A stretch of DNA of 42,183 nt, taken from a virus. How positions within the stretch are numbered: the first letter of the stretch is position 1; each line of letters begins with the position of its first letter. This document shows positions 1-42,183 of this stretch, piece by piece. The stretch spans positions 1-42,183 of IMG/VR virus record IMGVR_UViG_3300011113_000563; one strand, 5' to 3'. Both the position numbers and the translations under genes were made by a program. The notes beneath the pieces were generated by a model. It was given only the letters and a program-made list of their open reading frames with translations, had not been told where the DNA came from and did not search any database.

Positions 1-507
1 ATGTTAAAGTCTATGGGTGTTGATATGAATAATTTGGACCAACATTTTGAAAGTCAATTTACAAGTTCAGTTGAATTAAAATTTATTAATGAAAGTGAAA
101 ACGTTAATCCTGAATACGCATACAAAAGTGATTCAGGTTTTGATTTAAGAGCGTCAGAAGATGTTTGGGTTTTTCCAAACTCGAGAGCATTAGTACCAAC
201 CGGTCTAAAATTTAATATTCCTGACGGGTATGAAATCCAAGTTAGGTCAAAAAGTGGTTTGGCACTAAATCAAGGATTATTTGTTTTAAATTCACCAGGA
301 ACTGTTGATAGTGGTTATTTGGGTGAAGTTAAAGTTATTATTTTCAATACAACGACAGAAAAAGTAAAAATAGTAAAAGGTCAAAAAGTTGCACAAGCGG
401 TACTTTGTCCTGTTGTTGGGGGTAAGTGGGTTAACCTTATAAGGGTTGAAAAAATTGAAGATAAGGACAGAAATAATAATGGTTTTGGCTCAACAAATTT
501 GTTTTAA
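1..507 (+). CDS. dut: dUTPase (dUTP diphosphatase)
   Basis: Hydrolyses dUTP to dUMP and pyrophosphate, keeping uracil out of phage DNA and feeding dTMP synthesis; cytosolic, normally a homotrimer. All five trimeric-dUTPase motifs are visible: I SDSGFDL (residues 43-49), II RSKSGLA (82-88), III ending in TVDSGYLGEV with the expected catalytic Asp103, IV GQKVAQAV (127-134), and V RNNNGFGSTN (157-166), which is the C-terminal P-loop-like arm. The 168 residues are slightly longer than the usual ~150 because of an N-terminal extension of about 20 residues. The reading frame begins at the first base of the window, so the true start is uncertain: it could be base 1, Met9 at base 25, or lie upstream. 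It is followed by a 61-base gap with a late-promoter-like octamer for the next gene. Confidence 0.93.
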   Translation: MLKSMGVDMNNLDQHFESQFTSSVELKFINESENVNPEYAYKSDSGFDLRASEDVWVFPNSRALVPTGLKFNIPDGYEIQVRSKSGLALNQGLFVLNSPGTVDSGYLGEVKVIIFNTTTEKVKIVKGQKVAQAVLCPVVGGKWVNLIRVEKIEDKDRNNNGFGSTNLF

Positions 508-532
508 ATTAAATCCTTTTTTATTTATCAAG

Positions 533-540
533 TATTTATA
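533..540 (+). promoter_or_regulatory. TATTTATA octamer, candidate late promoter for the HNH gene
   Basis: TATTTATA ends 28 bases before the ATG at 569. The same octamer recurs upstream of many late genes in this window. A TATAAATA, the exact T4 late consensus, also occurs at 559-566 but only two bases before the ATG. Confidence 0.4.
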
Positions 541-568
541 TTAAAATAAAAAACAAAATATAAATATT

Positions 569-1255
569 ATGAGTTATGGTCAGTGGCAAATAAATGAAGA
601 ATTAACATTCAATGAATTTGGATACTACTCATATGGATTGACTTATGGTAGTCAAAAACCGGTAAAATGTGTTTGTTTATCATGTGGTATGGTTGCAAAT
701 AAAAAATTTACATATTCTAAATCAAAACATCGGTGTAAACCTATTATTGATGGAAAAAAGAAATGTTTCAAATGTAAAGAATTTAAATTAATTGAAGAGT
801 TTTCGAAAAATAGGTCAAGTTATGACGGGTACCAAAAAGTTTGTAAAACGTGTTTTTCTAAATATGAATGTGTCAAAAAAGGATATAAAAAGAAATCTGA
901 AAGTTATAAAAATTCATTAGAATATTATTTTAACAGTAAATTACCAAATCTAAGAAAAAAATGCCAACTACAAAATGTACCATTTGATTTATTGAAAGGG
1001 GACTTATTTAATATCTATAATTTACAAAACGGCAAATGTTATTATACTGGTATTGATATCATACATAATGAAGGGACTCTTAACTTTAATAGCATTTCAA
1101 TAGAAAGGTTAGACCCAAAATTAGGATACACTAAAGATAATGTAGTTATGTGTTCGTTTAATGTTAATTCTTTTAAAGGTATTATGAATGAAAATGAGTT
1201 TAAACGTTATCTTAATTTAGTATTGCCAAAATTAATAGATTATAAAAACAGTTAA
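569..1255 (+). CDS. HNH-like endonuclease with zinc-finger region
   Basis: Probably a free-standing phage HNH endonuclease, possibly a homing enzyme. The C-terminal part (residues about 157-203) has the order seen in phage HNH proteins: CYYTG, then SIERLDPKLGYTKDN, then a VVMCSFNVNSFKG stretch with the late Asn and Lys. The first His of a classic HNH triad is not obvious, so activity is uncertain. The N-terminal half has CxxC pairs at Cys34/36/39 and at Cys66/69 with Cys92/95, which form a likely zinc ribbon; the Lys-rich segment after them could bind DNA. It stands between dut and the glycan cluster, preceded by its own gap and promoter-like octamer, and ends six bases before the next gene. 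A regulatory zinc-binding protein is the alternative. Confidence 0.68.
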   Translation: MSYGQWQINEELTFNEFGYYSYGLTYGSQKPVKCVCLSCGMVANKKFTYSKSKHRCKPIIDGKKKCFKCKEFKLIEEFSKNRSSYDGYQKVCKTCFSKYECVKKGYKKKSESYKNSLEYYFNSKLPNLRKKCQLQNVPFDLLKGDLFNIYNLQNGKCYYTGIDIIHNEGTLNFNSISIERLDPKLGYTKDNVVMCSFNVNSFKGIMNENEFKRYLNLVLPKLIDYKNS

Positions 1256-1261
1256 AAACAT

Positions 1262-2902
1262 ATGATAACAGTAGGGTTTTCAACAAGAAAAATTAACGAT
1301 GAATTCGTCTCAATGTTAAAAAAAACATCAGGAGTTTCTAAAATTGAAATATTACCCATTGAAAACAATGGTGAATTTTCATTGAGTCAAGTTTATAATA
1401 ATTTTATAGATAAATCTCAAAACGATATTGTTGTTCTTTGTCACGATGATATCTATTTTGATAGTAAAAATTGGGGTTCCAAAATATTAAATTATTTTAA
1501 AAGAAACCCCGATTACGGAATACTTGGAGTTGCAGGCTCAACTTCTCTTCCTAAGTCTGGAAAATGGTGGGAAGATTTTTCTAAACTAAAAGGAATTGTA
1601 AATCACGAACACGAAGGAAAAAAATGGGAATCAAAATATTCTGCAAGTCTTGGAAACCAATTAGATAATGTTTTGTTGGTTGATGGTCTTTTTCTTGCAA
1701 TAAATAAAAAAAATATAAAAAAGAATTTTAATGAAGACGTAAAAGGTTTTCACTTCTACGATGTTGATTTTTCATTTAGAAACCATTTGGAAGGAGTTAA
1801 AATTGGTGTTATGTATGATGTAAGAATTACACATAAATCAATCGGGATGACAAATGAACAATGGGAAAAAAATAGAGAAGAATTTGCAGAAAAATTTAAA
1901 GATGTTTTACCATCAAAATTAAAAAGAAATCTAACTTTAGAATCACCTTTAAAAGTTATGCTTTCATGTTTGTTTTTTAAAACTTTCACCGGTTCAGAAA
2001 TGTATGTTTATGAATTAGCAAGAGGGTTAAAAAAATTAAATTGTGATGTTACAGTTGTGTCTGATATTGATGGACCGCTATCACAATTGGCAAAACAACA
2101 AGGAATCAAAGTATTACCTTTTCAACAATCACCCGGGTATAAATTGGGTGATGGTAAATGGGGGTTTAACACACCTGAAGGGTTTCAACCAACACAACCA
2201 AATGTAATGTATAAAATATCTGATGTTAATTTTGATATTATACATACTCAACACACACCAGTATCAAATCAAATTTGTCAGATGTATCCAAATATTGATA
2301 AAATATCAACAATACATTCAGAAGTAATTGAGTTAGAAAATCCGATATTACACGAATCAATCAAAAAATATGTTTGCATAAGACCTGAAATTCAAGAACA
2401 TATTACAGAAAAATTTGATATTAATAAAAATAATACCGAAGTTGTTTATAACCCGATTGATTCAAAAAGATTCAATAGAAATAACACAAAAGATGAAAAC
2501 TACATTTTATTTGTTGGGACAATTGATTACTTAAGGGAAAATGCAATTAGAGATTTGGTTTCGTATTCTAAAGAAGTTGAAAAAGAATTATGGTTAGTAG
2601 GGGAAAATAAATCAAACTACCTTGATGACTTGTTAACTAATCAACACGTAAAACATTTCAACGCAACAAGTAGAGTTGAAACGTTTGTTAAAAACTGTTC
2701 AGAAACCGCAGGAATACTTCTTGGAAGAACAACAATAGAAGGTTGGATGTGTGGAAAACCAGGATGGATTTACAATGTTGAAAGTAGTGGATATATTGTA
2801 GATAAAAAACTACACGAACCTCCAAGTGATATTGAAAAATTTGATTCATTGGAAGTAAGTAAAAAAATAAAAGAATTATATATAAAAATTTTAAATGATT
2901 AA
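1262..2902 (+). CDS. Two-domain glycosyltransferase (GT2-like plus GT4-like)
   Basis: This 546-residue protein appears to join two glycosyltransferase domains. Residues 1-220 look like a GT-A, GT2-like domain: DIVVLCHDDIYF (about 55-66) carries the acidic metal-binding motif, and GFHFYDVDFSFRNH (about 163-176) resembles the conserved segment of Glyco_tranf_2_5-type proteins. From about residue 230 a GT-B, GT4-like domain begins (FFKTFTGSEMYVYELARGL), with FVGTIDYLRENA near 418 and a donor-site segment LGRTTIEGWMCGKPG near 485, where the Glu matches the acidic residue of GT4 enzymes. Substrates cannot be read from sequence. It opens the glycan cluster; the next gene overlaps its end by eight bases, implying coupled translation. 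The start follows an A-rich leader without a Shine-Dalgarno sequence. Confidence 0.82.
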   Translation: MITVGFSTRKINDEFVSMLKKTSGVSKIEILPIENNGEFSLSQVYNNFIDKSQNDIVVLCHDDIYFDSKNWGSKILNYFKRNPDYGILGVAGSTSLPKSGKWWEDFSKLKGIVNHEHEGKKWESKYSASLGNQLDNVLLVDGLFLAINKKNIKKNFNEDVKGFHFYDVDFSFRNHLEGVKIGVMYDVRITHKSIGMTNEQWEKNREEFAEKFKDVLPSKLKRNLTLESPLKVMLSCLFFKTFTGSEMYVYELARGLKKLNCDVTVVSDIDGPLSQLAKQQGIKVLPFQQSPGYKLGDGKWGFNTPEGFQPTQPNVMYKISDVNFDIIHTQHTPVSNQICQMYPNIDKISTIHSEVIELENPILHESIKKYVCIRPEIQEHITEKFDINKNNTEVVYNPIDSKRFNRNNTKDENYILFVGTIDYLRENAIRDLVSYSKEVEKELWLVGENKSNYLDDLLTNQHVKHFNATSRVETFVKNCSETAGILLGRTTIEGWMCGKPGWIYNVESSGYIVDKKLHEPPSDIEKFDSLEVSKKIKELYIKILND

Positions 2903-3626
2903 AATAGTAAGTTGTTTTTGGAATGTTGAGGGGTATATAGAAAAATGTATTAATTCAGTTAAATCACAATCATTTAAAAATTTTAAAATGTTTTTAATTG
3001 ATGATATGTCTAACGATAAAACTAATGAAATTGTAGAAAAATTAATACAGGATGACGATAGATTTATTCACATAAAAAATACAGAAAAAAAGTTTAAATT
3101 AAAAAATTTAGATGATTTATTAATGGATGAATCATTAATTGATGATGAAGATATAATTGTTGAATTGGATGGTGATGATTGGTTTTATAATGAAACGGTT
3201 CTACAAAAAGTTTTTGATAAATACAACAAAAATAAAAACCTTTGGATTACTAATGGTAGTTTTATTTATTCAGATGGTAGAATGGGATTTTCTGCAAAGT
3301 CAAACCCTCAAACAATAAGAAAAGATTTATTTGTTTTTTCACACCTAAGAACGTGGAAAGCCCACTTATGGCGAAGTATTGGTGAGGAATCTTTCATTGA
3401 ACAAAATGGGGATTATTTTAAGTCAGGTGCGGACACCGCATATTCGTTCCCAATGTTAGAAATGGCGGGAGAAAAACACTATGAATTTATACCTGACATT
3501 CTTTTAGTTTATAATGAAGAAAACCCACACAATGACCATAAAAATGGAAGTGCTAGTGGGTCAAGTTATGAACAATTTAGAGTTTCAAACATAATAAGGA
3601 GTATGAAAAAATATGATGAACTATGA
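2895..3626 (+). CDS. Family 2 glycosyltransferase
   Basis: A GT-A fold inverting glycosyltransferase that would transfer a sugar from a nucleotide donor to a growing glycan. The N-terminus IVSCFWNVEGYIEKCINSV (residues 4-22) followed by FLIDDMSNDKTNEIV (33-47) is the standard GT2 nucleotide-binding pattern, and VELDGDDWFYNE (89-100) contains the DxD metal-binding motif. At 243 residues it is a soluble catalytic domain with no membrane segments. It overlaps the upstream two-domain enzyme by eight bases and the downstream GT11 gene by four (ATGA), so it sits inside one translationally coupled run. Donor and acceptor are not predictable. Confidence 0.9.
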   Translation: MIKIVSCFWNVEGYIEKCINSVKSQSFKNFKMFLIDDMSNDKTNEIVEKLIQDDDRFIHIKNTEKKFKLKNLDDLLMDESLIDDEDIIVELDGDDWFYNETVLQKVFDKYNKNKNLWITNGSFIYSDGRMGFSAKSNPQTIRKDLFVFSHLRTWKAHLWRSIGEESFIEQNGDYFKSGADTAYSFPMLEMAGEKHYEFIPDILLVYNEENPHNDHKNGSASGSSYEQFRVSNIIRSMKKYDEL

Positions 3627-4438
3627 GTAAATTCATTTCTTGTAATTTTATGGGGGGTCTTGGAAATCAAATGTTCCAAGCCGCACACGCAGTTAGTCAG
3701 GGACTTAAAACTAAACGTGAAACTATTTTTTTAAAAAATTCTTTTACACCAATGCAAGGTAATCAAACTTCAAACTATATTAATAATGTTTTTAGAAATT
3801 TAAATTTTGTTGAAAAATTACCAACTGAATATGATTTAGTTAGGGAAAAATCTTGGGACTATAATGAAACCATACCTTCACAAAATAATTGTGTTTTTGA
3901 TGGGTATTTTCAGAGTTCTAAAAATTTCTTAGGGTTTGATAATCAAATACAAAAGTTATTTGCGCCAACAGAAAATTTTATAGAAGAATTTTTAAATAAA
4001 TATTCAAATTTACAAAATGAAAATACACTTTCTATACACATAAGAAGGGGTGATTGTTTTTTTAACTTGGACATACATCCAGTTGCTAATGAAAAATATG
4101 TTGAGAAATGTTTAGAAATTTTAGGAGATTATGAACATGTTTTTGTTTTTAGTGACGACAAAAAATGGGTTAAAGAAAATTTAAAATTAAGTAATTGTAC
4201 TTTTGTTGAAGGCCTTGATGATTACGAAGAAATGTGGATGATGTCTTTGTGTAAAAATAATATAATAGTTAATTCAACTTTTTCTTGGTGGGCATCATTT
4301 TTAAACACAAACCCAAATAAAAAAATTATAGCACCTTCAATATGGTTCGGACCAAGAGGTCCTCAAAAATATTTAGATATTTACGAAAATTATTGGAAGG
4401 TTGTAAACGTTACATATAAAAATGGTTTTTTAGAATAA
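3623..4438 (+). CDS. GT11 family glycosyltransferase (alpha-1,2-fucosyltransferase-like)
   Basis: Resembles GT11 alpha-1,2-fucosyltransferases, which move L-fucose from GDP-fucose to galactose or similar sugars. Hallmarks are GGLGNQMFQAA at residues 11-21, the basic donor-binding motif HIRRGD at 139-144, a FVFSDD segment, and NSTFSWWASFLN near 218-229. The 271-residue length is normal for bacterial GT11 enzymes and no membrane segment is present. The GDP-mannose 3,5-epimerase encoded at 11661 would make GDP-L-galactose, which differs from GDP-fucose only at C6, so this enzyme might accept that donor; this is inference. It overlaps the GT2 gene by four bases and is three bases from the next gene. 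Confidence 0.88.
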   Translation: MSKFISCNFMGGLGNQMFQAAHAVSQGLKTKRETIFLKNSFTPMQGNQTSNYINNVFRNLNFVEKLPTEYDLVREKSWDYNETIPSQNNCVFDGYFQSSKNFLGFDNQIQKLFAPTENFIEEFLNKYSNLQNENTLSIHIRRGDCFFNLDIHPVANEKYVEKCLEILGDYEHVFVFSDDKKWVKENLKLSNCTFVEGLDDYEEMWMMSLCKNNIIVNSTFSWWASFLNTNPNKKIIAPSIWFGPRGPQKYLDIYENYWKVVNVTYKNGFLE

Positions 4439-4441
4439 AAA

Positions 4442-5203
4442 ATGGAATATTACTATACAAGGTACGACGGCAACAATCAAGAGGGTTTAGGCTCAATATT
4501 ACAAGCACAACTTCATTTATACGCATATTGTAGAATGAATAATAAAAAAATGTTTTATCCAGGTCTTAAAAACATTTCCCATTATCAATATACTCAAGAC
4601 ACTGAAGAAACTTTTAGTCAAAAACTTAATAATTTTTTAAATATATCGAGTGATGGTGAAAGTGGAACTCAATATATTGACCCATCTTTTTTAATAAAGG
4701 ATTGGGGAGAAAAATTCAATCAAACAAAAAAAATTTACATATCCGAACTTTTTGACAAACTAAATTATTCCGGTAACAATTACTTTGACAAAAGTAAAAC
4801 AACTGTATCAATACACATCAGAAATGTAAATCAACAAGATGTTTGTTTTGATAGAAATAGAGAATACTATTCAGAAAATAAAAAAATTTATTTTACAAAC
4901 TTAATTGAAAATCTATTAAAAATACATGGTAGTAATTTAGATATACATGTATTTTCACAAGGCCATGAATCGGATTTTGAAATTTTTAATAAAAATTTTA
5001 ACGCACACTTACATTTGAATGATGATATTATAACCACAATCCATCATCTAATAATTTCTGATATTTTAGTAACATCTAACAGTTCTTTTAGTTGGATTGC
5101 ACATCTTTACGGTCAAAATAAATACGTGTATTCAAGGAATAATTTTTTTCATTCATGGTATCCTTCAACTTTTTTAATTGACAATTCTGGCAATATAATT
5201 TAA
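4442..5203 (+). CDS. Putative glycosyltransferase, divergent GT11-like
   Basis: A 253-residue protein that looks like a diverged relative of the GT11 enzyme just upstream. It has an early EGLGSILQAQLH segment (about 14-25) in place of GGLGNQMFQ, a VSIHIRNVNQQD segment (about 122-133) in place of HIRRGD, and a late NSSFSWIAHLYG segment (about 213-224) close to the GT11 NSTFSWWA motif. The Arg-Gly-Asp part of the donor motif is replaced, so donor specificity may differ. It is separated by three bases from the GT11 gene and nine from the nucleotide-sugar dehydrogenase. A gene duplication followed by divergence is a reasonable reading but is not proven. Confidence 0.65.
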   Translation: MEYYYTRYDGNNQEGLGSILQAQLHLYAYCRMNNKKMFYPGLKNISHYQYTQDTEETFSQKLNNFLNISSDGESGTQYIDPSFLIKDWGEKFNQTKKIYISELFDKLNYSGNNYFDKSKTTVSIHIRNVNQQDVCFDRNREYYSENKKIYFTNLIENLLKIHGSNLDIHVFSQGHESDFEIFNKNFNAHLHLNDDIITTIHHLIISDILVTSNSSFSWIAHLYGQNKYVYSRNNFFHSWYPSTFLIDNSGNII

Positions 5204-5212
5204 TTTTATAAC

Positions 5213-6295
5213 ATGAAAAAAAATATATCAGTAATAGGTGTTGGCAAGTTAGGTCTATGTTTATCACTAAACTTAGAAAGAAAAGGATTTAACGTATTAG
5301 GTGTTGACGTTTCTGAGTCGTATACAGAGACATTAAATACTAAAAGTTTTGTAACAACAGAACCTTTCGTCACCGAACTATTAAAGAATAGTAAAAACAT
5401 AAAATTTACAACTTCAATTGAAGAGTCTTTAAATAATGATGTAATTTTTATAGTTGTTAAAACACCATCAACTCCAGATTGGAAATATGACCACACTCAA
5501 ATTGATGATGTTGTTAATACAATCATAAAATTTGGTAAACAAGAAACACGTAAAGAGTTAGTAATCAATTCTACGACATTTCCAGGGTATTGTGACACAG
5601 TCCAAGAAAAATTAAAAGATTTAAATTATTTTGTTTCTTACAACCCCGAATTTATAGCACAAGGAACAATAATTATGGACCAATTGAACTGCGATAATGT
5701 TTTAATTGGTGAGTCAGATAATATTTCCGGCAACATAATAGAAAACATTTACAAAACTATGTGTGAATCTAACCCTATCATAAATAGAATGAGTAGAACT
5801 GAGGCTGAGTTAACAAAACTTTCTGTTAATTGTTTTCTAACTACTAAAATTAGTTTTGCGAACATGGTTGGGGACATAGCCAATAGATTGAATTGTAACT
5901 CTGATATAATATTAAATGCTGTTGGTACAGATAGTCGAATTGGTAATAAATATTTAAAACCTGGTTTTGGATTTGGTGGTCCGTGTTTTCCAAGAGATAA
6001 CAGGGCATTGTCTAAGTGTGCTGAAGAAGTTGGTATTGATGCTATAATTTCTAAATCTACTGACATTATGAATGAAAAGCATTTAGAATATCAAATTGAA
6101 GACTTTATTAAACAGAACCCAAATAAAGATTTTGAGGTAAAAATTCCTTATGTAACATATAAAAAAGAAAGTACACTAATAGAAGAGTCACAACAATTAA
6201 AATTTGCCTTATTATTAAAAAATAAAGGTTACAAAGTTTGTATTTGTGATAAAAGAGAAGAAGTATTAGAACAGATTAAAAATTACAATTTTTGA
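5213..6295 (+). CDS. Nucleotide-sugar dehydrogenase (UDP-glucose 6-dehydrogenase family)
   Basis: Oxidises C6 of a UDP- or GDP-sugar to a uronic acid in two NAD+-dependent steps. Residues 5-33 form a Rossmann fold with GVGKLGLCLS; VVKTPSTPD sits where the family has its VPTP motif. FGFGGPCFPRDNRALSK contains the catalytic cysteine, Cys258, and a C-terminal domain contains EESQQLKFALLLKNKGYKV followed by a second nucleotide-binding strand. The 360 residues are shorter than the usual 390-450, mostly through a compact C-terminal domain. UDP-glucose, UDP-ManNAc and GDP-mannose dehydrogenases share these motifs, so the substrate is open. The adjacent NAD+ synthase could replenish the cofactor it reduces (inference). 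Confidence 0.9.
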   Translation: MKKNISVIGVGKLGLCLSLNLERKGFNVLGVDVSESYTETLNTKSFVTTEPFVTELLKNSKNIKFTTSIEESLNNDVIFIVVKTPSTPDWKYDHTQIDDVVNTIIKFGKQETRKELVINSTTFPGYCDTVQEKLKDLNYFVSYNPEFIAQGTIIMDQLNCDNVLIGESDNISGNIIENIYKTMCESNPIINRMSRTEAELTKLSVNCFLTTKISFANMVGDIANRLNCNSDIILNAVGTDSRIGNKYLKPGFGFGGPCFPRDNRALSKCAEEVGIDAIISKSTDIMNEKHLEYQIEDFIKQNPNKDFEVKIPYVTYKKESTLIEESQQLKFALLLKNKGYKVCICDKREEVLEQIKNYNF

Positions 6296-6299
6296 ATAA

Positions 6300-7073
6300 A
6301 TGGATATAAGTAAATTGATAGATAATATTACAAAATGGTTAAAAGATTACTCACAAAAATATGATGTATGTTTTGTTGTTGGAGTCTCAGGGGGGATTGA
6401 TTCCGCTGTGGTGTCAACTTTATGTGCGAAAACAGGGATTCAAACCCATTTATTAAGCCTTCCGATATCACAAAATGAAGAACAACTTAATTTGTGTAAT
6501 CAACATTTGAGATGGTTAGAAAAAAATTTTAGTAATGTCACTTCACACACTATAGACCTAACCAGTTCTTTTGAACATTTTAAAAAAACACTGTCAAAAT
6601 ATGAAACAAATTTAGGGTTAGCAAATACCAAAAGTAGATTAAGAATGTGCACTCTTTACCAAGTATGTGGATTTTACAAAGGAATTGTTGTTGGTACAGG
6701 AAACAAAATTGAAGACTTCGGTATAGGTTTTTTTACTAAATATGGTGATGGTGGTGTCGATATTTCACCAATCGCCGATTTAACCAAAAGTGAAGTTAGA
6801 AGTTTAGCCAAGGAAATGAAAATTAATGAACTCATTATAAACGCCAAACCAACCGACGGATTATGGGACGACGACAGAACAGATGAGGAACAAATTGGGT
6901 GTACTTATGAAGACTTGGAATGGGCTATGGAATTTTGTGAAAAAAATGATGAAAGTTCAATTAATAAAACACATCTGAGCGATAAAGAAATTAAAACACT
7001 CACAATCTACAAAACACTAAACAAACAAAATAAACACAAAATGGAGACAATTCCAATTTTTAAAAAATTATGA
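6300..7073 (+). CDS. nadE: NAD+ synthase, ammonia-dependent type
   Basis: Final step of NAD+ biosynthesis: amidates deamido-NAD+ using ATP. Residues 30-35 are the PP-loop SGGIDS of the adenine-nucleotide alpha hydrolase fold. The family signatures LGLANTKSRLRM, GTGNKIEDFGIGFFTKYGD, GGVDISPIADLTKSEV and PTDGLWDDDRTDE follow in the right order. No glutaminase (nitrilase) domain is present, so it should use free ammonia. The 257 residues match single-domain bacterial NadE. It lies four bases after the nucleotide-sugar dehydrogenase and overlaps the next methyltransferase by four (ATGA). Its place among NAD(P)-dependent sugar enzymes suggests cofactor supply; restoring NAD+ drained by host defence systems is another possibility. 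Confidence 0.93.
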   Translation: MDISKLIDNITKWLKDYSQKYDVCFVVGVSGGIDSAVVSTLCAKTGIQTHLLSLPISQNEEQLNLCNQHLRWLEKNFSNVTSHTIDLTSSFEHFKKTLSKYETNLGLANTKSRLRMCTLYQVCGFYKGIVVGTGNKIEDFGIGFFTKYGDGGVDISPIADLTKSEVRSLAKEMKINELIINAKPTDGLWDDDRTDEEQIGCTYEDLEWAMEFCEKNDESSINKTHLSDKEIKTLTIYKTLNKQNKHKMETIPIFKKL

Positions 7074-7642
7074 CAAAAGGAGCATTAGAAGATAAGTTCG
7101 CATATAATGAATTTAAACTATTAGTAGAAAAATTTAATATAAAAAAAATAATTGAAACAGGTACATATCATGGTTGGTCAACCATAAAATTGTCCGAGTT
7201 TGAAAAAGAAGTAGTTTCTATAGAAATTTCACCAGAAAACTATGCAAAAGCTGTTGAAAATATAAAAAAAAATAACTTGTCAAATGTTGAGATATTACTT
7301 GGGTCGTCTCCTGAAATATTAGAGAATTTAGTTTCATTTGATGAAAAAAATTTACTTATTTTTTTAGATGCTCATTGGCATAATTATTGGCCAATTCATG
7401 ATGAACTAAGGGTATTAATCACAAAAAAAGTAAAACCGGTTTTAGTTATTCACGATTTTTTTGTACCAAACGAAAATGGGTCACCAAAGTTTGGGTTTGA
7501 TAGGTATAATGGTCAAAACTTAGACTTTGATTATATTAAAACATACATTTTTGAAATGTATGGTGATAATGGTTTTGAATACCATTACAACAAAAGTATA
7601 GACTGTGTAGATTCAGGATTAATTTTTATATACCCAAAATAA
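7070..7642 (+). CDS. Class I SAM-dependent methyltransferase
   Basis: A 190-residue Rossmann-type methyltransferase. Motif I is IIETGTYHGWSTIKL (residues 27-41), followed by VSIEISPENYAKAVENI, which supplies the acidic ribose-binding residue, LGSSPEILENL, and LLIFLDAHWHNYWP (about 96-108). The DAH stretch is typical of small macrocin-O-methyltransferase or cephalosporin-hydroxylase-like enzymes that methylate sugars and natural products. The acceptor is unknown; O-methylation of a sugar made or transferred by the neighbours is the simplest idea. It overlaps nadE by four bases and is followed nine bases later by a GT10-like gene. Confidence 0.8.
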   Translation: MTKGALEDKFAYNEFKLLVEKFNIKKIIETGTYHGWSTIKLSEFEKEVVSIEISPENYAKAVENIKKNNLSNVEILLGSSPEILENLVSFDEKNLLIFLDAHWHNYWPIHDELRVLITKKVKPVLVIHDFFVPNENGSPKFGFDRYNGQNLDFDYIKTYIFEMYGDNGFEYHYNKSIDCVDSGLIFIYPK

Positions 7643-7651
7643 AATACTATT

Positions 7652-8482
7652 ATGATAGATACTTATAGCCCATTCGGATGCCCTTCAGAATTTTTTAATT
7701 ATCCTAAGAATGAGAATGTTAAATTAGTTATTGACCCAAACCCTTCATATTTCGAAAAAAATTTAGAAACAGATTATATTAACTACGAAAAATTATTTTT
7801 GATTCAAGGAATGGAACCAAAAGAACTTAATGATGTATCTAAGTTAATAATTAAGAATAAATCTAAATTTTATAAAATTTTAACCTCATTCAATGATGTT
7901 TTAGAAAACTGTGAAAACTCAGTTTTATTTTTATATGCTTCTTGTTGGATTTTGACAGATAAAAATAAAAACAAAATAAATCTAAAAAAAGACTACCACA
8001 ATATTTTTTCAACCGACAAAAAGTTTACGGTTAGTAGTGTTATGAGTGGTAAAAATTTTTTACCAGGACATAGGTTACGACATGAAACTTTAGAATTGAT
8101 AAAAAAACAAAGAACCTTTGAATTGTACTTTCCTAATAGTATTCCCTTAGATGAAAAATATAAGTTATTTGAATCATCTATGTTTCATATAGCAATAGAA
8201 AATACTAAAAATCACAATTACATAAGTGAAAAAATAATTGACTGTTTTATGTCTTACACAATACCAATTTATTGGGGTTGTCCAAATTTATCGGAATATT
8301 TTAACACTGATGGGATTATTTTTTTTAATACTGCAGAAGAATTAGACAATATATTGAATAACTTGAATGAAAATGACTATTTAAGTAGAATTAATGCAGT
8401 AGAAGAAAATTACAAAATTGCACATAATAATTACGCATTTTGGTATGATAGAGTCAATGACGAATTAAAAAATGAATTTTAG
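7652..8482 (+). CDS. GT10 family glycosyltransferase (alpha-1,3-fucosyltransferase-like)
   Basis: Resembles GT10 alpha-1,3/4-fucosyltransferases that use GDP-fucose. The diagnostic C-terminal donor-binding region is clear: FHIAIENTKNHNYISEKIID (about 181-200) followed by TIPIYWGCPNLSEYFN, matching the family pattern of an Asn-Tyr-(Ile/Val)-(Ser/Thr)-Glu-Lys core and a PIYWG turn. FTVSSVMSGKNFLPGHRLRHETLE is the usual start of this domain. The N-terminal acceptor domain is short and diverged. It is 276 residues long and soluble. With the GT11 genes this gives the cluster three possible fucosyl or 6-hydroxy-fucosyl (L-galactosyl) transferases. The 75-base gap after it is the largest inside the cluster. 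Confidence 0.85.
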   Translation: MIDTYSPFGCPSEFFNYPKNENVKLVIDPNPSYFEKNLETDYINYEKLFLIQGMEPKELNDVSKLIIKNKSKFYKILTSFNDVLENCENSVLFLYASCWILTDKNKNKINLKKDYHNIFSTDKKFTVSSVMSGKNFLPGHRLRHETLELIKKQRTFELYFPNSIPLDEKYKLFESSMFHIAIENTKNHNYISEKIIDCFMSYTIPIYWGCPNLSEYFNTDGIIFFNTAEELDNILNNLNENDYLSRINAVEENYKIAHNNYAFWYDRVNDELKNEF

Positions 8483-8557
8483 TTTCTTTACTTTTTTTTT
8501 TATTTACCTAACATACTTGTGAATAATTTTCGTTAAACTCAAAAAAAAATTAAAAAA

Positions 8558-9163
8558 ATGGGAGGAAGAATAATAGAATTAGAAAATAAAATATTAGAAA
8601 TATTTAATTTTAAAAAAAACGGTTACTTTGTAGATATTGGGGCGTACGATGGGGTATCTATAAGTAATACTAAGTTTTTAGAAGACTTAGGTTGGGATGG
8701 TATGTGTATAGAACCTCACCCAAATGTTTTCAAACTTTTGACATCTAACAGAAACTGTACATGTATAAATTGTGCAATATGGAATGAAAACAAAAAAGTT
8801 AATTTTTTGTCTTTATCAGGTTATACAGAAATGTTAAGTGGAATTGTTGAGTCATATGACATGAGACATTATGGTAGAATACAATCAGAATTAAATCATT
8901 TTGGTGGGTCATCTGAGATTCTCGAAGTAGATGCTAAAAAATTTGAAGACGTAGTTTCTAAAACTGAAATAGATTTTTTATCAATAGACACTGAAGGTTC
9001 AGAACTACAAATATTAGAACAAATTGATTTTAACAAATATGTTATTAAAGTTATATGTGTAGAAAACAACTTTCACGAAAGTAAATTCAATGACTTTTTT
9101 ACGAGTAAAGGTTACAAATTATACGGTAGTGTAAACATAGATTATTTATATGTGAAAATATGA
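8558..9163 (+). CDS. FkbM family methyltransferase 1
   Basis: An FkbM-type SAM-dependent O-methyltransferase of 201 residues. The SAM site reads GYFVDIGAYDGVSISNTKFL (about 21-40), and GWDGMCIEPHPNVFKLL gives the acidic residue binding the ribose. The family end motif is DFLSIDTEGSELQILEQIDF (about 145-164), with the IDTEG(S)E core. Such enzymes usually methylate hydroxyls on sugars or polyketides. It begins after the 75-base gap, behind an extremely A-rich leader, and overlaps the next gene by four bases. A degenerate octamer TATTTACC at 8511 lies 39 bases upstream, too weak to call a promoter. Confidence 0.86.
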   Translation: MGGRIIELENKILEIFNFKKNGYFVDIGAYDGVSISNTKFLEDLGWDGMCIEPHPNVFKLLTSNRNCTCINCAIWNENKKVNFLSLSGYTEMLSGIVESYDMRHYGRIQSELNHFGGSSEILEVDAKKFEDVVSKTEIDFLSIDTEGSELQILEQIDFNKYVIKVICVENNFHESKFNDFFTSKGYKLYGSVNIDYLYVKI

Positions 9164-10281
9164 GAAGTAAAAAAATAGCAATAGTCACCGGCTCTTCAGG
9201 GTTAATCGGGTCCCAAAGTGTTAGTTTTTTCATTGAAAAAGGTTTTTTTGTTATAGGTATTGATAATCATATGAGGTCTTATTTTTTTGGTGAGGGGAGT
9301 AGTACAATAAACAACACAGAAAAACTATTAATCGACTACAAAGATAGTTTTGAATTTCACGACATAGACATTCGAGATTATAATTCTCTTAGAAAAATTT
9401 TTGAAGAAAACAAAAATTTAATAGAAGTAGTTATACATACCGCAGCCCAACCATCACATGATTGGGCATCTAAAGAACCACTCACAGACTTTTCTATTAA
9501 TGCATTAGGAACTTTAAATTTGTTAGAGTTAGTTAGGTTAAATTGTGACCAATCAACTTTTATTTTTACATCAACCAATAAAGTTTATGGAGATAACCCA
9601 AATAAGTTACAAATCGATGAATCCGATACAAGATATGTACTAAACGATAGTAAGTATAATGGCTCTATTGATGAAACCATGTCAATAGACAATTGTTTAC
9701 ATTCGGTATTTGGGGCATCTAAAGTCGCCGCAGACGTAATGGTACAAGAGTATGGTAAATATTTTGGTATTAAAACTGTGTGTTTTAGGGGTGGTTGTCT
9801 AACAGGACCTAATCATGCGGGCGCTGAATTACATGGATTTTTATCCTATTTAATAAAATGTATTGTAAATAATAAAAACTATACAATTTATGGGTATAAA
9901 GGAAAACAAGTAAGAGATAACATACATTCATTTGATTTGGTCAATATGTTTTGGTATTTTCATAAAAATCCAAAAAAAGGTGAAGTCTATAATGCCGGTG
10001 GTGGTTTAGAAAATTCTGTATCGATTATAGAGGTTATAAAAATTGTTAATGACTTATGTGAAAAAAAAATAAAGGGATGGAAGCGATGGTCCAAATATAA
10101 AATAAATGAATCTAATAGGATTGGAGACCACATATACTATGTTACAAATTACAACAAATTTTCTAAAGATTATCCTGAATGGCCAGGAATTACGAAGCCT
10201 TTGATAGAAATTTTGGATGAAATGACAACTTACGAAATAAAACTTTTAAATAGTAAAACTAATGATACAGTACACATATAA
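9160..10281 (+). CDS. NAD-dependent epimerase, CDP-paratose 2-epimerase-like SDR
   Basis: An extended short-chain dehydrogenase acting on a nucleotide sugar. The N-terminal glycine motif is TGSSGLIG (residues 10-17), then IDNHMRSYFFGEGSST (35-49), HTAAQPSHDWASKEPLTDF (93-111), TSTNKVYGDNPN (137-148) and GGCLTGPNHAGAELHGFLSYL. This combination is that of proteins annotated as CDP-paratose 2-epimerase-like, a group wider than true TyvE. At the YxxxK site the residue is Phe184 (FGASK, 184-188), which I recall for other members of this subgroup, so catalysis may differ from classical epimerases. At 373 residues it is full length. A TATTTATA lies at 9143-9150 inside the upstream gene. It overlaps the following methyltransferase by 20 bases. 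Confidence 0.82.
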   Translation: MRSKKIAIVTGSSGLIGSQSVSFFIEKGFFVIGIDNHMRSYFFGEGSSTINNTEKLLIDYKDSFEFHDIDIRDYNSLRKIFEENKNLIEVVIHTAAQPSHDWASKEPLTDFSINALGTLNLLELVRLNCDQSTFIFTSTNKVYGDNPNKLQIDESDTRYVLNDSKYNGSIDETMSIDNCLHSVFGASKVAADVMVQEYGKYFGIKTVCFRGGCLTGPNHAGAELHGFLSYLIKCIVNNKNYTIYGYKGKQVRDNIHSFDLVNMFWYFHKNPKKGEVYNAGGGLENSVSIIEVIKIVNDLCEKKIKGWKRWSKYKINESNRIGDHIYYVTNYNKFSKDYPEWPGITKPLIEILDEMTTYEIKLLNSKTNDTVHI

Positions 10282-10909
10282 TATTAATAATGAAGTAATA
10301 AAGGTTGAGTTGCCAAATTACTATGAGTGTGACGCGGGATGGTATTACAACGCAGAACCAGCAACAAGAAATTACATAATTAATAAACTTAAACAAAGTG
10401 ACGTAGTATTAGACTGTGGTGCACAAATAGGGTTATACACAACTTTATTTTCTAAAATATGTAAAAATGGAAAAGTATATTCATTTGAACCTACAGATAC
10501 ATTTAATATGTTAGAAAAAAATTGTAATCATAATAATTGTGAAAATGTTGTTTTAATAAACAAACCACTATCAAACAAATTGGGATTAATTAAAGACAAA
10601 ATTTTTAAAATTTGGTCTCAACAAACAATTGAAGAAAAGGAATTTAATTTTGAAACTATAGACAATTTTGTTAATATCAATAATCTAAAAATAAATCTTA
10701 TTAAGATTGACGTAGATTCTTATGACTATGAAGTCTTACTTGGCGCAAAAGAAACTTTAATTTCTCAGTCACCTACAGTGCTAATTGAACTTAACTATGC
10801 ACTACATAAACGTGGATACACTGAAAACGACGCAATAAATTTTATGAATGAGATAGGGTATAAAGTTGTACATATATTGGACAATGAAAATTATATTTTT
10901 GAAAAATAA
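10262..10909 (+). CDS. FkbM family methyltransferase 2
   Basis: A 215-residue FkbM-like SAM-dependent methyltransferase. The N-terminal part CDAGWYYNAEPATRNYI leads into the SAM motif DVVLDCGAQIGLYTTLFSK (about 45-63), then KVYSFEPTDTFNMLEKN with the expected acidic residue. The C-terminal family motif is LIKIDVDSYDYEVLLGAKE (about 156-174), a variant of IDVEGxExxVLxGA in which Glu-Gly is replaced by Asp-Ser. The start codon lies 20 bases inside the epimerase gene, so translation is probably coupled. The acceptor is unknown. It is one of three FkbM relatives in a 3-kb stretch, which differ strongly from each other and so are unlikely to be recent duplicates. Confidence 0.82.
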   Translation: MIQYTYNINNEVIKVELPNYYECDAGWYYNAEPATRNYIINKLKQSDVVLDCGAQIGLYTTLFSKICKNGKVYSFEPTDTFNMLEKNCNHNNCENVVLINKPLSNKLGLIKDKIFKIWSQQTIEEKEFNFETIDNFVNINNLKINLIKIDVDSYDYEVLLGAKETLISQSPTVLIELNYALHKRGYTENDAINFMNEIGYKVVHILDNENYIFEK

Positions 10910-10921
10910 AAATAAATAAAA

Positions 10922-11629
10922 ATGATAGTAAAAAAAGTCTTAAACAATATTTTAGATAGTGACAATAAAATCATAATACCTGAATGGGTAAAAAAAGTAA
11001 AAATAGATGTTGGAACATCATTAAGTGCCCCTAATTCCGAAATTTGGTTACAAAAAGAAAGTGATTTAATGGTTTTTGGTTTCGAACCAAACATTCACAA
11101 CATAAAAGTTTTATATGAAGGTCAAAATTTTTGGCCTCACCACATACAAAAAGAAAGAATTGATAAATCTTTTTTTTTAATTAGATGTGCGTTGTCTAAC
11201 GAAATAAAAGAATCGCAAAAGTTTTATTGCACCGGTAACAATAATTCAGGAACATCAAGTTTATTTGAACCTAAAACTTTTGAAGTTTTAGATATTATTG
11301 ATGTACCGGTAATTACCTTGAATGATTTTTTTGATTTTTTTCCTTGGGATAAAGTTGAATACATAGACCAAGTAAAAATCGATGCTCAATCTTCTGATTT
11401 TAATATTATAAAAGGTATGGACAGGTATATGCAAGATAAAGTCGTATTTATCGATGTCGAGACTCACACAAATGGTCAATATTACTCAGAAGAGTATCCA
11501 ATTGATTTAAAAAACTATATGATTGAAAGAAATTTTGAGTGTATAAATTGGGGAATAAACTCAACATTTTTAAACACTAAATTGAAAAATAAATTAAATA
11601 AAATTAATTATCACATTTTAGATATGTGA
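10922..11629 (+). CDS. FkbM-like methyltransferase 3
   Basis: A 235-residue protein related to FkbM methyltransferases but more diverged. VKKVKIDVGTSLSAPNSEIWL (about 18-38) gives the IDVGTS SAM-binding turn, VFGFEPNIHNIKVLYEG supplies the acidic residue, and VEYIDQVKIDAQSSDFNIIKG (about 142-162) is the C-terminal IDxxxxDxxVLKG-type motif. It also has IRCALSNE, the strand found after motif II in this family. A central GNNNSGTSSLFEP segment matches the Ser/Gly-rich loop of FkbM proteins. It lies twelve bases after FkbM 2 and is followed by 31 bases without a clear promoter before the GDP-mannose epimerase gene. Confidence 0.75.
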   Translation: MIVKKVLNNILDSDNKIIIPEWVKKVKIDVGTSLSAPNSEIWLQKESDLMVFGFEPNIHNIKVLYEGQNFWPHHIQKERIDKSFFLIRCALSNEIKESQKFYCTGNNNSGTSSLFEPKTFEVLDIIDVPVITLNDFFDFFPWDKVEYIDQVKIDAQSSDFNIIKGMDRYMQDKVVFIDVETHTNGQYYSEEYPIDLKNYMIERNFECINWGINSTFLNTKLKNKLNKINYHILDM

Positions 11630-11660
11630 TAAAAAATAATTTTTAATTAAAACAGTAAAA

Positions 11661-12722
11661 ATGAAAAAAATTCTTATATTAGGTGGTGGTGGATTCATAG
11701 GCGGACACCTAGCAAAAAGATTAAAAGATGAAGGAAATCACGTTAGAATATGTGATATAAAAAAACATGAGTATTTCGAGCATGAGGAAATTTGTCACGA
11801 ATTTATTTTGGGTGATTTGACAGACCCTAAAGTGGTTGAGTTAGTAATTGAAGATGGTGTTGATGAGGTTTACCAATTAGCAGCAGATATGGGAGGCGCT
11901 CTTTATATCTTCACGGGTGAAAACGACGCCAATGTAATGTATAACTCAGCAACAATTAACCTTAATGTTGTGCATGAATGTGTTAAAAAGAAAGTTAAAA
12001 AAGTATTCTACTCTTCTTCCGCATGTATGTATCCTGAACACAACCAGCTTGACCCATTAAATCCTAACTGTGAAGAGTCTTCAGCATACCCCGCAAATCC
12101 TGATTCAGAATATGGGTGGGAAAAGTTATTTTCTGAAAGATTATTTTTAGCCTTCAATAGAAACTATGGATTGGACGTTAGAGTTGCAAGATTCCATAAC
12201 ATATTTGGACCTCAAGGTACATGGGATGGTGGTAAGGAAAAGGCACCTGCCGCTATGTGTAGAAAAGTTGCCGAAACACCTGATGGTGGGGTAATTGAAG
12301 TTTGGGGTAACGGTCAACAAACCCGTTCTTTTTTGTATGTTGACGAGTGTGTTGAGGCGGTTTTAAAATTAATGGAAAGTAATTTTGTTGGTCCTGTTAA
12401 TATTGGTTCGGAAGAAATGGTCACAATAAATGAATTGGCCACTTTAGCTATAAAAATATCAGGTAAAAACATTACTATACAAAATATTGAAGGAGATGAG
12501 TTTGTCAAAAAATACGGTTTTAAATGTCCTTTAGGGGTAAAGGGACGTAATTCGGACAACAAACTTTATAAAGAAAAAGTTGGATGGGAAGTAACTCAAC
12601 CACTTTTTATTGGTCTTGAAAAAACTTATAATTGGGTAAAATCAAAAGTTTCCGAAACTAAGTACATATACGAAAGTCCTGATGGTGGTAAAACCATAAA
12701 AAAAAGAAAAATTAATTATTAA
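11661..12722 (+). CDS. GDP-mannose 3,5-epimerase (SDR family)
   Basis: Predicted to convert GDP-D-mannose into GDP-L-galactose (and GDP-L-gulose). The protein follows the plant and bacterial GME pattern closely: GGGGFIGGHLAKRL (8-21), ADMGGA (75-80), SSSACMYP (118-125), YGWEK at 151-155 as the YxxxK pair, RFHNIFGPQGTWDGGKEKAPAA (177-198), WGNGQQTRSF, and GVKGRNSDN. The residues matching the acid/base pair of Arabidopsis GME, Cys145 and Lys217, are present as Cys122 and Lys194. At 353 residues it is close to the family length. This is the most specific functional call in the cluster. The stop codon overlaps the phoH start as TAATG, linking the glycan genes to the next block. Confidence 0.88.
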   Translation: MKKILILGGGGFIGGHLAKRLKDEGNHVRICDIKKHEYFEHEEICHEFILGDLTDPKVVELVIEDGVDEVYQLAADMGGALYIFTGENDANVMYNSATINLNVVHECVKKKVKKVFYSSSACMYPEHNQLDPLNPNCEESSAYPANPDSEYGWEKLFSERLFLAFNRNYGLDVRVARFHNIFGPQGTWDGGKEKAPAAMCRKVAETPDGGVIEVWGNGQQTRSFLYVDECVEAVLKLMESNFVGPVNIGSEEMVTINELATLAIKISGKNITIQNIEGDEFVKKYGFKCPLGVKGRNSDNKLYKEKVGWEVTQPLFIGLEKTYNWVKSKVSETKYIYESPDGGKTIKKRKINY

Positions 12723-13459
12723 TGTCACCTAGAAAAAAATTAACTACAGATGAACCAGTAATTCCACATTCTTTCACAAAGAAAGATTTTATAAATTCAG
12801 TCATTAAAAGAAAACAAAAAAGTAAATTTTTATCGGATAACCAAAAAGACTACTACGACATATTAGTGAACAATCAAATAACTATTTGTTCAGGTCCTGC
12901 GGGTGTTGGTAAAAGTTATATATCTATGAAAGCAGCTGTGGACCTTTTGATGGACCCTTCTAATTCATATGAAAAAATTATTATTGTTAGACCAGCGGTT
13001 GAAGCAGAAGAAAAGTTAGGTAGTTTACCTGGTAATTTAGAAGAAAAATTAGACCCTTATATTTTTCCGTCGTATTACCTATTAAATAAAATTATTGGAA
13101 AAGATGCTCGTGAAAAACTAAAAGAAGCCGAAATTATTGAAGTGTTTGCATTGGCATATATGCGAGGAATGAATATAGACAATTCTATTCTTATTTTTGA
13201 AGAAGCTCAAAATGCAACCCCAAATCAAATTAAATTACTATTGACAAGGATTGGTTATAATAGTAAATTTTTCATATCGGGGGATTTAGAACAAACTGAC
13301 CGATATAAAGATAAAAAACAATCAGGGTTATACGATGCTCTTCAAAGGTTTCAAAATGTTAAGGATATTGGTATTTACGACTTTAGAAACGCTAAAAATG
13401 TGAGAAATCCACTCATTGGAAAAATATTAGAAAGATATGACGAAGAGAATCGGGATTGA
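12722..13459 (+). CDS. phoH: PhoH-like ATPase
   Basis: A P-loop NTPase of the PhoH family, common in marine and freshwater phages. Walker A is GPAGVGKS at residues 58-65; IIIVRPAVEAEEKLGSLPGNL (87-107) is the PhoH signature with VRPAV and LGxLPG; Walker B is ILIFEEAQNATPNQ, with Glu160 where most PhoH proteins have Asp; and FISGDLEQTD is the sensor I motif. The function is not settled: the family includes ATPases linked to RNA processing, and phage copies have been proposed as phosphate-starvation genes without firm evidence. It is 245 residues long, without the KH or PIN domains of larger relatives. It overlaps the downstream HAD-like gene by 23 bases. Confidence 0.92.
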   Translation: MSPRKKLTTDEPVIPHSFTKKDFINSVIKRKQKSKFLSDNQKDYYDILVNNQITICSGPAGVGKSYISMKAAVDLLMDPSNSYEKIIIVRPAVEAEEKLGSLPGNLEEKLDPYIFPSYYLLNKIIGKDAREKLKEAEIIEVFALAYMRGMNIDNSILIFEEAQNATPNQIKLLLTRIGYNSKFFISGDLEQTDRYKDKKQSGLYDALQRFQNVKDIGIYDFRNAKNVRNPLIGKILERYDEENRD

Positions 13460-14087
13460 AGTTAATGGTGTTTTAAGAAATACTTTAGGTAAAATACGCC
13501 AAACATATGAAAAATTTATGATTGAAAATAATTCTGAAGAAAAAACATTTATGTTGGATTTATCGGGTAACACAGAATTAATGGTAGAAGACAAACCTTT
13601 TGAATATAAATTGTTAAATGAAGTTGATAGTTTGAACTTATCGTCTCATTTCGCATTCAAATCGGAAGATGAATTATATGATTTTTTATATCAGGAGTTT
13701 GCAATGCAAATATTTGGTCACGCAGAATCTACAGAAATGCACACTTTTCACACACTAAATGACGTTTATGTAAAATATAGAAATACTAATGACTTATTGA
13801 TTGTGTCAGATGAAATTGGTAAATCAAAACCTGCCACATTATTCTTTTTATCAAAGTTTGGTTGTCAACTTGAAAAAGTTAAGTTTTACTCAGACACTAC
13901 TAAAAATTCTATATGGGATGAGGTTGATGTTTTAGTGACCGCAAATCCCACAATATTGAATGACCATCCAACAAACAAGGTTGTAATAAAGTTTAATACT
14001 AACTACAACAAAAAAAATAAATCAAAACATGAAATCAACTCACTAACTGAGTTAGATGAATGTTTACAAAAATTAGGAATATGTTAG
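13437..14087 (+). CDS. HAD-like protein with degenerate motif I
   Basis: A 216-residue protein that reads like a haloacid-dehalogenase-type phosphatase but may be inactive. The N-terminus RIGIEVNGVLRNTLGKI aligns with HAD motif I (DxDGVL), yet both aspartates are replaced (Glu8 and Asn10). LLIVSDEIG could be motif II, KSKPATLFFLSKFG has the motif III Lys, and IWDEVDVLVTANP resembles the acidic motif IV. No other domain is recognisable. It starts 23 bases inside phoH and ends overlapping the next gene, so it is part of the PhoH operon. Possible roles are nucleotide 5'-phosphatase remnant or regulatory binding protein; the fold call is an inference from motif order. Confidence 0.5.
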   Translation: MTKRIGIEVNGVLRNTLGKIRQTYEKFMIENNSEEKTFMLDLSGNTELMVEDKPFEYKLLNEVDSLNLSSHFAFKSEDELYDFLYQEFAMQIFGHAESTEMHTFHTLNDVYVKYRNTNDLLIVSDEIGKSKPATLFFLSKFGCQLEKVKFYSDTTKNSIWDEVDVLVTANPTILNDHPTNKVVIKFNTNYNKKNKSKHEINSLTELDECLQKLGIC

Positions 14088-14362
14088 AATTTTTAGGAGA
14101 AAAGTATTATATCGATGTTCAGGAAATTGATAATAAAATAGCAATTCCTGCTACTTTAGAATCAACAAATGATGACGGTCAGAATGAACCACAAATTAGT
14201 GTTTCTAAATGGGAAGTATATAAAAATTTAATAGATGTAGTTCTTTCAGAAAGAGAAGAACTTGATGAAAATTTGGGCATTCATAGTGCTAAAAATTTAT
14301 CAATTCCTTTCAAATTCGCATTCAACACACTATTAATAAACAACATAATTAAAAAATTATAA
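14081..14362 (+). CDS. Small conserved-looking protein of unknown function
   Basis: I do not recognise this protein. From the ATG at 14081 it has 93 residues, beginning LEFLGEKYYIDVQEIDN; an in-frame ATG at 14060 would add seven residues and enlarge the overlap with the HAD-like gene. I prefer 14081 because it sits right at the upstream stop (ATGTTAG) and has AGGAAT before it, one of the few purine-rich leaders here. The C-terminal part LGIHSAKNLSIPFKFAFNTLL looks helical. No signal peptide or membrane segment is evident. It is followed four bases later by a glycosyltransferase gene in the same transcription unit. Confidence 0.6.
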   Translation: MLEFLGEKYYIDVQEIDNKIAIPATLESTNDDGQNEPQISVSKWEVYKNLIDVVLSEREELDENLGIHSAKNLSIPFKFAFNTLLINNIIKKL

Positions 14363-14366
14363 AAAA

Positions 14367-15431
14367 ATGGAATTAGACAAAATTAAAAAAATTGAAACCT
14401 CGGTTGAAAACCTTGGAAACAAAACTGCAAGAATTTATTTCTTAGTGCAAGACACAAAAGGAAACCCAAAGGCGGGTATTGCCTACATTTACCAAATGGC
14501 TATGTCATTATTTAATAAAGGATTTAATGTCAAAATGATACACGAAACATCTGAATATCAAGGCGTTTCAGAATGGTTAGGTAAAGAATATATGGAGATT
14601 GAACACTTACCTATTGAAGGTCAGAATCTTCCAATTTCACCTGAAGATTTTGTTGTCATTCCTGAGTTATATGCTCACGTTATGGAACAACTAAAAAACT
14701 ACCCTTGTGGTAAATTGGTATTGTGTCAAGCTTATGATTATATGTTAGAAACACTACCTCCAGGCATTTCTTGGGCAAACTATGGTTTTTTAAAATGTGT
14801 AACAACATCAGAATTTCAGAAAGAATATATTCGTTCTGTTTTTAAGAATGTTAGTGTAGATGTAATTGAGCCAGTCGTTTCTGAAATATTTACAAAAAAA
14901 GAAAAACCATCAAAACCAATTATTTCTATTCATTGTAGAGAACCAAGAGAAACTGCAAAAATTATTAAAAGTTTTTACATGAAGTATCCACAATACAGAT
15001 GGTTTACTTTTAGAGATATGAAAAATATTAGTCAAAACGACTTTTCAAAATTTTTGAAAGAATCGTTTGTTTCTGTTTGGGTTGATAGAGAATCTGGATT
15101 TGGTACTTTCCCAATAGAGAGTATGATTTCTAACACACCTGTAATTGGTTTGGTTCCAAACTTAAAACCAGAGTGGATGAGTGAAAATAATGGTATTTGG
15201 ACGTATTCATTTAATGAAATTATAGACATTTTAGCAAACTTTGCACAAAATTGGTTGGAAGACAACATAAACGATGATTTGTATGATAAAATGACCGAAA
15301 CGGGTATAAAATACCAAAACAAACCATTGTTTGACCAAAAAGTTGAATCTCTTTTTACTGAATTTTTTGAAGTAAGAAAAAATATGTTCAACCAACAATT
15401 AGAAAAACTAAAAATAACCGAAGAAAATTAA
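14367..15431 (+). CDS. Putative GT-B fold glycosyltransferase
   Basis: A 354-residue protein that looks like a diverged GT4-type glycosyltransferase. The N-terminal half has the feature GNPKAGIAYIYQMAMSLFNKG (residues 32-52), like the loop and first helix of GT-B enzymes, and KLVLCQAYDYMLETLP and CVTTSEFQKEYI, typical of the acceptor domain. The C-terminal half begins near IISIHCREPRETAKII and ends with SVWVDRESGFGTFPIESMIS, where the Glu-rich, Gly-Phe-Gly-Thr-Phe segment matches the donor-site E(F)G(L)xxxE pattern of GT4 proteins. It lies between phoH and the late sigma gene rather than in the main cluster, so virion protein glycosylation is a plausible role. Confidence 0.75.
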   Translation: MELDKIKKIETSVENLGNKTARIYFLVQDTKGNPKAGIAYIYQMAMSLFNKGFNVKMIHETSEYQGVSEWLGKEYMEIEHLPIEGQNLPISPEDFVVIPELYAHVMEQLKNYPCGKLVLCQAYDYMLETLPPGISWANYGFLKCVTTSEFQKEYIRSVFKNVSVDVIEPVVSEIFTKKEKPSKPIISIHCREPRETAKIIKSFYMKYPQYRWFTFRDMKNISQNDFSKFLKESFVSVWVDRESGFGTFPIESMISNTPVIGLVPNLKPEWMSENNGIWTYSFNEIIDILANFAQNWLEDNINDDLYDKMTETGIKYQNKPLFDQKVESLFTEFFEVRKNMFNQQLEKLKITEEN

Positions 15432-15435
15432 AAAC

Positions 15436-16248
15436 ATGGAAAATTTAGAAAAATTAGACGTATCTGTAATCTTACCAATAGATTCCGCAAAAAACATTAT
15501 GTTTAACGAATTGTTTAACAGAGCAATTACATCAATAACAACACAAATCGCACCAATCAACGAATTAGTTATTGTACACACAGATGAAGAGTTACTAAAA
15601 AATACTTTAGACAATTTCGATTTTAGTGGTTTAACCGTAACTTTAGTTGAAAACAAAAATGAATTTGATTTTTCAACACAAGTAAATATTGGAGTTAAAC
15701 ACGCAAAAAGTAAGTGGGTATCAATTTTAGAATTTGATGACGAATATTCAACAATATGGTTCAAGAACTTTAACAGATATCAAAAGGCGTATCCTGAGGT
15801 TGATGCTTTTTTACCTATTGTTATTGATACTGATGAAAAAGGTGTTTTTGTTGGATTTACAAACGAGGCAACTTTTGCTGTGAGTATAAACTCTGAAATT
15901 GGGTATTTGAACAACGACACTTTATTGAATTACCAAAACTTCCAATCGAGTGGTATGGTAATTAAAAAATCAACTTTTGAAGATAATGGAGGTTTTAAAT
16001 CAAGTATGAAATTAACTTTTGTTTATGAATACCTTTTAAGATTAACTTACAACTCTGCAAAAATTATGACAATACCAAGAATTGGTTACAAACATATGAA
16101 CTTAAGACCGGGTTCTATTTTTTGGAATTATAAAAATGGTGATAAAAAAATTACTGATGATGAGGTTAGTTTTTGGATTGAGTCGGCAAAAAAAGAACAT
16201 TTTTTTACTTCAGATAGAAACATAAAATTTGAACCACAAAGTGTGTAA
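15436..16248 (+). CDS. Family 2 glycosyltransferase next to the sigma gene
   Basis: A 270-residue GT2-like enzyme. VSVILPIDSAKNIMFNELFNRA (9-30) is the opening of the GT-A fold, ITSITTQIAPINELVIVHTD (31-50) is the usual nucleotide-binding segment, and KSKWVSILEFDDEYS (91-105) has the DD metal site. GGFKSSMKLTFVYEYLLRL near residue 190 fits the acceptor part of the domain. It follows the GT-B gene by four bases; the stop codon overlaps the sigma start as TAATG. Co-transcription with a late sigma and tail genes suggests that it acts late, perhaps on structural proteins. Donor and acceptor are unknown. Confidence 0.82.
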   Translation: MENLEKLDVSVILPIDSAKNIMFNELFNRAITSITTQIAPINELVIVHTDEELLKNTLDNFDFSGLTVTLVENKNEFDFSTQVNIGVKHAKSKWVSILEFDDEYSTIWFKNFNRYQKAYPEVDAFLPIVIDTDEKGVFVGFTNEATFAVSINSEIGYLNNDTLLNYQNFQSSGMVIKKSTFEDNGGFKSSMKLTFVYEYLLRLTYNSAKIMTIPRIGYKHMNLRPGSIFWNYKNGDKKITDDEVSFWIESAKKEHFFTSDRNIKFEPQSV

Positions 16249-16991
16249 TGTTCTTGGAGGACCCGAAACCCAAAGAATCAGAAGAAAAGCAAAAGACAGA
16301 AAAAAAAAGTAAAAATTATTTTGACGTAAGAGAGGAAGAGGCGGTGAAAAATTATATCACCGCCGAAACCCAAAAAGAAAAAGAAGAAATATATAATAAA
16401 TTTCTTAAAGAGCCTTTAGATAAAATGATTGACTCAATTATTAGGAGGTACAAACTTTATCGTAAAGATATTGAATACAACGAATTACATACCGACACAC
16501 ATTCTTTTTTAATGACTAAGGTTGATAAATTCAAACCAGCAAAAAACAAAAAGGCCTATTCATATTTCGGTACTATATGTAAAAACTATTTGATGGGTCA
16601 AATACAAAAAGACCAAAAAGAAACAAATAGAAAAGTTTCTTATGAAGATATTTCCGCAACATTAGAAAATAGACCGGATATGGTTTACTATTTAGAATAT
16701 GAAAAAATGGATGCAGAAAAAATTATAGACATTTTTATGGTAGACTTAAAAAATCATGTTAACAACACTAATATGGTTGAAGAAGAGTATAAATTAGGAA
16801 GTGCTCTTATAGAATTATTTGATAACTATGGGAACATTTTTATTGGAAATAATAATAATAAATTTAATAAAAACATTGTTTTATTGTCTTTAAGAGAAAT
16901 GACTAATTTATCAACAAAAGAAATCAGGACGTATCTTAAAAAATATAAAATTTTGTATATCAACACAATTAATAGAATAAATAATAATTAG
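16248..16991 (+). CDS. Late-transcription sigma factor, gp55-like
   Basis: Probably a divergent sigma-70-family subunit equivalent to T4 gp55, which directs host RNA polymerase to late promoters. Residues about 55-125 match sigma region 2: an entry helix PLDKMIDSIIRRYKLY, then HTDTHSFLMTKVDKFKPAKN, then KKAYSYFGTICKNYLMGQIQ, in which the FxPxxxKKAYSYFxTICKN stretch is typical of phage late sigmas. A C-terminal segment LSLREMTNLSTKEIRTYLKKYK has a helix-turn-helix look. The first 30 residues are charged and probably disordered. It is 247 residues, longer than T4 gp55 (185). A TATTTATA octamer begins nine bases after its stop, before the next gene, and the same octamer precedes many late genes here. 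Confidence 0.75.
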   Translation: MFLEDPKPKESEEKQKTEKKSKNYFDVREEEAVKNYITAETQKEKEEIYNKFLKEPLDKMIDSIIRRYKLYRKDIEYNELHTDTHSFLMTKVDKFKPAKNKKAYSYFGTICKNYLMGQIQKDQKETNRKVSYEDISATLENRPDMVYYLEYEKMDAEKIIDIFMVDLKNHVNNTNMVEEEYKLGSALIELFDNYGNIFIGNNNNKFNKNIVLLSLREMTNLSTKEIRTYLKKYKILYINTINRINNN

Positions 16992-16999
16992 AATTTATC

Positions 17000-17007
17000 T
17001 ATTTATA
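17000..17007 (+). promoter_or_regulatory. TATTTATA octamer four bases before a start codon
   Basis: TATTTATA lies between the sigma gene stop and the ATG at 17012, leaving only four bases. If it is a -10-type element, transcription would start at or very near the ATG. Confidence 0.45.
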
Positions 17008-17011
17008 TATT

Positions 17012-17380
17012 ATGGACAGAAAAAGAAAAAAAGAAATTGCTCTGAACAAAGATTCTGTTTTGGGTCTTATGCAAGAAATTTATAATGAACTTGTAGAACA
17101 AAGAGCAACGGCAATTAGAATACAAAACAAAATGTTAGGTCTTTTAAAAGATGCCGAAGATATGACAGTTATTGGCCCCGTTATTAAAGAACAACAAAAA
17201 ATAATCAATGACACAATAGAAAAAAAACTTAGTTTATCAAAACTTCAATCAACTATTTGGGAAAAGTCAAACAACTCAAAAGAAGAAAATTTTTCTTTAT
17301 CTGATATGGATGAAACTGTTTTACAAAGTTTAATTCAAAAAGATGTTAGTCAAAATAACAATAATGATTTTACTCTTTAA
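17012..17380 (+). CDS. Short helical protein of unknown function at the head of the tail genes
   Basis: I do not recognise this 122-residue protein. It is highly charged at the N-terminus (DRKRKKE) and then shows long stretches with heptad-like spacing, such as LMQEIYNELVEQRATAIRIQ and IKEQQKIINDTIEKKLSLSK, suggesting mostly helical or coiled-coil structure. The C-terminus is acidic and Asn-rich. It starts right after a promoter-like octamer and ends two bases before the large structural gene. It could be a tail chaperone or assembly factor, but no motif proves that. The next methionine is at residue 20, so the ATG at 17012 is the best start. Confidence 0.6.
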   Translation: MDRKRKKEIALNKDSVLGLMQEIYNELVEQRATAIRIQNKMLGLLKDAEDMTVIGPVIKEQQKIINDTIEKKLSLSKLQSTIWEKSNNSKEENFSLSDMDETVLQSLIQKDVSQNNNNDFTL

Positions 17381-17382
17381 AA

Positions 17383-19365
17383 ATGGCAAATTTAGATATT
17401 AATAAAGGTTATTCTGATGCTAAAAGTAAAATTAGTGCTTACCAAACACTAAAACAAAGTAAGGAAGACGATATTAAACAAAAAATAGAAAAAACAAAAT
17501 CTAGTCTCGACCAAAAAAAAAGTGAGGTTCAAAAAACAATTAATGATTTAAAAAAAGGAGCAGCAGACAAAAAAAACCAAATCAAAAATGAAGTTAAAAA
17601 TCAATTAGAACAACTTTTAGATTTATTTAAAGCAACATTACCAAGTGGTGGAGGACCTTCTTTAAAAATTTTAACCAACGTTTTTTTAGAGGCAGCGGTT
17701 AATACAAAATCCAGAATACAAGAAGCTCTTGTTAGTGAAATTGTAACAACTATCGGATGTTCAGAAGAACAATCGTACACCCCAAACCAACCAATTTATA
17801 TTAAAGTAAATCAAGTAGATTTATTCAAAATCTTAAAAAATTCACCAACAGAAGACGAATATAAATTTTACTACGAAAAAAACACAACAAACAACGGTAG
17901 CATTCCTTATTCTATGAATAGGGAGTTATATAAAAGACTTCAAAACCCGTCACAATCTTTTTTACAAGATACTACAGGTGGTAATGGTCAAACATATAAG
18001 GGTGCTTCTGCTTCTCAAATTTTTGATATACAATATGTGCAAAATTATTTAGGTCCTAACAACCTTCAAGTAACCGGAGATTTTTTTAAAGTTACTCTTA
18101 ATAGTCAGTTAAATAACAGAACAACTGTTACAGATTTTTTACAAGATTACTATACAAGCATTGATATAATGCCATTCGATAATTTAGCAGTGAATTTGAA
18201 AAACTTATTAAGTGGTTCGTTTGATTTTTCGGCCGGATTATCAAGTGACCAATTAAGAGAAGAAAGTAAATTCGAAAAAGTTTTGAAAAGAATAATGGGT
18301 ATTTGTGAAGACCCAAATAAAAAAATTGATGTTGCCGGAACTTCAAAATTGAGTGACGTTGACGAAATTGATGATTCATTTTTTGATGTCACAAATCAAG
18401 AACTAATGTCTGTAGAACAAAAAATAAATAATACAATTGCAGGTGTTGTTGAATATGAGGGTTGTGAGGGAATCAAGTTACCTGTTAATGTGCTTGCAGA
18501 TAGAAAATCACAAGAAGAAATTGTAAATGAAAACGTTGATAGCAAAAAAATATCCAATTTTCAAAAGTCTTTGGAAGATATGGCAAATGACCCAAAATGG
18601 AAATCCTTGATTCCAGGACTTGGGTTGGATTTAAATATTTTATCACTTTTACAGAGTAATATTATTTTGGGGCTACCTTTGATGGTTCTTAAAACCATTT
18701 TATCGCCAAAAGTTATGTTAGGTTTTTTAATTATGGTTAAAGCAATTAAAAATGAAATTTCAGAAAAGTTAGATGACGCATTTGATGACCTAACAAATTT
18801 TATGAAAACATTCAAAAAGTTTATTTTAAACTTTATGAAAAAAATCACAGCAATTTTTGTCGAGGAGCTTTTTAAAATTTTGAAAAAACAAATTAAGGTT
18901 TTGGTTGAATCAATTTTATTAGAAATTGTAAAAGAAGCTAAAAATAAACAAATAAGTATGTATGCAAATATTGTATACATACTTTTAGTTATTGGTCAAG
19001 GAGTTTTAGATTATGGGAATTGTAAAAGTGTGATTGATGAAATACTTAAATTATTAAACCTTGGTTTGTCTCAATTAAATTTAGGTCTTCCACAATTTAT
19101 TTTAGCCGGAGCGTCTTTATTAGGTGGTGTGTCTGATACAAGAGCATTTTCTAATGTTTTGGAAGGGTTACAAAAACAAGGATTACCAACTGGAGGAGCT
19201 CCTGATGGTGGACCAAATTTTATGAATTTATCTATGTTATCAATGATAAAGGGAATGAATCAAGAACAAGCAGAAAATGGTAAAACAGAAGTTTTTATTC
19301 CACCATTGACAATAACTCCGGCATTTGTAACTTTACCTTCAAAAGGATATGGAAAATCATACTAA
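17383..19365 (+). CDS. Large virion protein, candidate tape-measure or hub-associated protein
   Basis: A 660-residue protein without a family I can name. Residues 1-75 are Lys/Glu/Gln-rich coiled coil (KQKIEKTKSSLDQKKSEVQK and onward). Residues about 90-270 look mixed alpha/beta, with YTPNQPIYIKVNQVDL. Residues about 405-570 hold several long hydrophobic helices, for example LGLPLMVLKTIL and MYANIVYILLVIGQGVL, and the C-terminus is Gly/Pro-rich (PTGGAPDGGPN). Coiled coil plus hydrophobic helices just upstream of the OB-fold hub gene would suit a tape-measure or hub component; T4 gp29 is 590 residues. This is inference from context. It overlaps the next small gene by 17 bases. Confidence 0.5.
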   Translation: MANLDINKGYSDAKSKISAYQTLKQSKEDDIKQKIEKTKSSLDQKKSEVQKTINDLKKGAADKKNQIKNEVKNQLEQLLDLFKATLPSGGGPSLKILTNVFLEAAVNTKSRIQEALVSEIVTTIGCSEEQSYTPNQPIYIKVNQVDLFKILKNSPTEDEYKFYYEKNTTNNGSIPYSMNRELYKRLQNPSQSFLQDTTGGNGQTYKGASASQIFDIQYVQNYLGPNNLQVTGDFFKVTLNSQLNNRTTVTDFLQDYYTSIDIMPFDNLAVNLKNLLSGSFDFSAGLSSDQLREESKFEKVLKRIMGICEDPNKKIDVAGTSKLSDVDEIDDSFFDVTNQELMSVEQKINNTIAGVVEYEGCEGIKLPVNVLADRKSQEEIVNENVDSKKISNFQKSLEDMANDPKWKSLIPGLGLDLNILSLLQSNIILGLPLMVLKTILSPKVMLGFLIMVKAIKNEISEKLDDAFDDLTNFMKTFKKFILNFMKKITAIFVEELFKILKKQIKVLVESILLEIVKEAKNKQISMYANIVYILLVIGQGVLDYGNCKSVIDEILKLLNLGLSQLNLGLPQFILAGASLLGGVSDTRAFSNVLEGLQKQGLPTGGAPDGGPNFMNLSMLSMIKGMNQEQAENGKTEVFIPPLTITPAFVTLPSKGYGKSY

Positions 19366-19570
19366 AATAAAAATTGAACAAGTATTGGAAATTTTATCTA
19401 ATTACAAAAATACACCTAATAAAGATTTGATATTAGTTTTAGATTTTTTATATGAGGACTTTGAAAAAACAAAAGATTTAATTTTAAAATTAACTCATCA
19501 TTTAGACACCACGGAAACCAGTTACAATAAAATTTTAGAGGAAATAAACAAAAGAACTAACAATGTATAA
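19349..19570 (+). CDS. Small acidic helical protein, possible baseplate assembly factor
   Basis: A 73-residue protein with no recognised family. It is strongly helical in appearance (KIKIEQVLEILSNYKN, LILVLDFLYEDFEKTKDLIL, TSYNKILEEINKR) and acidic. It begins 17 bases inside the large virion gene and its stop overlaps the hub gene start as TAATG, so it is translated between two tail proteins. Small proteins in this position are often chaperones or plug-like assembly factors; nothing in the sequence proves this. Confidence 0.6.
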   Translation: MENHTKIKIEQVLEILSNYKNTPNKDLILVLDFLYEDFEKTKDLILKLTHHLDTTETSYNKILEEINKRTNNV

Positions 19571-21162
19571 TGTCAAATCAAATTCCGTTAGAAAGTAGTC
19601 AAATAATTTTTTTTGGTATCTGTATAGATAATCAAGACCCTTTAATGCTTGGTAGAATTAGATGTTTTCCAACTCAAGAAAATATTAAAGCTATGGAAGG
19701 TACTAAACAAGGTTTCAATAAAAATAGTAAAAGTACTTTAAACGGACCTTGGGGAGAAAAAGACCCTTTTATATTTTTACCTCTTTTACCGTATTTTGTG
19801 AACCAAGTTCCAAAAAATGGTGAGGCGGTAATGATAATTTATTTTAACAATCAATTAACAAAGGGCAGAAATAGGTTTTATTTGATTGGGCCTTATTCTT
19901 CACCAACTATGATTGAAAATGAAGACCACAGGTCTTCGAGAACCCACACCGACGCAGGCCATTCCAATTCGAGAGTTAAATTACCAAATATTAAAGACCC
20001 ATATTCAAAACAATACCCAAATAATAAAAATGCAGGAGTTTTTCCTGAACCAGATGATATATCGATAAACGGTAGAGGGACTGCAGATTTAATTCTTAAA
20101 AACAATGATTTATTATTAAGAACAGGAAAACACAAACCTTTCAAAACTGGAGAAATACCCGAATATGATGACAATAGAGCATTTATTCAATTATCTAAAT
20201 TTACAAACAAGTTATCATATGGTACTCCTGAATCTTATATTAGGTTAGAAAAACAAGAACAAGAATTAAAATACTTACTTGAGTATGACGTATATAATCC
20301 TGAAAGTGCTCCTCAGGTTTTTCAGGGCGATGTTACAATCTACCAACTATCTGATAAAGAAACTAGAGCCACAAAAACAAGTCAGTTTGAATGGGACACC
20401 GATATTACAGGTGCAACGTTATCTAAAGTCAGAATTATTAAAATAGACCAACCATTAGGTATTGATGACTTCGCAAAATTTGTATCAGAACAAGTTGTAA
20501 CATTAAAAGATAATCCAAATTTAATTATATCTACTCTACCATCAAGTGCAACTGTAAATCAAAACAACAACTCAGCAAACGACATACAATTTCCTTTTTA
20601 TTATAGACCCTCAAAAAGAATCAGAAATATTATAAAAACTTTACCTAGTCAAAATACAATAACTGATTTTACAAACATGAATCAGTTAATGTCAAAAATA
20701 TTAATTACAACAACCGATGTTAGTCCAGGTTATGGTTTAGTTTTAGATAGAAAAGTAAGTCCTGAAATACCATTTATACCAAAAAGAGAAGTTTTTACGC
20801 CGATAAATTCAGAACAGGTTGATAATACCGTAGGTTTGATTGGAGCGTCCCAACTTTATTTATTATCACATGATACATCCATACCAGGTAAAGGTAAAAT
20901 ATCATTACCCGGTTCTGTATCGGGAATCACATCAACTCAAGTTTTTGACGAAATAGAGCCAAAAACTTCTTCAATGGTTAGAGGTGAAGAACTATTGGAA
21001 CTACTAGAATCGATAGTTGGGTTTTTAGTTAGTCATGTTCACCCTTACCCGTTATTACCACCATCAGGTGTTTCTTATGATGGGACAAGTATAGATGATT
21101 TGACTAAGAAAATGTTAGAGGCGTATCAAAAAGTTTTAAACAGCAATATTCGAATTAACTAA
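19570..21162 (+). CDS. Baseplate hub/spike protein with gp5-like OB-fold
   Basis: Likely the baseplate hub component at the tip of the tail tube, related to the N-terminal OB-fold of T4 gp5 and VgrG-type spike proteins. Residues about 12-30 read IFFGICIDNQDPLMLGRIRC, matching the gp5 OB opening in which a strand is followed by xDPxxLGRxRV. PWGEKDPFIFLPLLPYF and PKNGEAVMIIYFNN, then RFYLIGP, complete the barrel. No lysozyme domain is visible, unlike T4 gp5. The C-terminal region has ASQLYLLSHDTSIPGKGKISLP and a helix ELLELLESIVGFLVSHVHPYP, as in membrane-puncturing hub proteins of related marine phages (from memory). At 530 residues it is close to T4 gp5 (575). Confidence 0.75.
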   Translation: MSNQIPLESSQIIFFGICIDNQDPLMLGRIRCFPTQENIKAMEGTKQGFNKNSKSTLNGPWGEKDPFIFLPLLPYFVNQVPKNGEAVMIIYFNNQLTKGRNRFYLIGPYSSPTMIENEDHRSSRTHTDAGHSNSRVKLPNIKDPYSKQYPNNKNAGVFPEPDDISINGRGTADLILKNNDLLLRTGKHKPFKTGEIPEYDDNRAFIQLSKFTNKLSYGTPESYIRLEKQEQELKYLLEYDVYNPESAPQVFQGDVTIYQLSDKETRATKTSQFEWDTDITGATLSKVRIIKIDQPLGIDDFAKFVSEQVVTLKDNPNLIISTLPSSATVNQNNNSANDIQFPFYYRPSKRIRNIIKTLPSQNTITDFTNMNQLMSKILITTTDVSPGYGLVLDRKVSPEIPFIPKREVFTPINSEQVDNTVGLIGASQLYLLSHDTSIPGKGKISLPGSVSGITSTQVFDEIEPKTSSMVRGEELLELLESIVGFLVSHVHPYPLLPPSGVSYDGTSIDDLTKKMLEAYQKVLNSNIRIN

Positions 21163-21163
21163 C

Positions 21164-21171
21164 TATTTATA
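21164..21171 (+). promoter_or_regulatory. TATTTATA octamer before the 493-residue virion gene
   Basis: TATTTATA ends 14 bases before the ATG at 21186, right after the hub gene stop at 21162. The surrounding text AACTATTTATATATAAAATAGTT also contains a weak dyad (AACTAT with ATAGTT). Confidence 0.45.
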
Positions 21172-21185
21172 TATAAAATAGTTTA

Positions 21186-22667
21186 ATGTCAATTTACAAG
21201 TCATACTTTGATAAAAGTAATACAATAATACAAAATAGTTACACAAACACAGGAAGAAATCCGATTGTTGAGCTATTTTATGGTCGCGTGGATAATTTAA
21301 GTGCGCCAATAGGTTTTAGTCGTTATATTTTTGATATAGATTTAACAGACTTACAATCAAGAATTTCTGATAAAATTATTACTTCAGGTTGTGGTACGAA
21401 CTTTACTCACACACTTCGTATGACAAATACATCATACTTTGATGAAAATCTAATTAACGATAAAACATCACAAGGTAGAAGAAGAGCAACTTCTTTTGAT
21501 TTAGTGTTATTTAGAATACCTAAAACATCGGGAACTACCGGACTACCACAGAATTGGGATAGTGGTGTTGGATATGATTATTACGATTATAAAGTTACAA
21601 ATCTTAACGATAGGTCATTTTCACATAGACCATCAAATTGGTACGAGGCCACAATTATAAGTGGGTGGAGTTTAAATGGAATTTACGACAATACTAATTC
21701 CCAAGTAGGTGGTTTTAGTGGTTTAAATTATTCGGCACTAACAATAGTGGATACTCAACATTTTGAATTTGGTGATGAAGATATTGAATTTGACATGTCA
21801 AACGAAATAAACAATATTCTAAACGGTACATTAACAGGCGTTACCGGTTGGGGAGTTGCTTTTTATCCTGAAGTTGAAAATATAAGTGGTATGACTGAAA
21901 ACTATTCTGTTGGATTCTTTTCTCCACATACTCAAACATTTTACGAACCATTTTTAGAAACAAATTATGATGATTTAATTCTTGATGATAGAAATAAATT
22001 TTATTCGGGAAACAACAATGAACTTTATTTATATGTTTATGAAAATGGAAATGCAATAAATTTAGATTATTTACCAACAGTCGACATATTAGACTTAAAC
22101 CAAAATCCATTATCTGGATTCACAGGATTGTCAACATGTCAAGTAACAAAAGGTGTTTACAAATGTAATGTAAATAATTTGACAGCATCAACAACTCCAT
22201 GTTTGTTTTATGATGTTTGGAAAGGATTAACCGCAAATACTACATCAATATCAGATGTAACTTTAGAGTTTGCAATATTACCTAAAAATGGTAATTTTCA
22301 AATAGGTTCCGTTACACAACAACCAAAATTATATGGTTTTGAATTTAATGGTATAAAACAAAATGAAAAAGTTTTAAATACTGATATTAGAAAAATTAAT
22401 GTCATTATAAAACAAGCGTATTCATCTAATACTCCACTCACAACTGTTGAGGCGTACTATAGAATATATGTTAGAGAAGGGGCTAGTACTGAAGTACAAG
22501 TACAAGATTGGACAAGAGTGAACGAAGTACCCGATGGGTTCTATTTTATTTTTGATACGACAGATAAAATACCAAACGAATATTTTGTTGATATTAAAGT
22601 TGTTAGTGATAGAAATGTGGACACTTATAAAAGAGAATTACAATTTCAAATTGTAAATAAAAAATAA
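21186..22667 (+). CDS. Virion structural protein, probably tail or baseplate
   Basis: A 493-residue, mostly beta-looking protein rich in Thr, Asn, Tyr and Gly. It has no motif I can tie to an enzyme. Segments such as SGCGTNFTHTLRMTNTSYFD, WYEATIISGWSLNGIYDN and YSVGFFSPHTQTFYEPFLET, together with DDLILDDRNKFY, resemble large baseplate or tail proteins of T4-like phages from aquatic metagenomes (recollection, not a search). The C-terminal 120 residues, with VNVIIKQAYSSNTPLTTVEAYYRIYV-type strands, look like an Ig-like or fibronectin-like domain. It lies directly after the OB-fold hub gene with its own promoter-like octamer, supporting a baseplate or adsorption role. Confidence 0.55.
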   Translation: MSIYKSYFDKSNTIIQNSYTNTGRNPIVELFYGRVDNLSAPIGFSRYIFDIDLTDLQSRISDKIITSGCGTNFTHTLRMTNTSYFDENLINDKTSQGRRRATSFDLVLFRIPKTSGTTGLPQNWDSGVGYDYYDYKVTNLNDRSFSHRPSNWYEATIISGWSLNGIYDNTNSQVGGFSGLNYSALTIVDTQHFEFGDEDIEFDMSNEINNILNGTLTGVTGWGVAFYPEVENISGMTENYSVGFFSPHTQTFYEPFLETNYDDLILDDRNKFYSGNNNELYLYVYENGNAINLDYLPTVDILDLNQNPLSGFTGLSTCQVTKGVYKCNVNNLTASTTPCLFYDVWKGLTANTTSISDVTLEFAILPKNGNFQIGSVTQQPKLYGFEFNGIKQNEKVLNTDIRKINVIIKQAYSSNTPLTTVEAYYRIYVREGASTEVQVQDWTRVNEVPDGFYFIFDTTDKIPNEYFVDIKVVSDRNVDTYKRELQFQIVNKK

Positions 22668-22672
22668 AGATA

Positions 22673-22680
22673 TATTTATA
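22673..22680 (+). promoter_or_regulatory. TATTTATA octamer before the cysteine-rich gene
   Basis: TATTTATA ends 12 bases before the ATG at 22693, in the 25-base gap between two virion genes. Confidence 0.45.
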
Positions 22681-22692
22681 TTATAAAAGATT

Positions 22693-23316
22693 ATGGCAGA
22701 TTATTTTTATACGGTCGAGAATTGTGTTGACCAAAACGATACAGGAGTTTTTAGTTCAACCACACTATACTCGGTTGGTCAAGTTGTATCATTATTAAGG
22801 CCTCCAATTGGGTGTTACACAATAACTGAAGTTAATTTGAGTGGGGTTGCAAATTTAACTTTTGTATCAGCATACACAACTTGTTTGGAATGTATACAAG
22901 CTAATGGAGGGGTTTTTGAATTTGAAAATTGCGCAAATCCACTTGACACTCCCACAATTGATGTATCTCAATTTTCAATTGTTCCTCAACTCAATCAAGT
23001 TTATAGTATATTAACCGCGGTGGGGGTTCTAGATTGTTTCACAAATACTGGATGGGACTCGGGCGGTAGTGCAACCCAAAACTTAGTTAGTATAGAAGGC
23101 CCTTATGTTGATTGTCCACAATGTGCTATTTTGAGCTTACCACAATCTGCAAATACTGAAATAAATGTATGTGAATATATATGTGTAACAGGAGGTACAG
23201 GAAGTTCTGTTGTTGTTGTAACACCTCCGCACCCACAATATTCTAATACACAAGGAAACTCTGTAACACAACTAAACATGATAACACTCGGAGGATTCAA
23301 CGGATTAAATTGTTAA
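22693..23316 (+). CDS. Cysteine-rich repeat protein, probably virion-associated
   Basis: A 207-residue protein built of two or three related modules. Each has a single Cys, a run of small and hydrophobic residues, then a CxxC: GCYTITEV with TTCLECIQANG, and DCFTNTGW with VDCPQCAIL; a last CEYICVTGG is partial. The spacing suggests small beta domains, possibly metal-binding or disulfide-linked. No signal peptide is present, so export by the Sec route is unlikely. Position after tail genes suggests a virion or fibre-associated part. The C-terminus HPQYSNTQGNSVTQLNMITLGG looks like a flexible tail. I cannot name a family. Confidence 0.55.
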   Translation: MADYFYTVENCVDQNDTGVFSSTTLYSVGQVVSLLRPPIGCYTITEVNLSGVANLTFVSAYTTCLECIQANGGVFEFENCANPLDTPTIDVSQFSIVPQLNQVYSILTAVGVLDCFTNTGWDSGGSATQNLVSIEGPYVDCPQCAILSLPQSANTEINVCEYICVTGGTGSSVVVVTPPHPQYSNTQGNSVTQLNMITLGGFNGLNC

Positions 23317-23318
23317 AT

Positions 23319-23786
23319 ATGAAAAATTTATCACAAATAATTAATAAAGTTTTGAGAGAAGAACACGAAAGTAGAAGTTCTAGATATATGTTCTTTTCAA
23401 ATTTAGAACAGATGAGAAGACAATGTGACTTGTTACTTGATTTAGACCATTCTATGATTGAAGAAATTCTTGAAAATGGTCATGATTGGGCACAAGACCA
23501 CATTTCTGAAGCTAAAAATAATATGGACCAAGTTTTTGATTTTTTAATGAATGAAACAAAAAAACATGGTATGCAAATGTCCATGAATATAGACGATAAA
23601 GATATGGTAATGCAAGAAGGCCGTAAAAAGACCGGAACAAAACTTTGTGCTAGAGGTAAAGCATCCGCTAAAGCTAAATATGACGTGTATCCCTCAGCTT
23701 ATAGTAATGGCCATGCAGTTCAAGTTTGTAAAGGAAAAATTAAAGGTCTTGACGGTAAAAGAAGATGTTCACCACCTTTTTGTTAA
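23319..23786 (+). CDS. Basic DUF5872-like protein with capsid-targeting-like N-terminus
   Basis: A 155-residue protein. The C-terminal part GTKLCARGKASAKAKYDVYPSAYSNGHAVQVCKGKIKG resembles a small Lys/Cys domain often seen in aquatic phages (DUF5872-type, from memory). The N-terminus MKNLSQIINKVLREE is an amphipathic helix ending in LRE, matching the (L/I)xE rule of the T4 prohead protease, so it may be packaged in the head. I choose the ATG at 23319; an ATG at 23310 would add three residues and overlap the upstream stop. The gene converges on the minus-strand 244-residue gene, with the stops overlapping by four bases. Confidence 0.6.
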   Translation: MKNLSQIINKVLREEHESRSSRYMFFSNLEQMRRQCDLLLDLDHSMIEEILENGHDWAQDHISEAKNNMDQVFDFLMNETKKHGMQMSMNIDDKDMVMQEGRKKTGTKLCARGKASAKAKYDVYPSAYSNGHAVQVCKGKIKGLDGKRRCSPPFC

Positions 23787-24517
23787 ATAGACCTTAATAT
23801 TCTATTTATAAGATTTTCTAAGGACTCGTTTTGGGTCCTTTTCTTTTTTGGTTTGTATGATGTCATAATTGGTTTTTGACCTTTTCCTGTTTGTGTGTCT
23901 TGTTTTTCGGCTCTTCTTTTTTGTTGGCATGCGGCTCTTTTTTCAGAAGTACTCATTTTACCCGCAACACCCGCAGCTCTACATTTTGGATAAGAACCTT
24001 TAGATGTGTCACTTCTTCCACAAGGAGGGTGTTTACCATCTACTTTTCTACAAATGTCAACCCAAGGACCTTTTGGTTGTGAGGAACCTTTAGGTTTCTT
24101 TTTTTTTCCAAACCACACCGCCAAATCTTCATTTAATGGTATTTTGTTCAAGTCATACCATTCATTCATTTTTTTACCTATTACTTCAATTGGGACTATT
24201 CTTGATTTATTATCAACATTTCGATTTATTATACCACCGTCCTCGTCATTTTGTGTCTTGTGTTTTTTATTGTATTGTGATATTTTTTTAGATTTCCTTT
24301 CAATTTTTTTTACATTTTTTCTGTTTGATTCTAAAGAACCATCATAACTGTCGTATTCTAAATCGGCATTATAATATTTAGAAACTTTTGTTTTAAAAGG
24401 GCCTAATTGACTTTCTCCCCAATCTACCTCACCCATAGTCAATGGTCCATTATAATAACCCATATACCTATCTGAAGTTATTTCTGATATAATTCTTTTT
24501 ACTAAATGTTTAACCAT
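23783..24517 (-). CDS. Basic DUF5872-like protein, possibly head-packaged
   Basis: A 244-residue, strongly basic protein. The region GPWVDICRKVDGKHPPCGR followed by GSYPKCRAAG and EKRAACQQKRRAE is a Cys/Lys/Arg domain that I recall from aquatic phage proteins of the DUF5872 type, in which WxDI, PCGR and YPKCR are conserved. The N-terminus MVKHLVKRIISEITSD is an amphipathic helix with ISE, a possible prohead-protease site. A similar helix, ESLENLINRILRSI, ends the protein. The middle is Lys-rich and likely disordered. The high positive charge would suit DNA binding inside the head. It is read on its own, after the capsid terminator and behind two promoter-like octamers. Confidence 0.6.
   Translation of the reverse strand: MVKHLVKRIISEITSDRYMGYYNGPLTMGEVDWGESQLGPFKTKVSKYYNADLEYDSYDGSLESNRKNVKKIERKSKKISQYNKKHKTQNDEDGGIINRNVDNKSRIVPIEVIGKKMNEWYDLNKIPLNEDLAVWFGKKKKPKGSSQPKGPWVDICRKVDGKHPPCGRSDTSKGSYPKCRAAGVAGKMSTSEKRAACQQKRRAEKQDTQTGKGQKPIMTSYKPKKKRTQNESLENLINRILRSI
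23820..23850 (+). terminator. Intrinsic terminator for the plus-strand late genes
   Basis: The stem AAGGACTC / GGGTCCTT (23820-23827 and 23833-23840, one G-T pair) has a GTTTT loop and is followed by TTCTTTTTT. It lies inside the 3' end of the converging minus-strand gene, where both partners must also code for protein. Confidence 0.6.
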
Positions 24518-24520
24518 ACT

Positions 24521-24539
24521 AATAAATATCTTATAAATA
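24521..24539 (-). promoter_or_regulatory. Two TATTTAT(A/T) octamers before the 244-residue gene
   Basis: On the minus strand TATTTATA (24532-24539) ends 14 bases before the ATG at 24517, and TATTTATT (24521-24528) ends three bases before it. They directly follow the capsid terminator. Confidence 0.45.
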
Positions 24540-24541
24540 AA

Positions 24542-24567
24542 AAAAGGTCAGATTTCTCTGACCTTTT
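24542..24567 (-). terminator. Intrinsic terminator after the major capsid gene
   Basis: A perfect 11-base-pair stem, AAAAGGTCAGA / TCTGACCTTTT (24542-24552 and 24557-24567), with a four-base loop. In the minus-strand transcript it ends in a run of U. It lies 23 bases after the capsid stop. Confidence 0.85.
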
Positions 24568-24589
24568 CTTTTATTAACGTTTAAATTGA

Positions 24590-26476
24590 TTATCTCAATT
24601 CTTGTAAGTCAAATGAACGAACACCATCAACTGTGATACGTCCGTAGAAACGGTTGTTAACCATTTTCTTAGCGTATCTTGTCATTATACCTTTAATAGG
24701 TGTAAAGTTGAATGGGTTGTACATTGTAGGTGTTAATTGTAGAGGTACATACGGTGCGTAAACGTAACCAGTATCAAGAAGTGATGTTCCTTTGTGTCCT
24801 AACAATACTTGGTTTGCTGGGAAGTAAGGGTCACGATATACTTGGTAACGACCTGCTAATGTACCAACTCTTTCAATACCCATGTTGTATTGGTCTTGCT
24901 CAGGAGATGCATTTGATACGTGGAAGTATTCAAGGTCATCAAAGATTGCAGAAACCTCAGAAGAAACAACAATCCAGTTAGCTCCACCACGAAGTGTAGA
25001 CTTGTGGATTTGTGCTGACAATTGGTTGATTGCTGTAATCAAAGTTTGGTTCCAATCTTTTTGAGTGTAAGAAGTTGTGTTAGACAATCTTCTCCATCCG
25101 TTGTAATCCCAACGTAAGTTCCAAGCTGCACCTTTACGAAGGTCACGAAGAATTTCACGGTCAATTTCTGCTGCAACTTGCTCAGACAATAAAGCTGTTA
25201 ATTCAGCTTCAGCGTCGATGTTGTGGAATGCAGAAACATCTTGTGCCAATTCAGGAGACCATTGTGCTCTTAGTTTTCTTTCTGTTACAGATACAGTAAC
25301 TGACTCAAGGTCGAAAGAAACCTCACCAATTTGGTCTTCAAATTCAAGTTCTTTGTAACGTCTGTAAGCAGCCTTGATAACTGTGTTAGCTCCTGTTCCA
25401 GACCAAGCACTTGTAAGAGTTGCTCCTGAATAACCATCAATAGTTTGTGCGTTAGAACAAGATACACATACTGGTACTTGTGCGTCGATTTCTAAATAGA
25501 TAAATCCTTCAACATCACAGATATTATCATAAGAACCTCCGTTACCAGCTGAAGAACTTGCAAACCCACTTCCAAAAGGAGCTGAAGTTCTTGTTGAAGT
25601 TGGTCCTACAATACCTTGACCATATTTTTGAGTTACAACTCTAAATAATAGTGGTGTATATGTAGATGTTTTAAGGTCAGCAGCTGCTGATGAACTTTCA
25701 GTATACAATACTAAATTAGATAAAAACGCTTCGTTGTCAATTTCTTGACCATCAGGTCCAATTAATTTACCAACACCCGCTGAAGAAAATCCTGACATAG
25801 CTACAAGGATTTTTCTATACTCAACACCCGCAATTGCTGTTACGTTAGTTGTATATGCAGACGCAATAAGTGCCCCATTTGACCAAGCAACTGTAGGTGT
25901 AGAACCTGTTACAGTTACAAACTGACCTTTTGAGTAATCGAATAAACCGGCTGGATTCAATCCTGGTTCAGAACCTTCATAAAATAAATCATAAAGACTT
26001 CTAGTGTAAGAAGGATTATAATCACCGTTTGTGTTATAATAACCATCGTTAGTTTGTCCTTGCATACTTGGTGAACCAATTGGTCCATAATGTGTTCCTG
26101 AAGTGATACCCAAATTATTTTGAACAGTACCACCAGAATATCCTTGGATTTTAGGTACAAAGTAGAACAATTTACCGATAGGTAAGTTCATCGCTTGTAC
26201 AGATACTAAATCGTTAGCCAACAATTTAGAGAATACACGTCTTACGATAGGGAAAACTACAGTTTCGAAAGAACCTGAGCTATCTGTAGATGCTGCTTCG
26301 TTAATTAGGTGAGACGCTTGGTTTTCATATAATTGTGCCATGTTCTCTTTAACGTGTCCTCTAAGACCGTCTAGGAATCCTAATCTATCCCATTTGTTAA
26401 TTGTATCTTCTTTGATAACTTTAAGGTGCTTAAGACCGATGTTACCAACAAGACCTGATTCTAATAATGCTCCCAT
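24590..26476 (-). CDS. gp23: Major capsid protein, gp23-like
   Basis: The main shell protein of the head. The N-terminal region follows the T4 gp23 pattern: a propeptide with LKHLKVIKEDTINKWDRLGFLDGL, then ENQASHLINE, where cleavage by the prohead protease is predicted after Glu60 (INE, then AAST), close to Glu65 in T4. Next comes FPIVRRVFSKLLANDLVSVQAM (about 75-96), the most conserved gp23 segment. The C-terminal part includes WNLRWDYNGWRRL and ANWIVVSSEVSAIFDDLEYF, also typical. At 628 residues it exceeds T4 gp23 (521), mainly through a Gly/Ser/Thr-rich stretch in the middle (about 110-330). Codon use is more GC-rich than its neighbours, as expected of a highly expressed gene. It follows the scaffold gene and is closed by a strong terminator. 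Confidence 0.95.
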   Translation of the reverse strand: MGALLESGLVGNIGLKHLKVIKEDTINKWDRLGFLDGLRGHVKENMAQLYENQASHLINEAASTDSSGSFETVVFPIVRRVFSKLLANDLVSVQAMNLPIGKLFYFVPKIQGYSGGTVQNNLGITSGTHYGPIGSPSMQGQTNDGYYNTNGDYNPSYTRSLYDLFYEGSEPGLNPAGLFDYSKGQFVTVTGSTPTVAWSNGALIASAYTTNVTAIAGVEYRKILVAMSGFSSAGVGKLIGPDGQEIDNEAFLSNLVLYTESSSAAADLKTSTYTPLLFRVVTQKYGQGIVGPTSTRTSAPFGSGFASSSAGNGGSYDNICDVEGFIYLEIDAQVPVCVSCSNAQTIDGYSGATLTSAWSGTGANTVIKAAYRRYKELEFEDQIGEVSFDLESVTVSVTERKLRAQWSPELAQDVSAFHNIDAEAELTALLSEQVAAEIDREILRDLRKGAAWNLRWDYNGWRRLSNTTSYTQKDWNQTLITAINQLSAQIHKSTLRGGANWIVVSSEVSAIFDDLEYFHVSNASPEQDQYNMGIERVGTLAGRYQVYRDPYFPANQVLLGHKGTSLLDTGYVYAPYVPLQLTPTMYNPFNFTPIKGIMTRYAKKMVNNRFYGRITVDGVRSFDLQELR

Positions 26477-26511
26477 TTTTTTAATTTTTTTTAGAGTTTA
26501 TTTTTATTTTT

Positions 26512-27966
26512 TTATTTTATTTTGTTCATTAAATCCTTCATTCTCATAAATTGAGGATTTTCATAAGCTTTAGACTCAATCAAATTAGAGGCTGAACCAT
26601 TACTTGGAGTTTTAATAACTTTTTGTGTAATTGATTCTGTCATCACTGAGTTTGGTGTATCACCTAACTCTTCTTTGATTGATTTGTAAAGTGATTTTGA
26701 TTCCTTCAAAGAATCTACATTGTCGAATCTTCTAAGAATATTGATTTTTTCTTGTTTTGTTGTTGAGTGTTCGGTAAACAAACGTGTAGCATATGCCAAG
26801 TTTGAATTAAAAATTGCAACTTCGTTCAATTTATTTCTAAAAAAGTCTAATGCTTTTCTGTACTCTTCATTTTTTTCTTTCAAAGTTTCTAATTCATATG
26901 ACTCATATGTTAAGTTTCTATTCGGAGTAATGGCTTTTCTTAAGCCCCTACCTTTTTTAGAACCATTTCCATAAGTTCTAGCCGCTTCAGCGGTTTCTGC
27001 GTCATCATCCTCTTCAACATCTTCTTCGTGCATCCAACCATCAGAAATTTCATCTTCACCTGTTTCAGTCACTCCGTGTTTCAATTTTTTAGGGTAAATG
27101 TTAGATTTCATTTTACCAATTTTACCTTTTGCTTTAAAAGCCTCAACAACATTTTCTAATGATTCTTGGTCGATTTCATAAACTTGGTCGTCCATTTCGT
27201 CCATATGACCCATACCTTCGTTATAGTCCATTTCGTACATGTCTTCGTCCATATGACCCATACCTTCGTTATAGTCCATTTCGTACATGTCTTCGTCCAT
27301 ATGACCCATACCTTCGTTATAGTCCATTTCGTACATGTCTTCATCCATATGTCCCATACCTTCGTTGTAATCATCTTCATACATACCGCCCATCATCGAA
27401 TCATCTTCAAAAACCAATTCGTATATTGTATTTTCTGCCATTGGTTCAGTTTGTTGTTCAACTGGTTGTTCAGTTGGTTGTGGTGTTGGTTCTTCTGCTG
27501 CAATACTAATAAGATATTCTGTATTAGCTTTACCATCTTTCAAATGAATAAAGTCACCATCTTTTTTGATAATAAATCCATCTTCATCACCCATTGCTGC
27601 AAAAACTTTCATAAGTTCTGGCATTGGTGCAGATGTCATATCTAATGGTGGTAATTCTTGTCCTGCTGGTGGCATTGTACCTTCACCGTTATCGGTATCT
27701 GCTTGGGGTTGTTGTGTTACAACTTCTTCTTCTGCAGACACTTCTTCTTCGCCTTCTTGTTCTGGTTCTTGTGGTTGTTCACCACCTTGTGCTTGTTCTC
27801 TTAAAGACCTCTTGGAACCTAAAATAGACTCCCTTACTAATTCGCCGATTTCTTCCTTCATTGTAGAAGCAAGTATTCCTTTTGCATTTTCACTAATCGC
27901 TTCTTCGATAGACTTCATTTGTAGTAAAGCCTCTTCAACTAAGGATTCTGTTTTTCTGTTACTCAT
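26512..27966 (-). CDS. Prohead scaffold/core protein, gp22-like
   Basis: An acidic 484-residue protein in the T4 gp22 position, between protease and capsid. The N-terminus ESLVEEALLQMKSIEEAISE is helical; residues about 60-130 are Glu/Gln/Pro-rich; residues about 200-255 hold four copies of the 16-residue acidic unit MGHMDEDMYEMDYNEG. The C-terminal third is a long coiled coil (YELETLKEKNEEYRKALDFF) and ends in helices. Several LxE and IxE sites (for example LVRE, LREQ) fit removal by the prohead protease. The sequence does not align by eye with T4 gp22, so the call rests on position, acidity and coiled coil. A promoter-like octamer lies 32 bases upstream, and a terminator precedes that. Confidence 0.78.
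   Translation of the reverse strand: MSNRKTESLVEEALLQMKSIEEAISENAKGILASTMKEEIGELVRESILGSKRSLREQAQGGEQPQEPEQEGEEEVSAEEEVVTQQPQADTDNGEGTMPPAGQELPPLDMTSAPMPELMKVFAAMGDEDGFIIKKDGDFIHLKDGKANTEYLISIAAEEPTPQPTEQPVEQQTEPMAENTIYELVFEDDSMMGGMYEDDYNEGMGHMDEDMYEMDYNEGMGHMDEDMYEMDYNEGMGHMDEDMYEMDYNEGMGHMDEMDDQVYEIDQESLENVVEAFKAKGKIGKMKSNIYPKKLKHGVTETGEDEISDGWMHEEDVEEDDDAETAEAARTYGNGSKKGRGLRKAITPNRNLTYESYELETLKEKNEEYRKALDFFRNKLNEVAIFNSNLAYATRLFTEHSTTKQEKINILRRFDNVDSLKESKSLYKSIKEELGDTPNSVMTESITQKVIKTPSNGSASNLIESKAYENPQFMRMKDLMNKIK
27202..27393. repeat. Four tandem 48-base repeats inside the scaffold gene
   Basis: Copies begin at about 27202, 27250, 27298 and 27346. The first three are almost identical in DNA, while the last has several substitutions, most of them silent. 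Each codes for the 16-residue unit MGHMDEDMYEMDYNEG. The near-identity suggests recent expansion by slippage or recombination. Confidence 0.9.
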
Positions 27967-27998
27967 TAAAAAGCATTTATATTTGCGTTTATTTATCT

Positions 27999-28006
27999 AA
28001 TAAATA
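27999..28006 (-). promoter_or_regulatory. TATTTATT octamer before the scaffold gene
   Basis: Minus-strand TATTTATT ends 32 bases before the ATG at 27966. It lies between the upstream terminator at 28060-28082 and the scaffold gene, so scaffold and capsid would be transcribed from here. Confidence 0.45.
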
Positions 28007-28059
28007 TGCAGACTTTGTAAAAAATTTAATTTTATCTTAAAAAAGATGTGAAAACAAAA

Positions 28060-28082
28060 AAAGGTCCCTTTTGGGGACCTTT
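28060..28082 (-). terminator. Intrinsic terminator between the DUF4494-like and scaffold genes
   Basis: A perfect nine-base-pair stem AAAGGTCCC / GGGACCTTT with a TTTTG loop; in the minus-strand transcript it is followed by a long U-rich run. It ends the terminase-portal-protease transcript 19 bases after the stop at 28101. Confidence 0.85.
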
Positions 28083-28100
28083 CATAAAATCAAATAAAAG

Positions 28101-28310
28101 TTACTCGATTACTTCGTCAATTTTACTTTCAACAATAGCAGTTATTCGCCAATCCAATGTGTAAGTCTCATAGACTTTAGTAACCTTCGCCTCAACATCT
28201 GTTGGTGAAAACCCTTTAACAAGTTTTTCCTCTCTCATTTTTTTAATTTTTCCTGTGTTATCATCAACCATGTCGGTTGTGATTTTTGCTACAAAATACT
28301 TCTCATCCAT
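28101..28310 (-). CDS. DUF4494-like small protein
   Basis: A 69-residue protein beginning MDEKYFVAKITTDMVDDNTG, with KLVKGFSPTDVEAKVTKVYE and WRITAIVESKIDEVIE. The order of a YFxxK(V/I) strand, a Val-(Lys)-x-(F/L)-(S/T)-(x)-(T/V)-E-A-(K/R) helix and a late (T)AI strand resembles DUF4494, a small family found in Bacteroidota and their phages; this is from memory. Function is unknown. It lies ten bases after the prohead protease gene and is the last gene before a terminator, where T4 has small head genes. Confidence 0.6.
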   Translation of the reverse strand: MDEKYFVAKITTDMVDDNTGKIKKMREEKLVKGFSPTDVEAKVTKVYETYTLDWRITAIVESKIDEVIE

Positions 28311-28320
28311 TTTATTAATA

Positions 28321-29031
28321 TTATTTATCTAAATAATTAGATAATCTTTTCATTAAGTCAACAGATTTATCTAATCCACCACCTGTACTATATATATTTT
28401 CATGTTCTGCCAATTTTTCTTCGTATTTTGGTCTATCTTCAGCATTTAAATATAGATATGCCCCTGGCGTTGATGGTGAAGAAACGAGGTCAAAACAAAT
28501 TAATTCAAAATCTTCTTGAACTTCATTTTGTTCTCCTTTTTTGACTAAAGACCCGACCCCACGAGAAGATACCCCCATAGTGACTCCTTGTCTCATAAGA
28601 TTTGCTGCAACATCACCCTTTGATGTCACAATACCTCTTTCGTGAAAACCGGGACTTGTTAATAATTTTATTTTACCCATTAAAATGTTTCCTTCCCACC
28701 AAGTTTCAGTAATTAAATGAGAAACCCTATCTAAATCAATTAAAGATGATTCGGGGTGATTTAGTTCTGAAATTGACATACCTCTTTTGATTACATCTTG
28801 GTATTTTTCAGCTTCTCTTTTTAATATTTTTTCTGGATAGATTCTTCCGTTTCTATTTGGAACTCCATGTTTTTGAAGTGTTGCATAAAACACAAAAGGT
28901 TTTGAGTGGTCAAGTTGACCATATGATTCTTTGATTATACTTTGGTTTCTTGGTTCGTTGGGATTCATAATTCCTGCATCCCACTCAACAAGAATTCCTT
29001 TACCCGTGTCTTTCGGTCCTAAAATTCTCAT
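28321..29031 (-). CDS. gp21: Prohead maturation protease, gp21-like
   Basis: The serine protease that trims scaffold and capsid proteins during head maturation (peptidase U9/S78-like, herpesvirus assemblin fold). The three expected positions are visible: His92 in ELNHPESS, a Ser at 155/156 in MGVSSRGVGS, and Asp181 in CFDLVSSPSTPGAYL. VPNRNGRIYP near 57-66 and TSPGF near 125-129 are also conserved in phage prohead proteases. At 236 residues it is close to T4 gp21 (212). In T4 it cuts after (L/I)xE, a motif found in several nearby proteins here. It lies 21 bases after the 149-residue gene and has a TATTTATC 13 bases upstream. Confidence 0.93.
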   Translation of the reverse strand: MRILGPKDTGKGILVEWDAGIMNPNEPRNQSIIKESYGQLDHSKPFVFYATLQKHGVPNRNGRIYPEKILKREAEKYQDVIKRGMSISELNHPESSLIDLDRVSHLITETWWEGNILMGKIKLLTSPGFHERGIVTSKGDVAANLMRQGVTMGVSSRGVGSLVKKGEQNEVQEDFELICFDLVSSPSTPGAYLYLNAEDRPKYEEKLAEHENIYSTGGGLDKSVDLMKRLSNYLDK

Positions 29032-29044
29032 AATATTTTTTATT

Positions 29045-29052
29045 GATAAATA
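29045..29052 (-). promoter_or_regulatory. TATTTATC octamer before the prohead protease gene
   Basis: On the minus strand TATTTATC ends 13 bases before the ATG at 29031. It is one base off the TATTTAT(A/T) pattern and spans the gap and the last codon of the upstream gene. Confidence 0.35.
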
Positions 29053-29502
29053 TTATATTTCTTGTGTTTCTGCCAATTTTGTTTTACTTAATGTAAAATA
29101 AAGTGAATTTTTTAAATCATCTTTGTATATTGACGACAAAATATTTTTAATTTTTGACCTTAAAATAATTGATTTGAAATCATAAGTTTCGTTGTGAATA
29201 AAAAGTGTAACTTCTAAATTTAAAAAACTTTTTTTATTTTTTTGAAGTCCACTTGTTCTTAGGTCTAAGTCTACTATATATTTTTTTTCAAAAATTTTGT
29301 GGTCTACAACTTCCAATAACGTGTGTAAAATTTGTCTTTTTATACTTCCTGTGATTGAAACCCAATTTGAGTAATCATCTTTTGGTTCAACCCATGTTTG
29401 TAAAATTAAATAAATTGATTTAAAATTTTTGGAATCGACTGTTCCATATTGACATTTTGCATCATCAAAAATGTTTAATTTTGATGTTTTTCCTTTCTTC
29501 AT
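29053..29502 (-). CDS. Unknown protein between portal and protease genes
   Basis: A 149-residue protein that I do not recognise. It has a basic start (MKKGKTSKLN) and mixed alpha/beta text: SIYLILQTWVEPKDDYSNWVSI, then HTLLEVVDHKIFEKKYIVDLDLRTSGLQ, then NLEVTLFIHNETY. The alternating hydrophobic pattern in the second half suggests a beta sheet followed by helices, like a small nucleic-acid-binding or capsid accessory protein. It sits where T4 has genes 67 and 68, the small prohead core proteins, but it is not acidic like gp67. No promoter-like octamer precedes it; the 105-base gap upstream belongs mainly to the divergent bS21 gene. Confidence 0.6.
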   Translation of the reverse strand: MKKGKTSKLNIFDDAKCQYGTVDSKNFKSIYLILQTWVEPKDDYSNWVSITGSIKRQILHTLLEVVDHKIFEKKYIVDLDLRTSGLQKNKKSFLNLEVTLFIHNETYDFKSIILRSKIKNILSSIYKDDLKNSLYFTLSKTKLAETQEI

Positions 29503-29579
29503 TTTTCATATGTAAGAGGTTTATTTTTATAAAATGTAATAATTAGAATTAAATTTGTCAAAACTTAAAAAAGTTTGTA

Positions 29580-29587
29580 TATTTATA
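29580..29587 (+). promoter_or_regulatory. TATTTATA octamer before the bS21 gene
   Basis: TATTTATA ends 20 bases before the ATG at 29608. The larger stretch TTTG, about 20 bases, then TATATTTA also resembles the TTTG / TAnnTTTG promoter of Bacteroidota, so a host-type promoter is an alternative. Confidence 0.45.
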
Positions 29588-29607
29588 TAACTAAAAAGAA
29601 AAAATTT

Positions 29608-29799
29608 ATGATTATAGTTGAAGTGAAAAAAGGAAATATTGAACAAGCCTTAAAACAATATAAATTTAAAATTTATAAAACAAAACAATTAGAATTTTTA
29701 AGAGATAGACAAGAATTTGAAAAAAAATCTGTTAAAAATAGAAAACAAAGAATAAAGGCAGTTTATATTCAAAAAAAACAAAATCAATTTTCTTCTTGA
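29608..29799 (+). CDS. rpsU: Ribosomal protein bS21
   Basis: A 63-residue copy of bS21, a small-subunit protein that binds near the 3' end of 16S rRNA and takes part in mRNA selection. The order matches bacterial S21: IIVEVKKGNIEQALKQYKFK (2-21), then LEFLRDRQEFEKKSVKNRKQ (28-47), then AVYIQKKQ. The FEKxSVKNR and the (K)AVYIQ ending are closer to Bacteroidota S21 than to the Arg-rich tail of E. coli. The start is ATG 29608; a TTG at 29575 would add a basic tail that does not fit the family. It is the only plus-strand gene in the 16.5-kb minus-strand block, overlaps the holin-like gene tail-to-tail by 16 bases and has its own promoter-like octamer. Confidence 0.9.
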   Translation: MIIVEVKKGNIEQALKQYKFKIYKTKQLEFLRDRQEFEKKSVKNRKQRIKAVYIQKKQNQFSS

Positions 29800-30035
29800 T
29801 TTTTATCTGTCTTTTTTTTGTTAGTAAAAAAATCAACCGACGTAAGCCCCAAGGTTCCAAACGATAATAGACCAATAGTTTCTACTAAAATTACAGGTGC
29901 CTCATATTTCCCACAACTAAATAAAGATACAAATAAAGAAACAATCAAAGAAATACTACACAAAAGACCAATAAATCTTTTGGATGAAATACCACCATTG
30001 GCACCTTCCATCATATTTTTAAAAAATTTTATCAT
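29784..30035 (-). CDS. Small holin-like membrane protein
   Basis: An 83-residue protein with two hydrophobic segments: RFIGLLCSISLIVSLFVSLF (about 20-39) and ILVETIGLLSFGTLGLTSVDFF (about 49-70). The short N-terminus MIKFFKNMMEGANGGISSKR is basic and the C-terminus TNKKKTDKNQEEN is charged. This layout fits class II holins and similar small membrane proteins of Bacteroidota phages, where a short N-terminus followed by SSKRF is common (from memory). It starts inside the upstream gene's stop (ATGA overlap) and overlaps bS21 tail to tail. A structural membrane-associated role cannot be excluded, and no endolysin gene is adjacent. Confidence 0.6.
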   Translation of the reverse strand: MIKFFKNMMEGANGGISSKRFIGLLCSISLIVSLFVSLFSCGKYEAPVILVETIGLLSFGTLGLTSVDFFTNKKKTDKNQEEN

Positions 30036-30769
30036 AACCCTTCTTGGAGTTGTTTCAACTTGTAGTAGTTATAAAAATCTATTGGTGAGTTTTGTATTTT
30101 ATCTACAGTTTTTTGTATTGTATTTTTTAAATCTTTTTCATCAGATTCATTTAATTTCATTTTTAAATTACCAACAATAGATTCTTTTAATCTTTCCATT
30201 CTCAATCCCAACTCATCTTTTGATAATGAAACAATTTCTTTTATTTCATTTTTTTCAGTTTCTGATAAATTAGAAATTTCTTCATTTAATTTTGAATTTG
30301 CAACTTTAATCATAGTTTCTAAAGGTAAATTAATTGACTCAGAAACAATTTTATCTTTTTTTGGTGTGGTAAGAATTTTAGAAATTTGTTTTTTTGATTC
30401 TAATATAGATTCTAAATTTTTAATAGATTTGTTATAAATAACAGTATCAATAGTTTCGTATTTATTATTTGAATTACTATGTAAATCAATCGCGTTAATC
30501 CAAGAATTTACTTTACTTAGAATTTTTGAATTGTTTTCTACCAAAATTTGCGAATATTCCACAGATTCATTCACGTAGTCATTCACCAAATCTACAGACA
30601 TACCTTTATTTTGCATCAAATCATCATATATGTAATACAATTCTGCAATATCTTTATTTTCTAACACAATAGTTCTGAATTGATTAGAAAAATATTTAAA
30701 CTCTTTTTTACCATATAAGTTAATAAAAGTTTCTTCTATTTTAGTTTTAATTTCACCAAAAGTCGCCAT
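30032..30769 (-). CDS. Helical protein between portal and holin-like genes
   Basis: A 245-residue protein without a recognised family. It is almost entirely helical in appearance and rich in Lys, Glu, Asn and Ser: FGEIKTKIEETFINLYGKKEF at the start, NKSIKNLESILESKKQISKI in the middle, and LNEEISNLSETEKNEIKEIVSL followed by LRMERLKESIVGNLKMKLNES. Its place directly after the portal gene matches T4 genes 67/68, which encode prohead core proteins, so a role in head assembly is reasonable but unproven. LNEEIS and LRMERLKES contain LxE sites. A TATTTATT lies 13 bases before the start. It overlaps the holin-like gene by four bases. Confidence 0.6.
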   Translation of the reverse strand: MATFGEIKTKIEETFINLYGKKEFKYFSNQFRTIVLENKDIAELYYIYDDLMQNKGMSVDLVNDYVNESVEYSQILVENNSKILSKVNSWINAIDLHSNSNNKYETIDTVIYNKSIKNLESILESKKQISKILTTPKKDKIVSESINLPLETMIKVANSKLNEEISNLSETEKNEIKEIVSLSKDELGLRMERLKESIVGNLKMKLNESDEKDLKNTIQKTVDKIQNSPIDFYNYYKLKQLQEGL

Positions 30770-30782
30770 AATAATTTTTTAT

Positions 30783-30790
30783 AATAAATA
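30783..30790 (-). promoter_or_regulatory. TATTTATT octamer after the portal gene
   Basis: Minus-strand TATTTATT ends 13 bases before the ATG at 30769 and lies in the 22-base gap after the portal stop. Confidence 0.4.
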
Positions 30791-30791
30791 C

Positions 30792-32615
30792 TTACTTATT
30801 TAATAAGTTTTTGATTTTATTATCTATTTCATTTAAAGACATTCTACCTTTTGATAAATCTAATGTGTTGTCCTTATCAAAAAGTGTGTTTTCTAAAATT
30901 AAATTTAAATCATTTTTATTGAAGCTTTCGGGAGTTACAGCTCCTCCTTCAGGTGGTGGCGGCGCTCCTCCAGCGTCAGGTGGTGGTGCTCCTCCACCGG
31001 CATCGGGTGGCATTCCTCCCTCAGCAGGTGCTCCTCCGGCATCTCCACCACCTGCAGCCGCCGCGTCATCTTTTTTACCGTATAGTGAATCAAGAGTATC
31101 AAATAATCCTGTTTTAGTTATTACCTCAGCAGTTTTACCTAACTCAGCAGATACCGCTCTTTCAATTCTTTGTTGTTGTAAATCAAGTCTAATTTCATCA
31201 TCAGAAAATCCTAAAATGTGTTTTTTGGCCCAAGACGCCGATACAGGAGCAACACTATCTTGAATTGGTGCGACAGCGTCTTTAAACAATGTGATTTTTT
31301 CTTTCCATAATTCAATACCAAGAAGGTCAGATTGTTTTGACGGGTTTGTAAGCCCAAGAGTAAAGTTTGTTAATTCATCTTCAAACCCTAATAAAAATAA
31401 ATGAATGATTGCAATTTTGTTCATTTCTGCAATCATTGATTTTTGAATTCGGTTGATTGTTCTTGCAAATCTAATGTCGAGAAGTGATAAGTTTTTACCA
31501 TCACCAACAGCTTCCTCAAATCCAAGATATGCTTTAGGAATACGGAGGGCCGTAACTAATTTCTTTTGGATATATTCGATGTCAGCAATTTCTGCAAGGT
31601 TTTGAGCCCCCGCCAAAGTGGTAATAGGTTCAGGTGCTGCCATATCTCTCACAGGAATAAAGTAATCTTGGTCTACGGCCATTTGATTGTATCTCATATC
31701 AACATTTCCTGTTTTTTGGTCAACAATTTGGTCTCTTTTAAATTTGTTTGCAACTCTTTGTACATATGCATCAACATCTTTATCATCCATATTACCAACA
31801 AAAACCTTAAATACACGTCTTTCAGGGGCTCTTGATACACGATAAATCAACATTGCATCTTCAGATAACAAAAGTTGTTTCCAAATACGACGTGCTTTTT
31901 CTAACATTGAAGTTCCGTATGGAAGTTTTCTGTCGTCCCCTAAAATTCTAAAGTGAGCAACTTCCCAAGTATTAAACTCCATATTTTTTTCCTTCCAAGT
32001 GAACTTCAACGCATCATTTTCAATTTCTGCCGAATATTTTTCTGGTTGGAATTTCATACCTTTTTCCAAACGTTCGATTTGAATGTTTGGTAATTGTTGA
32101 CAACCAACCACACCCCTTTCTGGGTCCAACTTTAAATAAACAAAATTATCACCAAACTTACAAGTGTTTCTAATCCACATCGGTAGATTGGTATTAATAT
32201 CTAACTTATTGTTAAATAAATCTGTTAATACCGATTTGATTCTTTTTGATTCTGAATAAATTTGAAGAATATGTCCGTCTTTATCGGGTGTTGTTGATTC
32301 TTCGGCATAAATGTCTAATGCTGCCGAAATTTCAGGGGTATATTCCATTGACTCATAATCATAATATGAAGCCATTCTTGTTGGTTCATAATAAACGGCC
32401 TGTTGATATAGGTTACTTTCAACTTTTTGCCATTGTTGACCAATGTACATTGTTTGTTGAGCCTGTAGTTTTTCTCTTTCGTAATCTTGTTTGTTTGGTG
32501 TTTTTAAAAGTTCTTTTTTATCAAACTTAAAAACAGGGGACTGTTGGTCCATCGTTGAATTTGGTCCAAAAACTTTACCTAATCTTTGCCAAACCGTATA
32601 TTTTTCTTCTGCCAT
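30792..32615 (-). CDS. gp20: Portal protein, gp20-like
   Basis: The dodecameric vertex protein through which DNA enters the head and to which the neck attaches. Conserved gp20 stretches are clear: EYTPEISAALDIYAEESTT (about 69-87), MWIRNTCKFGDNFVYLKLD (about 141-159), WEVAHFRILGDDRKLPYGTS (about 217-236) and RIWKQLLLSEDAMLIYRVSRAPERRVF (244-270). At 607 residues it is longer than T4 gp20 (524); the extra length is a Gly/Ala/Pro-rich segment near residues 510-560 (GGDAGGAPAEGG, GAPPPDAGGAPPPP) followed by a short conserved-looking tail. This GC-rich patch stands out from the AT-rich gene. It lies 33 bases after the terminase gene, with no octamer in the gap, so the two are probably co-transcribed. 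Confidence 0.94.
   Translation of the reverse strand: MAEEKYTVWQRLGKVFGPNSTMDQQSPVFKFDKKELLKTPNKQDYEREKLQAQQTMYIGQQWQKVESNLYQQAVYYEPTRMASYYDYESMEYTPEISAALDIYAEESTTPDKDGHILQIYSESKRIKSVLTDLFNNKLDINTNLPMWIRNTCKFGDNFVYLKLDPERGVVGCQQLPNIQIERLEKGMKFQPEKYSAEIENDALKFTWKEKNMEFNTWEVAHFRILGDDRKLPYGTSMLEKARRIWKQLLLSEDAMLIYRVSRAPERRVFKVFVGNMDDKDVDAYVQRVANKFKRDQIVDQKTGNVDMRYNQMAVDQDYFIPVRDMAAPEPITTLAGAQNLAEIADIEYIQKKLVTALRIPKAYLGFEEAVGDGKNLSLLDIRFARTINRIQKSMIAEMNKIAIIHLFLLGFEDELTNFTLGLTNPSKQSDLLGIELWKEKITLFKDAVAPIQDSVAPVSASWAKKHILGFSDDEIRLDLQQQRIERAVSAELGKTAEVITKTGLFDTLDSLYGKKDDAAAAGGGDAGGAPAEGGMPPDAGGGAPPPDAGGAPPPPEGGAVTPESFNKNDLNLILENTLFDKDNTLDLSKGRMSLNEIDNKIKNLLNK
30955..31070. repeat. GC-rich low-complexity patch in the portal gene
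   Basis: This stretch codes for alternating Gly-Gly-Ala and Pro-Pro-Asp/Glu runs (GGGAPPPDAGGAPPPPEGG). Its base composition is far more GC-rich than the rest of the window, and imperfect repeats of the GGTGGTGC type are visible. It has the look of slippage-driven expansion of a flexible linker. Confidence 0.7.
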
Positions 32616-32648
32616 TTTATTTTTTATAATAGTTCATTTTATAACATT

Positions 32649-34424
32649 TTAAACTCTTCTGTTACCAAACAACCAAGAATAATTTTCATAATCACTTTTT
32701 GTTGGTCCTGAATACGACCTACTATTATACATATCAGTTTTTGCTGGTATTGAAGGATTAAAATTTTGTGATGATTCTGTAAACATGTTTTTATCCGTTG
32801 TCCAAGAGTCAATCATTGCTTTTGCTTGTTCTGTTGCCTTTTCAAGTTGGGCAAAAGACGATTCACCTACATATATGGCCATTGCCATTGCCATAATTAA
32901 ATCGTCGTGTTGACCTTTTTGGTGGTCAGGTCTACCATTCACATAAACAAAAGTGTTAAGTTCATTAAATAACCTCTGAGACCTTACTGCAAACCCAAAT
33001 CTCAAAGCTTCCTCAAATGCCTGAACAATGAGAACCCTTTTTGAGTTAAAATTAATTCCAGGTATTTTTTCATTTTGTTTTGGGTCCCACTTCCACTTAT
33101 CTGCGGGATTTATTCCATCTATATATAAATTTTTATATCCCAATTCTTGTAACTTTCTTGATGTTGCAACACCCATACCACCGGTAATATCGGTTACAAT
33201 GAATGCATTATACATTGTTGCCCACTTATATGCAATTTCTGCAACAATATCAGGTGGAACTTTCGCAATATATTCTAAAACTTGTTCTCTCTCATCAAAA
33301 TCAATAATAATAAAAGTAGTAAAATCTTCACTATCTCCTCTAGAAACGTCCATACCCATAATGTATCTGTGTCCTGTAACCGGTTCTTTCCATTGCCACA
33401 ATACACCACCCATAAATTTATTTTCAGGTTCTCTTATAAAATTGTCTTTTATTTTTTTCATCGTTTCAGGAGGTATCACGTTATCCCCCGAACCTAAAAA
33501 GTTACATTCCAACTCTTGTGATATTTTACGTTTGTCAAATTTTAATTTTTTTGACATCGCTTCAAACCAAGAAGAATATGGTTTGTAACCTTGCTCAAGT
33601 TTTTGTTTTATTTCTTCAAAATTTCTATCATTTATTTTTATGCTAGAATAATCTATTATTATTTCATTATCTTTATAATCACCCCTGTTTAACATATAGT
33701 GAATTATATCATCACACTTAATTAACTTTAAATCTTTAGAATACCGTGGGTCACGAAACCAAAACATTTCAGTGATTTTAAAGTCATTCATTCCTTTTAT
33801 TGCTTGTGAATAAATTGAATAATAAATTTGGTCAAATCCATTTGGTGTTGAAATTACAATTACTTTACCACCTGTAGATAGTGACGCCATACAAGCAGAC
33901 CAAAAGTCTTCATCCGCATCGATATAAGCTGCCTCATCAAAAATAAGAATTGTTGGAGTATACCCACGTAAAGCATCTTTTGATGTTGCAACCGCCTTAA
34001 CCTCACAACCATTACTTAATTTGAAATGTCTTGCCGCATTTTTTTCAGATGAAAACCCTACACCTAACCAAGAAGGCCATTGTTCAACAAAAGACCTTAC
34101 TTTATTTGCCATTTCAACGGCAGTATCCAATTTGTTTGCAATTATTAGAATTTTTTCTGGTTTTGATTTTTTAGCAAAAACTAATCTTTTAGACGCCCAA
34201 GCGGATGTTACGGTTGAAACCCCAGCCTGACGATACTTCAAAGCAATATTTTCTTCGGCTGTGTCGTAATCTTTTACAAGAGTAACTTGGTCATTAAATA
34301 ATTCTAATGGGACGTATTTAGATTGTGTGTTGTCGTAAGTTTGTAAATATGTTTTAAGTGCATATGGCGTATCATTTACACACTTAGCATACTCTAATAA
34401 TATTTGTTCTTTTGATAACGACAT
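32649..34424 (-). CDS. gp17: Terminase large subunit, gp17-like
   Basis: The packaging motor: an ATPase joined to an RNase H-like nuclease. The ATPase half has a deviant Walker A, KYRQAGVST (63-71), with the usual central Lys replaced by Val; motor ATPases with an N-terminal basic residue in this loop are known. Walker B is ILIFDEAAYID (159-169, Asp163 and Glu164), and VISTPNGF (190-197) is the coupling motif. The nuclease half has metal-binding acids at MGMDVSRGD (Asp359), VTDITGG (Asp412) and GQHDDLIMAMA (Asp507/508). At 591 residues it is near T4 gp17 (610). Gene order terminase then portal differs from T4, where tail genes 18 and 19 lie between them. Confidence 0.95.
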   Translation of the reverse strand: MSLSKEQILLEYAKCVNDTPYALKTYLQTYDNTQSKYVPLELFNDQVTLVKDYDTAEENIALKYRQAGVSTVTSAWASKRLVFAKKSKPEKILIIANKLDTAVEMANKVRSFVEQWPSWLGVGFSSEKNAARHFKLSNGCEVKAVATSKDALRGYTPTILIFDEAAYIDADEDFWSACMASLSTGGKVIVISTPNGFDQIYYSIYSQAIKGMNDFKITEMFWFRDPRYSKDLKLIKCDDIIHYMLNRGDYKDNEIIIDYSSIKINDRNFEEIKQKLEQGYKPYSSWFEAMSKKLKFDKRKISQELECNFLGSGDNVIPPETMKKIKDNFIREPENKFMGGVLWQWKEPVTGHRYIMGMDVSRGDSEDFTTFIIIDFDEREQVLEYIAKVPPDIVAEIAYKWATMYNAFIVTDITGGMGVATSRKLQELGYKNLYIDGINPADKWKWDPKQNEKIPGINFNSKRVLIVQAFEEALRFGFAVRSQRLFNELNTFVYVNGRPDHQKGQHDDLIMAMAMAIYVGESSFAQLEKATEQAKAMIDSWTTDKNMFTESSQNFNPSIPAKTDMYNSRSYSGPTKSDYENYSWLFGNRRV

Positions 34425-34430
34425 TCATTT

Positions 34431-35243
34431 TTAAATTCTGTTTCTATAGTTTCTTAAAAGTTCTTTTTTTGTAAAATGTGTTGGAATATGTTTTTGAATA
34501 ATGTTTAAAATACTCTCTTCCAAATTACCAACTTCTTCTTCACAAGTATCATAAACTACTTGTTCTTCATTTGATGGCATTTGGTCAGAAACAAACATTC
34601 CCCAACTACCATCAACAACATAATGACAATTACCGGTTTCTTCATATTTGGCATCGGCATCCATCATCATACTTTCGAATTCACTTTTTTGTTTTCTAAA
34701 AAAAAAGTCACTAAACCCTTCTTTTAGTTCATCATCAGATGTACTTGCAAAGTCTTTGATTTGTTTTTTTGTCATAGATTTAACAACATCTTTTACTTTA
34801 CCTCTATAACTTTTTGGTATATCAGACATCTTTTTATAACCTTTCTCAACCGAATAAGCGGCGCCCATTAAACCTCTTTGTTTTTTTGATACGGCCTTTT
34901 CATATATTTCGGATTCTGTTGGTATTCCGTCATACTCATCACCAAACCCATCATCACTTCCAGGTCCTGCATAATTTTTGCCTGTTTCATATGGGTTAAC
35001 TTTCGCCATTCTGTTTAATGCATAATTACCATCCTCTTCCAATTCTTTTTCATATGTGATAAAAGATTTTCCAGCAGCTTTAGCTTTATTTTCATCATCA
35101 GACCCTTTTTTAACATTCAAAACAGATTGTTCCATAATCTTACCATAAAGTAAGTTTAATTGTCCGTTTGATAACTTTTCTAAAGTTCCCATTGAAAACC
35201 CTTCGTGGAGTAATCTTTGAAGCTTATAATTCATATGTTTCAT
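34431..35243 (-). CDS. DUF3008-like protein with capsid-targeting-like N-terminus
   Basis: A 270-residue protein upstream of the terminase. Residues about 119-175, SKKQRGLMGAAYSVEKGYKK to VKDVVKSMTKKQIKDFAST, resemble DUF3008, a short family seen in aquatic phages (SKxQQxLMG, then VxxxAKSMxxxxxxxFA), from memory. The N-terminus KHMNYKLQRLLHEGFSMGTL has an LHE site that fits prohead-protease cleavage, like other proteins near the capsid genes. The first 110 residues also contain Asp/Gly-rich text; the last 60 (NYRNRI end) are helical. It overlaps the 139-residue gene by 20 bases; an alternative start is Met4 (35234). Terminase small subunit is a possibility because of position, but no DNA-binding motif supports it. 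Confidence 0.55.
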   Translation of the reverse strand: MKHMNYKLQRLLHEGFSMGTLEKLSNGQLNLLYGKIMEQSVLNVKKGSDDENKAKAAGKSFITYEKELEEDGNYALNRMAKVNPYETGKNYAGPGSDDGFGDEYDGIPTESEIYEKAVSKKQRGLMGAAYSVEKGYKKMSDIPKSYRGKVKDVVKSMTKKQIKDFASTSDDELKEGFSDFFFRKQKSEFESMMMDADAKYEETGNCHYVVDGSWGMFVSDQMPSNEEQVVYDTCEEEVGNLEESILNIIQKHIPTHFTKKELLRNYRNRI

Positions 35244-35643
35244 TTGACACTAAATTTTTTTCCCAATTTAATACGACATCTCTTTCGTATAGTTTATTTT
35301 CAACATTTTCAATACTTTCTCCAAATTGAAAAACTAACCTTTTCTTTTTAAAAATTGTTATCTCATCTGAATCTGATTTTTCCCAACCCAAAGAAATAAC
35401 CCCATCAACGGCATCATACACACAAAAAAAGTCTGAATTTTGAACTAAATCCAATTGTATGTCTGAATTTTTTAAAATTCCAACTTTTTTTATAAAATCA
35501 ATTTTAGGGGGTGATGGTCTTCCTGATGCTGGTTCAACATCCCAGTCTTCACCATAAACATCGTCAACATCAGAAAAAATAAATTCATAAATGTTATCAC
35601 CTCTAAAGTTTGGCCCTAATTCATTTATATAAATTAAATTCAT
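35224..35643 (-). CDS. Unknown acidic protein upstream of terminase
   Basis: A 139-residue protein that I know only as a recurring kind of hypothetical in aquatic T4-like phages. It begins NLIYINELGPNFRGDNIYEF and contains GEDWDVEPASGRPSPPKIDF, an unusual Pro/Gly turn that seems conserved in such proteins (recollection). The second half looks beta-rich: GVISLGWEKSDSDEITIFKKKRLVFQFGES. It is acidic overall, with no membrane segment. The start overlaps the upstream gene's stop (ATGA), and the end overlaps the DUF3008-like gene by 20 bases, so the three are translationally coupled. Confidence 0.65.
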   Translation of the reverse strand: MNLIYINELGPNFRGDNIYEFIFSDVDDVYGEDWDVEPASGRPSPPKIDFIKKVGILKNSDIQLDLVQNSDFFCVYDAVDGVISLGWEKSDSDEITIFKKKRLVFQFGESIENVENKLYERDVVLNWEKNLVSNETYEL

Positions 35644-37004
35644 ACAAATCTTCCAAAAATATCAACTTTTATTTGTTTTCCATTTTTATTAAAAATCAAA
35701 TTATTCTTGTTTGTCTTACCTATAAATTTGGAACCTTCTTCAATTAATCTAAGCCCCCTTTCTTTTTGGTTAAAACTTTCACTTAAATTATTAAGTTCTT
35801 GTTTTGATTTTAATTTTGTTAATTTATTTTTAATATAATCCTTTTGTTTTTTTTCTTCTAAAATTGGTAACTCATCTTCACTAACTCTGAAATACCCTTT
35901 TAATACATTTTCAACCCTAGATTCGCCAAATATGTTTTCTTTTGGTTCTTGTGGCATTCCACCTTCCATAGGTGGCATTTCTTCTCCCGGCATAGGTTCT
36001 TCACCTCCCATCATACCTTCATCTTCCATGGGCGGCATTTCTCCACCCATCATATCTTCATCATCTCCAAAATCTAAACTTTCAGGTCCTTCATCACCAT
36101 ACATGTCAACTTCTTCAAATTTTGATAAAATATCTTCTTTGTCATCCTCATCTAATTTTTCTAAATCTAAAGCGGATAATACCATATTGATAACATATTT
36201 GATGTCTTGGGAATCCAATCCATCTTCATCTTGGTTATTAAATGCTCTTAACTTTTGTGACAACTTACCTGTTAATCTTTGAATGGTTTTGAATGAACCT
36301 CCTTCTTCACCTTCACCACCCATTTCAGGCATTCCACCCATAGGCTCTTCTTCACCCCCCATCGGTGGCATTTCTCCGCCCATTGGTTCTTCTTCACCCC
36401 CCATCGGTGGCATTCCACCTTCCATACCCGTCATATCTTCTTCACCTCCCATAGGTGGCATTTCTCCACCCGTTTCAGGACCACCTTCTGCTGGTGGCAT
36501 TTCACCTTCCATACCTGTAGGTTCAGTAGCAGGAGGAGCGGAAGCTTCAGGTGCCGGTGGTGGAGGAGCCGCAGCAGGTGCCGGTTCTTCCGCCGCTGGT
36601 TCAGTTGCGGGTTTAGGAGTTTTTAATACGAATTTTTTTTTTGAAGCCGCTTGTTCTCCGATTAAAGGAATTTCTTCTTCATTTTCGTAAATACGATTCA
36701 TTTCTTTAGCGTGAAGATTTAATTTCTTCATTGCTTGTGAATAAGAATCAAAGTATTTTCTTTGTCTTATTGGGTCGGAATAGTCAAGTAATGACTCATT
36801 AATTCCTTTTTTGATTATATATCCTAATTTTTCTTTAACAATACCGTAAGTATAACCATCAGCTAATGTAATAGTATAGTTTAAAGTTTCATTTTCGTTG
36901 ATGTATTCTTTTGGTTTTTCATTATAATGCGCAATTTCTAAGATACGTCTAATTTTGTCCATACCTTGTAATTTTTCACTTCCAAGTGCTTTTAAATCTG
37001 CCAT
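35640..37004 (-). CDS. Acidic Met/Pro/Gly-repeat protein, probably virion-associated
   Basis: A 454-residue protein in three parts. Residues 1-115 look folded: MDKIRRILEIAHYNEKP, NYTITLADGYTYGIVKEKLGY, FDSYSQAMKKLNLH. Then IPLIGEQAASKKKF, with IGE as a possible prohead-protease site. Residues about 135-350 are low-complexity, Pro/Ala-rich then acidic Met/Gly/Pro/Glu text with repeats of GGEMPPMGGEEEPM. The last 90 residues return to helical, basic sequence ending FNKNGKQIKVDIFGRFV. The middle segment contains a short folded-looking part, IQRLTGKLSQKLRAFNNQDE to DILSKFEEVD. The composition parallels the scaffold protein, so a prohead or virion role is likely. Promoter-like octamers lie 28 and 61 bases upstream. 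Confidence 0.6.
   Translation of the reverse strand: MADLKALGSEKLQGMDKIRRILEIAHYNEKPKEYINENETLNYTITLADGYTYGIVKEKLGYIIKKGINESLLDYSDPIRQRKYFDSYSQAMKKLNLHAKEMNRIYENEEEIPLIGEQAASKKKFVLKTPKPATEPAAEEPAPAAAPPPPAPEASAPPATEPTGMEGEMPPAEGGPETGGEMPPMGGEEDMTGMEGGMPPMGGEEEPMGGEMPPMGGEEEPMGGMPEMGGEGEEGGSFKTIQRLTGKLSQKLRAFNNQDEDGLDSQDIKYVINMVLSALDLEKLDEDDKEDILSKFEEVDMYGDEGPESLDFGDDEDMMGGEMPPMEDEGMMGGEEPMPGEEMPPMEGGMPQEPKENIFGESRVENVLKGYFRVSEDELPILEEKKQKDYIKNKLTKLKSKQELNNLSESFNQKERGLRLIEEGSKFIGKTNKNNLIFNKNGKQIKVDIFGRFV
36318..36480. repeat. Imperfect 42-base tandem repeats in the acidic gene
   Basis: The sequence TTCTTCACCCCCCATCGGTGG recurs with a 42-base period (ATCGGTGG at 36361 and 36403), with more diverged copies on both sides. 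Each copy codes for about 14 residues of acidic Met/Pro/Gly text. Confidence 0.75.
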
Positions 37005-37032
37005 TTTGTTTTTTCTTAAAAAGTTATTTTTG

Positions 37033-37073
37033 TATAAATATCCAATAGGGATAGTTTACCTCATTAATAAATA
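37033..37073 (-). promoter_or_regulatory. Two TATTTAT(A/T) octamers before the acidic repeat gene
   Basis: Minus-strand TATTTATA (37033-37040) ends 28 bases before the ATG at 37004, and TATTTATT (37066-37073) ends 61 bases before it. They fill the 94-base gap between the nucleotidyltransferase gene and this gene, which holds no other visible feature. Confidence 0.45.
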
Positions 37074-37098
37074 TATTGTTAATGTATAAATTGATAAA

Positions 37099-37857
37099 TT
37101 ATTCTATATTTAAATGTTCTAATGATAATTTTTTGTCTGTAATTTTGTTTTTAAAATCTTCTAATTTTTTAATATACCCTGACCTTCTTAAAAATTTGAA
37201 TACCAAATTTTCGTATGAAAACTCCCCTTCTTTTGATAGTCCGCAAGTTCTATATTTACGTAATTTTTCTTTGTATTTTTTGACTAAAGAAATGGCATCA
37301 TCTAAATCTTCATCTTGTGCATTTTGTAAAACGCCATCAATGATATCCATCCATTGTTGTGTTTTTTGTTTTAACTTTTTTTCGTCTATTTCAAATTTTT
37401 CTTTTTCAGGTACTCTAATCCATTCATCTGACATCAATGAATATGAACCCATACTTTTTTCCTTTTCATTTGAATCTTGTATAAAAACTTCAACTTCAAA
37501 CCCTCTAATTCGTATGTCGTGAGATGCGTTAAATAAAGTTTTTTTAAGTCTGAATAATTCTTCATATAATTCTTTGTTTTTTCCTGCTTCATTAAAATCG
37601 TACATCAAATGAACATCAAAATCGGAAAATTCAGACCAGTTATAACCTGTAAGAGAACCAATTAAAATTATGTCTTGTATGAAAATATCTTGGTCGATTG
37701 TTTTTAAAAAAACGTCAGCAACTTGCAAAAGTTTTTTTCTAATTTCAGGTTTTAATTTGTAAGTTTGAACTTCATCTTTTTTATTTTTATCCCAAACATC
37801 AGAATTTAAATCATTTTGCAGATAAAAACTATCAATAATCTTATTATAACCTTTCAT
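37099..37857 (-). CDS. Nucleotidyltransferase-fold protein
   Basis: A 252-residue protein with the core of the DNA polymerase beta-like nucleotidyltransferase superfamily. LIGSLTGYNWSEFSDFDVHL (residues 65-84) gives the GS motif and the two metal-binding aspartates, Asp79 and Asp81; a third acid could be in FEVEVFIQD further on. The rest is helical, with KLKQKTQQWMDIIDGVLQ and LSLEHLNIE at the end. Such proteins transfer a nucleoside monophosphate to RNA, small molecules or proteins; the target is not indicated. Toxin-like or tRNA-acting enzymes are possible. It lies between the KTSC gene and the acidic protein gene, with a TATTTATT three bases before its ATG. Confidence 0.8.
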   Translation of the reverse strand: MKGYNKIIDSFYLQNDLNSDVWDKNKKDEVQTYKLKPEIRKKLLQVADVFLKTIDQDIFIQDIILIGSLTGYNWSEFSDFDVHLMYDFNEAGKNKELYEELFRLKKTLFNASHDIRIRGFEVEVFIQDSNEKEKSMGSYSLMSDEWIRVPEKEKFEIDEKKLKQKTQQWMDIIDGVLQNAQDEDLDDAISLVKKYKEKLRKYRTCGLSKEGEFSYENLVFKFLRRSGYIKKLEDFKNKITDKKLSLEHLNIE

Positions 37858-37860
37858 ACC

Positions 37861-37868
37861 AATAAATA
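37861..37868 (-). promoter_or_regulatory. TATTTATT octamer three bases before a start codon
   Basis: Minus-strand TATTTATT ends three bases before the ATG at 37857, in the 21-base gap after the KTSC gene. It is one of the cases in which the octamer almost touches the start codon. Confidence 0.4.
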
Positions 37869-37878
37869 GTTTGGTATT

Positions 37879-38121
37879 TTATATTTTTTTGTATTTGAAT
37901 TTTCTTGCAATATTTTGATTAAAATATTTTCCTTGTGATTCTGCAAGTCTAAATTGAGCATATATTGAATGTGGTACTTCCTCATACTCATAAATCATTT
38001 CATTATTAAAAGTTACTTTAAGTGTCTTATCTTCTGAGTTATATTCACTTCTTTTTAAATTCGATGAGTTTATTTCACAAGTAATTTTGGTTCCGTCAAT
38101 ATCAGTTCTAGTAATCGGCAT
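37879..38121 (-). CDS. KTSC domain protein
   Basis: An 80-residue protein that is one KTSC domain. LKRSEYNSEDKTLKVTFNNEM followed by IYEYEEVPHSIYAQF and AESQGKYFNQNIARKFKYKKI matches the family layout: a strand pair with LxVxFxxG-like text, YxYxxVP, then an AxSxGxYFNxxIR helix. In bacteria this domain is often fused or linked to lysyl-tRNA synthetase-like proteins, and stand-alone copies are common in phages; its role is not established. It overlaps the upstream 102-residue gene by 14 bases, so both are co-translated, and is followed by the nucleotidyltransferase gene. Confidence 0.8.
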   Translation of the reverse strand: MPITRTDIDGTKITCEINSSNLKRSEYNSEDKTLKVTFNNEMIYEYEEVPHSIYAQFRLAESQGKYFNQNIARKFKYKKI

Positions 38122-38416
38122 CTGGTTCTTTTAATGGGGTTATGTCATCTATATGACGAAGTTTATCAATAATATAATTACCAACTTTTTGTTCGTCAAC
38201 ATCAAAACCATAATCTCTTATTGTTCGGTCTGTTTGTCGAATTAATTGTTGGACTTTTGAATGTAACAACATTAAATCCTTTGGGTAATATGGGGGCTTT
38301 TCAATATCTTTTTGTGTCCAACCTTCTCTTTGAAAGATTTTTCTAATTTTGAAATATGTATTTTCTAACTCTCTTGTTAACTCTAAAGTCTCCGCAAATT
38401 TTATCCAAGCTTTCAT
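38108..38416 (-). CDS. Small unknown protein at the head of the KTSC operon
   Basis: A 102-residue, largely helical protein without a family I recognise. The text FAETLELTRELENTYFKIRKIF and WTQKDIEKPPYYPKDLMLLHSKVQ, then IDKLRHIDDITPL, suggests a small soluble domain with a conserved-looking Trp and Pro-Pro turn. It opens the minus-strand unit after the dnaK terminator, with a TATTTATA three bases before the ATG, and its 3' end overlaps the KTSC gene by 14 bases. A link in function with the KTSC protein and the nucleotidyltransferase is only suggested by that arrangement. Confidence 0.6.
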   Translation of the reverse strand: MKAWIKFAETLELTRELENTYFKIRKIFQREGWTQKDIEKPPYYPKDLMLLHSKVQQLIRQTDRTIRDYGFDVDEQKVGNYIIDKLRHIDDITPLKEPDADY

Positions 38417-38419
38417 AAC

Positions 38420-38427
38420 TATAAATA
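38420..38427 (-). promoter_or_regulatory. TATTTATA octamer after the dnaK terminator
   Basis: Minus-strand TATTTATA ends three bases before the ATG at 38416 and lies just downstream of the dnaK terminator, a terminator-then-promoter relay also seen after the capsid gene. Confidence 0.45.
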
Positions 38428-38435
38428 TACAAAAA

Positions 38436-38460
38436 AAAATCCACCAATAAGGTGGATTTT
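38436..38460 (-). terminator. Intrinsic terminator after dnaK
   Basis: A perfect ten-base-pair stem, AAAATCCACC / GGTGGATTTT, with an AATAA loop. The minus-strand transcript ends in nine U residues, 21 bases or so after the dnaK stop. The T-run on the other side could also let it work on the plus strand. Confidence 0.88.
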
Positions 38461-38481
38461 ATTTATTTTAATCTTGAGATA

Positions 38482-40335
38482 TTATTTCACTTCTTCAAAA
38501 TCTACATTTGTTACTTCTTCATCCGAGTTTGTTTGATTGGAAGTATCATATAATTTTTGACTAATTGATTGAAATTCATCATTAACTTCATCCATAAGTT
38601 TTTTGACTTCATCTATATTTTTACTACTATGTGCAGATTTCAATTTATCAATTTTTGAAGTTATGTTTTGTGTTTCTTCTTCTGATATCTTATCTTTTAA
38701 ATCCCCCAATGATTTAGAAACTTGAAAAATTAAAGAATCTGCAGAATTAAGTGTGTCAGCATCTTCTTTTAATTTTTTATCGGATTCTGCATTTTGTTCT
38801 GCTTCCATTTTCATTTTTTCGATTTCATCTTTGGATAAACCTGAAGAAGACTCAATTCTAATTGATTGTTGTTTGTTAGTTGCTTTATCAACTGCAGAAA
38901 CATTAATAATACCATTTGCGTCAATATCAAAAGTAACTTCAATTTGTGGAACACCTCTCATTGCTGGTGGTAACCCATCTAAATGAAACTTACCAATAGT
39001 TTTATTATCTTTTGCCATTGCCCGTTCTCCTTGAACCACATGAATTTCTACTGACGGTTGGTTATCGACAGCTGTTGAAAAAATTTCTGATTTTTTAGTA
39101 GGTATTGTCGTGTTAGCATTTATCAACTTCGTAAATACTCCACCCATGGTTTCGATACCCAACGATAATGGAGTAACATCCAACAACAATACGTCAGTCA
39201 CATCACCACCTAAAACACCCCCTTGAATTGCGGCACCTAACGCAACAACTTCATCAGGATTAACTCCTTTTGATGGGTCTTTACCAAAAAACTTTTTAAC
39301 AGCCTCTTGAATAGATGGGATACGTGTTGAACCACCAACTAAAATAATTTCATCAATATCGGATGGTTTCAATCCAGCGTTCTTGAGTGCCGACTCACAA
39401 GGTTTAATTGTTCTTTTAACTAAATCTTCAGTTAATTGGTCAAACTTTGATTTTGTAATTTTAACAACTAAATGTTTTGGTCCTGTAGCATCGGCAGTTA
39501 AATAAGGTAAATTAACTTCTGTCTGAGGAGACGAAGATAACTCAACTTTAGCTTTTTCTGCAGATTCTTTTAATCTTTGAAGTGCAATTGGGTCTTTTGT
39601 TACATCAATTCCTGTGTCATTTTTGAATTCAGAAACTAAATAATCAATAATTGCTTGGTCAAAATCATCACCACCCAAATGTGTATCTCCATCGGTAGAT
39701 AATACTTCAAACACACCATCACCAAGTTCCAATATAGATACATCGTGTGTTCCACCACCACAGTCAAAAACAACAATTTTCATGTCTTTTGACATTTTAT
39801 CTAATCCGTATGCTAATGCGGCGGCAGTTGGTTCATTGATAATTCTTTTAACATTAAGTCCTGCGATTTCTCCAGCCTCTTTTGTTGCCTGTCTTTGTGA
39901 GTCATTAAAGTAAGCCGGTACCGTAATTACGGCCTCAGTAACCTTTTCACCCAAATAATCTTCAGCCGTTTGTTTCATTTTTTGTAAAATGGCTGCCGAT
40001 ATTTCTTGTGGTGAATAGGTTTTATTGTCAATTTCAACTCTTGGGTTATTTTTTTCATTGACAATTTTGTAAGGAACTTTGGAGTGTTCACCCTTAGTTT
40101 CATTAAAAGAACTACCCATAAATCTTTTAATTGAGTAGATTGTTTTGTCAGGATTTGTAACGGCCTGACGTTTAGCCGGGTCTCCAATTTTTCTTTCCCC
40201 ATCTTTAATGAACCCGACAATAGATGGTGTTGTTCTTTTACCTTCGCTGTTTGTGATTACCACAGGTTCGCGACCCTCCATTACTGCAACGCAAGAATTA
40301 GTAGTGCCTAAATCTATTCCAATAATTTTTCCCAT
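38482..40335 (-). CDS. dnaK: DnaK (Hsp70) chaperone
   Basis: A full-length Hsp70. The ATPase domain has [17 protein letters not shown] (5-21), [21 protein letters not shown] (139-159), [13 protein letters not shown] (165-177), [13 protein letters not shown] (191-203) and [12 protein letters not shown]. The interdomain linker is [15 protein letters not shown], the substrate domain follows, and the C-terminus ends [10 protein letters not shown], the usual EEVK-like tail. 617 residues is close to cellular DnaK. The Cys-Gly-Gly-Gly-Thr-His text and [12 protein letters not shown] resemble DnaK of Flavobacteriia, which suggests capture from a host in that group (recollection). DnaJ and GrpE are not in this window, so it may use host partners. 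It has its own terminator and diverges from clpC across 178 bases. Confidence 0.97.
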
Positions 40336-40513
40336 TTTTATTTAACATTTTATTTTAAGTTTATTTTTTTGTCTATTTTTTACGAAAGTCATGCCAACGT
40401 AAAATATATGACAAAATGTCAGTATATCAATAAGATAATATGACATCATTACGAAAAAGTTAAAAAATATTGATTTATAATTCAAGTTAAATTACTTTTA
40501 AAAAAAACATAAT
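40336..40513. promoter_or_regulatory. Divergent control region between dnaK and clpC
   Basis: This 178-base AT-rich gap must hold promoters for both chaperone genes. It contains the dyad TGACA-AAA-TGTCA (40409-40421) and two direct copies of ATATGACA (40406-40413 and 40438-40445), 32 bases apart, about three helical turns; the first copy is part of the dyad. TTGATTTATAATTC at 40470 resembles the late octamer on the clpC side. No clear octamer is seen for dnaK, so host-type or early promoters and a dedicated regulator are possible. No ORF of note is present. Confidence 0.45.
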
Positions 40514-42183
40514 ATGATAGAATCAGCAGATAACAACGAAAAAGATAAAACAAAAAAACCTGAATCAGGTGCTAAAACTCCTGTTCTTGACAATTTTTCA
40601 AGAGACTTAATTAAAGCGGCCGAAGAGGGTAAATTAGACCCTATAATTGGTAGAGAACAAGAAATAAATAGAATTGCTCAAATTCTTTCAAGAAGAAAAA
40701 AAAATAATCCAATTATAATCGGTGAACCAGGTTGTGGAAAAACTGCAATAGTCGAAGGTTTAGCTAAGAAAATTTTTGAGGGGGATTGTCCTCAAAACCT
40801 TGTTGGTAAAAGAATTGTTTCTTTAGATTTAACTTCAGTAGTTGCAGGGACAAAATATAGAGGTCAGTTTGAGGAAAGAATGAAAGTTATAATTGAAGAA
40901 TTATACGCAAATCCTGACATTATTATTTTCATTGATGAAATCCACACAATGATTGGTGCAGGTAATGCTTCAGGTTCTATGGATGCGTCAAACATATTTA
41001 AACCAGCACTATCAAGAGGTGAGATTCAATGTATTGGTGCAACAACACTTGAAGAATACAGAAAAAACATTGAGAAAGACGGGGCGTTAGAAAGGAGATT
41101 TCAAAAAGTGATTGTTGACCCATCAACAAAGGAAGAAACTTTAGAAATATTAAAACAATCAAAAGACCGATACGAAAAACATCACAAAGTAAAATATAGT
41201 GAAGACATATTAAAATTATGTGTTGAGTTAGCAGATAGATATATTACCGATAGGGAATTTCCTGACAAGGCATTTGATATTATTGATGAAGTTGGCGCAA
41301 GAAGTCAGGTTGAAATCAAACTACCTGAAGTAATTGAAAAACTTAAAAAAGAAGCACAAGAAATAAAATCTTTAAAAATAGAAGTAATTAACAAACAAAA
41401 ATATGAGGAGGCTGCAAATTTAAGAGATAGAGAAAGAAAAGTTTTGAGTGAATTACAAAAAGAAAAAGAAAATTTTGAAAAAAATAGAGACCTTTACAGA
41501 AAAGAAGTGACAGAAGATATTGTTTATGATGTGACTTCTTTAATGACAAAAATACCAATTAATAAAATAACAACAGACGAATCAATCCAATTGGCTTCTT
41601 TGAATGAAGTTTTAAATTCGAAAGTAATTGGTCAAAATGAGGCGGTTTCAAAAATTGCAAGAGCAATTCAAAGAAACAAAGTTGGTTTAAATGACCCTAA
41701 AAAACCAATATTCAGTGGACTTTTAATTGGAAATTCAGGTGTTGGTAAAACTGAATTAGCAAAACAATTGGCAAAACATATGTTCAATAGTGAAGATGCA
41801 CTTATTAGATTAGATATGAGTGAATTTTCAGATAAGGTTGCAACATCAAAATTAACAGGAACGTCACCGGGTTATGTTGGTTATGAAGATGGTTCACCAT
41901 TTTTGAATAAAATTAAAAACAAACCTTACTCCGTTATTTTATTGGATGAAATTGAAAAGGCTCATCCTGAAATTTTTAATGTATTTCTACAAATGTTGGA
42001 TGAAGGTTTTTTAACTGACGGACATGGAAGAAAAATTAACTTTAAAAATTGTATCATTTTAATGACATCTAATGTCGGGACTCGAGTAGTCCAACAGTTT
42101 GGTACGGGTGTTGGTTTTTCAACGTCACACAAAGAAGAAACAAAAGATGAAGAAATCAAATCTTTATTAGAAAAAGAACTTTT
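40514..42183 (+). CDS. clpC: ClpC-type AAA+ unfoldase, cut by the window end
   Basis: A double-AAA+ ATPase; 556 codons are visible and the frame is open to the window edge. After a 20-residue lead it enters the first module at [21 protein letters not shown]1 Walker A is GEPGCGKT (70-77), with [11 protein letters not shown] nearby, and [10 protein letters not shown] is the pore region. [12 protein letters not shown] (about 295-306) is a short UVR-like middle segment as in ClpC, not the long M-domain of ClpB. D2 Walker A is GNSGVGKT (406-413) and Walker [11 protein letters not shown] (Asp478, Glu479). VGF at 533-535 matches the ClpP-docking tripeptide of ClpC. The usual N-terminal Clp-N domain is missing. 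It should unfold proteins and may feed host ClpP. Confidence 0.92.

Follow-up and report, generated by a model that had tools for sequence, protein, structure and literature searches.

The phage gene for ribosomal protein bS21 described here combines three features that we report as new: a phage-type promoter, a promoter region shared with an invariant 149-aa gene, and a leader that lacks the Shine-Dalgarno (SD) sequence of the host type. Chen et al. (2022; PMC9723584) have already described both the placement of such a gene on the strand opposite to the head genes and its late transcription, and the window, by which we mean the whole virus record analysed (IMG/VR IMGVR_UViG_3300011113_000563; 42,183 bases, 30% G+C), is a further case. 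The reading that we hold to be somewhat probable is that the gene would furnish a late supply of bS21 free of host feedback, by which ribosomes would be kept replete and host bS21 swapped out.

The open reading frame at 29608-29799 on the plus strand translates to MIIVEVKKGNIEQALKQYKFKIYKTKQLEFLRDRQEFEKKSVKNRKQRIKAVYIQKKQNQFSS, a protein of 63 aa. It matches the Pfam family Ribosomal_S21 (PF01165; E=2.9e-10) at 40.1 bits, where the cutoff is 27, falls slightly below the cutoff of the NCBI equivalog model TIGR00030 (28.5 against 28.95 bits), and has bS21 chains, including that of F. johnsoniae (7jil), as its top relatives among solved structures. Tyr53 of the window protein aligns with Tyr54 of the F. 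johnsoniae host bS21, so that the protein carries the aromatic residue that stacks on A1534 in bS21 of the Bacteroidia type. This position is Tyr in 30 and Phe in 1 of the 31 distinct phage bS21 sequences of our first set of relatives (80 IMG/VR loci found by protein search, which share the gene order of the window and in all of which bS21 lies on the opposite strand), and it is His in one diverged relative, L262. Among seven close relatives dN/dS is 0.05-0.30. The first-pass annotation had called the gene a 63-residue phage bS21 with a Bacteroidota-type ending and had proposed a comparison with host bS21 at the rRNA-contact residues. Both calls are borne out, and the comparison finds the Tyr54 equivalent kept and the residues of bS21 function under purifying selection. 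The alignments thus support a phage bS21 of the Bacteroidia type that would retain the residues needed for the bS21 role. We infer that the host of this large phage is Flavobacterium-like, genus included.

Within a head block of the T4 type, bS21 is the only gene on the plus strand; all genes around it lie on the minus strand. The order is terminase large subunit (TerL, 32649-34424; PF03237, E=3.4e-13; phrog_2, E=2.4e-37), gp20-like portal (30792-32615; PF07230, E=2.7e-77), a 245-aa protein of unknown function (30032-30769), a small protein of 83 aa, hydrophobic in its centre (29784-30035), bS21, the 149-aa orphan gene (29053-29502), gp21-like prohead protease (28321-29031; PF03420, E=7e-23), a 69-aa gene, a 484-aa protein in the position of the gp22 scaffold (26512-27966; assigned by position and by weak similarity to the corresponding genes of immuto and Mel-JY01), and gp23-like major capsid protein (MCP, 24590-26476; PF07068, E=3.5e-73). 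With TerL, portal, protease and MCP all on the minus strand, the initial description of bS21 as an opposite-strand gene inside a minus-strand head block is confirmed. A terminator-like hairpin lies on the minus strand at 28059-28083, between the 69-aa and 484-aa genes. The arrangement, with two hypothetical genes flanking an opposite-strand bS21 in a TerL-portal-protease-MCP region, is the one reported for freshwater Bacteroidetes phages, where bS21 was found on the reverse strand of that region (Chen et al., 2022). Clades a-e of that study resemble the window also in the co-conserved neighbour of bS21, the aromatic residue 54, the freshwater origin and a Flavobacteriia-like bS21.

Further searches, for which a diverged clade, host bS21 and a diverged 149-aa gene served as seeds, brought in another 52 contigs with an opposite-strand bS21, for 132 IMG/VR contigs in total; four repeated contigs are counted once, and L268 and L316, which have a host-like bS21 and no head genes, are left out. 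The bS21 of L268, a 72-kb viral contig, is 77% identical to Flavobacterium rpsU, is without a strong SD, and has no head genes of the window lineage near it. The relatives extend beyond those of Chen et al. (2022) to more divergent lineages, with bS21 44-57% identical, and to a clade (that of L277) in which the gene in the 83-aa slot is flipped onto the bS21 strand. The bS21 of Microcystis phage Mel-JY01 (PP395634) likewise sits in a T4-type head block, but on the same strand as the head genes, in the gap between protease and MCP, and with no 149-aa gene; within 8 kb of bS21, the huge phages LR745206 and LR7565xx have none of the head genes of the window lineage.

The 3' end of bS21 converges on the 83-aa gene with an overlap of 16 nt, and no terminator-like site separates both genes on the plus strand. 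The opposite-strand transcript might for this reason work at the RNA level, as an antisense transcript that covers the 83-aa gene and runs further, damping the head block in its upstream part. We regard this as very unlikely: selection acts on the protein (dN/dS as above), the overlap ranges from 16 nt down to 0 among relatives, and the overlapped gene is itself replaced or flipped. In relatives its slot, which lies between the 245-aa gene and bS21, is occupied by either of two small genes unrelated to each other, or is empty.

Upstream of bS21, and in sense to it, the octamer TATTTATA (29580-29587, plus strand; extended form TATATTTA at 29578-29585) forms the -10-like element of a promoter 20 nt ahead of the ATG. 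That bS21 has an octamer of its own had been proposed from the window sequence alone, and the element proves real by its conservation and by its sense-strand enrichment upstream of genes. Among distinct leaders of the relatives, TATTTAT stands in sense before bS21 in 34/34, before the 245-aa gene in 32/32, the protease in 32/32, the 484-aa gene in 24/24 and a 244-aa gene in 5/5, and before none of TerL, MCP and the 83-aa gene. The window has 13 copies of the octamer and 45 gene starts; nine copies stand in sense no more than 80 nt ahead of a start, where 0.5 would be expected, against one in antisense, and TATTTATA ranks first in this upstream position among the 56 8-mers of the same letters. 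Two large relative contigs, with genes called as longest ATG frames, agree: a sense octamer lies within 60 nt of 20 of 166 genes in one (6 antisense; 1.2 expected) and of 21 of 130 in the other (7 antisense; 1.5 expected). Total octamer counts are not above those of shuffled sequence or of the reversed pattern, so it is position and strand that carry the signal.

The element resembles the T4 late promoter in that both place a short octamer of A and T ahead of structural genes. It is, however, TATTTATA and not the T4 late octamer TATAAATA, of which it is the reverse complement; the T4 form in sense precedes only 1 of the 45 window genes. We thus regard it as an element specific to the phage and distinct from the T4 sequence. 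A further difference from T4 is the TTG that stands 25 nt upstream of the bS21 octamer, and most other octamer genes are without it. Among the long genes of one contig, the octamer precedes those for the tail sheath and the head-tail adaptor, and ribonucleotide reductase, an SbcC-like gene and a helicase lack it. These associations make it likely that the octamer is a promoter element of the late type, which may not be strictly late, since in the window it also precedes an endonuclease VII-like gene and a sugar epimerase gene. A second motif, AATAAAC, occurs upstream of 8 of the 45 window genes (0.8 expected), MCP and the 149-aa gene among them (for example on the minus strand upstream of 29502, 26476 and 40335), and its complement GTTTATT recurs beside the start of the 149-aa gene in the intergenic regions of relatives.

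A candidate reader of the octamer is encoded at 16248-16991 (plus strand), possibly a sigma factor like T4 gp55. Its Sigma70_r2 match (E=0.0014) is weak and under the cutoff, and recurs as weakly in its relatives; with T4 gp55 it shares 30% identity over 56 columns (single-pair P=0.0055, hhalign probability 6.6%), and its fold model, at pLDDT 59, is too poor for use. One 166-kb relative contig, L171, has a clear sigma-70-type factor at 3588-4403 (Sigma70_r2, E=1.4e-18) as well as a weak gp55-like candidate. In the window, the plus strand from 1 to 16 kb carries genes for glycosyltransferases, UDP-glucose dehydrogenase, nucleotide-sugar epimerases and PhoH, and a 660-aa protein at 17383-19365 has a weak MreB-like_C match (27.4 bits against a cutoff of 27.8), perhaps a chance match in a coiled region.

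The promoter of bS21 diverges from that of the 149-aa gene. On the plus strand, a -35-like element, the hinge TTGTCAAAA (29555-29563), completes TTGTCA-N17-TATATT. On the minus strand, a sigma-A-like promoter of the 149-aa gene (29533-29561) reads TTGACA-N17-TACATT, and its TTGACA is the complement of the hinge. Both strands match the promoter scan at 10/12; such match counts are not above those of shuffled sequence, and the evidence for a divergent promoter is its conservation. In the group of the window the intergenic region is 103-107 nt long, with a mean identity of 98.6% in TTGTCAAA and 99.6% in the octamer, as against 73.6% in the remaining intergenic region. Of the 35 distinct intergenic regions, 32 have a recognisable hinge; in 31 of these the TTG lies 25 nt from the octamer, and in the remaining one 26 nt. 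All 35 carry, on the minus strand, TTGACA (in one case TTTACA) with TAnnnT beyond a spacer of 17 nt. One hinge is thus common to both directions of transcription.

Where loci are long enough to tell, bS21 and the 149-aa gene always adjoin and are never found apart; four loci without bS21 end too near the 149-aa gene to tell. Given the variable slot at the opposite flank of bS21, the fixed unit is bS21 with the 149-aa gene. Chen et al. (2022) described a neighbour of bS21 on the opposite strand, bS21_CN, that matches it in transcript level and phylogeny, and by its invariant position the 149-aa gene is probably this bS21_CN. If so, the shared promoter region would fit the co-expression that they reported and offers an explanation for it. 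The 149-aa protein has no match in Pfam, PHROG or PDB. Its AF2 model (pLDDT 82.7) matches no fold in the PDB at E<=0.001 and one viral model, A0A8S5L9A5, an uncharacterised protein of a gut myovirus (E=1.4e-9, TM 0.73). A match to FliL, seen for 5 of 20 members at E=0.0036, was judged to be chance. Profiles of the gene find nothing in immuto, Mel-JY01, four huge phages and one bS21-bearing gut contig, and tblastn finds no match in the phage collection. One could take the pair to be a two-gene unit for ribosome takeover, driven from the promoter region that both genes share, in which an SD-less leader escapes feedback and the 149-aa protein strips or excludes host bS21. We consider this doubtful; if true, the 149-aa protein would bring the exchange of bS21 to completion.

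The leader of the phage gene departs from that of its host counterpart. In Flavobacterium, mRNAs are SD-less, and rpsU is autoregulated through its own SD by ribosomes that lack bS21 (McNutt et al., 2023; PMC9976891). An SD used only by such ribosomes thus keeps the supply of host bS21 in Bacteroidia within bounds. We measured SD strength as the energy of the duplex between leader and the 3' tail ACCUCCUUUCU. A strong SD is present in all 80 leaders of Flavobacterium rpsU (32 distinct; -16.0 to -17.2 kcal/mol), whereas the A-rich leader of the window bS21, TAACTAAAAAGAAAAAATTT (29588-29607), reaches -2.5 kcal/mol, much like other window genes (median -1.55), and is without the extended SD of the autoregulated gene. 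Across the 80 contigs of the first set, 67 are no better than -6.2 kcal/mol, 12 have AAGGAGG at -12.2 and 1 is truncated; the diverged phage lineages are likewise without an SD. Loss of the SD is consequently not universal in phage bS21 leaders. The 12 leaders with AAGGAGG resemble host rpsU and belong to a single clade (the L060/L061/L073/L077 group), which branches first in a midpoint-rooted bS21 tree of few columns. An ancestral SD was not upheld, as deeper lineages are SD-less, and gain or retention would both be possible. With the strong SD missing, the phage gene would be free of the feedback that acts on the host gene. The text of Chen et al. (2022) makes no mention of a promoter, a sigma factor or an SD of the phage bS21 leader.

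A serious rival to the supply reading, proposed by Chen et al. (2022) and again in the first-pass annotation, is that phage bS21 makes a specialised ribosome, altering the choice of mRNA in favour of phage over host transcripts. The protein differs from Flavobacterium bS21 at eight near-fixed positions (R21F, F23V/I, D24Y, G27K, T28Q, R30E, A34D/E and A37E), and all are in the N-terminal half, in agreement with Chen et al. (2022), who place this half over the mRNA path. The two share the family and the C-terminal residues that hide the anti-SD, and distinct phage and Flavobacterium sequences form separate tree groups (100/100 support, from few alignment columns). The clustering of phage-wide substitutions, which a pure supply role leaves unexplained, speaks for a changed preference, as does the constant position of bS21 among structural genes in all relatives. 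Against it, phage and host mRNAs are alike SD-less, and phage bS21 keeps the tyrosine that hides the anti-SD, which leaves no sign of a changed leader preference in the sequence. According to the first-pass annotation, the exchange might favour phage mRNAs with A-rich leaders. Phage leaders in the window are A-rich, with 52% A at -20 to -1 as against 39% A in coding sequence, and no leader feature was found that marks phage from host mRNAs. We therefore think a change of mRNA preference possible, though on the unlikely side.

Under the supply reading, a phage-type octamer promoter would transcribe bS21 late in infection, from a compact region in which it diverges from the sigma-A-like promoter of the invariant partner gene. 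By homology, phage bS21 would replace the loosely held host bS21 in 30S subunits and, through its Tyr54 equivalent, keep the anti-SD hidden. Without a strong SD, its own translation would be independent of bS21-lacking ribosomes and should not shut down as bS21 accumulates. Such feedback-free synthesis, at the time when head proteins are made, would keep ribosomes replete for SD-less mRNAs, on which ribosomes with truncated bS21 start poorly (McNutt et al., 2023), and host bS21 would be displaced or diluted out by mass action. Chen et al. (2022) found phage bS21 to be transcribed late, together with structural genes.

The exchange may nevertheless impair rather than sustain translation, as the bS21 of pelagiphage HTVC008M, also a phage bS21 that enters ribosomes but one of the alphaproteobacterial type and of another lineage, left E. 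coli ribosomes almost inactive, with ~5% activity in vitro (Mizuno et al., 2019; PMC6375957). Phage bS21 might on this account serve to lower host translation or to disarm a defence that acts on the ribosome, and Chen et al. (2022) proposed the countering of a translation-stalling defence. We find such a role improbable: that assay used a foreign ribosome, and bS21 sits with head genes, whose production coincides with the greatest need for translation. Late expression alongside the head genes would also agree with the packing of bS21 into virions for delivery at the next infection, which Chen et al. (2022) raised and which seems to us highly improbable.

Given the missing SD, the phage promoter and the constant partner gene, the question of what phage bS21 does can now be brought to simple tests, for which the SD-bearing clade provides a natural comparison with the SD-less leaders of phage bS21.
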